Source: Bdellovibrionia bacterium (GTDB taxonomy: Bacteria; Bdellovibrionota; Bdellovibrionia; Bdellovibrionales; UBA1609). Taken from it: a stretch of 50,488 nucleotides of DNA. Below the pieces are notes generated by a model that was not told the origin of the DNA, did no database searches, and saw nothing but the letters and a program-made list of their open reading frames with translations. Positions 1 to 50,488 of this stretch are shown here, piece by piece. The stretch is from contig JAUILT010000009.1 of NCBI GenBank assembly GCA_030432925.1, forward strand, positions 1 through 50,488, given 5' to 3'. Numbering within the stretch: the first letter of the stretch is position 1; every line of letters begins with the position of its first letter. The translations under genes and the position numbers were made by a program.

Positions 1-9
1 CTCGCATCC

Positions 10-36
10 AGCTCGGCCCCCTTTGGGGCGAGCTTT
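10..36 (+). terminator. GC-rich hairpin, possible terminator of an upstream gene
   Basis: The left arm at 10-20 pairs with 25-34 with one bulged G and a CTTT loop, and a short TTT follows. The stem is very stable but the T-tract is weak, so termination is plausible rather than certain. Confidence 0.35.
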
Positions 37-335
37 CAGGAAACCAAAGAGTCTGTTTTTCTATAGGTCTCGCGGCCAGGAAGGCCGTGAGAAAGGCCCT
101 GTCAGGATGCAAAGGCATTGTTTTTTCGAGATCAGCTTTAGACAAATAAGAGTTGTCCAACCTTTGGGCTCTTGATCTGATTTCTGGTGACTAAACCTAT
201 ACAACAGATTGGATCTGGGGCAATTTTGGAAACTTGGCATGAAACCCCACCAACCAAATATACCGAGTGCCCTTTTTGGGCACACAAAAATTGTCAGTGA
301 TTTAAAGATGTACTCTTTACAAATTATAATATTTT

Positions 336-357
336 AGTAATTTCAAATAGTTATAAT
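336..357 (+). repeat. 22-bp element, copy 1, abutting a sigma-54-like promoter
   Basis: The 22 bases 336-357 (core GTAATTTCAAATAG) recur exactly, in the same orientation relative to the downstream gene, at 12680-12701 upstream of the subtilase. Here the element ends 2 bases before the -24 GG of the candidate promoter. In the other copy the distance is 12 bases, about one helical turn more. This suggests a protein-binding site. Confidence 0.6.
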
Positions 358-373
358 TGGGCTCAGACTTGCA
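358..373 (+). promoter_or_regulatory. Candidate sigma-54 promoter of the 414 lipoprotein
   Basis: TGGGCTCAGACTTGCA has the invariant GG-N10-GC spacing and a perfect -12 TTGCA; the -24 half matches less well (TGGGC for TGGCA). GC lies 42 bases before the ATG at 414. Confidence 0.45.
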
Positions 374-413
374 CTAAAGAAATGTAAGTCGTAACCATAG
401 TATGGAGGATACA

Positions 414-842
414 ATGAAAATCCAAATTATGAATTTTGTGCGTGTTCTCTCTATCATTATGACCGTTGGAGCCGTTTCAGGGCTGGTTGCTTGCGGAAAT
501 AACGAAGAGAAGAATAATGACCCTGGAGTTTATTGGATCAATGGGAAGTGTAGAAACTCAGCTACTCATGAAAGCGTGGATGAGGCGGCCTGTAAGTCTA
601 CGGGTGAATATTTTGTGGATCGCAACCAGTGTGTAGAGAGAGCTACAGATCGTGTAGTTTCGATGAGGTTGTGTGATAGTTATTCTGACTATTACCTCAC
701 TGAAGGCAAATGTTATAACAAATATAGTAATACCAGGGTTTCCATGGATTTTTGTTATGATAATGAGAGGTCTCAACAGTATCAGCAGTATTATAACCCC
801 AACTATAATAGATATGGACAACCCAATAGTTATTATTGGTAG
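414..842 (+). CDS. Small cysteine-rich lipoprotein
   Basis: I chose the ATG at 414 over 402 because GGAGG at 405-409 sits 4 bases before it. The N-terminus (MKIQIMNFVRVLSIIM...) is a signal sequence ending in a lipobox-like LVAC, so an outer-surface or periplasmic lipoprotein of 142 residues is predicted. The mature part carries three spaced units of the type 'G-K-C ... V-x-x-x-x-C', giving regularly spaced cysteines, then a C-terminal Gln/Tyr/Asn-rich tail (QQYQQYYNPNYNRYGQ). No family is recognised. A candidate sigma-54 promoter and the 22-bp element lie immediately upstream. Confidence 0.75.
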   Translation: MKIQIMNFVRVLSIIMTVGAVSGLVACGNNEEKNNDPGVYWINGKCRNSATHESVDEAACKSTGEYFVDRNQCVERATDRVVSMRLCDSYSDYYLTEGKCYNKYSNTRVSMDFCYDNERSQQYQQYYNPNYNRYGQPNSYYW

Positions 843-890
843 TTATACCGATCTGGTTTGAATTTTTCAGGACCTTTGAGATTGAGTTAA

Positions 891-911
891 TGACACATTT
901 CTAGAGGTCAA
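891..911 (+). promoter_or_regulatory. Dyad TGACACATT-N7-GTCAA, candidate activator site
   Basis: This 21-bp site has inverted ends (TGAC/GTCA, 12 bases apart). It matches a site at 30657-30677 beside the cbb3 operon: the same TGACACATT, the same 7-base gap and the same GTCAA. Its centre is about 67 bases upstream of the start predicted from the sigma-54-like promoter at 942-957, a usual position for an enhancer-binding protein. Confidence 0.45.
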
Positions 912-941
912 TTCGGTCGCGGCCAAGTTGAGCGGTTTTTT

Positions 942-957
942 TGGCATGGGATTGGCA
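942..957 (+). promoter_or_regulatory. Candidate sigma-54 promoter of the trypsin-like protease
   Basis: TGGCATGGGATTGGCA has GG-N10-GC spacing with a good -24 (TGGCA) and an imperfect -12 (TTGGCA). GC lies 44 bases before the ATG at 1000. Confidence 0.45.
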
Positions 958-999
958 TCATGCTGTTCTTTGAAAAATTCATATCAAAAGGAGAGTTAT

Positions 1000-2604
1000 A
1001 TGAGGCTTGGAGTGGGACATAAAGTGGCACTATTGGTGACAATTGTTTCTATGGTGGCATGTGAGCCAAAAACAGAAACAAAAACTGAGTACGTGACCAA
1101 TAATGATCTACGCCAGTTTAAGGATGTGAATACCCAAAGCTCAGAGGTCCAGAAAGCTTCTTTGGCTGTCGTCAAAATCAACACTCTAGGAGGTTCTGGA
1201 ACTGGAACCTTTGTATCTGGAGAGGGTTTGTTACTTACTAATGACCATGTTTTAGGTCAGGACAACTGCTTGAAAGGTGGTTGCTTTGTGAGTTTAATTT
1301 TTAATCTTCAAAAGAACTCGGACAGTTTTAAAACGGTTCTCTCTTGGGCAGAACCAGTTTATGTAGATACTGGAGCGGACTTTCACTTTGTAAAAATGTA
1401 TTCAGTAAAAGATGTGAATGGCAAAAAAACAAAAGGGTTGCCTTTGAAAACTCCTAATTATTTGAGGGTGGCTTCAGATAAGGCTCTCAAAATTGGGGGT
1501 AGGGGCTCTGTCGCTGAGGATTACTACGTGATAGGTCACCCCTTGGGAATGCTCAAAAAAGTTTTAACCACAAGGGTGGTCAAACAAGAGGGGTATAGGT
1601 TTAGTTTGCAAAAGTACTTGTTGCCAGGAAACAGTGGATCAGCACTGGTGAACAAAAACATGGAAATTGTTGGAGTTGTTCATACATCGGCATTTCAATC
1701 GTTTGCTATTGCTAAAAATGGCATTGAGGGATCAGCCTACGGAACTCATGCCAGCCGGTTTCCAGAGCTGAATCAGTTATCTGATGGCACTGCAGGCTTA
1801 AGAGGTGTTGGAGTTGATAAATTCAAAACTTCTGAAAGCTTGGATCCTGAGGATGAAGAGCATCTTTCTTATGCTTTAGCTCTGGGAGAGTTTCCTGAGC
1901 AGTATCCGGACTCACAGGAGCTAGTACGTAGTTATTTTGAGGGCTGTAAAGAGGAGTTAGGTGATATTGATTTTTCTACAGAAAAGATTCTTTTGGGCGA
2001 ACCAGAGGCTCCTGCCTGTTCGGCCATGATGGCATTGATTCAATGTGAGTATGCCAAGTCAGAAGCTGAAAGCAGCCTTTTAGCGAGAGAGGGAGGTGGT
2101 GTTAAGCATCCAGCCCAGGAATTATTTGTATGCCCAGAAAAGGAGCTTCATGCAAAGATCCAACTCTTTATGGAGTCTATATTAAAAAAACGAGTGGAAG
2201 CCACAGGGCATTTTTCTGTTTCAGAAGCAGAGAGCCTACTGGTTGATCTTTACAGATCAAAATCGGACTTTTCCAGAAAGTTTGATAAACTGGTTTCACA
2301 GTACTTGGAAAAACTTGAGGCGGATTTTGAAACTATGAATATCATTTATGACTCTGAATCTTTGAGGTTTAGGCTTAGCTCAGACTCCCCTCTGGAGATG
2401 GTTAGAAATTTTAGGAGATATCCATTTTACAGTAGGCAAGCGATAAGTATTCTTGGGTTATCTGCTCAACTCTTTGGGGATCAAAAAATTACAAAGCAAG
2501 AAATGCAGTCTATCTGGAGTCAGTTAAAGGGAGACGTCAAAGTTACTGCCATGGATGTTTGGATTATTGATTATGTGGAGTTGCTGCTGGCAGATTGGCT
2601 CTAA
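1000..2604 (+). CDS. Trypsin-like serine protease lipoprotein
   Basis: This is a secreted chymotrypsin/HtrA-type serine protease of 534 residues. The start at 1000 is preferred over 928 because AAAGGAGAG lies just upstream and the protein then opens with a lipoprotein signal (lipobox SMVAC, Cys21). The protease domain covers about residues 50-270: His83 in TNDHV, a likely Asp127 in GADFHF, and Ser212 in PGNSGSA. About 260 C-terminal residues match nothing I know. The stop overlaps the convergent gene at 2601 by 4 bases. Candidate sigma-54 promoter and activator sites lie upstream. The role is probably extracytoplasmic proteolysis; the substrate is unknown. Confidence 0.85.
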   Translation: MRLGVGHKVALLVTIVSMVACEPKTETKTEYVTNNDLRQFKDVNTQSSEVQKASLAVVKINTLGGSGTGTFVSGEGLLLTNDHVLGQDNCLKGGCFVSLIFNLQKNSDSFKTVLSWAEPVYVDTGADFHFVKMYSVKDVNGKKTKGLPLKTPNYLRVASDKALKIGGRGSVAEDYYVIGHPLGMLKKVLTTRVVKQEGYRFSLQKYLLPGNSGSALVNKNMEIVGVVHTSAFQSFAIAKNGIEGSAYGTHASRFPELNQLSDGTAGLRGVGVDKFKTSESLDPEDEEHLSYALALGEFPEQYPDSQELVRSYFEGCKEELGDIDFSTEKILLGEPEAPACSAMMALIQCEYAKSEAESSLLAREGGGVKHPAQELFVCPEKELHAKIQLFMESILKKRVEATGHFSVSEAESLLVDLYRSKSDFSRKFDKLVSQYLEKLEADFETMNIIYDSESLRFRLSSDSPLEMVRNFRRYPFYSRQAISILGLSAQLFGDQKITKQEMQSIWSQLKGDVKVTAMDVWIIDYVELLLADWL

Positions 2605-3362
2605 AAGCCGTTACATAAATTTTTACTGAGATTGTAAAAGTCCGCCTCTGAATAGCCATCACCTTTGATATGCCACCAAGGGTGAAGCTGTCTCAAGGAG
2701 GAGGCTAGGTGGCCTGTGGCATATACGTTAGGGTCGGCATCAAAAGCTGGAAGCAGAATATTCACGTAATCAGTGGCTGTTCCGCCAGGGGTATTGTAAA
2801 TCGCAATGGTGATGGCATCCCAGGTTAGGTCGATTCCATCTAAAACCATGATGACTGAACTAAAAAATTGGCTAGGAGTGATACTCATATTATTCTCTTG
2901 GATTAAGCTTTGGATAGTGCCTTTGGAGAGTTCATTGACGGGCTCAGCTTGTAGTTGAGCGCCAGAGCCTTTTAAAATAAAGTAAATATCCGCAGCTGTT
3001 TGTCTATAAACTGGATTCCCTGGAGAGTTTTCGTGCCATGGAAATATTTGAAGATAAATATTATCCTTACTGATTAATTCTGTAGGGTAATTGTTAAACT
3101 TGATTCGAATCAGGTCTTCAACATAGGTGCCGGTAGCCTGATTATAATAAGTCGAAACAGGCCCTTCAAGGTCAAGATTGTTGGCGGGAATGATATTGCA
3201 GTTGGAGAGGTAGCCTCCAGAAGAGGTGTCTTCAGGGCTATCTACTGGAACTGAGCGGCTGGCCTGATCGCTATGGCCTCCAGATTTACTGGATCCACAA
3301 TTGTTGAAAAATATTAAACCCGCAATGAGAATTGTAGGTATGAGCACTTGTTGCATCTGCAT
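2601..3362 (-). CDS. Lipoprotein of unknown function
   Basis: A 253-residue protein with an N-terminal hydrophobic segment ending in FFNNC, an Asn-rich lipobox of the kind common in Bdellovibrio-like bacteria. GGAG sits a suitable distance upstream of the ATG at 3362. The mature region starts with a Ser/Gly-rich linker and then a soluble domain; I recognise no catalytic motif. It converges on the trypsin-like protease with a 4-base overlap at the stops. A very good sigma-54-like promoter lies upstream at 3413-3428. Confidence 0.75.
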   Translation of the reverse strand: MQMQQVLIPTILIAGLIFFNNCGSSKSGGHSDQASRSVPVDSPEDTSSGGYLSNCNIIPANNLDLEGPVSTYYNQATGTYVEDLIRIKFNNYPTELISKDNIYLQIFPWHENSPGNPVYRQTAADIYFILKGSGAQLQAEPVNELSKGTIQSLIQENNMSITPSQFFSSVIMVLDGIDLTWDAITIAIYNTPGGTATDYVNILLPAFDADPNVYATGHLASSLRQLHPWWHIKGDGYSEADFYNLSKNLCNGF

Positions 3363-3412
3363 TATTCTCCACTCCCTCTTGATCTTTGATCACTGACCTT
3401 TACAATATTAGA

Positions 3413-3428
3413 AGCAAAAAAAATGCCA
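3413..3428 (-). promoter_or_regulatory. Candidate sigma-54 promoter of the 2601-3362 lipoprotein
   Basis: On the minus strand TGGCATTTTTTTTGCT matches both halves of the sigma-54 consensus (TGGCA and TTGC[A/T]) with exact GG-N10-GC spacing. GC is 52 bases from the start codon. A perfect 13-bp palindrome (TCTCAT-G-ATGAGA) at 3491-3503, centred about 95 bases upstream of the predicted start, could bind an activator. Confidence 0.6.
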
Positions 3429-3549
3429 TATGAACTCTTGGAGGAATGAAAATAACTTTTAATTACAGTAAGTTACAGAATTCTTTTTTGTCTCATGATG
3501 AGATGCTTGAAGGGTGGACTGTAGAAATAGGGAATAGGTTATAAAAAAC

Positions 3550-4461
3550 ATGCAAAGATTCAATATAAGTATATATAATAACTCAGCAAAATATATCATT
3601 GTCAGTTTACTTGCCAGTTGTAGCATTCTCACTCAAGGCTGTGCTACTACGAATCAGCCATGGTCAGCGTCTTTGAAGCGAGTCAATCAACCAGGGGCTG
3701 TTACTATCCAGCTAAAGGGTCAGAAAGGAGATCAGGCTGTTACACGCTTTTATTCGCACAGCCAAACCAAAAATTTCCATCAAGCTCAGATCATCAAAAA
3801 GAAGGATGAAATTGTTGAGTTTTCACTGGTTGAGAGCATAAAGAGTCATAATTTAAAAGAGGATCGCATCACAATTCTTGCAACATCTAAAGACAAGGAT
3901 GGAGTTGTGAGTTTACATGATCTGGCATTTCCTGAAAAAGATGAAGTGATTGAGTATGTCTATACATCCCGCGGAAAGGTTCTCAAGGCAGGGAGTTATC
4001 CCAAATGGAGTATCTTTTACGTGTCTCCGTTGCCGTTGCCTGAAGGGCCTGTCAATGTTGGCGATACTTGGGAGATGACTGAAGAGTGGAGAAGTATGAA
4101 CAATGGGATTCCTCTTCAGGTCAGTTTGGTGGGAATCTTGAAAAATGTCTATCAGTGTGGTGAGGATCGGTGTGCGGACATTGAATTATCTGGAGATGTA
4201 GCCATTACGAATGCCTCTATTGCTGAGATTCATTTTGTGAGTGAGATGCATGGTCGTTTATTGTTTAATTTGGATAAGGGTATGAATGTTTGGTCAATGA
4301 TTCAGGGGCAGGAGGATTTACGAGTCAATGAAGATCAGACGGTTGTGACGAGTTGCCTGACCTCTCGCCTTTTGAAGTCTGAAAAAGTTCAATGGCTTTC
4401 GGAAAGCTCCTCCAGGGTTAATTGTCTTCCAACAGGTCATTCTCCCTCTATTTTTCCTTAG
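3550..4461 (+). CDS. Lipoprotein of unknown function
   Basis: A 303-residue protein with a signal sequence ending in LTQGC at about residue 31, so a lipoprotein is predicted. The mature part is mostly beta-like (for example GPVNVGDTWEMTEEW) with a Cys pair in YQCGEDRCADIELSG, a pattern seen in many bacterial periplasmic beta proteins, but I cannot name a family. It is divergent from the lipoprotein gene at 3362, with 187 bases between them. The ribosome site before the ATG at 3550 is weak (AGG, 11 bases upstream). Confidence 0.7.
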   Translation: MQRFNISIYNNSAKYIIVSLLASCSILTQGCATTNQPWSASLKRVNQPGAVTIQLKGQKGDQAVTRFYSHSQTKNFHQAQIIKKKDEIVEFSLVESIKSHNLKEDRITILATSKDKDGVVSLHDLAFPEKDEVIEYVYTSRGKVLKAGSYPKWSIFYVSPLPLPEGPVNVGDTWEMTEEWRSMNNGIPLQVSLVGILKNVYQCGEDRCADIELSGDVAITNASIAEIHFVSEMHGRLLFNLDKGMNVWSMIQGQEDLRVNEDQTVVTSCLTSRLLKSEKVQWLSESSSRVNCLPTGHSPSIFP

Positions 4462-4491
4462 GCTATTTGAACAGTCTAAATCCTCCTAATC

Positions 4492-4533
4492 ATCAGGTGA
4501 ATCATGGAAATGTACACCATGGCCTCGCCTGAT
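4492..4533. terminator. Hairpin between convergent genes, possible bidirectional terminator
   Basis: ATCAGGTGA (4492-4500) pairs with TCGCCTGAT (4525-4533), enclosing a second stem CATGG/CCATG (4503-4507 with 4517-4521). It lies between convergent genes, but neither side has a strong T-tract. Confidence 0.35.
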
Positions 4534-4584
4534 TCTTGGTTAAAACTTTTAACTCCAGATAGTTCGGTCAAATGAGTGCACGCC

Positions 4585-6132
4585 CTAGTGATTGTAATAG
4601 TAATTGATTTTTTCATCGATTATTCTGTTTCTGACTTCAATTGAAAAAGCATCTGGGTTCTCCACTCCTTCATTATAAAAGTTCCTAGAACGAGCAGCAG
4701 GGTAAATCCAAATATAGCTATAGTTGTTTAGTAAATATACAAAACTTTCCATTTGCATATCTAAATCCATGGCTTCAGCAGCCTCGTCATAGATTTTTTC
4801 AACATAATTGTTATTATTCTCATATCCTATTTCGTAATCCAATGGCGCCTTAAACTTATCTGGGCTCCGAAAGTTATCTTCTAATGGAAAATCATACCGC
4901 AAGTTTTTCCATAAGGTCATTGGAGCTGCTAATTCTAGGTTATTTGGAAATTGAGTCAGTAAGCTTTGCATGCTGTTAAGCTGTTCCTGCGTGACTCGAC
5001 GTGTATAAGCAAGGGAATACTTGGGGTACCAAATAGAGCCTTCTCCGCCCTCGATGATTTTAAATTTGTAATTATTTTTTTTTGCTGCACTCAACATAAA
5101 ATATAACAAAATAGAAGAGATTTTAGTTTTGCTCCTAAAAAAATTTGGATCAAGCACATTTTCAAACTCAGTATTGATACCATTCTGAGAAAAATAAGTT
5201 GTCCAGATTAGAGCTTTTGGGTGTCTCTCATTGATTTCATAAGCCAACGTAGCCCCCATAGCTTGCAGTCTTTTAATGATGAATTCTCGAATTTCTAAAA
5301 GAATTTGTTCATCACTATTATTAAAACTAGTTACATAACTCGCACTATGAGAATTTCTTTCTGGATTTAAAAATAAATGATTAATTAATGCTTCAAGCGT
5401 TTGACCATTGTAATTTGTATAAGCCTCTGAATCAAATACTACTCCTGGCGCTCCCGTTTTGTAAGAAAAATCAAGGGCTTTTTTGAATTCAAAATAAAAT
5501 GCTTTTCTTGCGTCACTCTCTATGTCGATTGCAAAACAGAAAGGAGGTGCCCCAAATTTATAATTGGCCCCTATATAGTTGTTGTCACTGTCCACTTTAT
5601 TTGATTTAAAGCTTAATACAACCATGCCGTCAACTTTCTTGTAACATTTCCCGATTAACTCCCCAAACCAAACCAGTGGAACAATTCTTTTTCTCAAAAC
5701 TCCATTTATCCACACTTCTGAATCATCAGATAATTTAAAAAGTGCTTCTTCAAGGAGGTTATACCTGTCACGGATTTCATCCATTGAGTCATATCTAAAT
5801 GCTGAGGACGCCGAGTACATAAACCCTTCGGCTGGCGAGTTTTTTGTATTCCTAAAAAAGGACTTTAATAATTCAATTGTCTTTTCAAGAGATCCATTTT
5901 GGTCAACTAATGATTTTCTCATTTCGAGTCTGTTGAAAGGTGTAAAATAGAGTATCCAGGTATTTGGTAAGCGTCCGATTCCTCCGTAATTACTTAAGGT
6001 TGAATTAAAATCTTCTTTCTTTTCTCTATCACTTACTTTATCTGATACATAGCCAATGGAACAGTTCTGATAGAAGGGGTAAAGCGATATAAGAAATAAT
6101 AAAAATATTTTTTTTCCTTTAGCTAATGACAT
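4585..6132 (-). CDS. Large AT-rich lipoprotein, possibly a TIM-barrel hydrolase
   Basis: The ATG at 6132 is preferred over the GTG at 6147 because GGAAAG then sits 7 bases upstream. The protein is 515 residues, with a signal sequence ending in FYQNC. The rest is one long soluble domain. Strand-like stretches with acidic or aromatic ends (APGVVFDSEAY, ALIWTTYF, IIEGGEGSIWY, YIWIYPAA) recall the order seen in glycoside-hydrolase TIM barrels, but this is an impression and no family is claimed. The gene is noticeably richer in A+T than its neighbours, which may indicate transfer. Confidence 0.7.
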   Translation of the reverse strand: MSLAKGKKIFLLFLISLYPFYQNCSIGYVSDKVSDREKKEDFNSTLSNYGGIGRLPNTWILYFTPFNRLEMRKSLVDQNGSLEKTIELLKSFFRNTKNSPAEGFMYSASSAFRYDSMDEIRDRYNLLEEALFKLSDDSEVWINGVLRKRIVPLVWFGELIGKCYKKVDGMVVLSFKSNKVDSDNNYIGANYKFGAPPFCFAIDIESDARKAFYFEFKKALDFSYKTGAPGVVFDSEAYTNYNGQTLEALINHLFLNPERNSHSASYVTSFNNSDEQILLEIREFIIKRLQAMGATLAYEINERHPKALIWTTYFSQNGINTEFENVLDPNFFRSKTKISSILLYFMLSAAKKNNYKFKIIEGGEGSIWYPKYSLAYTRRVTQEQLNSMQSLLTQFPNNLELAAPMTLWKNLRYDFPLEDNFRSPDKFKAPLDYEIGYENNNNYVEKIYDEAAEAMDLDMQMESFVYLLNNYSYIWIYPAARSRNFYNEGVENPDAFSIEVRNRIIDEKINYYYNH

Positions 6133-6285
6133 ATAAATGCTTTCCACACCTCAAGGGACGTATTTATCGCCAAACAAACTCTCTTAAAAATTTTAAGATA
6201 TTAAAGTAACTGCTCAATTTTACAATTGTATTTAACAAAAGTCTAGAATCTAGGTGTTTGAACCAGTCTGTATCAAACAATTAAT

Positions 6286-6333
6286 TCTCAAAATGGGACA
6301 GTCGAGGGGCCAGGTACGGACACACTTTTGAGA
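6286..6333. repeat. Inverted-repeat element, REP- or MITE-like
   Basis: Perfect 8-bp inverted ends TCTCAAAA (6286-6293) and TTTTGAGA (6326-6333) enclose a GC-rich 32-base core containing GGGGCCAGGTACGGACACAC. It lies just after the mutS2 stop. It could be a solo extragenic palindromic element or an unusual terminator; I see no second copy in the window. Confidence 0.4.
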
Positions 6334-6340
6334 TATGGAG

Positions 6341-8671
6341 TCATGAATCTTTAATTTCAGCCCAAGTAATTCCGTCTCCTCCAGTGGCCTCAGCCCCTGA
6401 ATTCCATTTTTTGACGTAGAGGCTTCGAGATAAATAGCTACGAACGGCTCTTTTCAATGTGTCAGTGCCATGTCCGTGGATAATTTTTATGCGATCCACT
6501 TGATGAAGAGCTGCTTTATCAAGGTGAATTTCCAGTTTTTCTAAGGCTTGTTCGACTCTCATACCACGAATATCTAACTGATCGTTACCCCCGTGTCCCA
6601 GTTTTTTAAGAATCTTTTGCGTGGGGTTATTGGGGACCATGGGAGAAGTTAGCTCTGACCAATGTATTAATAATCGCATGGACTGAGATAGAATAGGGAC
6701 TTCTCCTTTGCTATTGGGAGGCCCCTGAACAATTCCATCTTTTCCAATGGAGGATGAAAACACTTTGGACCCTGGAGGGTAAGCTTCTGCAAACTCTTCA
6801 GCTGATTCAAAGCGGCAGGCTTCCCGTGAAGCAGTGGGTTTAATAATTTGGGGGAGTTGTTTTTTTAAAGTGTTGGTGGTGGAGTGCTTTTTAAAAATAG
6901 TGTCTACTTTGCTAAAGTCTGCTATACGATCGATTCTCTTTTCTGCACGCTTCACGACTGTGTTGAGCATTTTATCTTTGTCTTTTTCAAAACGTTGAAC
7001 CAAAGAGTGGTATTTGGACTTTTCTTTGGCAGCTTCTTTACTTTTTTCTTGCAACTCTCTTTGAAGTGTTCTGAGCTCTTTTTTTTGAGTTTCCAGTTCA
7101 TCCAGAGAGTGAAGGTATTTTTTCATTTCTGGTGATAGTAATTGAACGGCATTTTCTACAATAGAGTTATCTACTCCTACGCGCCTGGCTGTTTGAATAG
7201 CTAGGGATTGTCCGGGAACACCTGTCAAAAACTGATAGGTGGGCTGGCCGGATTCGGAGTTATACTCGAGGCTGCCATTAATCACTGCCGAAGATTCATT
7301 CCATCCGGACTTTAAGGGGCCCAGATGAGAGGTGATCACTCCAAAGACTTTATTAGTGCTGAATTTTTGTATAAAACTGCGAGCAAGGGCTGTGCCTTCT
7401 TCCGGATCTGTAGAGCCGCAGATTTCATCAATCAATAGAAGATGAGTGCTTCCTTTCGCTTTGGCGGCTTGATCCAGAATTTTTAAGTGGGCTGCAAAAG
7501 TGCTGAGGTGGGAGTCAACACTTTGGGCGTCTCCCACTCCGACGTGGAGAGTTTTAAAAAATGGAATTTTGGAAGTCTCATCAGCACAGACGAGTAATCC
7601 ACAACGGGCCATTTGAGCTGCCAACCCAATGGCTTTTAGAAGAATTGTTTTTCCTCCGGCATTGGGACCGGAAAGAATTAAGATTCTGTGTTGAGTATCC
7701 AGAGTGACAGAGTTAGGCATGACTTTGACTTCTTCGTCCAATACCAGTGCAGGGTGTTTTACATCAATAAGCTCAATAGTATCATCGGAAAAATGGATAC
7801 GATTGGAGCGTGTCAAAGTGGCGTACTGAGCTTTGGCATAGGCAATATCCAGCTCTAGGAGAATGTGCTGGGCGGCCTCTATGGAGGGTAAGAGGCTGTG
7901 AAGGTACTGGCTGAGAGAAGTTAAAAGCTTTTCTACTTCTTGTTCTATTTCGGATTCAACTTCTCGCAACCTATTATTAGTTTTAATAACTTCTTTGGGC
8001 TCCATAAAAACAGTCTGCTTGGATTGACTGGAAGCATGAATAATCCCTTCAAATTGCCCCTGCATTCCAGACTTTACGGGTAAAACCCATCGTCCTTCTC
8101 GGGTTGTGACGTATTTGTCTTGAAGGATATGTTCGAGCTCATGTTCTGAGATCAGTTTATCAAGAATTTTTGAAACCTCCCTGGCTTTTAGGGTTTTTTC
8201 TTGGTGTAAATTATAAAGGGTTTCGCTGGCATCTGTGCGGATTCCACCATCAGAAGTCATCAGCTGGTCAATAGCTGATAGACCTTCTGAAGCTTCAAAA
8301 AAAATTTCATGTAAATTTTTGAGATAAGGGGCTTCTGTCATAGACAGCACCTCTTTTAAGGCTTGGGACTCAAAAAGAAAGTGGCGAACATCTTTAAGCT
8401 CAAGAGGTTTAAGAGTCGCTCCTTTACTGAGGCGAGGGTGCCAAAGTCCGTAGAGGTCTAAACTTTCCATGAATGGTCGAATACCTGAAGTAGTCATTAG
8501 GTTTTTTACTTCAGAAATCTTAGAAAAAGCCTGTTCACAATCGCTGACAGAACTCAATGGCTTCAGGCTTTTAAGCTTTTCGCGGGCCATTTCGCTGGTG
8601 GCCATACTTACAATTTTTTGAACAATAATGGACCAATCAAGAGAAGTGAGATCTTTGTATTCCAAAAACAA
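6341..8671 (-). CDS. mutS2: MutS2 family ATPase with Smr domain
   Basis: MutS2 of the usual length (776 residues). Homologues bind branched DNA or stalled, collided ribosomes and are linked to recombination control and ribosome rescue. Seen here: the N-terminal core and lever region (1-310), Walker A GPNAGGKT (335-342), the MutS ATPase Walker B region (LLIDEICGSTDPEEG), a long coiled coil after about residue 515, and a C-terminal Smr domain (LDIRGMRVEQA and HGHGTDTLK). The first 35 bases overlap the 3' end of lnt, so the two genes are translationally linked in the order lnt-mutS2. Confidence 0.95.
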   Translation of the reverse strand: MFLEYKDLTSLDWSIIVQKIVSMATSEMAREKLKSLKPLSSVSDCEQAFSKISEVKNLMTTSGIRPFMESLDLYGLWHPRLSKGATLKPLELKDVRHFLFESQALKEVLSMTEAPYLKNLHEIFFEASEGLSAIDQLMTSDGGIRTDASETLYNLHQEKTLKAREVSKILDKLISEHELEHILQDKYVTTREGRWVLPVKSGMQGQFEGIIHASSQSKQTVFMEPKEVIKTNNRLREVESEIEQEVEKLLTSLSQYLHSLLPSIEAAQHILLELDIAYAKAQYATLTRSNRIHFSDDTIELIDVKHPALVLDEEVKVMPNSVTLDTQHRILILSGPNAGGKTILLKAIGLAAQMARCGLLVCADETSKIPFFKTLHVGVGDAQSVDSHLSTFAAHLKILDQAAKAKGSTHLLLIDEICGSTDPEEGTALARSFIQKFSTNKVFGVITSHLGPLKSGWNESSAVINGSLEYNSESGQPTYQFLTGVPGQSLAIQTARRVGVDNSIVENAVQLLSPEMKKYLHSLDELETQKKELRTLQRELQEKSKEAAKEKSKYHSLVQRFEKDKDKMLNTVVKRAEKRIDRIADFSKVDTIFKKHSTTNTLKKQLPQIIKPTASREACRFESAEEFAEAYPPGSKVFSSSIGKDGIVQGPPNSKGEVPILSQSMRLLIHWSELTSPMVPNNPTQKILKKLGHGGNDQLDIRGMRVEQALEKLEIHLDKAALHQVDRIKIIHGHGTDTLKRAVRSYLSRSLYVKKWNSGAEATGGDGITWAEIKDS

Positions 8672-10205
8672 GTACTCCCAGCATGAGTAAAAATATGTAA
8701 GGAAACCAATAACCCCATTGGGAAAACAAAGTCAAAGGGGCTGTTGTGTGGTAGGGAACATTGTAAAGAAACTTCCATTTTTTATGCACGGGGGATTGGG
8801 TTAGAATTGTACCATCGGCCAAAACCACCGTACTGATGCCAGTGTTTGTGGAGCGAATCAGAGGCCTGCGAACCTCGATGGCTCTTGACAGCGTCATATA
8901 AAGGTGTTGATAGGGTTCCTGCCAAGTCCCATACCAAGAATCATTAGTGACATTAACAAGAATTTGAGCATCCAACTGTGCAGACTTTCTGGCAAACCAG
9001 TCAAATAACCCTTCATAGCAAATCTGTGGACCATAACGAACCCCATTAAGGGTTTGAATGACGGGCCCTTTTCCTCTGGAAAAGTGTGCGACCATGGGCA
9101 GCCAGTTATAGAGTTGAGGAATCCAGCTTCCACCAGGGATATATTCACCAAAAGCCAACAGTGTAGTTTTAGTGTAGGTAGGTTGTTGAACAATCCCATT
9201 GTTGTCAAACAAGAACAAAGAGTTAGAGACTCCTCCCGCATCTTGGGCATAACCATAGCTTCCAGTGAATAGGGCATATTTGTTTTTTTTAAGGTAACGT
9301 TGAAGGTGAGAACCCAAGCCACTTTGAAATCCTGCTGGGTTCAAGCGCACAGGAAAGGCAGTTTCTGGCCAAATAGCAAAATCGGGCCTTTGGCCTTCAG
9401 GAGCCTCCTCAAACCCTCGGTGGGTTAATTCGAAAAACTGTTGGACAATATGCTCACGAAACCCTTGGCCCTGTTCTGCGTACTGCTTTTCAAGGTTTCC
9501 AATATTGGCCTGAACAATGAGTACATTAATATCGGCATCAGTTTTTGCAATTCGACTTTTCAAAAAAGCCCCTAAAGCATTGATAATTATAAACAAAATA
9601 GCCATTGTTCCAAGGCCTAAAACCAATCTTGTTGTTTTGGAGCGATACATCCATGAGAACAAGACCAGAGAGTTTAAAAAGATAGAAAAAGTACTTAAAA
9701 ATTTGGTGCCCCAAAGCTCTGCTGTTTGGATGCCTGGAAGCTGTGCCCAAAACCAGGTGTAACCAAAGTGCCAGTCAAAAATCATTGGATATGTCAGCTC
9801 AGTGAATCCCGTTAAAAGTGGCAAAAGGAAAATGGCTGCCAGATCTTTAAGTTTCAGTTTTTTCTTTAAAAAAAACCAAAAAACTCCTGCGAGGGGGATA
9901 TGTAAATTGGCAAATCCACAAAATAGGAGCAAGCCCATTAAGGCTGCTGGCCAAGGGAGGTGTCCGAATTCTTGCAGTGTGTGGGCCACCCAGTTGAAGC
10001 CAATTAAAGTGAGTAAGAATTGAGTGATAAACCCCGAGACTAAAATGGCTTTGAGATTATGGGAGTTCTTTATCCAAAATAGCCATAAAGGAACAAAGCA
10101 AAACACCAAGGCCCAAGGAGGAAAAGGGATGAATGTCGTTCCAATCATGATTCCAGATGCAACGGCATACTTGTGGAAAACAACAAGGTTTTTCAGTTTT
10201 TCCAT
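8637..10205 (-). CDS. lnt: Apolipoprotein N-acyltransferase
   Basis: Lnt transfers the third acyl chain from phospholipid onto the N-terminal Cys of lipoproteins in the inner membrane, which suits a genome so rich in lipoproteins. At 522 residues it has normal length. An N-terminal multi-helix membrane region (about 10-215) is followed by a nitrilase-like periplasmic domain. The triad is visible as Glu281 (IWPETAFP), Lys346 (TYTKTTLLAFGEY) and Cys396 (QICYEGLF). A last helix (YWFPYIFLLMLGVLVFG) closes the protein. It is first in the lnt-mutS2 pair. Confidence 0.95.
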   Translation of the reverse strand: MEKLKNLVVFHKYAVASGIMIGTTFIPFPPWALVFCFVPLWLFWIKNSHNLKAILVSGFITQFLLTLIGFNWVAHTLQEFGHLPWPAALMGLLLFCGFANLHIPLAGVFWFFLKKKLKLKDLAAIFLLPLLTGFTELTYPMIFDWHFGYTWFWAQLPGIQTAELWGTKFLSTFSIFLNSLVLFSWMYRSKTTRLVLGLGTMAILFIIINALGAFLKSRIAKTDADINVLIVQANIGNLEKQYAEQGQGFREHIVQQFFELTHRGFEEAPEGQRPDFAIWPETAFPVRLNPAGFQSGLGSHLQRYLKKNKYALFTGSYGYAQDAGGVSNSLFLFDNNGIVQQPTYTKTTLLAFGEYIPGGSWIPQLYNWLPMVAHFSRGKGPVIQTLNGVRYGPQICYEGLFDWFARKSAQLDAQILVNVTNDSWYGTWQEPYQHLYMTLSRAIEVRRPLIRSTNTGISTVVLADGTILTQSPVHKKWKFLYNVPYHTTAPLTLFSQWGYWFPYIFLLMLGVLVFGIQRSHFS

Positions 10206-10339
10206 ATGAAAAACCTAGCATTGAATATCCTGTTTGGCGAGGTGGATTTTACTTAGATTTCTTCTTGTTAGATGACAGAATATTGATAGAATGTGTATGC
10301 AAGAAGTGATTGAGCTTGCGTATGGAGGGAGCTTGGCTC

Positions 10340-11152
10340 ATGGATAAAAATCGCTCCACAGGTGGAGATGGATTGTTGCTACAGCAGAGAGCTGTGTTGA
10401 ATGAGTCAATTAAGGTTCGCTGTCCTCAGTGCTTTCGGTCTTTTCGCATTAATACCCATGAGATTCATCAGGCTCGCCCCAAGTTTGCTTGCACTCAATG
10501 TGAGTCTAAATTTTGGTTGCCATTTCCTGAGTCTCTTCGTCAAAAAGAATTGATTGGTTTTCCTCTGTCGTGGATTGAGTCTGCTCCTGAAGAGAAAGTG
10601 CTGGAAAAACCCTCACACGTGGAAACTTTCAAGTGCCCTTCTTGTGGTTATGGTAGCCTAAAGAGCGAGGGAGAGTGTAAAAAGTGTGGCAGGGTCTTTG
10701 AAAAGATAATGGCTCGAGCTCAAGACCAAGAAGAGGGAGTGACCTCAACCCCTCTTCTGAGAAAAAAGTGGAAACAAATTCTACAGGACTTTGAAAATGA
10801 TGAATTGCACGAAGGTTTTCTACAAGAGTGTCAGAAGTTGAACTGTTTGGCCTTTGCTTCTCGTAGGTACTCCCAGCTAGGTGAGGCTGTGGGCACTGAT
10901 GCTATCATTGAAAAAATGATGGAGAGGTTAAACACCCTCTCTCAACAAAAACTGGCTTATTTGCAACAAGCTCATAACTCCCGGAAAGCGTCTAAAAACT
11001 GGAGGCCGAGCTGGTTAAACATATTTAATATCATTTTATTTTGTGCCATTGCAGTCTGTGCCGTGGGTTTTGCCATGCCTGAAGGGCGCAATTTAATTGG
11101 ATTTGGGTCTGCCTTGGGCTTTTTAAGTCTGGCTGCTCGATTCACATTTTGA
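10340..11152 (+). CDS. Zinc-ribbon membrane protein (MJ0042-like finger)
   Basis: I chose the ATG at 10340 because GGAGGGA (10324-10330) lies 9 bases upstream; the earlier TTG at 10310 lacks such a site. The 270-residue protein starts with a four-Cys finger (VRCPQCFRSFRI ... FACTQCESKFWL), resembling the MJ0042/zinc-ribbon family, followed by a second ribbon (CPSCGYG ... CKKCGRVF). A helical middle leads to two hydrophobic segments at the C-terminus, which probably anchor it in the membrane. The function is unknown. It is divergent from lnt. Confidence 0.8.
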   Translation: MDKNRSTGGDGLLLQQRAVLNESIKVRCPQCFRSFRINTHEIHQARPKFACTQCESKFWLPFPESLRQKELIGFPLSWIESAPEEKVLEKPSHVETFKCPSCGYGSLKSEGECKKCGRVFEKIMARAQDQEEGVTSTPLLRKKWKQILQDFENDELHEGFLQECQKLNCLAFASRRYSQLGEAVGTDAIIEKMMERLNTLSQQKLAYLQQAHNSRKASKNWRPSWLNIFNIILFCAIAVCAVGFAMPEGRNLIGFGSALGFLSLAARFTF

Positions 11153-11178
11153 TAAGCTCTTTTTTTGAGACCGCTTCT

Positions 11179-12603
11179 TTAGTTTTTAAGACTCTTTTTA
11201 GAAGGTTTTTGATGAATATTTTGAGCCTGTGCTGGTGGGACGACCGTCATTTTAATATGTTTTAGGATATTTCTGGTCTGAGAGGCAAAGTTGGTTTCAT
11301 CAGAGGTGCTTATGGCATCAAAACGGGTTGTAGATTGAGCCACTGCAGGGTCTGAAACAAACATCTGGGAGTCGATATTGGCAGCATTCTGCACGCGAAC
11401 ACCATTCCAAGTCGAGTCGCTATCTTTAATGGCCAGAGCTTTATAAGAATTCAAACGTTTGTTGTAGCGGGTTTTGCCAATCAGTTGAAGGTCAATATCT
11501 CCTGTTTGAGTGAGGTATTTATTAATTTTTACGGGTGCATTTCTTAAATCTTTGTCTTGGGACATGACTAGGGCAGCAACGCCTGTTACAAAGGCCGTGG
11601 CCTGTGATGTGCCCGTCATAAAGCCATACTGTCCACCAGGCAGCAGTGAGAAAATGTTGTTCCCGGGGGCTGCTAGGTCCACAGAGTTTTTTCCATAATT
11701 AGAGGAGTCTAGAACTTTACGAGATTTATCGATGGCAGTTACAGAAATAATATTATCGAGATCATAGTCCGCAGGATAGTAGCCATGCTCATCAGAGTTG
11801 GATTTCTCATTTCCGGCTGCAGCGACAAATAGAATTCCCTTTTTTTGGGCTTTCTTGATAGCTGCAATTTCATGGGGAGATTTTTCTAACCCGCCCCCAG
11901 AGTAGTTAATAATGTGAGCATTCATTTTAACGGCGTATTCAATGGCTTTTACAGTATTCATTAGGTTGTTTACGCCAGGGGCCTTAGGGTCATAGTATTT
12001 AAGAACCATAAGACTCACTTTGGGTGCAACTCCGCTGATTCCTACACCATTACCACCTTCAGCACCAATGATTCCGGCAATGTGAGTGCCGTGTCCGTGG
12101 TTATCAGAAAGATCACCGTTATTTTGCACAAAGTTGAACCCATGAATATCATCTATATAGCCATTATTATCATCGTCAATACCATTGGAAGCCTTATTAT
12201 TACCATTTATATCAGTGCCCACTTCGCCACGGTTGACCCAGAGGTTGGATTGAAGGTCAGGGTGGTGAACATCAGCTCCAGTGTCAATCACGGCGACAAC
12301 AATATCTTTACTGCCTTTCGAGAGTCTCCAGGCCTTGGCAGAATCCGTTAGGTCTAGCCCCCACTTTTGGCTCATGGCAGGGTCTTTTAGGATAATTTCA
12401 ACCTCCTTGTCTAAGGACTTTGCAGAAGGGACTGCTTTTCCAAGCTCCAGTGTACGACCATTTGGTGTTTTACTGGCCAGCTCTGAAATATTTAAATGGG
12501 CACGATCTTGCTGAGGATCCCCACTCATTAAGGTTCCTGAAATCATGGCCAGAGCCAGGCCACTCAAGAAAAACTTCATAGGTTGTGAATTCAGAGCTTT
12601 CAT
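11179..12603 (-). CDS. Secreted subtilisin-like serine protease (S8)
   Basis: A 474-residue subtilase with signal peptide, a prodomain of about 70 residues and a complete triad: Asp107 (VAVIDTGAD), His171 (HGHGTHIAG) and Ser333 (GTSQATAFVTG), with the oxyanion Asn in AAAGNE. An Asp/Asn-rich insert (IDDDNNGYIDD) looks like a calcium-binding loop. A tail of about 100 residues follows the catalytic domain. A strong candidate sigma-54 promoter lies 52 bases upstream of the start and the 22-bp element just beyond it. Likely an exported degradative protease; the target is unknown. Confidence 0.93.
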   Translation of the reverse strand: MKALNSQPMKFFLSGLALAMISGTLMSGDPQQDRAHLNISELASKTPNGRTLELGKAVPSAKSLDKEVEIILKDPAMSQKWGLDLTDSAKAWRLSKGSKDIVVAVIDTGADVHHPDLQSNLWVNRGEVGTDINGNNKASNGIDDDNNGYIDDIHGFNFVQNNGDLSDNHGHGTHIAGIIGAEGGNGVGISGVAPKVSLMVLKYYDPKAPGVNNLMNTVKAIEYAVKMNAHIINYSGGGLEKSPHEIAAIKKAQKKGILFVAAAGNEKSNSDEHGYYPADYDLDNIISVTAIDKSRKVLDSSNYGKNSVDLAAPGNNIFSLLPGGQYGFMTGTSQATAFVTGVAALVMSQDKDLRNAPVKINKYLTQTGDIDLQLIGKTRYNKRLNSYKALAIKDSDSTWNGVRVQNAANIDSQMFVSDPAVAQSTTRFDAISTSDETNFASQTRNILKHIKMTVVPPAQAQNIHQKPSKKSLKN

Positions 12604-12653
12604 TGCTTATTCCCCTCAATCCTTATTTTTTAAATATCATGATCTCTTGTAAG

Positions 12654-12669
12654 AGCAAGGTTGGTGCCG
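12654..12669 (-). promoter_or_regulatory. Candidate sigma-54 promoter of the subtilase
   Basis: On the minus strand CGGCACCAACCTTGCT fits TGGCAC-N5-TTGC[A/T] at all but the first base, with GG-N10-GC spacing. GC is 52 bases before the ATG at 12603. Confidence 0.6.
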
Positions 12670-12679
12670 TGGCACAAAT

Positions 12680-12701
12680 ATTATAACTATTTGAAATTAC
12701 T
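12680..12701 (-). repeat. 22-bp element, copy 2, upstream of the subtilase promoter
   Basis: Read on the minus strand, these 22 bases are identical to 336-357. The end nearest the gene is 12 bases from the -24 GG, against 2 bases in copy 1; the 10-base difference would keep the site on the same DNA face. Confidence 0.6.
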
Positions 12702-12797
12702 TGTATAATATTAAAACGTGAAAGTTCTCGGTTGGTTAATTATTAGGAGGCTGTCAAAACTTTGGTCAGCGGTGAGATCTTTGGCCCACGCAGCCTC

Positions 12798-14990
12798 TTA
12801 AATAGATTGAGGAGGTTCCATTTTTAAAACGCTGGCAGGAAAAGAGATCTTTTCGCCATCGGCATTTAATAAAGAGTAAAAGATCAGATTACGCATTACG
12901 AGGCGAACATAGCCTCGTGTCTCTTCGTAGGGAATATCTTCAATAAATTCCAGCGTATCCCCATGATAACGGGTCTTAAGCCAACCTCGAATAGCCCGGT
13001 CGTTGGCATTGTAAGAGGCCACGGTTAAGACGAATTGATTATTCCATTTTGTTTGAAGTTTTTTGATAAATGCTGCTCCTACAGGAATATTAACTTCTGG
13101 TTTGTAGAGGTCCTCGGGTTTTTCGTAAGTGACTTTAGCGACAGAGGCTTGTTTGCGGGCGACTTCAGGTAGCATTTGTAAAAGTCCAAATGCATCAGCA
13201 ACTGAGCGGGCTCAAGGGTTAAAAGCAGATTCTTGCCTCATAATACTGTAAAGGAGCTCTGTACTGACTCCAAACTGCTTGGAGGCGTCCATGACTAGGT
13301 TCTCAAATGGTTGTGGAAATATCAGGCTGGGGTGACGGTCTAAAATCTCTTTACGCCTTTCTGGGGAGAGGCGTCCCAACTGCTCATATAAAGATAGGTA
13401 TTCTCCAGCTCGAGCATAGTAATTAAAGACCTGAAACCAGGCTTCATCGGTCTGGTCTTTACGTTTTCTAAAAGCTATAGAGACTTCGTTGAGATACCTT
13501 TTGGAGAGATCGTGTTCTTCAAGGCTGATCAACCACTCAATTAATTGGGTGTCTATAATTTTATCCAGAGAGAACGTCTGTTTTTTATCTTTTGCAGGAA
13601 GCCTTTCTAAAATTTCTTTATTAGCAGGAATCAACTGTTCGGTTTCATGATGAGCGACCAATCCATAGTAACCCAGAGGATCTTCGTTGATCAGGGTTTG
13701 AAACTCGAGGCGCGAACGAGTTTCTTCGCTCTTACTGGCCCAAGTCTTAGCTAACCAGAAACGGTATCGAGATCTGGCAAAATCATTCTCAGTGAGTTGA
13801 ATGAGTTCTTCGAAGGAGGCAATGGCTTTGTCATACTTTTCCAGTTTTCTTTCAGTCCAGGCTTTATACCACATGAGTTTTTCCTGGAAGTCGACAGAAT
13901 AAAACTTTTCTTTCAATGCTCTTTCAAACCAGTAGTGGGCTTTTTTAAATCGGCCTTTTTCCTCATCCATTCGCCCAAAAAGCCAGAAGACTTCATTCAT
14001 TGTATATTTGTCACGTAGTTGACGTTCAATCCGAGCCAGGGTGCGTCCGGCACTTTTGACCTGTCCACGGGTCCACTCGGTTCTGGCTAAGGCAATGTGA
14101 GTTTCATGGAACTTGCGTTTGAAGTAATGGCTGCGTGGATATTTCTTCATGAATTTTTCAGAAAACCGCGCCATTTCTCTTGTAACTCTCAAGTGTCCTT
14201 CGTGGTCGCGATCATTTTTATAGGCTTTGCGTAGTCCATACCAGGCTTTGAGCTTTGTAGAAAATTTAAAGTGTTTATGACCAATCACTTTGCGATAGTA
14301 CTTTCGTGATTCTTTGAAGTTTCTTAAACGTCGATGATCATAGGCAACACTCAGCCACTGGTGGCGGGTGGGCTTGGGGTGGCTTGAGGGGCGCAGTTTA
14401 TAAAGCCGTTTTTGCATTTTTTTAGCAAACTGCTTTTTTTTAAGTTTTTTGGCAATGTGGAGAGCTCTTTGGGTGAGATTCACTTTTTTGGGAGTTGGTA
14501 GATATTCTTTTGATTTTTCATAGGACAGTTCCATTTCTTGCTTGAGATTCTGATCTCTAGTGGCTCGGGCTAGAGCTATTTCCAGTGCTGCTTTTTGCAT
14601 CCACTTGGGGAATGACTTCCAGTCAAATTTTTTGAGCCCACTCAGAGATTCTGAATTCTTAGGACAGATTTCATAAGATTTTAGATAAGCCACTTGAGCC
14701 ATGGGAAACAAAGGGTCTTTGGCCAGGCTGGTGAGGCGTTCGCAGGAGAGCTCCGGTTTCTTCTCTTGCCAGATCATCGCGCGCTTGTAGGCAATCCACC
14801 ACTGATACTCGCGGGTGGATTGGGCTTCAGCCGCTTTTTGTAGATAAAAGTCCACATTTTCAATATCGCTTTCTTTTTCTAGAGGAATTTGGGGCGGTAA
14901 TAGCCGGGTCTCAGGGGGCATATGCTGTATGGAATTCGAGGCACAGCCCATTCCGAGAATCAGGAGGAAAGAGAAAACAAAAGAATGCAT
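12798..14990 (-). pseudogene. Slt-like lytic transglycosylase interrupted by in-frame TGA
   Basis: A soluble-lytic-transglycosylase homologue that would cut peptidoglycan glycan strands. The N-terminus has a lipoprotein signal (LILGMGC), then a long helical TPR-like superhelix (to about residue 565), then the SLT domain with catalytic Glu in MRQESAFNP. The codon right after NP is TGA (13212-13214), at codon 593. The same frame continues without another stop as ARSVADAFGLLQMLP ... VASYNANDRAIRGW ... YVRLV, to 12798, matching the rest of a normal SLT domain. Homologues usually have Arg or a similar residue here, so CGA to TGA is the likely change. A true nonsense mutation, a sequencing error or readthrough are all possible. 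Confidence 0.8.
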
Positions 14991-15057
14991 CTTTTTATTC
15001 TGGAAAAACCACCAGCCTCTTGCAAGTCCAGCTCTTGCTAGAGAGGCCTACTTTTTT

Positions 15058-15081
15058 CTCAGGCAAAAAATGACGCCTGAG
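15058..15081. other. Perfect hairpin between slt and the ABC-F gene
   Basis: CTCAGGC (15058-15064) and GCCTGAG (15075-15081) form a 7-bp stem with a 10-base loop, 36 bases beyond the ABC-F stop. A T-tract after the stem is missing on the minus strand, so it may be an RNA-stabilising or weak termination structure. Confidence 0.35.
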
Positions 15082-15116
15082 CCCATTCCCCACTGGATCG
15101 GTATAAAACATGTTTC

Positions 15117-16943
15117 TCACTGATTTGCGAGCCTCGCTTGTAAGCTCTCCAGTTTCTCTTGAGTTTCCATCCAGTCCTCCTCGAGCTCATTCATTTGCTT
15201 TTGCCGATAAGCGAGATCCATCATCAGTTTTTGTGCCTCATCTCCCTTGAGTGTTGATACCTTGGCTGAGTCAGATTCAAACTCTTCATTCAAGCGTAAA
15301 AGCTTTCCATCTAGGTACTTTATGCGTTTTTCGATTTCGCGAATTTCTATACGGAGCTTTTTCTTTTTTTCTTTATTTTTGTGATGAGATTCTGTCTTCT
15401 TGTTTTCAGAAATTTTCTTTTGATGAGAGCCTTTGTCCACCTTAGGGCTTGTGTCTGACAGCATTCCTTTTTGCAGGCTCCATACATACTCCTGATAGGT
15501 GCCGGGATAAAACCGAGCCTGCCCACTGTTAATTTGAAGAATTTGTTGGGCCACTCGACCAATAAAACTTCGATCATGGCTGACGACAATCACTGAGCCA
15601 GGATAATTTTTCAAAGCTTCTGTCAGCGCTTCTACTGTATGAAAATCCAAATGGTTGGTGGGCTCATCCAGTACTAGCAAGGGTGTCCTCTGTACAAGAA
15701 TACGTCCCAAGGCCACTCGAGCCTTTTCTCCGCCAGACATTTTTTTTAGTGAAGCATCGATGCGATCATCAGAAAATAGCAGTTGTCCCGCAAGGTCTCG
15801 TAAGTCTTGACGAGTAAGGTCTTTATGGGCTACTTCAGCCAGTGCCTCGTACACAGTTTGGTTTAGGTTAAGATTTTCGGCAACATGTTGAGAGTAATAG
15901 CCAATTGTAACATTGGGGCCATGGTTGATATTACCGATTTGTGGTTTTAATTGCTGGGCTACAGCTTTTAAAAATGTAGACTTACCGGCACCATTTTCAC
16001 CCACGACCCCTAGGTGGGCTCCACGTAGAAGCTGAAAATTCACATCACGTAAGACCACTTTTTCTTTGTATCCCAGCTGAACATTTTCAAAGTGCACAAC
16101 TCTTTTACCGGTACGTATTGGCTCAGGGATACGAATGCGAGCTTGAATGGGTAGTGGTTTGGTTTCAATAGATTCCAACTTTTTCAGAGTTTTCAGTTTG
16201 CTTTGGGCTTGACGGGCTTTGGTAGCCTTAGCTCCAAAGCGCCTTGCAAAGTCCAGAATCTCTTTGCGGCGGTTTTCAATAGAAATAGCCTTTGCTCGAA
16301 GCTGTTCTTCAATCATAGATTTTTGTTCAAAGTAGTCATCAATATGACCATTGAATTTTGTGAACTCACCATTTTCAATTTCAAGTGTGCGATTGGTGAC
16401 TCGTTTTAAAAATTCTCGGTCGTGAGAGATCAGTAGGAAAGCTCCTGGGTATTGTATTAAAAACTCTTCCAGAACCAAAAGAGACTCCAGGTCCAGGTAG
16501 TTAGTGGGCTCATCTAAGAGCAGCAAGTTGGGATCCTTGGCCAGCTGGCTCAAAAGCTGGCAGCGCATCCGAAAGCCTCCACTGAGTTGAGTGATGGGGA
16601 AAAGCAGTTGCTCTTCTTTGAGACCCAGTCCAAAGGCTAATGGGTACAGCTCCCACATGGGGCGGCCAGAAGTTCTTTCTATATAGTCCTGAGAGAGTTC
16701 TCCAGCTTCCAATGGCTCCTCTTGTTGTAGGTAACCTAGACGCAGAGAGTTGGAGCGTGTGATGGTGCCGCCATCCAGTGATTCTTGGTCAGCTAAAATT
16801 TTAAAAAGAGTGGTTTTTCCGGCTCCATTAGGGCCGATAACACCAATATGTTCACCAGTTTCTATAGCCATGGATGCTTTAGAAAAGAGGTTTCGGGCCC
16901 CGAAGGCCTTTTCACCGGACTGTACCTGAAGAAGAATTCCCAT
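15117..16943 (-). CDS. ABC-F family ATPase (Uup/EttA-like)
   Basis: A cytosolic ABC-F protein with two nucleotide-binding domains in one chain and no membrane segment. Domain 1 has GPNGAGKTT, LSGGFRMR and LLLDEPTNYLD; domain 2 has GENGAGKST, MSGGEKARVALG and LVLDEPTNHLD. Between them lies a charged linker (P-site tRNA interaction motif region), and the C-terminus is a Lys/Glu-rich coiled coil, as in Uup. Members act on ribosomes or on branched DNA. The ATG at 16943 is preferred (AAGG 5 bases upstream); TTG 16973 and ATG 16955 are alternatives. Confidence 0.92.
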   Translation of the reverse strand: MGILLQVQSGEKAFGARNLFSKASMAIETGEHIGVIGPNGAGKTTLFKILADQESLDGGTITRSNSLRLGYLQQEEPLEAGELSQDYIERTSGRPMWELYPLAFGLGLKEEQLLFPITQLSGGFRMRCQLLSQLAKDPNLLLLDEPTNYLDLESLLVLEEFLIQYPGAFLLISHDREFLKRVTNRTLEIENGEFTKFNGHIDDYFEQKSMIEEQLRAKAISIENRRKEILDFARRFGAKATKARQAQSKLKTLKKLESIETKPLPIQARIRIPEPIRTGKRVVHFENVQLGYKEKVVLRDVNFQLLRGAHLGVVGENGAGKSTFLKAVAQQLKPQIGNINHGPNVTIGYYSQHVAENLNLNQTVYEALAEVAHKDLTRQDLRDLAGQLLFSDDRIDASLKKMSGGEKARVALGRILVQRTPLLVLDEPTNHLDFHTVEALTEALKNYPGSVIVVSHDRSFIGRVAQQILQINSGQARFYPGTYQEYVWSLQKGMLSDTSPKVDKGSHQKKISENKKTESHHKNKEKKKKLRIEIREIEKRIKYLDGKLLRLNEEFESDSAKVSTLKGDEAQKLMMDLAYRQKQMNELEEDWMETQEKLESLQARLANQ

Positions 16944-17147
16944 AGAGGCCTTCATACCATGACATTGGGACAATGCCTATGGGAGGCGAGACAAATTGTC
17001 ACGGGCTGAGGAATTCAGCAACAGGGGTTTACAAAACAAAAGGCCCATGAAATTATTGAGCTTTTCAAAACTATAAGGATTCGTTTTGAAAGGGCATGGT
17101 TTGCGCATATCAGGCTCTTGAAAGACACTTACCGGGAGTAAGAGAAA

Positions 17148-18362
17148 ATGAAGAGAAGCGTTTTGTTAGTTATTATTACAGCACTGACAGCCACGTTGGT
17201 GTTTGGCTGTGCCCAGAAAGACACGCCGGAGGAAAAGCAAAAGAATCTATCCAACTGGAAGGTAAAAATGGCTCAGATGTCGCAGAGTCTTGCTCATCTC
17301 ATACCTTTGGTGAGTACCCCGGAGAGATTTAATGATCCTGATAACAAAGCTAAAATTCAAAAGGAAATTTTACGTTTTTCAAAACTTTCCCACTCTATCA
17401 CGGTCAACAAAAAGCCTGAGGCTGATCCTAGCTTGGACTTTGTGTCACGAAAGTTTGAAGCAGATATGAAAGAAGCCTATGCTCAAATGGAAAAGGGCAA
17501 CAACAATTACGCTCGATATTTGGTTTCTAATACCACAAATTATTGTATCAGCTGTCATACCAGAACAGACAGTGGCCGTGCTAACCTTAACTTTTCGGCG
17601 TCTGTAGACATGTCCCAGTTCAAGCCTCTAGAAAAAGCTCAGGTATATATGGCCGTTCGAGACTTTGATAAAGCTCTTCAGGCTTTTGATCAAGCAGCCA
17701 ATGCCAGAGGTGCCACTTCGAAACCTCAAATGTTGGAGTTAGCAGCAGAAAAATCACTGGCCATAGCTGTGAGAGTTAAAAAAGATCCCAGCTTAGCTGA
17801 TGAGATGGTCTCTCGTATTTTGGACTCCAAGACAGCTCCTGTATTTTTAAAACTGAAAGCTCGTAACTGGAAAAGTTCGATTCAGCGCTGGAAGAAGGAA
17901 GAAAAAAGAAAGCCCAAAACATTGGGGCCCAAGCGCAAGTTAAAGACCGCGAATAACTTGATGACTCGAGGATGGCGTTTGGAGTCTGAATCTATGAATT
18001 CAAGAGCCGGCTTAGTGGAGTTTCTCAGAGCATCGTCTCTTTTACATGAAATTCTATCAGACAAGAAGAACTACAGTGTTTACGGTGAGGCCCTATATAC
18101 TGCTGGATTGGCTGCAGAATCTCTCCGGCAGATCAACTTATGGACATTGCATGAAGCCTATTATGAATCCTGCATTCGATTTTCTCCTTATACAAATTTG
18201 GCCAAACGATGTTACCTAAGGCTGGAGGCTCTGCAGTTGAGTGCCTATTCCGCTTATGATGGCGCTTCTGTTCCAGCTCACATTCGAGAACATCTTCTAG
18301 AGCTGCGGGCGCTGGCAGAGAAAAGCACTGGTGACTTTATGGACTGGGGGTTTATTGATTGA
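17148..18362 (+). CDS. Heme-c-binding lipoprotein, TPR-like
   Basis: A 404-residue exported lipoprotein (lipobox LVFGC, Cys21) with one covalent heme-c site, CISCH at residues 133-137. The region before it is helical and resembles a cytochrome c'-like or monoheme domain; after it come helical repeats of the tetratricopeptide type (for example KAQVYMAVRDFDKALQAFDQAA). It probably sits in the periplasm as an electron-transfer or redox-sensing protein. It opens a tightly packed operon: its TGA overlaps the next ATG by one base. Confidence 0.82.
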   Translation: MKRSVLLVIITALTATLVFGCAQKDTPEEKQKNLSNWKVKMAQMSQSLAHLIPLVSTPERFNDPDNKAKIQKEILRFSKLSHSITVNKKPEADPSLDFVSRKFEADMKEAYAQMEKGNNNYARYLVSNTTNYCISCHTRTDSGRANLNFSASVDMSQFKPLEKAQVYMAVRDFDKALQAFDQAANARGATSKPQMLELAAEKSLAIAVRVKKDPSLADEMVSRILDSKTAPVFLKLKARNWKSSIQRWKKEEKRKPKTLGPKRKLKTANNLMTRGWRLESESMNSRAGLVEFLRASSLLHEILSDKKNYSVYGEALYTAGLAAESLRQINLWTLHEAYYESCIRFSPYTNLAKRCYLRLEALQLSAYSAYDGASVPAHIREHLLELRALAEKSTGDFMDWGFID

Positions 18363-18850
18363 TGGAATCAGATCTGTCTCAGTTGAATCATTTGCAGAAC
18401 TTTTTGGAAGATTCGATTCCTGCGGTCAGGGATTTGCGCTTTCAGTTGGACAAAGTTTCTGAAGCTGAGGTTGTGGCTCGGGCCCCACTGATTGAAAATT
18501 CCAACCATATGGGAACAGCTTTTGGTGGCTCCTTGTATTCTATTTTAGTTTTAACTAGTTACAGCTGGCTTTACTCCAAAGTCACCCAGGCGGGGCTGTC
18601 CTGTCAGATTGTCATCCAGGCGGGGCACATGGACTATATAAAGCCTGTGGATCGAACTATTGAAAGTCAGTGTTTGGCGCCCAATGAAAGTGAGTGGAAG
18701 CATTTCTTAAACACTTTAGAAAAAAAGAGTCGGGCCCGTCTGCACCTGACATCTCGTGTAGTGTCAGAGGAGCAAGTAGCTGCAACTTTATTGGGAACAT
18801 TTGTGGTATTTAAAAAAGGGGAGAATCATGGCGACAAAGAAGAGCGATAA
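18362..18850 (+). CDS. Hotdog-fold thioesterase (YiiD C-terminal type)
   Basis: A 162-residue protein like the thioesterase domain at the C-terminus of YiiD. Visible motifs are NSNHMGTAFGGSLYSILVLTSYSW, which forms the hotdog helix, and a following strand (IVIQAGHMDYIKPV). Substrate is probably an acyl-CoA or acyl-ACP. The ATG at 18362 shares one base with the stop of the heme lipoprotein; the end overlaps the next gene by 23 bases. Confidence 0.8.
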   Translation: MESDLSQLNHLQNFLEDSIPAVRDLRFQLDKVSEAEVVARAPLIENSNHMGTAFGGSLYSILVLTSYSWLYSKVTQAGLSCQIVIQAGHMDYIKPVDRTIESQCLAPNESEWKHFLNTLEKKSRARLHLTSRVVSEEQVAATLLGTFVVFKKGENHGDKEER

Positions 18851-19763
18851 TATCATTTGGACAGTAGACCCGTTTGGTGATCTGTCAGTCAGCGCCGGAC
18901 AGTCTGCCAAAGTAGCAGAAATGGTGGCTCGACAAACAGGTTCAGAGATAGAGCCGCTTTATGTTTTGAGTCCAGATGGTTTTAACTGGGCCGGAGACTT
19001 TTCAAACCAGTGGGTGAAAGAGATCCTGCCAAAGGTAAAAGATAAGATTGAATCCAAAATCCGACAGATAGGGATCAAACCTCTGTCTCCTACAATCCTT
19101 ATTCATAGAATGTTGAGCTTGACCGGAGACACCAAAAAAGTGATTGGCTACGCTCAACGCAGCGGTGCTCGTATGATTGTACTTTCTACCCATGCTCGAA
19201 AGGGTTTGAACCGATTTGTATTGGGCAGTTTTGCGGAGACAGCTATTCTCAACTCCAAAGTTCCCTTATTGATTGTCAACCCTAAATGCCAATTGCCGAA
19301 GAAACTGAGTAAGGCTTTGTTTGCCACAGATATGTCAAAGAGTTCGAAAAAAGGATTCAGAAAATTTTTGAAGAACACCAAAGGCTTGGTCAATACTGTA
19401 GTGATTTATCATAAGATGCCTGACCCGATTGAACCTGTGGTTCAGACTGGGGTGCAGCTGGCCGGAGGTGGTTGGGTGAGTATTCAGCAGTTTTTGAATA
19501 AAGAAAGTAAGCAGAAAAAAGTAGAATGTGACAAATTAGCCAAAGTGGCAAAAGGTATGGGCTTCAATGCTCAAGTCATTATTGATAAAACTCCAGGATT
19601 TGTTACAGATGCTATACTGGATCAGGCTCACGCTTCTAAAGTGGGAATGATTGCGATGGTTTCTAAAACAGGCCCTGTTTCTACTCTACTGATAGGGAGT
19701 GTGGGTCGACAAATGGCCCGGGTTTCTGACCTACCGGTTTATTTGTTTCACGAAGATGCCTGA
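18828..19763 (+). CDS. Universal stress protein with two UspA-like halves
   Basis: The ATG at 18828 follows GGGGAGA. The 311-residue protein has two tandem UspA-type units. The first ends in the ATP-binding style motif GLNRFVLGSFAETAILNSKVPLLIVNP, the second in LIGSVGRQMARVSDLPVYLF. It is cytosolic. Tandem Usps of this type are often involved in stress or energy sensing; its place between a thioesterase and a beta-CASP nuclease suggests a stress-response operon. Confidence 0.85.
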   Translation: MATKKSDNIIWTVDPFGDLSVSAGQSAKVAEMVARQTGSEIEPLYVLSPDGFNWAGDFSNQWVKEILPKVKDKIESKIRQIGIKPLSPTILIHRMLSLTGDTKKVIGYAQRSGARMIVLSTHARKGLNRFVLGSFAETAILNSKVPLLIVNPKCQLPKKLSKALFATDMSKSSKKGFRKFLKNTKGLVNTVVIYHKMPDPIEPVVQTGVQLAGGGWVSIQQFLNKESKQKKVECDKLAKVAKGMGFNAQVIIDKTPGFVTDAILDQAHASKVGMIAMVSKTGPVSTLLIGSVGRQMARVSDLPVYLFHEDA

Positions 19764-19765
19764 AT

Positions 19766-21178
19766 ATGAGTTGTAAAACTAAAGCCGTATTGAAATTTCT
19801 GGGAGCTGCAGAAACTGTCACAGGATCTCGAACGCTATTTCAAGTGGGATCCAAGAAGCTTCTGATAGACTGTGGCTTATTTCAGGGGCCTAAAGAGTTT
19901 CGTATCAAGAACTGGGATGACTTTCCGATGGACCCTAAAGAGATCGATGCGGTGATTCTGACCCATGCTCATATTGATCATTCTGGATACCTTCCCAAGT
20001 TGGTGCGCGAAGGTTTTCACGGGCCTATTTACTGTTCTCAAGGCACTGCCGACTTGTTAGAAATCATGCTGATGGATTCGGCTCACCTACAGGAAGAAGA
20101 TGCTCGCTTTGCTAATGAGACTCGACACTCCAAACACTTTCCGGCATTGCCCCTATATAACTCTTATGATGCTGTTAAAGCTCTGGAGTTACTGTGGCCG
20201 GTCCCTTCTGATAAATGGTTGCCGTTGGATGAGGAAGAGTCTGGTACTGCCTTTCAACTCATTCGCTCTGGGCATATATTGGGCTCTCGTTTTGTTCAGA
20301 TCCACTGGGATGATGGCAATGGGGGAAAGGTCATTACTTTTTCGGGAGACTTGGGTAATGGTCGCTCTCATATTATCAAGCAACCGGTTTCCTTGAAAGA
20401 ATCGGACTATTTGGTTATGGAAGCTACTTATGGAGATCGAGTTCAGCCCAAAGCAGATATATTGTCTGTTATGGAAAGAATCATCAACAGAGTTTGGAGT
20501 CGGCAAGGGGTTTTAGTCATTCCAGCATTTTCTGTGGGAAGAACTCAAGAGATTATCTGGTTGATCCGTCAACTGGAAGAAGAGGGGCGGATTCCTAAAG
20601 ACATTCCTGTCTGGTTGGATTCGCCCATGGCTCAAAATGCCACTGAAGTTTATATGAAACATGAAGAGGAGTTAAAGGAAGCCTTCAGGGGAGGAGAGCT
20701 ACAGCCGCCAATTTGCCCTCAACATTACAAAACAGTCAGTAGTGCTGATGAGTCCATGCTCTTGTGTATGGCTGATGACCCAGGGATTGTAATTTCTGCC
20801 GCAGGAATGCTGAGCGGGGGACGAGTTTTGCATCACCTTAAGGCCCGATTGCCTCATGAAAAAAATGCTGTTTTATTTGTGGGCTTTCAGGTGGAAGGGA
20901 CGAAAGGGCGTCTTCTCAAGCAGGGGTTGAGTAAAATTAGAATCCATCACAAAGAAATTGATGTGGAGGCGGAAATTCTGGCCGTTGAAAGTCTTTCTGC
21001 CCATGCAGATTCTGATGATATTTTAAGGTGGTGTTCAGAGTTTGAAAAAGCCCCTCAAAAAGTGTTTCTTAACCATGGGGAGCCAGGTCCTCTGGGGGCT
21101 CTTCAGTACCGACTTAAAACAGAATTGGATTGGGAGAGTGAAATTGCTGTGGAGGGAGTGGAGTATGAGCTCGTCTAA
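19766..21178 (+). CDS. Metallo-beta-lactamase/beta-CASP RNA-processing nuclease
   Basis: A 470-residue protein of the Ysh1/CPSF73-like bacterial family. The zinc motif THAHIDHSG (His67, His69, Asp71, His72) is followed by the beta-CASP parts: GDLGN, the ATYGDR block, an SPMAQNATEVY stretch, ISAAGMLSGGR and the late SAHAD and LNHGEP motifs. It likely cleaves RNA as an endo- or 5'-exonuclease. It starts 2 bases after the Usp stop and overlaps the following NTPase by 14 bases, so translation is coupled. Confidence 0.92.
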   Translation: MSCKTKAVLKFLGAAETVTGSRTLFQVGSKKLLIDCGLFQGPKEFRIKNWDDFPMDPKEIDAVILTHAHIDHSGYLPKLVREGFHGPIYCSQGTADLLEIMLMDSAHLQEEDARFANETRHSKHFPALPLYNSYDAVKALELLWPVPSDKWLPLDEEESGTAFQLIRSGHILGSRFVQIHWDDGNGGKVITFSGDLGNGRSHIIKQPVSLKESDYLVMEATYGDRVQPKADILSVMERIINRVWSRQGVLVIPAFSVGRTQEIIWLIRQLEEEGRIPKDIPVWLDSPMAQNATEVYMKHEEELKEAFRGGELQPPICPQHYKTVSSADESMLLCMADDPGIVISAAGMLSGGRVLHHLKARLPHEKNAVLFVGFQVEGTKGRLLKQGLSKIRIHHKEIDVEAEILAVESLSAHADSDDILRWCSEFEKAPQKVFLNHGEPGPLGALQYRLKTELDWESEIAVEGVEYELV

Positions 21179-21755
21179 GAAGGTGGTACTTACTGGAGGA
21201 CCATCTGCCGGAAAAACCACAATTGCCAATGCTATAGAACGAAGCTTTGTTGCTCAGACAATAAAGATTCCTGAAGCTGCTACTATTCTTTTTGGAGGGG
21301 GTTTTTTTCGATCAAAAAAACCTGTAGGTGTGGCTTTTCAGCAAAGAGCTATTTATCAAGTGCAGTCTTCTCACGAGGCTATCTATACCACTGAGTACCC
21401 TCATCGTGTATTTATTTGTGATCGAGGGACACTTGATGGTTTTGCCTATTGGCCTGAGGGTGAGGGGGACTTTTTTAAGGACAATAACACAACCCTCGAA
21501 AAGGAATTGGCCCGTTATGACCTAGTGATTCACTTGGACTCAGCCAATGGCAATAACTACGATTTCACCAATGCCATCAGAACGGAATCTCCGGAGCAGG
21601 CTTTGGTTATCAATAATAAAGTCAAGCAGGTTTGGAAGGATCACCCGAATAGAAAAATCATTCCGGCGGATGAATCTTTTTCAGTTAAAGTGGCTCAGGT
21701 TTTAGATATTGTGGGCCGTTTTGTAAGTGTTCATACCCAAAGACCCCTTCAGTGA
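21165..21755 (+). CDS. Small P-loop NTPase (AAA_28-like)
   Basis: 196 residues, start at ATG 21165 (GGAGTGGAG upstream), overlapping the nuclease gene. Walker A is GGPSAGKT at 11-18; later motifs are FICDRGTLDG and LVIHLDSANG. It resembles AAA_28-type ATPases or small nucleotide/metabolite kinases whose substrate is not defined. Last gene of the operon that begins at 17148. No helicase or transport motifs are seen. Confidence 0.82.
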   Translation: MSSSKKVVLTGGPSAGKTTIANAIERSFVAQTIKIPEAATILFGGGFFRSKKPVGVAFQQRAIYQVQSSHEAIYTTEYPHRVFICDRGTLDGFAYWPEGEGDFFKDNNTTLEKELARYDLVIHLDSANGNNYDFTNAIRTESPEQALVINNKVKQVWKDHPNRKIIPADESFSVKVAQVLDIVGRFVSVHTQRPLQ

Positions 21756-21763
21756 TGAGGGGG
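21744..21763. terminator. Hairpin at a convergent gene end
   Basis: CCCCTTCA (21744-21751) pairs with TGAGGGGG (21756-21763) across a GTGA loop, overlapping the stop of the NTPase gene. It could end transcription on both strands, but a T-tract is lacking. Confidence 0.35.
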
Positions 21764-21778
21764 AGGGGTACGTATCTG

Positions 21779-23170
21779 CTAGTACAAATCTTGTGGTATA
21801 TGAAAGCTAGGATAATGAGTTGAGTACTGTGTGTTTTTTGCTCTTTGTTCTACAGCGGCTCGAGAGTCATAACCTCTTTGGTGAATATTGGTAATAACAC
21901 CACCAGAGCTGTTTTTATTACGAGCTTTTTGTGGTGCTCTCGTTAATTTTTCTAGAACCACCTTTTTATTAGCATAAGGAAAGAAAGCTTTGTAAATGCC
22001 GACTCCAGCAGCAAATAAAGCTGCCGAGTTGGAACTCCCACGAAACTCTTTGTTGTTTTCATTAAGAACAACCTTTGAAGGAGTCACAACATCAGGTTTT
22101 CCCAGCTTCTTGGATTGAGAACTTAGCTCAGAGTCAGACGCTCCGACTGTAATCACGCGTGCATTATCTGCAGGGTTTAGAAGAGATTCCTCAGATTGAC
22201 CTGAAGGAATATTAATTAGAGCACCATCAATGGATATTCGGAGATGGTCTGTTTCTGAAAAGTTCAAACTTCTATTTTTAACCTTTAAAAAGTAGGTTCC
22301 CTTTTCGAGAGTGGCTCGAATGGACTCTCTAGGGTACTGGGACTGACCGGTATCTCCTTCGGCCCCAAAGTCTATCACCTGGTCTAGAGTAGACTTTTCA
22401 ATAAGATTTAACAGGTCATCATAGAGGACAAAATCAAGGTCTTTTTCCGTACCTATACCCTCTTTATTTTTAAAGTCATTCCAGGAGAGGGTTGCATTGA
22501 GTACGCAGGTATTGCCCTGACTCACTCCCGGGCGGCACTCAACAATCAGAGAGTTATTGCTATCTGGGAGTTTCACCCAATTATCATCAGTTGTTGTGAT
22601 TTTGGCTTGATAGGTTCTTTGAGCAAAGTTTCCGGCGGCATTGATCCAAATCACGCCATGCTCTATGGCCCGGTTGACCTCATTGTTGATAAAGCCCTGC
22701 CCATCCCAGTTACCACCAATTTCCCAGACTTCTGAGTAGAGGACAATGTCAATGTCTCTTAGTATGAGGTCGTCAATGGCGGCTTGAAAATTTGAAAAGC
22801 CAAAAACATTATAAAGGTGAAGTTCTTCAGGATAGAATCGCTGATCCTTACCCATATTGGTGAGAGCCTGAAACAGAATCTCAGACATGATCCTACCGTG
22901 ATCTGTGGGGTTTTCTGGCGTGTTGACTCCTGGATGATAAATTAGATTTTTAGGCAGTGATCGGCCTCTGGCCTGTTCTAGGCCAGCAAACCCTTTATCT
23001 AGGACAGCAATTTTTATTCGTTCTAGCTTTTCAGGCTGAGGGCGATTATGGACAGCTGAAAAACCAAGTGTCTCCAGGGTTAAAGAAAAGTCTTTGAAAG
23101 GGACCTGTGTTTGTGACCAGGCGGTGACAGGCAATAAAAAACAAAGAATCAAAACCCTGAAGACAGTCAC
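21779..23170 (-). CDS. Divergent secreted subtilisin-like protein
   Basis: A 463-residue protein with signal peptide (MTVFRVLILCFLLPVTAWSQ). It keeps the order of a subtilase: Asp58 in IAVLDKGF, His91 in TDHGRIMSEIL, Asn in NAAGNF (near 177-181) and Ser380 in RGSSNSAALFAAG. Each motif departs from the classical form (DTG is DKG, HGT is HGR, GTS is GSS), so activity may be altered. An insert of about 150 residues with Asp-rich strands resembles a pre-peptidase C-terminal type domain. The GTG start at 23170 directly abuts the TAA of the Tyr-rich gene, indicating co-translation. Confidence 0.8.
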   Translation of the reverse strand: MTVFRVLILCFLLPVTAWSQTQVPFKDFSLTLETLGFSAVHNRPQPEKLERIKIAVLDKGFAGLEQARGRSLPKNLIYHPGVNTPENPTDHGRIMSEILFQALTNMGKDQRFYPEELHLYNVFGFSNFQAAIDDLILRDIDIVLYSEVWEIGGNWDGQGFINNEVNRAIEHGVIWINAAGNFAQRTYQAKITTTDDNWVKLPDSNNSLIVECRPGVSQGNTCVLNATLSWNDFKNKEGIGTEKDLDFVLYDDLLNLIEKSTLDQVIDFGAEGDTGQSQYPRESIRATLEKGTYFLKVKNRSLNFSETDHLRISIDGALINIPSGQSEESLLNPADNARVITVGASDSELSSQSKKLGKPDVVTPSKVVLNENNKEFRGSSNSAALFAAGVGIYKAFFPYANKKVVLEKLTRAPQKARNKNSSGGVITNIHQRGYDSRAAVEQRAKNTQYSTHYPSFHIPQDLY

Positions 23171-23602
23171 TTAGTACCACCGATAGCAATAGTAGCTATA
23201 TCGTCGGTTGTAAGAGTAATAATTGTAGTAAGGAGCGTAGCTGTATCCATACCTGTAGTAATAGGGGTACCTATACCCATATCCGTATCCATACCGGATG
23301 GGGGCACGGTAATAATAAAAGTACCAGCTAGATGTTCCAGCTTCCTCATCCAGTTCATTTTGAATTTTATTACTGGGAAGTGGTTGGTATTCAAAATTAG
23401 CCGATACAGATTCAATTTCTGCATCCGAAAAGGTTTGCTCAGTCTCAAAGACTGCAACTTCATCTGTTTGCTGGTCGACTCTCAGAATGACAGTTCCGGC
23501 ATAGTTGGCACCCTCTTGATTCGCCATGTCTCTGTCCAACTCAGACCCAATGGCTCCCCAAGACATCAAATATAATGCTGATAAGAAAAATATAGATTTC
23601 AT
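23171..23602 (-). CDS. Small secreted tyrosine-rich protein
   Basis: 143 residues with a signal peptide (MKSIFFLSALYLMSWGAIGS). The middle is acidic; the last 45 residues are extremely Tyr-rich, with RYGYGYGYRYPYYYRYGYSY and YYNYYSYNRRYSYYCYRWY. Such tails occur in surface-coating or adhesive low-complexity proteins, but no function can be assigned. It is transcribed with the divergent subtilase, whose start codon touches its stop; the partner may process or export-couple it. Confidence 0.78.
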   Translation of the reverse strand: MKSIFFLSALYLMSWGAIGSELDRDMANQEGANYAGTVILRVDQQTDEVAVFETEQTFSDAEIESVSANFEYQPLPSNKIQNELDEEAGTSSWYFYYYRAPIRYGYGYGYRYPYYYRYGYSYAPYYNYYSYNRRYSYYCYRWY

Positions 23603-23734
23603 TTTCTACTCCCTTCGATGGGTATCGAGATACGAAACTTAAGGACTCATGTCACGCTGCATTTTTAAGGAGGTTGTCACTGTGAAAATACTATAGAGAT
23701 CTTTATGCATAGAGTCATTCTGTCTGGGGTGGGA

Positions 23735-25195
23735 TTACTGTCTTGGTCCAACCACAGAAAGCTCTTGCTGCTGAGTCTTCTTACTTTGGGGTGAAGAGAT
23801 ATCTCTGGCTAGCAGCGGAATTTTTGCAGAGCCTAGGGCCCCGGTGAGTTGTCTCTCAAACTGTACAAAGATGTGAAAATTCACAGTTTTTCCAGGCTCT
23901 ACAAGAACTGGATTCATGGGAGACACCAAGTTGACTCTATATTGTTTTAAAAAAGTTTCTGGGATTTCAAATTGAAGTTCCATCGGGTGGAACTCTTGAT
24001 TGCGGATGGAGACTTTGTAGTGATTCAAAATAGCTTCTGCACCATCTTTAAAGGTAGACACCTTAAAGGGTGTTTCAAGGGCGCGAACAAATGACAGATA
24101 AAAGCTTTGTCGACGACTTACCCGGTATCCAAGGCCACCAATAAATAGAACCAAAAGCAATGAGTAAATAATCACCCTTGGGCGTAGAAACTGACTGGCT
24201 TTACCTGCGAGTTGGTTTTCTGTTACGTAGCGAATAAGACCTTTGGGTTTTTTGGTTTTTACCATGACTTCATCACAGGCATCGATACAGGCTGTACAGG
24301 CAATGCACTCCATCTGCATTCCGTTGCGAATATCTATTCCTGTTGGGCAAACTGCAACACATTTACGACAGTCAATACAGTCCCCTTGCGAGGCTTTATC
24401 TTGGGCAACACCTCGACGGGGTTCACCTCGGGCGACATCATAGGAGACGGTGAGGGAGTCATGGTCCATCAGTACCGATTGAAATCGGCCGTATGGGCAC
24501 ATGACAATACAGAATTGCTCACGAAACCAGCCAAAATCAAAGAGTACAATTCCTGTCGTGAACACGATAATCAAAAAGGGTATCCAGTTTTCTTTAGGAG
24601 AGCCTTGTATCATTTCCAGCAGTTTTTCTGTTCCTACAAAGTAGGCCAAAAAGCTGTGGGTAATAATTAATGAGGCACTCAGATACAGGATCCACTTTAA
24701 AGTCTTCTTAAAAGCTTTTTCAAAGGAGAGTTCACTTTCGTTGAGGCGTCGGCGTTTGATATGATGGCCTTCCACCATCTCTTCAATTTTACGAAAGATG
24801 GTCTCAATAAAAACAGTTTGTGGGCAGGCCCAGCCACACCATGCTCGTCCCCAAATGGCTGTCACCCAAGCAAGGCCTATGGTTAACGTGGCAAGAACAA
24901 AAAAGATCAATGGGCTATCGTGGGCCCAAAAGGTAAGGCCAAAGAGGGCAAACTGCCGATCAGGAATATTAATGAGAACGGCTTGGTGTCCTCCCACTTT
25001 TATCCATGGCAGCACCAGAAAAATCACCATGAGTATAAAGTGAAGTATGCGTCTGCGGTTATGCCACAGTCCACGCACTTTGGCTGGATAAATAAAAATA
25101 CGATCACCCCACTGATCAAGTGAAGCCAGAGATTCTTCGGGCAGGTTCTGTGGCAGTCGGCGCTCTTTCAGGCGGTCATCATCATTATTGCTCAT
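23735..25195 (-). CDS. ccoG: Cytochrome cbb3 oxidase assembly protein CcoG
   Basis: CcoG (RdxA/FixG) is a membrane ferredoxin-like protein linked to copper handling in cbb3 assembly. The 486-residue sequence has several membrane helices, a GRAWCGWACPQTVF motif, two [4Fe-4S] motifs (CIDCRKCVAVCP and CIACTACIDACD) and a C-terminal Ig-like periplasmic domain. Its ATG overlaps the stop of ccoP (ATGA), so it is the last gene of the cco operon. Confidence 0.95.
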   Translation of the reverse strand: MSNNDDDRLKERRLPQNLPEESLASLDQWGDRIFIYPAKVRGLWHNRRRILHFILMVIFLVLPWIKVGGHQAVLINIPDRQFALFGLTFWAHDSPLIFFVLATLTIGLAWVTAIWGRAWCGWACPQTVFIETIFRKIEEMVEGHHIKRRRLNESELSFEKAFKKTLKWILYLSASLIITHSFLAYFVGTEKLLEMIQGSPKENWIPFLIIVFTTGIVLFDFGWFREQFCIVMCPYGRFQSVLMDHDSLTVSYDVARGEPRRGVAQDKASQGDCIDCRKCVAVCPTGIDIRNGMQMECIACTACIDACDEVMVKTKKPKGLIRYVTENQLAGKASQFLRPRVIIYSLLLVLFIGGLGYRVSRRQSFYLSFVRALETPFKVSTFKDGAEAILNHYKVSIRNQEFHPMELQFEIPETFLKQYRVNLVSPMNPVLVEPGKTVNFHIFVQFERQLTGALGSAKIPLLARDISSPQSKKTQQQELSVVGPRQ

Positions 25196-25776
25196 TCGTA
25201 AAGAGTTCCTTCAGCACCTTTGGCATTGGGAGGGTTGGAGCCTTGAAGAGAGTGAATGTAAGCGGCTACGTTTTTGATCAGATTATCAGGGATGAGTCCC
25301 TTCCATGCAGGCATTCCCTTCTCGACAACTCCATGAACTACAATTTTATGCATTCCTACCAATGTCCCATCGGTGTTCTTCCAGTACTTGTCAGTCAGGT
25401 TAGGGCCAATCAGCCCTTCACCGGCATTTCCATGGCAGGCTGCACATTTGGCCATGTACTCAGCCTGCCCTTTTGTCACTGCGTCAGAGTTCTGAACGAG
25501 AGCAGCTAAGGCTTCTTCAGTTACCTGTGGAGCATCTGCTGCAGCTTTGTTTCTAAGGCTTTCGATTTGAGCCATGTCTTTTTCTAACTCTTGGGAGAGG
25601 GTTGGCCCAGCTCCACTGAGATCATAATGGATCCAATAAATAATTCCAAAAATGATGGTTATAAAAAATGTTGTTAGCCACCAGCCGGGGAGCGGGTAGT
25701 CCAGTTCTCGAATGCCATCATATTCGTGGTTGAGCAAAAGGGGATCGCTAGGTGTGGTTTTATTATCGTCATTCAT
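25192..25776 (-). CDS. ccoP: cbb3 oxidase subunit CcoP, short mono-heme form
   Basis: CcoP passes electrons to the CcoN-CcoO core. The 194-residue protein has an N-terminal membrane helix (WWLTTFFITIIFGIIYWIHYD) and one cytochrome c domain with CAACH. Classical CcoP has two heme-c domains and about 300 residues, so this is a short one-heme version. Its ATG overlaps the ccoQ stop (ATGA) and its stop overlaps ccoG. Confidence 0.92.
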   Translation of the reverse strand: MNDDNKTTPSDPLLLNHEYDGIRELDYPLPGWWLTTFFITIIFGIIYWIHYDLSGAGPTLSQELEKDMAQIESLRNKAAADAPQVTEEALAALVQNSDAVTKGQAEYMAKCAACHGNAGEGLIGPNLTDKYWKNTDGTLVGMHKIVVHGVVEKGMPAWKGLIPDNLIKNVAAYIHSLQGSNPPNAKGAEGTLYE

Positions 25777-25949
25777 GATTCCACCTCGTTGTCAGAGTTC
25801 AAGGGCATGCGAGCCATTTGGTCAAAAAACTTTTTATTGTGTTTGTTATAGGCAAAGTAAATAAAACCTATGAAAGTCAGCATAAATAGGATCATTGCAA
25901 AACTGCTGAGGTCTCCATATTGAAATGCGGAGAGGGCTTCTTGTTTCAT
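25773..25949 (-). CDS. ccoQ: cbb3 oxidase small subunit CcoQ
   Basis: A 58-residue gene between ccoNO and ccoP. It begins MKQEALSAFQYG, has one membrane helix (FAMILFMLTFIGFIYFAY) followed by NKHNKKFFDQMA, the basic/aromatic tail expected for CcoQ, which stabilises the oxidase complex. ATG 25949 shares one base with the ccoNO stop (TAATG); its TGA overlaps the ccoP start. Confidence 0.88.
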   Translation of the reverse strand: MKQEALSAFQYGDLSSFAMILFMLTFIGFIYFAYNKHNKKFFDQMARMPLNSDNEVES

Positions 25950-28096
25950 TATTTTTTTCCTTTCTGTCCGAGCGCCTGGAGGTAGGCAATCAATGCAGTG
26001 ATCTGTGTGCGTTCCAAATTCTCAGGAACAGACCCACCCGCAGCTTGAATTTCTTTTGTTAGCTCTGCTGCTAGAGTTATGGCTTCTTCTTCAGCAATCT
26101 TGTCGGCATTGGCAACAGTTTCATCACCATAGGGAACCCCCAGAGATTGCATCACAGAGAACTTTCTTCTTAGAGAGTAGAAGTCTATTTTTTTCTTTTC
26201 TAACCAAGGGTACCTAGGCATCAATGATGCCTCTACAAGGTCTCGCGGGTTGTTCATATGGCGCAGGTGCCATAGGTGGGGGTATTTACCACCCACTCGT
26301 GCCAAGTCTGGACCAGTTCTTTTGGACCCCCACTGAAAGGGGCGGTTGTATATGGACTCTTCGATTGTGGAAGCTTCTCCAAAGCGAATCACATCAAAAG
26401 GGAGTTTGCGGATCATCTGAGAGTGACACACATAACAGCCTTCTTTGACATAAATATCGCGTCCGGCTTGCTCTAAAGGAGTCCAGGGTTCAACCATGGC
26501 ATTTTTATCAATATACTTGTGAAGCGATAGAGTTGGGTAAATCTCAATGACTGAACCCACAGCAATGGCTAGAAAAGAGAGTATACTGAAGGTGATAACC
26601 ATACCTTCGAGCTTTCGGTGTCCCCCATCACCCGTATGACGACCATCTTTAGGGTGTACAGGGGCTGTGACCGCTTCAGCTTTTTCTTCCGCTGGGGCTG
26701 ATTGGATGGTCATGTATACGTTGTAAAGCATGATCAAAAAGCCAGCAATGAATAACAAGCCTCCGGCGGCTCTCACCCAGTAAAGGGGTACGATTTCAGT
26801 CACTGTCTGAACAAAGTCAGGATAAATTAATTGCCCTTTGTCATTAATAGCTTGCCACATTAGCCCTTGGGTCAATCCAGAAGCCATCATGGAGATGTAA
26901 TAAAGCAGAATGCCCGTCAATCCAATCCAAAAGTGAGTTGTAGCCAGTTTCATGCTATAGAGTTTTGTATTCCATAGTTTGGGAATTAAAAAATAAAGCA
27001 TTCCAAACGTTAGAAAACCATTCCAGCCCAGGGCTCCTCCATGTACGTGACCAATGATCCAATCCGTGTAGTGGGCCAAAGAGCTGACAGACTTGATAGA
27101 GAGTAGGGGTCCTTCAAATGTACTCATTCCATAAAAGGTAACAGCTGTAATGAGAAACTTGACGATGGGGTCTGTGCGGAGCAAGTGCCATGCACCTCTC
27201 AGGGTGAGAAGTCCGTTAATCATTCCCCCCCAGCTTGGAGCCCACAACATTAGAGAGAACACCATTCCCAGTGTTTGAGCCCAGTCAGGAAGAGCGGTGT
27301 TTAGTAAATGGTGAGGGCCAGCCCAGATGTAAATAAATACAAGTGCCCAGAAGTGAATAATAGAGAGTCGATAGGAGTAAATGGGCCGACCTGAAGCTTT
27401 GGGGACGTAGTAATACATGAGCCCTAGAAATGGTGTGGTTAAAAAGAAAGCCACTGCATTGTGACCGTACCACCACTGAACAAGAGCATCTTGAATGCCC
27501 GCCCAAACAGGGTAGCTTTGCATCATTCCCACAGGAACTTCCAGAGAGTTGAAGATATGCAGAACCGCTACTGTTATGATAGTAGCAATATAAAACCAAA
27601 TAGCCACATACATGTGTTTTTCACGTCGTCGAATAAGAGTTCCAAAAAAGTTGACAGCAAAAATCACCCAAACAACAGTGATGGCAATATCGATAGGCCA
27701 TTCAAGTTCGGCATACTCTTTACTTTGGCTAAACCCAAGAGGGAGCGAGATTGCAGCAGCTAGAATAATAGCTTGCCAACCCCAAAAATGGGCCCAACTG
27801 AGCGTATCGTTGAACATTCGAGTTTTCAGTAGCCTTTGACTGGAATGATAAATGCCAGCGAAAATGGCATTCCCTGCAAAGGCAAAGATGGCGGCATTGG
27901 TATGAAGGGGACGAATCCTTCCAAAGGTCAGCCACTCAAGGTTGAAGTTAAAAGGCCAATAAGCGAGTTGTAGGGCTGCCAGCAGGCCTACGATAAATGC
28001 TACTAGGCCAAAAACAAGTGTGGCAAGGGTGAACGCTTTGACAATTTTATCGTCGTAGGTTTCGTTCAGGAGCGGCCCTCCAGTTGCTTCAGACAT
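25949..28096 (-). CDS. ccoNO: Fused cbb3 oxidase subunits CcoN-CcoO
   Basis: One 715-residue chain joins CcoN, the heme-copper catalytic subunit, with CcoO, the membrane-anchored mono-heme c subunit. CcoN motifs include RPLHTNAAIFAFAGNAIF (heme b ligand His), QWWYGHNAVAFFLTT and HYTDWIIGHVHGGALGW. The CcoO part starts near residue 510 with another helix, and carries heme site CYVCHSQMIR. The ATG at 28096 is chosen because GGAGG lies 5 bases upstream; the open frame extends to 28138. The start overlaps ccoS by 8 bases. The enzyme reduces O2 with high affinity and pumps protons. Confidence 0.95.
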   Translation of the reverse strand: MSEATGGPLLNETYDDKIVKAFTLATLVFGLVAFIVGLLAALQLAYWPFNFNLEWLTFGRIRPLHTNAAIFAFAGNAIFAGIYHSSQRLLKTRMFNDTLSWAHFWGWQAIILAAAISLPLGFSQSKEYAELEWPIDIAITVVWVIFAVNFFGTLIRRREKHMYVAIWFYIATIITVAVLHIFNSLEVPVGMMQSYPVWAGIQDALVQWWYGHNAVAFFLTTPFLGLMYYYVPKASGRPIYSYRLSIIHFWALVFIYIWAGPHHLLNTALPDWAQTLGMVFSLMLWAPSWGGMINGLLTLRGAWHLLRTDPIVKFLITAVTFYGMSTFEGPLLSIKSVSSLAHYTDWIIGHVHGGALGWNGFLTFGMLYFLIPKLWNTKLYSMKLATTHFWIGLTGILLYYISMMASGLTQGLMWQAINDKGQLIYPDFVQTVTEIVPLYWVRAAGGLLFIAGFLIMLYNVYMTIQSAPAEEKAEAVTAPVHPKDGRHTGDGGHRKLEGMVITFSILSFLAIAVGSVIEIYPTLSLHKYIDKNAMVEPWTPLEQAGRDIYVKEGCYVCHSQMIRKLPFDVIRFGEASTIEESIYNRPFQWGSKRTGPDLARVGGKYPHLWHLRHMNNPRDLVEASLMPRYPWLEKKKIDFYSLRRKFSVMQSLGVPYGDETVANADKIAEEEAITLAAELTKEIQAAGGSVPENLERTQITALIAYLQALGQKGKK

Positions 28097-28289
28097 GTGT
28101 TCCTCCGTTGTTTCTACTAGAAGTGAACGATCGTTCACCCCTTACTTTTTTGTCATCATCTATTAACATCCGGTGCGCGGGGGTCACCAGATCTTCAAAC
28201 TGTCCTTTACGGGCCGCCCAAATAAAGGCGGTTAGAAAAAAGCCTCCCAAAAGCACAGCGGCAGGGATCAGAATATATAGGATACTCAT
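28089..28289 (-). CDS. ccoS: cbb3 oxidase maturation protein CcoS
   Basis: 66 residues: one N-terminal membrane helix (MSILYILIPAAVLLGGFFLTAFIWA), then WAARKGQFEDLVTPAHRML, which is typical of CcoS, needed for cofactor insertion. It is coupled at both ends: ATGA overlap with ccoI and 8 bases overlap with ccoNO. Confidence 0.9.
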   Translation of the reverse strand: MSILYILIPAAVLLGGFFLTAFIWAARKGQFEDLVTPAHRMLIDDDKKVRGERSFTSSRNNGGTHV

Positions 28290-30541
28290 GAGACGATCAC
28301 CTGCGAAAACTTCCTTTGTTTATTGGTTATACCTCTATTGTTTTTTGTCTTTTTGGATTTGTCCAGTGTTCGAAGCCTTGAAGTTCCCCAAACAGTCGAA
28401 GTCATTACTGTCAGAGATGACAAAGGCATCAAAATAGCTGCAACAAGTGGGTTTACATAGCCCATCAGAGCTAGAATACCAAAGCTGATGTTATAGGTAA
28501 CACTAATGAAGAGATTTCTTTTAATGACTTTTCTTGTTTCTTTAGCGAGAAGTAGTAGGTCAGGAATAAGTTGCACACCGGCATGGGTGAGGTAAATATC
28601 TGAGGCCGCCAGTGAGTTTTTCATGCTGCCGTGAACAGAGATTCCCACATCGGCGGCAGCCAAGGCCACAGAGTCATTGACGCCATCCCCGACCATCATT
28701 GTGTGAGAAAGGCTACTAATCACCTGTTGTTTTTGCTCAGGTGAACAAGAGGAGTAAACCCGAGATTCAGAAATCTTTAACGCTTGCGCTACATGTTGGC
28801 TAGGGGCAGAGAGGTCCCCCGTCAATAGGTGAACAGAAAACCCCATTCTTTCTAGGCTCTGGCAAGTCTCTCGACTGGACTCGCGTATTTCATCAGCAAA
28901 TTGGAATTGGGCGATGAGTTTTTCGTCTTTGTAAAAGTCTACGGATGTTCCGTAGTTATTAAGATTTTGAGTGGTAGATTTTCGAGCAGAGTATTGATGG
29001 CCCTCCACTTCACCTCTGAGGCCCCCTGATTTGAGTGGATGGCTTGCATGCACTTTAGGCAGGTGCTGTGGGGAGATTTTATCTTGAAAGTACTCCACGA
29101 GACAATAGGCCACAGGGTGGTGAGAGAGTGATTCCAGAGCTACAAGGGCTTTTTCATCGTTTTGAGTCATCAAATTTTGGCCAATGGAAGTGAGTTGTAG
29201 CTGCCCTGTAGTGAGAGTTCCTGTTTTGTCAAAAACGATATTTTTTACTTGAAACAAAGCTTCTAGAACAGCGGCATTTTTTATGATAGCTCCCAACTTT
29301 GCAGATCTCATCAGGGCGAGGCTTTGGGCGAACGGTGTGGCTAAGGCCAGCGCACAGGGGCAGGCCAGTATGATGAGGGCCAGAGATCTTCGAATGGCCT
29401 CTTCAGAATCCACCCATATGTAAGAAGTCAAAAATACAGCGCTTATTGTCAGAATCGCCATGGTGAAGTACTTGGCGACTTGGTCTGTCAGAGTAAGAAG
29501 TGGGGTTTTACTCATGAGCTCTTTTTCCATTTGCTGAAAAACCTGTCCCATTCGAGTGGCATCACCCGTTTTTTGCACCTGCATAGAAACAGGATCTGAT
29601 ATCCAAAGAGTGCCAGCAAAAACACTTTGTCTGGGCCCTACTTTTTCTGGCAAAGACTCTCCGGTGAGCACAGAGGAGTTCAAAAAACCACCCTCGCTGA
29701 GAAGCTGACCATCTGCTGGAAGCTGTTTGCCAGGCACCAATTGTACTATGTCTCCTGCCTGTAATTCCTCTATAGGTCGACTTTTCCAACCTGTGGGTGT
29801 CTTGACAAGAGCTTGAGATGTACTCAAGAAAGACTGCAGGTATTTGGGGTTGAGAAATTTCTTTTGCAGTTCAGAGAGAAAATGTCGACTGGAGAGGAGA
29901 AGGAAGACCAGCACTGCCAGAGAATCAAAGTAGATATCTCCGCGAGTAAAAACCAGATGATAAAAACTCAAAAGAGTTCCTCCGATAAGAGCCATCACAA
30001 TGGGAAGGTCAATGGAGATCTGACGTTGAGAAAGGTCTGACCAAGCCACTTTATAAAACGGAAGAGCACTGTAAAAGAATACAGGTAAAAACAAAAGGGC
30101 TGAAACCCACTCAAAGTAGTTGCGAAACTCCGATTGGTCTGCACCCGAGTAGAGGGAGACAGAGAGCAACATGATATTGCCCGCGGCCACTCCAGCCACT
30201 CCTATTTTATAGAGGCTTCTGCGGCTCGCCTGTTTTTGAGCTTGCTCTTGGTCTTGGTCCACTTTGAGGGGAGTGGTTGGAAAGCCTAAATTTTCAACAG
30301 TTTTGGCTAATTCAGGCAGAGAGGCTTTACTAGAAACCTGAAAATTTAAAATGGATCGCCCCATATCCATGCGCACATTCTGAACTTCAGGGTGGTCCCA
30401 AAAGGCAGATTCGATTTTTTGTAAGCAATGACTGCATTTGACCCCCTCCACAAAACAGCGAAAATGGCCTTTTGGAGCATAGGTTTCACGGGCCGTGTGG
30501 CCGCTGAGAAACTGAAAGTCTTTAGAGGATATTTGGTTCAT
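28286..30541 (-). CDS. ccoI: Copper-translocating P1B-type ATPase CcoI
   Basis: A P-type ATPase of the FixI/CcoI kind that moves copper out of the cytoplasm for loading into the cbb3 oxidase. Visible are an N-terminal HMA domain with GVKCSHCLQKIE, eight predicted helices, the metal site CPCALALATP, the phosphorylation loop DKTGTLTTG and the hinge GDGVNDSVALAAADVGI. The ATG at 30541 is preferred over the GTG at 30550 (GGTGGTGGGA upstream). First gene of the cco operon, with a candidate sigma-54 promoter 54 bases upstream. Confidence 0.94.
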   Translation of the reverse strand: MNQISSKDFQFLSGHTARETYAPKGHFRCFVEGVKCSHCLQKIESAFWDHPEVQNVRMDMGRSILNFQVSSKASLPELAKTVENLGFPTTPLKVDQDQEQAQKQASRRSLYKIGVAGVAAGNIMLLSVSLYSGADQSEFRNYFEWVSALLFLPVFFYSALPFYKVAWSDLSQRQISIDLPIVMALIGGTLLSFYHLVFTRGDIYFDSLAVLVFLLLSSRHFLSELQKKFLNPKYLQSFLSTSQALVKTPTGWKSRPIEELQAGDIVQLVPGKQLPADGQLLSEGGFLNSSVLTGESLPEKVGPRQSVFAGTLWISDPVSMQVQKTGDATRMGQVFQQMEKELMSKTPLLTLTDQVAKYFTMAILTISAVFLTSYIWVDSEEAIRRSLALIILACPCALALATPFAQSLALMRSAKLGAIIKNAAVLEALFQVKNIVFDKTGTLTTGQLQLTSIGQNLMTQNDEKALVALESLSHHPVAYCLVEYFQDKISPQHLPKVHASHPLKSGGLRGEVEGHQYSARKSTTQNLNNYGTSVDFYKDEKLIAQFQFADEIRESSRETCQSLERMGFSVHLLTGDLSAPSQHVAQALKISESRVYSSCSPEQKQQVISSLSHTMMVGDGVNDSVALAAADVGISVHGSMKNSLAASDIYLTHAGVQLIPDLLLLAKETRKVIKRNLFISVTYNISFGILALMGYVNPLVAAILMPLSSLTVMTSTVWGTSRLRTLDKSKKTKNNRGITNKQRKFSQVIVS

Positions 30542-30593
30542 TCCCACCACCCTACCGGATTATTTTAAAAAAGGGCATCAATTCAAAGGAGTG

Positions 30594-30609
30594 TGCAGGG
30601 AGTGTGCCG
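30594..30609 (-). promoter_or_regulatory. Candidate sigma-54 promoter of the cbb3 operon
   Basis: On the minus strand CGGCACACTCCCTGCA fits TGGCAC-N5-TTGCA except for two bases, with exact GG-N10-GC spacing. GC is 54 bases from the ccoI ATG. A nested dyad (30648-30685) lies about 85 bases upstream of the predicted start. Confidence 0.55.
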
Positions 30610-30647
30610 TACTAAAAGTTAACTTATGGGAGGTTGAATGGAGATTC

Positions 30648-30685
30648 GGGACATTCTGACACATTGAGAGTTGTCAAAGGGTCCC
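30648..30685. promoter_or_regulatory. Nested 38-bp dyad between ccoI and the sigma-54 activator gene
   Basis: A symmetric arrangement: GGGAC (30648-30652), 4 bases, TGAC (30657-30660), 12 bases, GTCA (30673-30676), 4 bases, GTCCC (30681-30685). The inner part TGACACATT-N7-GTCAA recurs at 891-911; the outer start GGGACATTCTG recurs inverted at 33391-33401. Its position fits an enhancer-binding-protein site serving one or both divergent genes. Confidence 0.5.
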
Positions 30686-30764
30686 AATCTCTCTTTGCTT
30701 CTTACTCCAATTGGGGATATCTACAAATTCTCAAACAGCTTCTGAGTTGAGATTGGGTGATATT

Positions 30765-32186
30765 ATGGTGAGTAAAGGTAAGATTCTGGTGATTGACGAT
30801 GACCAGGAAATGAAAAGTCTAATGCAGGATTTTCTCCAGGGACAAGGCTATGAGGTTCAGGCCTTTTCTTTGGGAACAGAGGCCTTTGAGTTGATCAAAG
30901 AGACTTTGGATCAACAAGGGGATTGGCCGGAGCTGGACCTAGTTGTCTCTGATGTGCAAATGCCTGAGATGGATGGGATGGAGCTGACTCAGAGGTTGCA
31001 TCGGATGCTTCCCGATGTTCCTGTGATATTGGTCACAGCATTTGGAAGTATCGACTCAGCGATTGAAGCCACTCGTCAAGGAGCCCACGACTATGTCGTT
31101 AAACCCTTTCAGTTGAAAGAACTCGGAGTTCGGGTAGAAAAGGCCGTACAACTCAGGCAACTCAAGAAGGAAAATACCTTATTGCGGCGGGAAGTTAAAA
31201 AAAATTGGACCTATGCTCAAATCATAGGCAAATCTCGGGCCATGAAAAATGTCTTTGATATGATTGATCGAGTGGCCTCAGCTACGGCCAATGTTTTGAT
31301 TCAGGGAGAAAGTGGAACTGGAAAAGAGCTTGTGGCAAGAGCCATCCATGAGCAGGGGGGGCGGAGGCAGGGGCCTTTTGTGGCCATTAATTGTACAGCT
31401 ATTCCCGATACGCTGTTGGAATCAGAGCTTTTTGGACATGCTAAAGGTGCTTTTACTGGAGCTATTGCTAAAAAGAAAGGCTTATTTGAAGAGGCTCATG
31501 GAGGGACTCTTTTTCTGGATGAAATTGGAGACCTGGACCTGTCTCTTCAAGCCAAATTACTTCGGGTGATCCAGGAGAAACGTATTAAGCCTGTGGGCGA
31601 TAATGAGTATAAAGACATAGATGTCAGAATTATTTCCGCCACTCATAAAGACCTACAAAAAGCTGTTAAAGAGGATCTTTTTCGGGAGGACTTATTCTAT
31701 CGTCTAAGTGTGATTCCTATTGTTATTCCTCCTTTGAGGTATCGACGCGAAGATATTCCTCTTTTGGCTCAATTTTTTATAGATAAATATGCTGCTAGCA
31801 ATAAGTCTTCCGTACGTGGCTTTACTAAGGCTGCCATGGGTAAGATGATGTCGGCTCCCTGGGATGGCAATGTTCGAGAGCTAGAAAACATTATGGAACG
31901 AGTTGTGGTATTAACTGACAGAGACTTAGTGGAGGTCGAAGACCTGCCCCTTCAGGAGACTGCGGACAGTGAAGGGTTTTTTGCCAATACGAATGTGGAT
32001 CTTCCCACATTAGAGCAGTTAGAAAAACGTTATATGAAACATGTATTGGACCGAGTTGGCGGTAAAAAAGAAAAGGCCGCTCAAATTTTAGGTATTAATC
32101 GTCGCACTCTTTATCGCAAAGAGCGAGAGTATGGGTTTGTGGTCGATGAGGTTGGAGATACTATATCGGGGCCTGCAGAACAATAG
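30765..32186 (+). CDS. NtrC-family sigma-54-dependent response regulator
   Basis: A 473-residue activator with all three parts: an N-terminal receiver (acidic DDD at 11-13, phospho-Asp63 in VVSDVQMP), a central AAA+ domain (GESGTGKELVARAIH and the sigma-54 contact loop GAFTGA), and a C-terminal Fis-type HTH (EKAAQILGINRRTLYRKE). When phosphorylated it should open sigma-54 promoters. I use ATG 30765; the TTG at 30711 lacks support. The 3' end overlaps the convergent kinase gene by 26 bases. Its own upstream region shares the nested dyad with the cco operon, which suggests it may regulate that operon. Confidence 0.93.
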   Translation: MVSKGKILVIDDDQEMKSLMQDFLQGQGYEVQAFSLGTEAFELIKETLDQQGDWPELDLVVSDVQMPEMDGMELTQRLHRMLPDVPVILVTAFGSIDSAIEATRQGAHDYVVKPFQLKELGVRVEKAVQLRQLKKENTLLRREVKKNWTYAQIIGKSRAMKNVFDMIDRVASATANVLIQGESGTGKELVARAIHEQGGRRQGPFVAINCTAIPDTLLESELFGHAKGAFTGAIAKKKGLFEEAHGGTLFLDEIGDLDLSLQAKLLRVIQEKRIKPVGDNEYKDIDVRIISATHKDLQKAVKEDLFREDLFYRLSVIPIVIPPLRYRREDIPLLAQFFIDKYAASNKSSVRGFTKAAMGKMMSAPWDGNVRELENIMERVVVLTDRDLVEVEDLPLQETADSEGFFANTNVDLPTLEQLEKRYMKHVLDRVGGKKEKAAQILGINRRTLYRKEREYGFVVDEVGDTISGPAEQ

Positions 32187-33267
32187 TCATACAGGTACCA
32201 ACCCCCTCAGAAGATTCCACTTGAATATGTCCACCCAGTTCTTCGACAATTCGGTAAACAATGGCCAGGCCCAGCCCTGTTCCCTCAGAAGTGGGCTTAG
32301 TGGTAAAAAATGGATGAAAGATTTTATCAATCACACCCGAAGGGATTCCTCCACCTGTGTCATGAACCATCAGGTATACATTTTTTGCTGAGGATTGGCA
32401 GGAGACACGAATGGACCTTTCGCTGTCGGGAACCTTTTCAGCATGGGAAATAATTGCATGAGTGGAGTTAACTAATAAGTTGATCAGTACTTGTTCCAGT
32501 TTATTACAATCAGCGAGAGCTTGGGATTCTTTAGGGATTTCGTTGTTAAATTGAATTTTATGTTTGCGAAAACGCTGTACAAGAAGTTCTTCAACCTCAG
32601 ATGCCATCATGTAAAGGTTGACATTGACCAGTGGTTCACTGGAGGTTTTCCGACTGAGTCGTAATAGGGAGGAGATCAATGTGGAGATTCGATCTGCTTG
32701 TTTAATAATAATTTCTAAACTTTTTTGTAGAGGAGAGGACTCGTCCATTTGCATTTGCATCATTTCTGCTCGCCCTCGGATGACTCCCACGGGAGTTCCT
32801 ATTTCATGGGCCAGCCCACTCGTCAGTTCACCAATGGTCGCCAGTCGATCTTGTTGGGCCACCTGGTCTTCAAGAGTTTTTTGGCGCCTTAAGTCCAGAG
32901 CCAAGCCCATGTATCCAAGAATATCGCCATTGTCTGCCCGGTAGGGGGTGATATTCAAAAGAACAGGAATTTCCTCACCGTTTTTAGCTAGATTGATCAA
33001 TTCGCCGCGCCAGGACCCTTTCTCAGGGTCCAAAATTTTTTTCCACATTTTCTGATAAAAGTCTTGAGTCTGATATTGAGAGCGTAGGAGGCGAGGGGTT
33101 TGTCCCAGAGCTTCTTTTATTGAGTAGCCATAGGTTTTGCACCAGGATTCATTGACGTAAATCAGCTCAGCCTTTTTATTGGTGATCATGATGGGCTCAT
33201 AGCAGTCTTGCACACACTTAAAAAATACACCGTCTGTTTTATTTAAAAAGTGAGCTGGTGAGGTCAC
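32161..33267 (-). CDS. PAS-domain sensor histidine kinase
   Basis: A 368-residue cytosolic kinase: PAS domain (about 10-125, with a PAC-like end), HisKA with the phospho-His in LAHEIGTPVGVIRGRAE, and a HATPase_c domain with N box (LINLLVNSTHAI), G1 (DTGGGIPSG), F (FHPFFTTKP) and G2 (GTGLGLAIVYRIVEELGG). No membrane helix is seen, so the signal is probably intracellular (redox, oxygen or a metabolite). GTG start with AAGGA upstream. Convergent with the sigma-54 activator and probably its partner. Confidence 0.92.
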   Translation of the reverse strand: MTSPAHFLNKTDGVFFKCVQDCYEPIMITNKKAELIYVNESWCKTYGYSIKEALGQTPRLLRSQYQTQDFYQKMWKKILDPEKGSWRGELINLAKNGEEIPVLLNITPYRADNGDILGYMGLALDLRRQKTLEDQVAQQDRLATIGELTSGLAHEIGTPVGVIRGRAEMMQMQMDESSPLQKSLEIIIKQADRISTLISSLLRLSRKTSSEPLVNVNLYMMASEVEELLVQRFRKHKIQFNNEIPKESQALADCNKLEQVLINLLVNSTHAIISHAEKVPDSERSIRVSCQSSAKNVYLMVHDTGGGIPSGVIDKIFHPFFTTKPTSEGTGLGLAIVYRIVEELGGHIQVESSEGVGTCMTIVLQAPI

Positions 33268-33301
33268 AAAAATTCCTTATATCCACCGTCAGATAGTTTT
33301 T

Positions 33302-33317
33302 TGGCACATATTGTGCT
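33302..33317 (+). promoter_or_regulatory. Candidate sigma-54 promoter upstream of the receiver gene
   Basis: TGGCACATATTGTGCT has GG-N10-GC spacing and a perfect -24 but an imperfect -12. It also contains a perfect dyad (GCACA-TAT-TGTGC), so it could be an operator instead. GC is 130 bases before the ATG at 33446, a longer leader than in the other cases. Confidence 0.3.
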
Positions 33318-33386
33318 TCTTAGAGCGTATGAGATTAGCCTGGATGATCTTTGAAGTCTATTTTCAGGTTTTTCCACTGCATCATT

Positions 33387-33401
33387 GGGACAGAATGTCC
33401 C
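33387..33401. promoter_or_regulatory. Palindromic operator-like site GGGACA-GAA-TGTCCC
   Basis: A perfect 6-bp inverted repeat with 3-base centre, between the divergent kinase and receiver genes. Its complement matches 13 of 15 bases at 30648-30662 upstream of the sigma-54 activator, so the three regulator genes may share a binding protein. Confidence 0.45.
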
Positions 33402-33445
33402 TCGCAGGCAGTCAAACAGTCCCGTTGGGTTGAAGTGAGGGGGGT

Positions 33446-33820
33446 ATGCATAACAATCGACTTTTTATCATAGATGATGATGAGGCCATGCTGACCCTAC
33501 TGGTTGAATTTTTTGATTCCCAGGGGTTTGATGTGAGAGAGTTTCGATCTGCTCAGGCAGCGGTGGAGGCTTTGCAGAATGTGCCCGAGCAGGTGGTTCA
33601 TGCAGTGATTTCTGATATTAATATGCCTTTGATGAGCGGTATAGAATTCATTGAGTGGATGAGAGGTAAGATTCATGTACCAGTGATTTTAATTTCTGCC
33701 TTTGGCAGTGCCGAGTTGGAAAAACAGGCTTTAGAAGCCGGGGCCCGGTTTTTTATGAAAAAACCCTTTGCATTATCTGCTCTGAAGAAAGCCGTGGAAA
33801 CGGTGGTCAAGGCGTCATGA
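33446..33820 (+). CDS. Single-domain response regulator receiver
   Basis: 124 residues, a CheY-like receiver with no output domain. Acidic pocket DDD at 10-12, phospho-acceptor Asp57 in ISDINMP and the conserved Lys in FMKKPF. ATG 33446 has GAGGGGGG just upstream. It may take phosphate from the neighbouring PAS kinase and act as a relay or sink. The ApbE-like gene starts within its stop codon (ATGA). Confidence 0.9.
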   Translation: MHNNRLFIIDDDEAMLTLLVEFFDSQGFDVREFRSAQAAVEALQNVPEQVVHAVISDINMPLMSGIEFIEWMRGKIHVPVILISAFGSAELEKQALEAGARFFMKKPFALSALKKAVETVVKAS

Positions 33821-34647
33821 GTCTTTCCCCTGGGGGAACAGTTCTGGGGCTTTTTTTAGCTATGGTTGGCTGCACCCAGCTGTCAAAACCATTGCCCATT
33901 AAGTTGGTGACTCGAGTTCAGAAGCATATGGGGACTCTCATTGAAATTCGTGTGCCCAAATCTGGGCTGTTGGCTTCGGAGGAGGCTTTTCAAGTTTTTG
34001 CAGATCTGGATCAGAAGCTCTCCACTTTTAAAAGGGATTCTGAGATCTCCCTTTTGAATAGAGGGAAGAGCCTCATTCTTTCTCCTGAAACCAAAGAAGT
34101 TCTTCAGATTTCCGAAGTTATGAAGCAAAGGTCAGGTGGTTTTTTTGATATTCAAAAAGGCAATGTTGGTGGTCCAAGGGATTTGGGAGGCGTTGGGAAA
34201 GGTTTTGCCGTAGACAAGGCCCGAAAAATTTTAAAACGAGCAGGTGTTCACTACGGTTTGGTTGCTGCAAGTGGCGATATATTTTGTTTTCACGCTTGTA
34301 AGGTGGCTATCCGGGACCCCAGGCTCAAGACCCAAAAACCACTGATGCAGGGGATTTTAAAATCTGGAGGCTGGGCAATTTCTACAAGTGGTCGAGACTG
34401 GAGGGATCATATTGTTACGCCCGGAACACATGAAAAACCCAATCATTGGATGAGTGTGACGTTGATCTCGCAGGCCATGTCCAACGCTGAACTGGATGCC
34501 TGGGCGACGGCACTGTTTGCTATGCCAGAGAATAGAGCATTGAAGGTTTTGAATTCATTGGATCATGTACATTACTACATTGTGACCTCCGAGGAACTCA
34601 TTTTGAAGAGTTCCCATTGGAGGGAGCAGTTTTTGGAGGGGGCTTAA
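33817..34647 (+). CDS. apbE: FAD:protein FMN transferase (ApbE family) lipoprotein
   Basis: ApbE proteins attach FMN covalently to Thr of periplasmic electron-transfer subunits. The 276-residue sequence has a lipobox (LAMVGC), the entry motif MGTLIEIRV, a central DLGGVGKGFAVDKA, GLVAASGDIF, and a C-terminal SNAELDAWATALFAMP. All match the family. It overlaps the receiver gene by four bases. No obvious flavoprotein substrate lies in the window. Confidence 0.9.
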   Translation: MSLSPGGTVLGLFLAMVGCTQLSKPLPIKLVTRVQKHMGTLIEIRVPKSGLLASEEAFQVFADLDQKLSTFKRDSEISLLNRGKSLILSPETKEVLQISEVMKQRSGGFFDIQKGNVGGPRDLGGVGKGFAVDKARKILKRAGVHYGLVAASGDIFCFHACKVAIRDPRLKTQKPLMQGILKSGGWAISTSGRDWRDHIVTPGTHEKPNHWMSVTLISQAMSNAELDAWATALFAMPENRALKVLNSLDHVHYYIVTSEELILKSSHWREQFLEGA

Positions 34648-34714
34648 ACCGGATAGCATAAGGGGGCTTGTTCTGGGTTGTTTTTTCTTCAATTCAGTAT
34701 TGGCTTTTTTCAAA

Positions 34715-34741
34715 AAGAGGGCTCTCAAGCCCTCTTTTTTT
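34715..34741 (+). terminator. Rho-independent terminator
   Basis: AAGAGGGCT (34715-34723) and AGCCCTCTT (34728-34736) form a perfect 9-bp stem with a 4-base loop, running into a T-tract. It ends the receiver-apbE transcript, which argues that the open frame from 34668 is not used and the next gene starts at 34821. Confidence 0.85.
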
Positions 34742-34820
34742 ACGTCTTCGTACAGCTTGTGGTAGCTTGAGAATCTCAAGATTCATGTCATTCCTGATAA
34801 GGAATAAAGAGAGGGAGTTT

Positions 34821-35288
34821 ATGAGACCTAAAGGTGAAACGAGCCGGTTCGGTTTTATTTTAGTATTAATAGTTTTACTTGTGGGGGTGACGGCAACAGC
34901 AACAGGAGCTTTGGCATCTCCTCAGGATCAACGTCGTTATGAACTTGTCAAATGCACATCGGAGCGTGTTGGTACAGTCTGGTTGTCGTTTGGGCATCTC
35001 ATTCGTAGTGGTGGTCACGAACTAGAGACTTTCACTACAGAGTTAGTTTACTTTGGTAATGACGGCCATGTTCACCGGAAAGTTTGGATGGATTACCGTG
35101 AGGCATTGAAGGATGTTGATGTTCGGGCTCGTCAAAGTGGGTTGGGTGTGGATTTTCAGACATCCTATGGAGAGCGGCACTCCTTAACAATTCTTCAGTA
35201 CTCAGATGTGGCAACCGCTTTTGTGGGTAATTGGTCAGTCAAAGGCATTCGACAGATGAATGATCAGGTGGGTTGTACGGTCCATTAG
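34821..35288 (+). CDS. Small secreted or membrane-anchored protein of unknown function
   Basis: ATG 34821 follows GAGGGAG. The 155-residue protein has a signal/anchor (FILVLIVLLVGVTATATGALAS) and then about 120 residues, with ELVKCTSERVGTVWLSFGHLI and a Cys close to the C-terminus (QVGCTVH) that could form a disulfide with the Cys near residue 50. No family is recognised. Confidence 0.7.
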   Translation: MRPKGETSRFGFILVLIVLLVGVTATATGALASPQDQRRYELVKCTSERVGTVWLSFGHLIRSGGHELETFTTELVYFGNDGHVHRKVWMDYREALKDVDVRARQSGLGVDFQTSYGERHSLTILQYSDVATAFVGNWSVKGIRQMNDQVGCTVH

Positions 35289-35300
35289 AGCCCTATTTAT

Positions 35301-35316
35301 TGGCACCTCGCTTGCA
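35301..35316 (+). promoter_or_regulatory. Candidate sigma-54 promoter, closest match to consensus
   Basis: TGGCACCTCGCTTGCA matches TGGCAC-N5-TTGCA at every consensus position. GC is 55 bases before the start codon at 35370. Confidence 0.7.
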
Positions 35317-35369
35317 AAAAATCTTTGCTATAGTGTGAATAGTCCAAGTGCAAGCGACGAGGAGCCAAA

Positions 35370-37439
35370 GTGACAAAATTTGACGAAATTGTAAAAAGAC
35401 TGATCCTTCTGACTCTGTCCATTTTTGGGAGTTTTTCGTTGGCTGATGTGGATAGGGTCCACTGGGTGGAGTCTACATATGAGAGACTGCCTCACCTTTT
35501 GAGGGCAGCAAAGACATCCGGCTCTATTGAAGATAAAGAAGTCTTGGAATTTCTGAAAGTTATAGAATCCTTTTATAGTGCTGAAAAAAAACCACCTTTA
35601 GTCTTTGTTGATGATTCTAATAAGTTTATCATCCATCCGGGGGAAAAACCCCGATTGATGAGGGCTCCAGAGGGTTATGAAACAGAAATTTTTGTGAACG
35701 AGGAGTTACTTTCTAGTGATAACTTAGATGTCAGTTTACTTCAGTTGATCAAGTTTTTTTTGCATGAGTTGGGTCATAAAACAGAATTGGCTGACGTTGA
35801 AACCAGAGATCGCTGGGCACAGCAAATTGAAGATTATTTCTTTCCGTATTTTTTTCGAGTCAACAATGACAGCGGATCCATGGTTGAGATGCTGAGCCTT
35901 CCCAAAGATCAAATACAAAGGCCTTTTTCAGAACAACCATTTATGATTCAACCCACATTTTTGATTTTTGTCCACGATGCTCAATCCGTTAGAGATTTGA
36001 CAGGCGATGTTCAGGGCAAGGTCACTGAAAAAAGCATGCTGATCAGAAACTTATCCAGTGATCTGAACCTGGCTCTTTCAGAAATGGCTAACGTGGTCAA
36101 GGATGCTTTTGCTAACGAACTCGCACCTTTTATGGATCAAATTATAGGGGGACTTGCAAAAGCTGTTGGAATAGAAATGGGTGATGGCATGCAGGCTGCT
36201 TTTGAGAAGTTTGATGGCCGCTATCAACACCTTTCGGCTTTGGGAATTCATAAGGTCTCCCATTTTGATAAGACGATCATACTTGAAGGGCATTTGGACT
36301 TCTTTCATAGTCATGCTAATACCACTTCCATGGGATTGAAAGGGCTTCCCTTCGCCCAGGAGCAGACTCAGCCTTTGCGTGTGATGATTTCTCTGACAGA
36401 TATCGAGCCGCAATTTCAGGTGCAAGCCTCTTTAGAGTTGGATACCTCCCAAGTAGCCAAGGTGAAGTCCGTTCGCAGAAGTAATAGCAAAGTGGTGTAT
36501 CTGGAGGTGGAGCTAGAATGGCCTGAACAGCCTTATAGTACCGAGCTTGTCTTGAACTTTGACAGAGGTTCTGTGCGGGTAAAAAGCACAGGCCTGACAG
36601 CACTTGGAAGTGATCGCTATAAAATAAAATTTGAACTTTCAGACCCCTCAGCTTCTTTGGGGGAGCAAACTTACTCTGTAGTTGTTGATGACCAGAAAGT
36701 GATTCCCCTGGAGCATGAAGTAGAACTTGGATCTGGGCCCCCTTCCTCCAGAGCCGGTGAGGTGCTTAACGTTGATGGCAGCAGTTTTGGGGTTTGGGGA
36801 TACCGGGGAGCGACACTGTCAAAGGAAGGAACTTTTTCTCATCTAGAATCACCCATTCTTTCGCCCTATCAGATTTCCAATGAAAAGCAGTTTGTTATTG
36901 TGCCACAGCAGTTCTGGGTGGAATTTGAAGTTGAAGAGGGAGCTGAAGTGGCCGGTGCTGAACTCTATGTGAATGTTGAGCAGTATATTCTGGACATAAG
37001 AGAGAAGAACAAAGAAGGAGAACTCACAGGAAAGCTAATGAACTCCTTTGAGGTTTGGGAAACCGTAGGGGCAAAATCAAAACGTCAGCGCTACACTGAC
37101 GCAGGAACTGTGATAGAATCAAAAGTCATTAAAATGTCGTTGAATCTGCTATTAGAACACATGGTGATCTCTCCGGGGAGCCAACCTGGTCTACAAAAGG
37201 TGAGGATCCCGACGGCGACACCTATTCCTCATATTCGAGATCTGCGAGAGAGCTGGGAGGCGCATAGGCTTCCAGCTTTCAACCCCCACAACCTACTTAT
37301 CACAACTATGGATGGTCGTAGTTATGTTCATAACTTTCGGCCGGAAATTGATCCTACGGAGTTTACAGAAACTCATCCCCTGTGCTTGGGACTGATGAGT
37401 AAAAAGCACGACTCATCAAAGAGTACGGACTCCAAATAA
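35370..37439 (+). CDS. Large secreted protein with HELGH zinc-protease motif
   Basis: A 689-residue protein with signal peptide (ILLTLSIFGSFSLA). It carries HELGH at 132-136 in a helix, flanked by acidic residues (ELADVETRDRW), consistent with a gluzincin-type HExxH zinc site. The C-terminal half (about 330-680) is beta-rich with Ig-like strands. I recognise no named family. The start codon is GTG (GAGGAGCCAAA upstream). The 3' end overlaps by 24 bases the convergent secreted gene that accompanies the TIGR02147 regulator. It probably acts outside the inner membrane. Confidence 0.75.
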   Translation: MTKFDEIVKRLILLTLSIFGSFSLADVDRVHWVESTYERLPHLLRAAKTSGSIEDKEVLEFLKVIESFYSAEKKPPLVFVDDSNKFIIHPGEKPRLMRAPEGYETEIFVNEELLSSDNLDVSLLQLIKFFLHELGHKTELADVETRDRWAQQIEDYFFPYFFRVNNDSGSMVEMLSLPKDQIQRPFSEQPFMIQPTFLIFVHDAQSVRDLTGDVQGKVTEKSMLIRNLSSDLNLALSEMANVVKDAFANELAPFMDQIIGGLAKAVGIEMGDGMQAAFEKFDGRYQHLSALGIHKVSHFDKTIILEGHLDFFHSHANTTSMGLKGLPFAQEQTQPLRVMISLTDIEPQFQVQASLELDTSQVAKVKSVRRSNSKVVYLEVELEWPEQPYSTELVLNFDRGSVRVKSTGLTALGSDRYKIKFELSDPSASLGEQTYSVVVDDQKVIPLEHEVELGSGPPSSRAGEVLNVDGSSFGVWGYRGATLSKEGTFSHLESPILSPYQISNEKQFVIVPQQFWVEFEVEEGAEVAGAELYVNVEQYILDIREKNKEGELTGKLMNSFEVWETVGAKSKRQRYTDAGTVIESKVIKMSLNLLLEHMVISPGSQPGLQKVRIPTATPIPHIRDLRESWEAHRLPAFNPHNLLITTMDGRSYVHNFRPEIDPTEFTETHPLCLGLMSKKHDSSKSTDSK

Positions 37440-38162
37440 CACAGCTGTCCACTCTTTTGTTGATTTTCTTTGCTGAATTTGCACTTGCCCTTTGTATGTC
37501 AGCTGCTCACATTGCCAGTAGGCTGTCAGGAAAAAGGCAGATCTTTTTACTGACATATCCGTGGTATTTATCAGTTCAAAATCTGTTTTTGTACAGTGAG
37601 TTGTTGGCCAAATCAGGTTTTCAGTGTCCAAAAACTCATTGCCATCCTGGATTCCAGACACTAGGCCTGTGGGGTTTTCAAAATAAAGGAGTCTTGAGCG
37701 ACCATTCCTGAAAACCTGGAACTCCCAGTTGGACTTAGGGAAAAGGCGATTCACTGCGGTGGTCATCAGAGAGGTGACAGCAGCCTTTGAGGGAATACTA
37801 AGGAGGGCGTATGCGATCACTTGATCGATGTAAAAACCCCTGTCATTGATCAAGTGCAGGTTTAAAACCACCTCTTGTTTTACAAAGTCCAGATGAAATA
37901 TTTCTGAAAAGCCGCTTCCAAAGTTTAAAGTCCACTGGGTGATGTTAGAAGAAGACAGAAGGTCTTTGAGTTTTGATTGTGTTAAAGGATCCAGCAGTTT
38001 TTGGCTTTCGGAGGCTGAAACCAGTTGTAGAATTTCTGCAATGGCAGAAAACTGAGTTAGAGCTCTCATTTCTGTGTCTCCACCACCGTTACCAATCACC
38101 CGCACATTGGCGAAGGCACTACCGGAAAATACAAAACACAATATCAAAATTTTAAACTTCAT
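37416..38162 (-). CDS. Secreted protein with VIGNGGG motif, partner of a TIGR02147 regulator
   Basis: ATG 38162 is preferred because GGAGG lies 6 bases upstream and a signal peptide follows (MKFKILILCFVFSGSAFA). The 248-residue protein begins its mature part NVRVIGNGGGDTEMRAL, a motif that, as I recall, marks a family of small secreted proteins in Bdellovibrio-like genomes. The function is unknown. It overlaps the upstream regulator by 11 bases and is surely co-transcribed with it. Confidence 0.75.
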   Translation of the reverse strand: MKFKILILCFVFSGSAFANVRVIGNGGGDTEMRALTQFSAIAEILQLVSASESQKLLDPLTQSKLKDLLSSSNITQWTLNFGSGFSEIFHLDFVKQEVVLNLHLINDRGFYIDQVIAYALLSIPSKAAVTSLMTTAVNRLFPKSNWEFQVFRNGRSRLLYFENPTGLVSGIQDGNEFLDTENLIWPTTHCTKTDFELINTTDMSVKRSAFFLTAYWQCEQLTYKGQVQIQQRKSTKEWTAVLFGVRTL

Positions 38163-38973
38163 TGGGGTCCTCCACAGGAAACACCTGTAATGTGATGGTT
38201 TGAACAGAGAGTTTGTCTTTATCGAGTTCAGTTTTTGAGAATTCGGCCGCTGTTTCAAGGATCTTCTTTTTCAGCTCTTCGTGAAAAGAAGCTATTTGAT
38301 TTTTGGGAATAGAAACAAACAGGCTTTGGCTTTCCCGCTGTTTCATATCAAATTTTTCAAGGGCCATTTGTGACAGCTTAAGAATCTGATTATGGGATTT
38401 TCTGATGGCTTCACTGGGAATGGTGTTTCCCGCCAGGCTGTAGTCATTTGTGGGCTCATAGCCCCTATCTACGGGCCTCAAAAGTTGAAGGTCCACTAGG
38501 GAGTCAATGGATTCTTCAATAGTTTTGTTATCCAATCCTGTTTTTTGGGCGAGTTCGTCAGCAGACCAGCCGGGGTGAGCCCCAAAAAATGCGAGAATGG
38601 CAAAATAATGCCAGTCGGAAATCGTCCGATAGACCTTTTCTTGAATGGCTCCATGAGAGCTTTCCAGGCGCTGGCAGATTCTGAAAATAGCAGCATCACG
38701 ATCTTTTTTTAATTTGGAATGGGCCGTGAGTAAATCGCACCAGTGATAGCGATGTTCTCCTTGCAGTTTTAACTTGTCGGCCAGGTTTTCTGCTTTGTCA
38801 TGAGACAGTTTGGATTTGCCAGATAAAAACTCTGAAAGATGAGAGGGCGATAGTCCCAAGTCCCTGGCAAAGGCTCGAATGGAATAGCTACCATTGCGCT
38901 TCTTTCGGGCTCGAAATTCGGCCTGAACATACGAGATGGGTTCTTTTGGGAAAATCTGTTCCATAATGCTCAT
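38152..38973 (-). CDS. TIGR02147 family transcriptional regulator
   Basis: A 273-residue regulator with an N-terminal XRE-like HTH (RAFARDLGLSPSHLSEFLSGKSKLS), followed by the characteristic helical DUF4423-type region (HWCDLLTAHSK; VYRTISDWHYFAILAF; WSADELAQKTGLD). Known mainly from Bdellovibrio, Fibrobacter and related groups; targets are usually unknown. The start at 38973 has AAGGA 11 bases upstream; the longer frame to 39168 overlaps the lipoprotein gene and is unlikely. It likely controls the co-transcribed secreted protein. Confidence 0.88.
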   Translation of the reverse strand: MSIMEQIFPKEPISYVQAEFRARKKRNGSYSIRAFARDLGLSPSHLSEFLSGKSKLSHDKAENLADKLKLQGEHRYHWCDLLTAHSKLKKDRDAAIFRICQRLESSHGAIQEKVYRTISDWHYFAILAFFGAHPGWSADELAQKTGLDNKTIEESIDSLVDLQLLRPVDRGYEPTNDYSLAGNTIPSEAIRKSHNQILKLSQMALEKFDMKQRESQSLFVSIPKNQIASFHEELKKKILETAAEFSKTELDKDKLSVQTITLQVFPVEDPNEV

Positions 38974-39061
38974 GCAATCTATTGCTTCCTTGTGGAGCTG
39001 TCCATGGGGTCCACAGGTTTCTTCTAAAAAAGGAACCGGCGTGGACCCATGGGAATAGCAA

Positions 39062-39484
39062 TTACATGGACTTGGAGAGCTTTTTTTGACACTTGTAGCT
39101 GATATGCCACTCTTTGACCTGCATAGTGGTCGATGATGTGGAAGCGTCTGTACCCCCTGCGTCACCACTCACAAGAGGAAGTCCAAACAGACTTCCCACC
39201 TGAGTTTCTGTGGAGTTGCGATTGGAGGTTTTTTGCTTGGAATTGGTGGTCGTTCCTACGGCCACCTCACCTTCGGATTGAACCTCTGGAGCGAGTGGTG
39301 CGCAGTTTTTGCTCATCAGGGTTTGTGCCTTGGCACGGTCCTCATCCCGGTACTCCGTTGGGATAGAGATAATCCCTTGTTTTCTGGGCTTCAAGGACAC
39401 ATTTCTTGCTTTTCCTTGATAGGGCACAGTTTGACAGCCAGTTATGGACAGTAAAGCAAAGGCAAATAGGATTTGGTATTTCAT
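39062..39484 (-). CDS. Small lipoprotein of unknown function
   Basis: 140 residues with lipobox LSITGC (Cys17). GGGGGG lies a few bases before the ATG at 39484. The mature part holds basic segments, then a Ser/Thr/Gly-rich linker (SGDAGGTDASTSSTT) and a C-terminal KEWHISYKC, suggesting a small globular end. No family assigned. It lies upstream of the TIGR02147 regulator and on the same strand, 88 bases away. Confidence 0.65.
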   Translation of the reverse strand: MKYQILFAFALLSITGCQTVPYQGKARNVSLKPRKQGIISIPTEYRDEDRAKAQTLMSKNCAPLAPEVQSEGEVAVGTTTNSKQKTSNRNSTETQVGSLFGLPLVSGDAGGTDASTSSTTMQVKEWHISYKCQKKLSKSM

Positions 39485-39565
39485 TTTCCCCCCATTCCAT
39501 TAAATTTGATGTTGATTCCGATTTGGATGAAATCCTTTCAAAAACTTTAATCACGAGGCCTGTCA

Positions 39566-39581
39566 GCTTGTAAAGACAAGC
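39566..39581. other. Perfect hairpin GCTTGT-AAAG-ACAAGC
   Basis: A 6-bp perfect stem with tetraloop lies 38 bases beyond the ceramidase-like stop codon. It lacks a T-tract in either direction; it could be part of a weak terminator. Confidence 0.3.
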
Positions 39582-39618
39582 CCTCAGGGAAGTGTTCGCT
39601 GGTGTTCGGAAAAAATAT

Positions 39619-40338
39619 TCAGTGACTGACTCTACGCATATGGAAACCATATGAGAGCATGCTAGCAGCACTGATAAGATGCCATAAAACGTGTCCATGG
39701 AGGAATAAATTCTCAGGCTCACAGTAGATACGTTGAATATCCATAATGGCAAAGGTCTGTGCCAAGGCGAGCAACAGTGCAGACAGAATAAAAAATAAAT
39801 AGTTTTTTAACACTCCCTGTTTCCAGCCAGAGGCCAGATCTAGAGTCAGCACTGGTAGGATACCCATGGCCACAATGGGTTGAATGGGCCAGTCGACAAT
39901 ATCAAAAATCATAAAAGCTACGGTATGTAAGGAAAAATAAAACCACAGGAGTGTTAAAAATGAGGCCTCAGGCTTTCCTTGGAACCTGCGGGTATTAAAG
40001 GCCAAAAGATAGCTAGTGACCAGAAACATCCCTAGAAAATCGATATATTGGGTGAGGTAATTGTTCGTGGCGTGATAGAAAAAAGAGACAGCCCCCATAA
40101 ACAGCACACACCAGGAAAAGTTTTGGATCACTTTTAAACGAAATCTTTGAATCAGAATCACAAAAGTCAGGGCAAAGGCCAGGTTGCTCCAGGCGTTGGC
40201 AGGTTCGTTGATATAAGAGCAGATAGTGGGCTCACACCAGTTGACGTTGGGGGGACCATAGCTTTTCTGAGCTTCATACCAAGGGCAGCCGAGTTCAATG
40301 GTGTACTCGCGATGAGTGTTGTAGGGAGCTGAATCCAT
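39619..40338 (-). CDS. Ceramidase-like integral membrane hydrolase (CREST superfamily)
   Basis: A multi-pass membrane protein (seven hydrophobic segments) like alkaline ceramidase. Characteristic parts are VNWCEPTICSYINEPANAWSNLAF, SFFYHATNN, YIDFLGMFLVTSY and the C-terminal HGHVLWHLISA. The zinc ligands (two or three His) and Asp are thus present. Members hydrolyse amide bonds in sphingolipids or act on related lipids; many Bdellovibrio-like bacteria contain sphingolipids, but no ceramide-synthesis gene is visible here. ATG 40338 is a guess; TTG 40377 would add 13 residues and neither has a good ribosome site. Confidence 0.78.
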   Translation of the reverse strand: MDSAPYNTHREYTIELGCPWYEAQKSYGPPNVNWCEPTICSYINEPANAWSNLAFALTFVILIQRFRLKVIQNFSWCVLFMGAVSFFYHATNNYLTQYIDFLGMFLVTSYLLAFNTRRFQGKPEASFLTLLWFYFSLHTVAFMIFDIVDWPIQPIVAMGILPVLTLDLASGWKQGVLKNYLFFILSALLLALAQTFAIMDIQRIYCEPENLFLHGHVLWHLISAASMLSYGFHMRRVSH

Positions 40339-40382
40339 CAAGTCATCAGTATCAGTTGTGAAGGCCTTTGTCGTCAAAAACT

Positions 40383-40396
40383 TTGACAGTTGTCAA
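40383..40396. promoter_or_regulatory. Perfect palindrome TTGACA-GT-TGTCAA
   Basis: A 14-bp site with perfect 6-bp arms, centred about 72 bases upstream of the start predicted from the sigma-54-like promoter at 40436. Its TGACA/TGTCA halves resemble the nested dyad near ccoI, but with a short centre. It could be an activator site for the metzincin-like gene or an operator of the ceramidase-like gene. Confidence 0.45.
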
Positions 40397-40435
40397 GCGA
40401 GGAGCGTCTCAGGGGGATTTGAAGGAGATCTTGAG

Positions 40436-40451
40436 TGGTCCTATCGTTGCA
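40436..40451 (+). promoter_or_regulatory. Candidate sigma-54 promoter of the metzincin-like gene
   Basis: TGGTCCTATCGTTGCA has GG-N10-GC spacing and a perfect -12 (TTGCA); the -24 is TGGTC. GC is 44 bases before the ATG at 40494, and GGAGGAGGG precedes that ATG. Confidence 0.45.
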
Positions 40452-40493
40452 GTTTGAGAATACTACGATATTGAAATCATCGGAGGAGGGATA

Positions 40494-41570
40494 ATGTTGG
40501 CTTCTTTTATAGGTCAGGGAATGGCCCTGATTGTAGTTGGGTGTCTTTGCTTACCGGCTTTTGGGGCGAGTCATTCTGGAAAGTCAAACAACTCTGTTGA
40601 GACACACCTTTCTCGGCAGAATAAAACAATGAATACAATCTACCAGTTGGGAAAACCTACAGGAAGAGCCGCTTATTTTTTAGGACGGCAGCCGTGGTTG
40701 ACTTACTGGAGAAGCCGTCCCGTAAATAGGTCGGATGTTCGGTTCGGTCATTATTTAATGCAAGTTTATTCTATGTACTGTGACTTGAAGGGTCTTAAAA
40801 ACCAATGCTTAAGCAATGGCCTTAAAGTCTTTTTTAAGATATCTGGTCACTCGCGTTCAAGATCCAGTCTTTACGTCAAAGTGAATGGGCGCACCAAAGT
40901 CAGTAACTCGTTTCAGGAGATTCGTTCATTTTTATTTGGAGAGTTCGAACGTTATGGAGGTCGTACTTTGATCACAACGGTTCTGAGAGATAAAATTCAA
41001 CCATCTCCTAGAACGGTGCTAAGAACTCGGTTTTTGGTGCATTTACGTTCTAATGGCTCTGGAAATGCTCAGTGGAAAGGCCATGGGTTTCGCAGAGCTA
41101 TGCTCCGTCAGTCAGAGGCGGCTCTCGGAAAGATGTTTCATATTTGGCAGAAAGGGTCACAGAATATTAAAAACAACCCTTTGTATAATAGAAGTCAACG
41201 TCAGCTCCTGAATACCTATCAAGGGCTCAGAGCTTCACATGCTATTACTGCAGCTATTTCTCGTCCCTCAGCCAATGACTCCGGAGGGGTCGCATGGAAT
41301 AATCGTCCTCAGCGTCCTTTTGTAATGAAGTCGTGTAAGGCTATGCATAAGAGAAATTACTCACAAGCTATGGATGCTCGCTGTACGGCTCGCGGAATTT
41401 ATTTGCATGAAATGGCTCACGTGTTTGGTCTTCATCACTGTAAAACTCATCCCGATAAACAATCTTCTCTTTGTACAGAAAACTTTTGGAAGCGTCGTGA
41501 TGGTCGGAGGTGGTTGAGAAATCAGATTGCTAACAAAACTCGTGCCCTGTCGGTGTCCTATGCATATTAA
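40494..41570 (+). CDS. Secreted metzincin-like zinc metalloprotease
   Basis: A 358-residue exported protein (signal MLASFIGQGMALIVVGCLCLPAFGA). Near the C-terminus it has the extended zinc motif HEMAHVFGLHH (His305, Glu306, His309, Gly312, His315), matching HExxHxxGxxH of metzincins. The region before is basic and rich in Arg/Ser with no known fold. A Met-turn is not obvious downstream, so catalytic activity is likely but not proved. It is followed by a membrane-anchored acidic protein whose start lies inside its 3' end. Confidence 0.78.
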   Translation: MLASFIGQGMALIVVGCLCLPAFGASHSGKSNNSVETHLSRQNKTMNTIYQLGKPTGRAAYFLGRQPWLTYWRSRPVNRSDVRFGHYLMQVYSMYCDLKGLKNQCLSNGLKVFFKISGHSRSRSSLYVKVNGRTKVSNSFQEIRSFLFGEFERYGGRTLITTVLRDKIQPSPRTVLRTRFLVHLRSNGSGNAQWKGHGFRRAMLRQSEAALGKMFHIWQKGSQNIKNNPLYNRSQRQLLNTYQGLRASHAITAAISRPSANDSGGVAWNNRPQRPFVMKSCKAMHKRNYSQAMDARCTARGIYLHEMAHVFGLHHCKTHPDKQSSLCTENFWKRRDGRRWLRNQIANKTRALSVSYAY

Positions 41571-42075
41571 GTCGAATAAGCTAGTGAATGTATCTGTTTG
41601 TTTTTTGATCTTTTTGATACTTGGATTTATTATCTGGGAAAAAAGAAGGCTTGACCTCGAACCAAAGAGTTCTCAGGCTTTAGCCAGCAGTAAATCAGCT
41701 GAAGAGATCGGGACCAAAGATTTTGTAACCCCTCATAATAGTGAAGATAGTACGCCTTCTAAAATATTAAAGGTGAAAAAGAAAAATAAGGATCACTTTG
41801 AACAGGCTCATAATCATAATGACTGTTTAAAGGCGATAGAGGAGGCCATGCAGAATGGAGCCATGGAATTTGAGGCTCCTGAAATATCAGAGCAGGAAAA
41901 GTTTGACTTTCTTTTGGAAAATCCTGAAGTCGAGGCGGCCCTTGAGCACTATGAAGAGTATATCATTGATGAAAATGGAAACCAGGTCCGCAGAGAGGAC
42001 CTAGAGGCAGATTTTGAATGGGAGTTGGAGCAACTGCAAGCCCAGGGTGAAGCTGTAGGAGCTATCGAAAACTGA
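41560..42075 (+). CDS. Acidic membrane-anchored protein, partner of the metzincin-like gene
   Basis: ATG 41560 overlaps the previous gene by 11 bases, so the two are coupled. The 171-residue protein has one N-terminal membrane helix (VSVCFLIFLILGFIIW), a Ser/Lys linker and a strongly acidic C-terminal domain (for example PEVEAALEHYEEYIIDENGN). An anti-protease or export partner is conceivable, but no family is known. Confidence 0.7.
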   Translation: MHIKSNKLVNVSVCFLIFLILGFIIWEKRRLDLEPKSSQALASSKSAEEIGTKDFVTPHNSEDSTPSKILKVKKKNKDHFEQAHNHNDCLKAIEEAMQNGAMEFEAPEISEQEKFDFLLENPEVEAALEHYEEYIIDENGNQVRREDLEADFEWELEQLQAQGEAVGAIEN

Positions 42076-42138
42076 AAAATTCAAACCTCTTTTCCAGCAA
42101 TCAGTCTTTGCAGGTTTGCAGAATCCAAAAAAGTTGTA

Positions 42139-42653
42139 ATGATGCCGAGTTTACGACGAGTGTCGCTTAGAGTAAATCCGAGCCACTGCCAAATCTTTGA
42201 AATTACAGGATTTCAAAATCGGCTCCAACTTTTTATTCGTCAACTTTCGTTCCCGGGATTATTCCTCATCATTCTCTCAATGGGATTTCTAGGAAGCTGG
42301 AATATGACCCAACTAAGCGTCCCCCGGAGGATTGGACACAAACAGGTTTAGCCCTTACTGATGGTGGGACAATGGCTGAACATTGCAAGGATGAAATATC
42401 CGATCTTGTTGGCAGAGTAAATGTTGCTCGGCTCAACGCAAAGAGAAAGCAATGTGAGCCTTCCACATTTCATTTCGGAGAAGGAAGGTTATCAGAATAC
42501 CAAACCCTCGCTGATGGGTTGTCAGACAATCAAAGTTGGGACTATTACAAGGTAAAAAGAGCAATTGGGAGCTTAGAGCATCAGTTGGACGATTTGAATA
42601 GCTGCCGACGACCGAGGAATCAACCTTCTAGTAGTTCCGAAGCTGTCAGGTAA
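42139..42653 (+). pseudogene. Lipoprotein gene frameshifted at its lipobox
   Basis: The first frame reads a hydrophobic signal ending SFPGLFLIILSMGFLGS. The sequence then shows TGGAATATGAC; one missing base after TG would restore a Cys codon and give GFLGS-C-EYDPTKRPPEDWTQ, a normal lipobox followed by a plausible mature protein in the next frame, which continues open to 42653 (…NAKRKQCEPSTFHF…). The second frame has an ATG only at 42372. A single-base deletion, real or from sequencing, is the simplest reading. No family assigned. Confidence 0.55.
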
Positions 42654-42991
42654 CGCCATTAGAAATTTATTTCCTTCTTTTATCTACATAAAATGCTGAG
42701 ATAAATACAAGTTGCACCATGAGTTCTTTTACGTTTTGTCCCATCTTCAAAACAAGAAGTTCTTCATGTAGCTGCCAATGGCAAATGTATCATGGTTTTT
42801 CAAATTTGGAATTTTACTCCGAGGTGGGCTTTTTGGGGCTACTAGAAAAAAAAGATCGCTCCTATGGGGATCTATGAGCCTAACAATGAAAATGGAGCAA
42901 TGGTTTTGTGGTGGCGAGGCAAAGTGAATTTTTAAGAAAAACCATCGTCAAAAGGTTTTTATTTTTTCTTTGTTTAATAACGCAAACTTTT
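42654..42991. other. Intergenic stretch with possible decayed coding remnant
   Basis: There is no good gene. A short plus-strand frame from ATG 42719 stops at 42877, but skipping one A in the run of eight A at 42846-42853 would lead into IAPMGIYEPNNENGAMVLWWRGKVNF, ending at 42935. This looks protein-like and may be a decayed gene end; support is weak. Confidence 0.3.
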
Positions 42992-43108
42992 CTATGCATG
43001 GAAATGAGAAATTCTTAGTATGAAGCGACCTGACATATCTGTTCGATTATAAACTCTCACCGAAGCACAACCACCCACAATAAAAAACAAAATACCAAGA
43101 CTCTTCAT
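42992..43108 (-). CDS. Very short lipoprotein (38 residues), possibly truncated
   Basis: Starting at ATG 43108, the peptide MKSLGILFFIVGGCASVRVYN continues to a stop at 42992. The first 14 residues are a perfect lipoprotein signal (lipobox VGGC). Only about 24 residues follow, so it may be the stump of a broken lipoprotein or a small lysis- or entericidin-like lipoprotein. It lies 33 bases after the 43142 gene on the same strand. Confidence 0.45.
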   Translation of the reverse strand: MKSLGILFFIVGGCASVRVYNRTDMSGRFILRISHFHA

Positions 43109-43141
43109 TTCTCGCTCAACCTATCAAGTAAACCTTTGTCA

Positions 43142-43885
43142 TCAGGTGGTGGATTTTGAACCAGCAGGCACTGCAGGAATTACTGGAGGAGCTGTTGCCG
43201 GAGCGAATGGTGCACAACTAGGAATAGGCATATTTTTACCACCCCGATCTAGGTAACCTTTATATGCCAATCTGATGTGATTCTCAAAGTTTTCAATCAC
43301 CTCTCTATAAATGGCGCTCTCCTTGTCAAGAGCGTCTTTACAGGTGGTATAATTTGGTACGTCTTGTCCGTACCCAGTTAATCTCATTTTGTCAGATGTT
43401 AGTGGAATTGAGGACTCTAAAACGTCAATTTCTTTAATCGAAGACCTGTAACCGCGGCGCTTAGACTCGGTTGTCTCCACACTAGTATAGTTGATCCTGG
43501 CAATGGCTTCACCATCTACAACTAAATATCTCTTAGGATCGTCATCCAACCTAATAAAATCTGCCATATGTTCTCGGACTGCCTCCGCTCTCATGTTGCC
43601 CGGAGGCATTGCTTCGTCCTCACTAAATGTTCCACGTGCTCTATTGAGAGGGTGTTTAACCTCACACCTCAATAATCTTTTGTCCCCAACTTTTAAATAT
43701 ACAGTTGATTGGTCTTTGGATGCCCCTGCCTTAGAAAAATAGGGAAAAATATTACCAGGGTCTCTGGGGTTTTCTATTTTTTGCAAGGCTGCAAAACAAA
43801 TATCCCGATCTGATTTAGCATTGGAGATCAACGGCAACATAAAAGTCGTCAATATTGCAATTCTAATTTTTAAAGAAGATGTCAT
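43142..43885 (-). CDS. Secreted protein of unknown function
   Basis: 247 residues with a signal peptide ending near SNAKS; GGGGA lies upstream of ATG 43885. Four cysteines (ICFA, LRCEV, TCKDA, SCAPF) suggest disulfides, and the C-terminus is Pro/Ala-rich (APATAPPVIPAVPAGS). No known family. It marks the left part of an accessory region with several broken genes. Confidence 0.65.
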   Translation of the reverse strand: MTSSLKIRIAILTTFMLPLISNAKSDRDICFAALQKIENPRDPGNIFPYFSKAGASKDQSTVYLKVGDKRLLRCEVKHPLNRARGTFSEDEAMPPGNMRAEAVREHMADFIRLDDDPKRYLVVDGEAIARINYTSVETTESKRRGYRSSIKEIDVLESSIPLTSDKMRLTGYGQDVPNYTTCKDALDKESAIYREVIENFENHIRLAYKGYLDRGGKNMPIPSCAPFAPATAPPVIPAVPAGSKSTT

Positions 43886-44274
43886 AAGTAAATCCCCTGT
43901 TCTTTTTCATATGGCTCATCGGTTTTTATTTAATCGAAGTTTATGCTAGGACAGAAAATAGACCATATATACTCATCCAAACTTCTGAAAAAAAACAAAT
44001 GGCGTTTGAGGATGATCAAACCAAGATACAAGTCATAGTGGCATATAGCATAGTGTGAGGTCTCATAGTGATCCACCTCCCCAATGGCCTCGGGCCACAA
44101 AATGAATTAGGCCTAGGAATGAGTTCTTATAACTAAAACAATAACAAATAGTATTATTTTAGTAATTAAAATTGTAATTTAGATGTAATATATTGCGATT
44201 AATCTACCGAATAAGAATATAAAGTTATTGATTTTGTAGTTACCCTGTCTTAATTTGAGACCTTGAGGTGAGAT
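43886..44274. other. AT-rich intergenic region upstream of the toxin-antitoxin-like operon
   Basis: I find no gene. Three direct CATAGTG repeats lie at 44034-44070. The last 150 bases are very AT-rich and probably hold the operon promoter, but no unambiguous -35/-10 pair is seen. Confidence 0.55.
44034..44070 (+). repeat. Three CATAGTG direct repeats at exact 15-base spacing
   Basis: CATAGTG occurs at 44034, 44049 and 44064, each start exactly 15 bases after the last. The array lies about 205 bases upstream of the HTH gene that opens the operon. Iterated half-sites like this often bind repressors or initiators; the HTH protein at 44275 is a candidate ligand. Confidence 0.45.
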
Positions 44275-44613
44275 ATGGGCCAATCAGGACCAAAGAAGTT
44301 TAAAGGTAAAGAAGATATCATTCAGTTCCTAGTGAAAGTCAGCAACAAGTTAGGAATAGAGCGTGATGAGCTGGCAATTCGACTTGGAATTTCTAAGTCG
44401 GCCTTCTATGGGTACATCACCCGCCGTGAGATCCCCTCACGCTCGTATAAGAGGCTTGTGGAGTTATATGAAAGTGAAGACTCAAGAGAGGGGCCCAAAG
44501 CTCAACCAAGCGGCTCTGTCATGCTCTCAGAGGCCACTCTTGATGAACTCATACACGAGATAGAAAGCCGTGGTTGGCTTATTGATTTACGGCGAAGGGC
44601 TTCAGGTGAATAA
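44275..44613 (+). CDS. HTH DNA-binding protein heading a toxin-antitoxin-like operon
   Basis: 112 residues; ATG follows GAGGTGAGAT. The N-terminal half has a lambda-repressor-like HTH (LGIERDELAIRLGISKSAFYGYITRREIP). The C-terminal part (TLDELIHEIESRGWLIDL) is helical. Its TAA is directly followed by the GTG of the nucleotidyltransferase gene. Likely the operon autoregulator; binding could involve the CATAGTG repeats. Confidence 0.8.
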   Translation: MGQSGPKKFKGKEDIIQFLVKVSNKLGIERDELAIRLGISKSAFYGYITRREIPSRSYKRLVELYESEDSREGPKAQPSGSVMLSEATLDELIHEIESRGWLIDLRRRASGE

Positions 44614-44937
44614 GTGGAAAGGTTAGGTGTGGCTGAGTTTTTAAATGAGTTTCAAGTCTCTGAAAAAGAGCTGACCCGCCTTTGCCGAGAATTGGATGCT
44701 AAATCATTGTCTGTTTTTGGTTCGGCTTTGAATGATAATTTTATCAAAGGTAAAAGTGATCTTGATTTTTTAGTAGAATTCGACGTTTCTACATTTGATC
44801 TTTTCTTTAATTTTCGTGACCGCCTGAGCCGCTTATTTAAGTATGAAAAGGTTGATTTGATAACAGTGGGATCACTGAAAAATAACATTGTAAAAGAAGA
44901 AATATTTGCTTCTAGGAAAATACTTTATGCCGCTTAG
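44614..44937 (+). CDS. MNT-type minimal nucleotidyltransferase (MntA-like)
   Basis: A 107-residue protein with GTG start. The motif VFGSALNDNFIKGKSDLDFLVEF gives the GS-x-D-x-D signature, and the third acidic residue is in EKVDLIT. In MNT-HEPN modules such enzymes AMPylate and silence the HepT RNase. No HEPN gene follows; instead a 64-residue helical protein is encoded, so the partner is unclear. It overlaps the next gene by 11 bases. Confidence 0.82.
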   Translation: MERLGVAEFLNEFQVSEKELTRLCRELDAKSLSVFGSALNDNFIKGKSDLDFLVEFDVSTFDLFFNFRDRLSRLFKYEKVDLITVGSLKNNIVKEEIFASRKILYAA

Positions 44938-45121
44938 CCAGATAAATCATAAAAACAAACTGATTTCTGAAAAGGCAAAAAAGAATCTAAAGCTTGGCGA
45001 AGGTCTTTTTAATTTTGCATACAAGGCTAAGTCATTTCAATTGAGAAAAAAGTATCCACAATGGGACGAAGAAAAAGTTCATCAGCGCACAATGGAGCTT
45101 ATTGAAAGGGGTTGCTCTTAA
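44927..45121 (+). CDS. Small helical protein, putative antitoxin-like partner
   Basis: 64 residues beginning MPLSQINHKNKLISEKAKK. Core LGEGLFNFAYKAKSFQLRKKYPQWDEEKVHQRTMELIERGC is matched by a second gene at 47966-48187 (LAEDLFNFAYSVKYHQLQKK ... QVHEHTLLLIERGC). Comparable small proteins, as I recall, precede AbiEii-like nucleotidyltransferases in many genomes, and here one indeed follows with no gap. Probably the cognate antitoxin; no biochemical role is known to me. Confidence 0.7.
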   Translation: MPLSQINHKNKLISEKAKKNLKLGEGLFNFAYKAKSFQLRKKYPQWDEEKVHQRTMELIERGCS

Positions 45122-45667
45122 ATGATCCCTTTTATTGAAACCTTTCAACGGGCTGTCCGCAGACTTGAAGATGCAAATATTTCTTATGCTATTGTTGGCT
45201 CGATTGCCTCAACAATTTATGGGGAGCCACGGTTAACTTGTTACCTGGATATCGTAGTAGATGTGAAATCACAACAGGCTTCTTTTTTAAAAGAGCTATT
45301 TGGGCCCCTTGAGTACAGCTGCCCACCTATTGAGATTCTTGGCTCAGAAATTAGTAGTTGTGGGCAATTCAGTATTTTACATAATTCCACGGGACTTAAA
45401 ATTGACCTCTTTGTGAAAAAAGATACAGATATTGAACAGTCTTGTTTTGATCGTCGGCAACAAATTGAAATTTGGGACGGTTTTTTAGCATATCTTGCTT
45501 CACCAGAAGATGTTATTATTAAAAAGTTAAAGAGTTTTTATGAGGGCGGCTTTGAAAAACACATACGAGATATTCGCGGTATTTTGGTAAATAGTGATCT
45601 TGATCAGGGATATCTAAAAAAGTGGGTAGCGCAGCTTGATTTAGAAAATGAGTGGAAGAAAGTTTAA
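45122..45667 (+). CDS. AbiEii-like nucleotidyltransferase with altered active-site motif
   Basis: 181 residues. The N-terminus (ISYAIVGSIASTIYGEPRLTCYLDIVVD) aligns with the usual GSxAS-xYGEPR-xTxDIDLVVD motif of these enzymes, but the first Asp of the Asp-x-Asp pair is Tyr here (YLDIVVD). It could be inactive or use another residue. Later LKIDLFVK and EDVIIKKLKSFYEGG match the family. The start abuts the stop of the small partner; its TAA shares a base with the kinase ATG. Confidence 0.75.
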   Translation: MIPFIETFQRAVRRLEDANISYAIVGSIASTIYGEPRLTCYLDIVVDVKSQQASFLKELFGPLEYSCPPIEILGSEISSCGQFSILHNSTGLKIDLFVKKDTDIEQSCFDRRQQIEIWDGFLAYLASPEDVIIKKLKSFYEGGFEKHIRDIRGILVNSDLDQGYLKKWVAQLDLENEWKKV

Positions 45668-46260
45668 TGGAAGAGAAAAAGCAAATTATTTTTATAGCAG
45701 GACCTAATGGAGCTGGTAAAACCACCAGCGCCTTGTTACTTCTTCCAGATTTTTTTAAGACAAATGAGTTTGTGAATGCAGATGAAATAGCTCGTGGTCT
45801 CTCGCCATTAAATCAAGACTCAATGGCAGTGAAAGCAGGCAAGTTGATGCTGCAAAGGGTGGATGAACTCATCCGACAAAACAAGTCTTTTGGTGTTGAA
45901 ACCACCTTATCAGGCTCGGGTCACAAGAAAATAATCAAAGAAGCTCAATCCAAGGGTTACTCTGTGGGGATTGTTTTTCTGTATTTAAATTCTGTTTTAT
46001 TGGCAAAAAAAAGAGTGCAGTATCGGGTGACTCAGGGCGGTCACAATATTCCAGAGGACACCATAGAGAGGCGTTACCAGAGGGGCATAAGTAACTTAAA
46101 AAAGATTTATTTGCCATTAGTTGATTGGGCTTATGTTTTTGATAATTCGTCTCAAAGTGAAGAAGGACCGATTCCAGTGTTTTATAAACATGGAGTTGAG
46201 GAAACTGTTATTAATAAAGACTTATGGGAGAAGATAGATGAGCAAGCCAGAAAAAATTGA
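45667..46260 (+). CDS. Zeta-toxin-like kinase
   Basis: 197 residues, start at ATG 45667 (TAATG overlap). P-loop GPNGAGKTTSA, substrate-binding acidic NADEIARGLSP, GVETTLSGSG and the LID-like Arg block RRYQRGISNL. It belongs to the chromosomal zeta-like family, homologous to kinases that phosphorylate UDP-N-acetylglucosamine, though the substrate of this subgroup is not established. Linked to the 46238 gene by a 23-base overlap. Confidence 0.85.
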   Translation: MEEKKQIIFIAGPNGAGKTTSALLLLPDFFKTNEFVNADEIARGLSPLNQDSMAVKAGKLMLQRVDELIRQNKSFGVETTLSGSGHKKIIKEAQSKGYSVGIVFLYLNSVLLAKKRVQYRVTQGGHNIPEDTIERRYQRGISNLKKIYLPLVDWAYVFDNSSQSEEGPIPVFYKHGVEETVINKDLWEKIDEQARKN

Positions 46261-46429
46261 AAATATCGACACTAAAGAGTTGGTCGAAGAAGGAATGAAA
46301 GAAGTCCACAAAAAACTACGTAAGGACAAAATAAAATCGGGAGACCCTCTAGTAGTCAGCAAAGATGGTAATGTTGTTGCCCTTGATCCTGCGACTATGA
46401 AGGAGATCAATAAAAAAGAAGAAGGGTAA
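46238..46429 (+). CDS. Small protein, putative partner of the zeta-like kinase
   Basis: 63 residues beginning MSKPEKIENIDTKELVEE, helical then SGDPLVVSKDGNVVALDP, a strand pair. Similar short genes adjoin many zeta-like kinases and are presumed antitoxins. Its start lies inside the kinase gene, so the two are made together. Last gene of the operon. Confidence 0.72.
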   Translation: MSKPEKIENIDTKELVEEGMKEVHKKLRKDKIKSGDPLVVSKDGNVVALDPATMKEINKKEEG

Positions 46430-46498
46430 GTGATGCTCACTCTTTGGTAAGTGGAGGAGGGTTAGTTTAGCAGCTTTTTTCAATCCGACTCAGTGTAT

Positions 46499-46651
46499 TC
46501 ACGGCCTTTTAAACGCCTTGAGGTCACTTTCTCCAAGCTTTACGTTCGTTGGAACAATCATCTGTATCGGATCGACCTTTAAATACCCTGCAAGTGTACA
46601 AATGGTAGAAAAACGAACGTCATTCACATTTAAATTCTCAATTTCATTCAT
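46499..46651 (-). pseudogene. C-terminal half of an XRE-type regulator
   Basis: The minus-strand frame MNEIENLNVNDVRFSTICTL continues AGYLKVDPIQMIVPT and ends with TGA at 46499-46501. This matches the second half of an XRE HTH (…IEN…xxRxSTICxLAxxLxVDP). The HTH-start helices are absent; upstream in frame only a stop is met. I treat it as a remnant of a truncated regulator. Confidence 0.5.
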
Positions 46652-46837
46652 GAAAAAAATATGGACTTATTCAATAACTCTCAGGGACTTCAGTTCTACA
46701 GGCGAAGCAAAAAGATGGAGAAAGATCTTAGCCTTGATAAGGTTGAACGGGAGGCTTTGGCAAGATTACGAAATAAGAAGTTGAAGGTCTTGGACCCTCG
46801 CCTTAAGAAAATTCCCGGAGGATACTATTCTAAGTAG
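46634..46837 (+). pseudogene. C-terminal remnant resembling a DUF6973-like toxin-type domain
   Basis: Plus-strand frame ...NFIHEKNMDLFNNSQGLQFY and on to NKKLKVLDPRLKKIPGGYYS, ending at a TAG at 46837. The HE-x-x-MDL-x-NN-x-x-G block resembles, in my judgement, the conserved middle of DUF6973 proteins. Only an ATG at 46661 exists, after the motif begins, so the 5' part has been lost. It overlaps the 5' end of the XRE-like remnant on the other strand, which looks like a deletion junction. Identification is tentative. Confidence 0.4.
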
Positions 46838-46862
46838 GATTGCCTTTGTTGTCTCTACGCTT

Positions 46863-47789
46863 TTGAGTCTTGCGGTCATTTGTGTCTATCTGCAAGATCG
46901 AAGCTGGCTTTTTTCATTAGTTGAACATTTTCAAATTTGGTTTATTTTTATCGGCGTGGGGCTTCTGTGCTTTGTTCCATGGGTCAGCAAGCATAAATGG
47001 ATGCTGACTGGAGTGATCATTCTAGCTGTCACATTCTTTACTTCAAGAACTTTAGTTTATTGGAAGCCATTATTTTACGGAGAAACGACAGGTTTTCCCG
47101 AGCAAAATACGGTTTCCGTGTTCTATGCAAACATCAATTCTCAGAATAGTAAAAAAAGCAAACTGATCTCTTACCTACAAACAGAAGTACCCGACTTAGT
47201 TATTCTCAACGAGATCAACCAGTCATGGGGAGGGGAGCTGATATCATTGGAACAAACCTATCCCTATTCAAAGTTCATCGTTCAAGAGGGTAACTTCGGC
47301 CTGGGAGTGTTGAGTCAGACCCATTTGAAGGTTGAGAGGGTTTTTATTGATCGAGAAAATGGGATTCCAGCCCTTGTTCTTCAAGTCGATACCTCTCAAG
47401 GAAAAATAAAGATGGCCGTATTGCATGCATTTCCTCCAATTGGAAGTTATGGAACATTGATCCGCAATCAATATCTTTCCGCCTTATCTCATCAACTTCA
47501 GGGCACTGAAGGCCCATTGCTAGTTTGTGGGGATTTCAACACCACGCCGTGGTCTGCAGTTTTTAAAGCATTTCTTGAAAACTCGGGCTTGAACTTAAGT
47601 GTCAATCATCCAACTCCACACACCTGGCCGGCAGTCTCTTTTTTGCCAAAGATTCCCATTGACCATTGCCTATCTAGAGGGCTCAAAGTGGTTAGGTATG
47701 AACGAGGTCCCGATATTGGGTCAGATCATTGGCCGCTTCTGATTGAGATTTTAGCCGGAACAAGAAGGCCGGCGGAAACTGGAAAGTAA
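46863..47789 (+). CDS. Membrane-anchored endonuclease/exonuclease/phosphatase family protein
   Basis: A 308-residue protein with three N-terminal hydrophobic segments and a YafD-like EEP domain: VFYANINSQN, LVILNEIN, VLHAFPPIG, LLVCGDFNTTPWS and the final GSDHWPLLIEI (catalytic Asp/His). The TTG at 46863 is the only usual start, but the first membrane helix clearly extends upstream (ILSRIAFVVSTLLS from about 46827), so the true start may be lost or non-canonical. It likely cleaves phosphodiester bonds outside the cytoplasm. Confidence 0.8.
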   Translation: MSLAVICVYLQDRSWLFSLVEHFQIWFIFIGVGLLCFVPWVSKHKWMLTGVIILAVTFFTSRTLVYWKPLFYGETTGFPEQNTVSVFYANINSQNSKKSKLISYLQTEVPDLVILNEINQSWGGELISLEQTYPYSKFIVQEGNFGLGVLSQTHLKVERVFIDRENGIPALVLQVDTSQGKIKMAVLHAFPPIGSYGTLIRNQYLSALSHQLQGTEGPLLVCGDFNTTPWSAVFKAFLENSGLNLSVNHPTPHTWPAVSFLPKIPIDHCLSRGLKVVRYERGPDIGSDHWPLLIEILAGTRRPAETGK

Positions 47790-47966
47790 GGAAAACCTTT
47801 GGTCGGGAGTTAGGTCATAAAAAAAGAGCGCCAAGTCAGAATATTTATAATATTGAGCATATTCCCTAATGGAGGCAATTGATCCGACGATCATATAAGA
47901 GATTTTCTCGCCTTCAATACGCTGGATGGCTTCTTTGAATGTGTCGATGAAAGGCACTGTGGTCAC
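47751..47966 (-). pseudogene. Truncated AbiEii-like nucleotidyltransferase
   Basis: The first 32 residues (VPFIDTFKEAIQRIEGEKISYMIVGSIAS) match the N-terminus of the nucleotidyltransferase at 45122. Then the sequence leaves homology (IREYAQYYKYSDLALFF...) and runs into the 3' end of the EEP gene, so the catalytic core is gone. GTG start at 47966 overlaps the stop of the small partner (TAGTG), the same arrangement as the intact copy. A deletion remnant. Confidence 0.7.
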
Positions 47967-48187
47967 TAGGCACAGCCTCGCTCAATCAACAGCAGGGTAT
48001 GTTCGTGGACCTGTTTTTCAGACCAATCTGAGTGTTTTTTTTGAAGCTGATGGTACTTGACACTGTAGGCGAAGTTGAAGAGGTCTTCGGCGAGCTTGAG
48101 TCTTTTTTGGATCTTCTGGGTCTCAAGGTCTGTAGGTGTTTTTGGTTGTTGTGGTTTGCTCTTCGCTGTTTTTCTCATCTCTTCCAT
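47966..48187 (-). CDS. Small helical protein, second copy of the antitoxin-like partner
   Basis: 73 residues, homologous to the 44927 gene over LKLAEDLFNFAYSVKYHQLQ to LLIERGC, with a longer Lys/Pro-rich start (KTAKSKPQQPKTPTDLET). It appears intact although its nucleotidyltransferase partner is truncated, which fits an orphan antitoxin retained after toxin loss. It lies 38 bases beyond the 3' end of tRNA-Leu. Confidence 0.7.
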   Translation of the reverse strand: MEEMRKTAKSKPQQPKTPTDLETQKIQKRLKLAEDLFNFAYSVKYHQLQKKHSDWSEKQVHEHTLLLIERGCA

Positions 48188-48225
48188 ATCGACATCTTCT
48201 TTTTAAAGATCGTCGATATAAAAAA

Positions 48226-48312
48226 TGGTCCGCCAGAGAGGACTTGAACCTCCACGTCCTTTCGGACACTGGTCCCTCAAACCAGCCTGTCTACCAATTC
48301 CAGCACTAGCGG
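48226..48312 (-). tRNA. tRNA-Leu (GAG)
   Basis: 87 bases with encoded CCA. Acceptor 5' CCGCTAG pairs with CTGGCGG; D-loop GGAATTGGTAGACAGG; anticodon arm CTGGT-TTGAGGG-ACCAG, giving anticodon GAG; a long variable arm (TGTCCGAAAGGACG) as in class II tRNA-Leu; T-arm with GGTTCAAGTCC. The accessory genes begin immediately after its 3' end, a common site for island integration, though I find no repeat of the tRNA end in the window. Confidence 0.95.
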
Positions 48313-48759
48313 ATGAACGTCTCAAAACGGTACAGCGTTAGACCATTTCTGAGATTTTTCTATATACCAACAATCAATCTATATATTTGACCTCATTAAC
48401 TTTTTTTGACTTTCGTTACATTACCCTCAAACTCGATCGGGATAAAACACAAACCTAGGGCTTAATGAGATCAGAGTCAAGGCTACAGGGCCTTTCAGAC
48501 GTCTTTGAAATCGGTTAAAAATGTCCTCTTATTTCTAGACCTAAAGCCTGATCTTATACATTAGAAAGCTTTTTCGGGCTCAAGGCTAACCCAGACTTGT
48601 GGCTTTTTCGTCCTATTAACAGAGAAGAAAGAGCGGCATGGAAGCTGCTGACAAGAGGGCACGGAGGCTCTCGGGGATTTCCCTTCATTAAGAAGACTCA
48701 TGGATGAGGCTCCTTGACGAAGTGGGTAGGGGGAGAAAGTTTCAGGGAGGAACATCACC
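48313..48759. other. Noncoding stretch of about 450 bases
   Basis: I recognise no gene or known RNA. It contains a direct repeat GCTTTTTCG (48569-48577 and 48602-48610) and several short self-complementary segments, so a structured RNA or long leader for the two small genes at 48760 is possible. Confidence 0.4.
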
Positions 48760-48909
48760 ATGGCATTGCAAGATCTCAAAAAGCTCACTGAAGAGTTAAA
48801 AAAGCTGGCTAGGATGCTGAACCAGGTTCGAGAGAAGGACGATCGGCATCAAATACACAGACGTGCCTTTGCGATTCTAAGAAAGATCGAAAAAGGAGGG
48901 GGCAAGTGA
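48760..48909 (+). CDS. Small helical basic protein (49 residues)
   Basis: ATG 48760 follows GGGAGGAA. Sequence MALQDLKKLTEELKKLARML and on: amphipathic, Lys/Arg-rich, probably a short coiled coil. Its TGA lies within GTGA, which starts the next gene, so both are co-translated. No family known; the strong ribosome site and overlap are the support. Confidence 0.6.
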   Translation: MALQDLKKLTEELKKLARMLNQVREKDDRHQIHRRAFAILRKIEKGGGK

Positions 48910-49034
48910 CAGAAACATTTTTACTTTTTGGAGTGTACTTAGGTTTGTTGGGCCTTGGTGTGAGCTTCACGTTATTAAGTTCGGGTTTAAGAGTTGAGGT
49001 ATATAGAAGAGATGAGGAAATAAAAAAGAGGTGA
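48906..49034 (+). CDS. Small single-helix membrane protein (42 residues)
   Basis: GTG 48906 overlaps the previous stop (GTGA). The protein has one membrane helix (FLLFGVYLGLLGLGVSFTLL) and a charged tail (VEVYRRDEEIKKR). A strong terminator follows at 49145. Together with the 49-residue protein it may form a small membrane complex; function unknown. Confidence 0.6.
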   Translation: MTETFLLFGVYLGLLGLGVSFTLLSSGLRVEVYRRDEEIKKR

Positions 49035-49144
49035 GTTCCCACATCGAATTTCCTTGATTAGGATCTAAGACGGTTGGTTTTCGAATCAATGAAATTCAAA
49101 AGCATGGAAGTGTGACCCCATTATACGTTCCCCATGCGTTTTTG

Positions 49145-49171
49145 GCCGGAGGTAAAACTCCGGCTTTTTTT
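49145..49171 (+). terminator. Rho-independent terminator before queA
   Basis: GCCGGAG (49145-49151) and CTCCGGC (49158-49164) form a perfect 7-bp stem with 6-base loop followed by seven T. It closes the transcript of the two small genes. Confidence 0.88.
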
Positions 49172-49277
49172 ATGATTCAAGGTCACCTTTCTGCTATTTG
49201 ACATTATGTACAGGTTTCCCTATACCTGCTTACATGCGCCATAGCAAAATGCTGGCAGGGATTGACTGTCTATTAAA

Positions 49278-50488
<1,211 letters not shown>

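What the first reader, a model, noticed from the sequence alone, without database searches (positions are those of the whole stretch)
13212..13214. In-frame TGA inside the catalytic domain of a lytic transglycosylase
The SLT reading frame runs through the catalytic Glu (MRQESAFNP), meets TGA, and continues with the rest of a well-conserved SLT domain for 138 codons with no further stop. The expected residue at this site is usually Arg, so one C-to-T change explains it. The downstream half looks unspoiled, so the event is recent, an error, or the codon is read through. TGA ends other genes here (e.g. 18360-18362), so it is not a general sense codon.
Basis: partly seen in the sequence, partly recalled or inferred. 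Interest (0 to 1): 0.6.

Follow-up and report, generated by a model that had tools for sequence, protein, structure and literature searches.

The report
Cell-wall enzyme gene with premature stop
A gene for a cell-wall-cutting enzyme in a draft genome of an uncultured Bdellovibrionales-type bacterium carries one stop codon in the middle of its catalytic domain; everything tested points to an ordinary recent one-base break (or a base error in the assembly), not to a new way of reading the genetic code.

Summary
On the minus strand, TGA at 13214..13212 is codon 593 of a 730-codon Slt70-type lytic transglycosylase frame (14990->12798). The stop falls six residues after the catalytic Glu, and 137 further codons carry the rest of the SLT domain. 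None of about 120 homologues read at that site has a stop there. The site is variable (Lys, Arg, Tyr, Glu, Leu and others), so Arg is only one of many residues found. The downstream part is undecayed: 34 of 34 conserved columns are kept and it evolves no faster than in the sister species.

Recoding is not supported. RF2 is present, with its own CTT-TGA-C programmed frameshift. There is no tRNA-Sec or SelB, no UCA-anticodon tRNA was found, and tRNA-Trp lacks the three known UGA-suppressing features checked. TGA ends 36% of long ORFs. No stimulatory structure follows the stop. In 1.35 Mb (44%) of the genome only one other gene is clearly interrupted this way (also TGA), far too few for a reassigned codon.

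Best reading: a recent, isolated nonsense change leaving an inactive truncated product in a genome with at least six other SLT-domain genes. The main rival is a consensus error in a 172-contig draft assembly. Reads would decide.

The parts
12798..14990 (-). Interrupted Slt70-type soluble lytic transglycosylase gene: lipoprotein-like N-terminus, TPR/helical region, C-terminal SLT domain; 730 codons with one internal TGA
13215..14990 (-). Codons 1-592, the part made by normal translation; ends six residues after the catalytic Glu and by itself has no Pfam SLT match
13212..13214 (-). In-frame TGA, codon 593
12798..13211 (-). Codons 594-730 plus terminal stop: rest of the SLT domain (Pfam positions 31-115), intact
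12798..13175 (-). Only sizeable ORF with a start downstream of the TGA (125 aa, ATG 36 bases after the stop); lacks the catalytic Glu and the ARSxADAFGLLQ motif, so not a free-standing enzyme

Best explanation
A single-base nonsense change arose recently in an otherwise intact, selected lytic transglycosylase gene. RF2 ends translation at the UGA, so the cell makes a 592-residue protein that stops just after the catalytic Glu. This product lacks most of the substrate cleft and should be enzymatically dead. The loss is tolerable, or has not yet been purged, because the genome has several other SLT-domain genes. Shown: the TGA, the intact flanks, the absence of the stop in homologues, the absence of recoding machinery, and the other SLT genes. 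Inferred: that the base is real in living cells, that the product is inactive, and that the change is recent.
For: The TGA is private to this genome: no stop at that site in about 40 relatives' homologues or in 80 named loci. The downstream part is unspoiled: 34 of 34 conserved columns kept, own-unique versus sister-unique changes 11:11 and 6:11, and 70% identity to the sister. Local gene order is conserved with the sister contig, and the neighbours with a match there (Peptidase S8, the 522-aa gene at 8637-10205 and others) are unbroken; only this gene is split. TGA is a normal terminator: 224 of 623 long ORFs. RF2 is present (515.5 bits) with the AGG...CTT TGA C frameshift site. The own genome has nine SLT-domain hits in all.
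Against: No reads and no second strain are available, so a consensus error in a 172-contig draft is nearly as likely. The downstream part shows no decay at all, which an error or a polymorphism would explain equally well.
Confidence: 0.52

Rival explanations
1. Consensus error or minority-variant artefact of a draft (metagenome-type) assembly: the living population has a sense codon and the gene is normal.
For: The genome is a 172-contig draft and its near relatives are almost all MAGs. The downstream half shows no relaxation. Interrupted genes are rare: two clear ones in 1.35 Mb, which low-rate substitution errors would give. Other draft genomes show unrelated breaks in the same gene at other positions, one beside a run of N.
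Against: None specific. The surrounding contig shows no other lesion where it could be compared with the sister contig.
Confidence: 0.4
2. UGA is read through at this site (near-cognate tRNA-Trp or RF2 failure), giving some full-length enzyme; the truncated form is a by-product.
For: Two of two clearly interrupted genes in the sample carry TGA rather than TAA or TAG. The site tolerates many residues, so almost any inserted amino acid would work. The downstream half is under undiminished constraint.
Against: tRNA-Trp has a CCA anticodon, a 5-bp anticodon stem, A9 and G24, i.e. none of the three known UGA-suppressing features (features from PMC13092985). No UCA anticodon among 29 tRNAs. RF2 is intact and self-regulated. 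RNA after the stop folds no better than shuffles, z = 0.17, and there is no Rfam match. No relative keeps a stop there. 2/2 TGA is expected by chance about one time in nine if the three stops are equally likely.
Confidence: 0.06
3. Selenocysteine or general UGA reassignment.
For: None beyond the in-frame UGA.
Against: No tRNA-Sec above the gathering score, no SelB above the cut-off, and TGA ends 36% of long ORFs.
Confidence: 0.01
4. A deliberately split or regulated gene: a truncated helical protein plus a re-initiated downstream fragment.
For: An ATG lies 36 bases downstream of the TGA.
Against: The downstream ORF lacks the catalytic Glu and the ARSxADAFGLLQ motif. No relative has the split at this place; one other draft genome (G009) has a frameshift 13 codons earlier, an independent event.
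Confidence: 0.01

Closest known systems
Slt70-type soluble lytic transglycosylases (Pfam PF01464 SLT; structures 1qsa, 6fbt, 5ohu)
   Same: C-terminal SLT domain with the catalytic Glu motif RQESAFNP, ARSxADAFGLxQ and SYNA motifs; long helical N-terminal region
   Different: One in-frame TGA six residues after the catalytic Glu; N-terminal region matches TPR models and aligns only weakly with Slt70
Bacterial pseudogenes with a single internal stop
   Same: Isolated private nonsense codon, full-length intact homologues in relatives, functional paralogues present
   Different: No decay yet in the part after the stop; not confirmed by reads
UGA suppression by tRNA-Trp variants (G24A, A9C, 4-bp anticodon stem; PMC13092985)
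   Same: In-frame UGA with a constrained continuation
   Different: The tRNA-Trp of this genome has none of these three features

Membership tests
Slt70-type lytic transglycosylase (PF01464) | SLT domain above the curated cut-off | tested here: met
   80.4 bits against a cut-off of 21.3 when read through; the fragment after the stop alone has 47.1 bits, the fragment before it no match
Slt70-type lytic transglycosylase (PF01464) | Catalytic Glu and SLT signature residues kept | tested here: met
   E587, G602, Q605, Y660-N661-A662 and others are invariant among 11 homologues
Pseudogene by nonsense mutation | Premature stop absent from intact homologues | tested here: met
Pseudogene by nonsense mutation | Stop present in the DNA of living cells, not an assembly error | not testable with these tools
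   no reads, no second strain; nearest genome with the gene is 55% identical in protein
Pseudogene by nonsense mutation | Relaxed constraint after the stop | tested here: not met
   34/34 conserved columns kept and no rate excess: the change is very recent or not real
Selenoprotein | SelB and tRNA-Sec in the genome | tested here: not met
   only sub-threshold hits
UGA-reassigned code | UGA-decoding tRNA, loss of RF2, many in-frame UGA codons | tested here: not met
   RF2 present; no UCA anticodon; only two clear in-frame UGA genes in 1.35 Mb
Programmed UGA read-through | Stop codon conserved among relatives, with a stimulatory element | tested here: not met
   no relative has a stop there; folding z = 0.17

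The most novel reading that the evidence does not exclude
UGA is leaky in this lineage, so a few genes with an in-frame UGA at tolerant sites still yield some full-length protein. Two of two clear interruptions found carry TGA.
Probability: 0.05. Interest if true: 0.45.

Novelty: already known. Interest (0 to 1): 0.1.

Why it matters
It matters little as biology: an isolated internal stop in one of several related cell-wall enzymes of an uncultured bacterium. It is useful as a caution, because the tempting reading (recoding inside a catalytic domain) fails every test that could be run, and only reads can tell a recent nonsense mutation from a base error.

Tried and rejected
Selenocysteine: no SelB, no tRNA-Sec. 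UGA suppressor tRNA: no UCA anticodon, normal tRNA-Trp. Code reassignment: TGA is common as a terminator, RF2 present. Structured read-through element: z = 0.17, no Rfam match. Conserved stop in relatives: none. Programmed split gene: downstream ORF lacks the catalytic residues. A coding-potential scan for other interrupted genes gave 26 strong candidates; all but this gene have a start codon within a few codons of the stop and read as ordinary neighbouring genes. One apparent second case at L111:17349 proved to be the normal end of metK followed by another gene. The genome-contig search with the single protein gave nothing; with an alignment it gave 80 homologues.

Full report
Observation. 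On the minus strand the frame 14990->12798 runs 592 codons, meets TGA at 13214..13212, and continues 137 codons to the next stop. Read through, the product is a 730-residue Slt70-type lytic transglycosylase: Pfam SLT 80.4 bits against a cut-off of 21.3, with solved relatives 6fbt, 5ohu and 1qsa. The stop lies six residues after the catalytic Glu (MRQESAFNP). The piece after the stop, translated alone, still scores 47.1 bits to SLT positions 31-115; the piece before it has no SLT match at all. So the truncated product lacks nearly all of the catalytic domain.

Relatives. The window is contig C114 of a 3.04 Mb, 172-contig draft genome. The nearest homologues belong to Bdellovibrionales MAGs. A match to the family occurs in 147 of 148 relatives searched; the best full-length homologue (G002, same genus) is 55% identical. 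None of about 40 relatives' homologues read codon by codon, nor of 80 named loci, has a stop at this site; the two sets overlap in part.

Selection after the stop. All 34 columns conserved in at least 90% of the other homologues are kept downstream of the stop; the sister differs in 2 of 35. Relative-rate counts do not show acceleration: 11 own-unique versus 11 sister-unique with one outgroup, 6 versus 11 with another. Either the change is very recent, or it is not real, or the protein is still made. Gene order around it matches the sister contig, and the neighbouring genes that have a match there are unbroken.

Recoding tests. RF2 is present well above its cut-off and has the AGG...CTT TGA C programmed frameshift site seen in E. 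coli prfB (comparison from general knowledge). No SelB or tRNA-Sec passes its threshold. None of 29 tRNA genes has a UCA anticodon; tRNA-Trp is CCA with five paired anticodon-stem positions, A9 and G24, i.e. without the three UGA-suppressing features named in PMC13092985. The RNA around the stop folds no better than shuffled sequence (z = 0.17), and no Rfam family matches.

How common are such stops here? In 1.35 Mb of the same genome (44%), TGA ends 224 of 623 long ORFs. A coding-potential scan gave 26 stops with coding signal on both sides. All but this one have a start codon within six codons of the stop and read as ordinary tandem genes. A looser scan added one clear case, already noticed: a 1223-residue frame on contig C30 with TGA at a position where most relatives have Gly. 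Two clear cases in 44% of the genome fit ordinary nonsense mutations or draft errors. Both being TGA is suggestive but not significant (about 1 in 9 if the three stops are equally likely). The scan is insensitive to short or weakly coding pieces, so the count is a lower bound.

Mechanism. Most likely UGA terminates translation and the truncated protein is inactive; at least six other SLT-domain genes (nine domain hits in all) make the loss tolerable. Whether the base is real in the population cannot be decided without reads. I put 0.52 on a real recent nonsense change, 0.40 on a consensus error, 0.06 on meaningful read-through and the rest on other readings.

Novelty. Ordinary: an internal-stop gene in a draft genome. 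Interest is low.

Noticed in passing
L200 (G000:C30) 3281..3279, minus strand: A second in-frame TGA in the same genome, inside a 1223-residue lipoprotein-like frame with no Pfam match; nine aligned relatives have a sense codon there (eight Gly, one Ala).
   Followed up: yes
L051 (G000:C29), prfB: RF2 gene carries the CTT TGA C programmed +1 frameshift site, so RF2 autoregulation by UGA appears kept in this lineage.
   Followed up: partly
L043 (G009:C151), L040 (G031:C110), L041 (G042:C57): Homologues of the same transglycosylase gene are broken in other draft genomes at different places: a frameshift just before the catalytic Glu, two nearby stops, and a TGA about a dozen residues before a run of N. 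They look like independent losses or draft errors.
   Followed up: partly
L252 (G000:C7), ending at 16929, minus strand: A 233-codon open frame ends in a long run of Asp-Gly repeats (DGDGDG...).
   Followed up: no

Follow-up and report, generated by a model that had tools for sequence, protein, structure and literature searches.

Six abutting genes, among them a putative regulator

Positions 44275-46429 of the window (the whole stretch of 50,488 nucleotides that was analysed, a single contig out of the 172 in a 3.04-Mb draft genome from the order Bdellovibrionales, whose relatives are Bdellovibrionales MAGs) carry six open reading frames on the same strand, their ends abutting or overlapping throughout: an HTH regulator, an MNT-type nucleotidyltransferase, a 64-residue helical protein, an AbiEii-like nucleotidyltransferase, a zeta-type kinase and a 63-residue protein, P63. 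In order, the junctions measure 0 nt, an 11-nt overlap, 0 nt, a 1-nt overlap (TAATG) and a 23-nt overlap, and such spacer-free or overlapping junctions make co-transcription of all six genes very likely, presumably as one transcript from a single promoter upstream of the HTH gene. As members of conserved families, the six are not chance reading frames. Reading frames, junctions and family matches thus bear out the original prediction of six tightly packed genes of toxin-antitoxin type; its family calls were right in outline, with the qualifications that the HTH match is weak and that the AbiEii-like gene of the window has no AbiEii match in Pfam over the cut-off.

The first gene (44275-44613, + strand) encodes a CI-like protein of 112 aa that matches Phage_CI_repr at 19.4 bits, below the Pfam cut-off of 22. 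Its relatives L029 (60% identity) and L030 (46% identity) precede unrelated genes and adjoin an uncharacterised 141-aa gene; both have a recombinase-like gene, called by eye, in their vicinity, and L030 has a cytosine methylase nearby. Neither is accompanied by an MNT gene, and on that ground the HTH protein was rejected as a conserved MNT partner. Upstream of the operon, a scripted search located an AT-rich imperfect palindrome (44132-44163) that pairs at 11 of 12 arm positions; when the region was resampled 300 times under a Markov-1 model, 4 resamples reached its score, so that as a candidate operator it is suggestive only. The HTH protein, which appears to be of mobile-element type, may repress the operon promoter by binding there.

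The second gene (44614-44937, + strand) starts with GTG, with an in-frame alternative GTG at 44629, and matches both NTP_transf_2 (30.8 bits against a Pfam cut-off of 21) and PDC-S09 of PADLOC (1.8e-22). Its GS-DxD motif, common to this protein and to MntA of the MntA-HepT system, is intact. In MntA the motif reads GSX10DXD (PMC7641770), whereas the window protein has one extra residue (GSX11DXD), as does a HEPN-less relative, L140. Unlike in MntA-HepT, no HepT adjoins the gene: its neighbours are the HTH and MenA genes and no HEPN gene was found beside it, just as had been predicted, and the only HepT match over the cut-off in the genome lies on another contig and covers 44 positions. Most other MNT relatives in the phylum adjoin HepT or NTase_sub_bind genes, mostly as MNT-HepT pairs. 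L140, the nearest relative (53% identity), is a solitary MNT with GSX11DXD and no HEPN in its locus (L140:1498-1884, - strand); a hidden HEPN was considered there and rejected, the adjoining 61-aa reading frame matching nothing and the other neighbour being a 23S_rRNA_IVP protein. The two may represent a HEPN-less branch of MNT proteins, and the window MNT is perhaps a member of such a branch, or perhaps the relic of an MNT-HEPN pair. A sequence search of the PDB with the MNT and zeta proteins returned nothing at 0.01.

Two toxin-antitoxin-type pairs

Gene 3 (44927-45121, + strand) encodes a 64-aa protein resembling the antitoxin MenA1 (Rv0078B). The Rv0078B-related antitoxin family PF18993 is matched by 17 of the 27 members of the gene 3 family, the window protein itself scoring 16 bits, below the cut-off of 27.1, and the best PDB match of the family profile is the MenA1 chain 8an5_C, albeit a weak one (E=0.029). 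Gene 4 (45122-45667, + strand) encodes the AbiEii-like protein; the AbiEii family, which the window protein fails to reach, is reached by 9 of 10 family members scanned. Among solved structures its best alignment is to MenT1 (8an4; phmmer 0.011, profile 5.5e-6). An AlphaFold2 model (pLDDT 86.6) returned MenT1 structures as all five of the best Foldseek matches (8an4_A, 1.6e-9, TM 0.78), indicating the same fold, although identity over the fold alignment is low, at about 21%. MenT loci were drawn from 84,980 species genomes and the best 80 of 130 relatives were kept; in 60 of these 80, spread over many phyla, a MenA gene is recognisable. In Mycobacterium tuberculosis, MenA1 (Rv0078B) shares an operon with MenT1 (Rv0078A), an enzyme that transfers nucleotides to tRNA (PMC10435456), and there, as in the window, a short helical antitoxin lies directly upstream of a tRNA nucleotidyltransferase of DUF1814/AbiEii type. 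Profile, predicted fold and gene order therefore identify genes 3 and 4 as one MenA1/MenT1-type pair, in which the 64-residue protein is probably the antitoxin of the adjoining gene. The original prediction had counted both as parts of a larger composite; they are better described as a pair of their own, in which MenA would be expected to do what its counterpart does in MenAT1, namely block the toxin and bring about the toxin's auto-phosphorylation. A relative of the window MenT at 62% identity, likewise with a MenA of its own, occurs in Bdellovibrionales RBG_16_40_8.

Three MenAT1-type pairs, from three different phyla by their record titles, sit in CRISPR-cas loci: L071:737-3242 has the order cas6b-MenA-MenT-cas1, L080:1944-4837 has a cas5-like gene and later MNT-MenA-MenT-cas1, and in L068:3775-5333 MenA-MenT lies one gene before a cas1-like gene. 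Cas1 is matched by 3 of 62 downstream neighbours of MenAT loci among the best 80 of 130 relatives. It is possible that MenAT1-type toxin-antitoxin pairs guard CRISPR-cas.

The window MenT departs from its family at the active site. It keeps an intact frame and the equivalents of T39, D43, K137 and D152 of MenT1 (as T39, D43, K135 and D150), whereas D41, without which MenT1 neither binds nucleotide nor is toxic, is replaced by Tyr, so that the catalytic set D41/K137/D152 reads Y41, K135, D150. MenT1 ceases to be toxic with any one of the changes D41A, K137A and D152A (PMC10435456), and its D41A and K137A forms neither bind nucleotide nor auto-phosphorylate (PMC11375011). At the position of D41, 77 of the 79 homologues aligned carry Asp and the other 2 carry Gly. 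Three further near-invariant positions, S66, S84 and F144, also differ, so that the window protein is changed in 4 of 31 such columns, against a homologue mean of 0.66 and none in its nearest relative. Compared with that relative, it also shows less similarity to 77 of the 79 other homologues, though these comparisons are not independent of one another. The window MenT is a member of MenAT1 by descent, but it is probably catalytically dead and no longer a toxin, and its pair would be disarmed. Tyr41 is read from a draft assembly, and the 172 contigs of that draft lend some weight to an assembly or sequencing error, in which case MenT would be an ordinary active toxin of MenAT1 type in an otherwise chance stack. 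This is very unlikely, as a single error would not give the differences at S66, S84 and F144.

The last two genes form a second, already known kind of pair, in which the gene of a zeta-type kinase is overlapped by that of a partner downstream of it. The kinase (45667-46260, + strand; 197 aa) matches Zeta_toxin at 2.7e-12, its 47 bits standing well over the Pfam cut-off of 22.3; the P-loop is kept, and K18, D39, R116, R120, R135 and R136 are invariant in an alignment of 11 kinase sequences. P63 (46238-46429, + strand) scores 34.5 bits (E 1.2e-9) on a profile of other zeta partners built without it, the best of 2000 shuffles reaching 10.4 bits. A zeta gene followed by an overlapping gene of 55-62 aa occurs on plasmids of Geminocystis, Parabacteroides, Nostoc and Synechocystis (cyanobacteria and Bacteroidota), annotated as 'zeta toxin family protein' and 'hypothetical protein'. 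The window kinase is 42-47% identical to the nearest three of those aligned, the partner gene likewise lies immediately downstream and overlaps, and the partner family is matched by profile; nothing essential differs, the window pair merely ending a longer operon. A similar zeta gene with a small downstream gene is found in Bdellovibrionota genomes and in 3 of 5 viral-contig loci. What had been predicted to be part of a composite is accordingly a pair that is widespread on its own. With epsilon/zeta, PezAT and Rv0367c-Rv0366c the window kinase shares the Zeta_toxin domain, the P-loop and the conserved aspartate, but its presumed antitoxin is encoded downstream and cannot be recognised as epsilon or PezA: no epsilon or PezA antitoxin was found upstream, where the neighbouring gene is MenT, and no Pfam epsilon family matches P63. 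P63 would restrain the kinase, which, once freed, would be predicted to phosphorylate a nucleotide-type substrate and so stop growth. On the Synechocystis plasmid pSYSG (L039:1197-2192), an NTP_transf_2 gene overlaps zeta and zeta overlaps a 59-aa partner; these genes adjoin a restriction specificity gene and make up an independent neighbourhood of MNT and zeta.

A rearranged edge and a second MenAT copy

Downstream of the operon the window bears marks of rearrangement. Only 0.2 kb after P63 lies the C-terminal remnant of a DUF6973-type gene (46646-46837, + strand), comprising the last ~60 residues only and 55-60% identical to the C-terminus of the genes in L152, L153 and L155. The window lacks the N-terminal part, which rules out an insertion that split a DUF6973 gene and left its two halves in place, and indicates that the edge is a deletion or a replacement rather than a clean insertion. 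A longer DUF6973 paralogue lies on contig C64, and where DUF6973 is paired with an EEP gene, in the three family members G008, G001 and G013, no such stack of toxin-antitoxin genes lies alongside. On the opposite strand at 46499-46651, a reading frame of 50 residues resembles, on inspection by eye, the last part of an XRE-type HTH protein; it has no Pfam match.

A second MenAT copy (47868-48187, - strand) and a tRNA gene lie within 2 kb of this edge. The second MenA (47966-48187; 73 aa) is found with the MenA query at 1.9e-17 and with PF18993 at 2.2e-4 (21.6 bits, below the cut-off). It is accompanied by a truncated MenT (47868-47966; E=2.6e-5, 60% over residues 2-31) that is broken after about 31 residues, and the copy lies some 40 bases from a tRNA-Leu (gag) called by ARAGORN at 48226-48312 (- strand).

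The inactive MenT might have been kept for a purpose: to titrate MenA in the manner of a decoy, or to serve the orphan MNT as its partner or substrate, making genes 2-4 a new three-gene regulatory module. The second MenA 3 kb away with its broken MenT, the intact frame of the operon MenT, its retained T39, D43, K135 and D150 and the intact GS-DxD motif of an MNT that has no HEPN are all in keeping with this. Alteration of several near-invariant columns, however, suggests decay rather than a new constraint, and the combination occurs in one genome only, so that such retention is very unlikely. It is likewise highly improbable that the orphan MNT, the dead MenT, MenA and the zeta/P63 pair under a CI-like regulator constitute a single functioning control circuit, so far in this lineage only.

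Distribution and origin of the composite

The original prediction placed two nucleotidyltransferases and a kinase in one composite under a single regulator. Among the 80 MenT loci (the best 80 of 130 relatives), an MNT-type gene occurs somewhere in 4, adjoining MenAT in L080 and L068, and zeta, P63 and HTH genes in 0 of 80 each, which does not support that claim. No MenT was found beside the zeta relatives examined, and the six-gene composite is absent from the 18 other zeta loci of the phylum sample and from phage and viral collections. The genes that flank MenAT match 70 or more Pfam families, mostly singletons, and mostly differ from locus to locus. In everything searched, the order is unique to this genome and the pairs occur elsewhere only separately, the outcome that the original prediction had itself named as refuting it. 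On this distribution across MenT loci, zeta loci and phage and viral collections, a six-gene system was rejected. A phage origin was also rejected: MenT has no match in phages or viral contigs, and MNT has one weak match, in a Gordonia phage.

A single integrated system for defence or addiction, in which the HTH protein responds to a trigger and both nucleotidyltransferases work jointly with the kinase, would fit the single transcription unit without spacers and the one shared candidate operator. Against it stand the want of any other instance in the 80 MenT loci (best 80 of 130), the 18 zeta loci and the phage and viral collections, the loss of a catalytic residue from MenT and the conservation of each pair on its own; the distribution already largely refutes such a system, which is very unlikely.

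The locus is, with good confidence, a chance tandem array of independently mobile and known modules, partly decayed: an HTH regulator of mobile-element type, an MNT without a partner, one pair of MenAT1 type and one of a zeta kinase with P63, all of which would have accumulated at a rearranged site. It counts against a chance stack that at three of the five junctions (HTH-MNT, MNT-MenA and MenT-zeta) unrelated modules meet without a spacer, which could reflect selection for co-expression. It also counts against it that MNT-type genes adjoin MenAT in L080 and L068 and zeta on pSYSG, so that neighbourhoods of this sort are not exceedingly rare. All the modules belong to known kinds; only their juxtaposition is unusual, and in the data searched it occurs in this genome alone.

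The locus is a tidy case of how a compact multi-toxin operon can be put together from unrelated modules at the edge of a rearrangement. MenAT1-type pairs were described from 21 menA1 genes (PMC10435456); the survey finds them across many phyla, in at least 60 loci. An AbiEii-like gene beside a small gene of unexplained role can prove to be a MenAT1-type pair.
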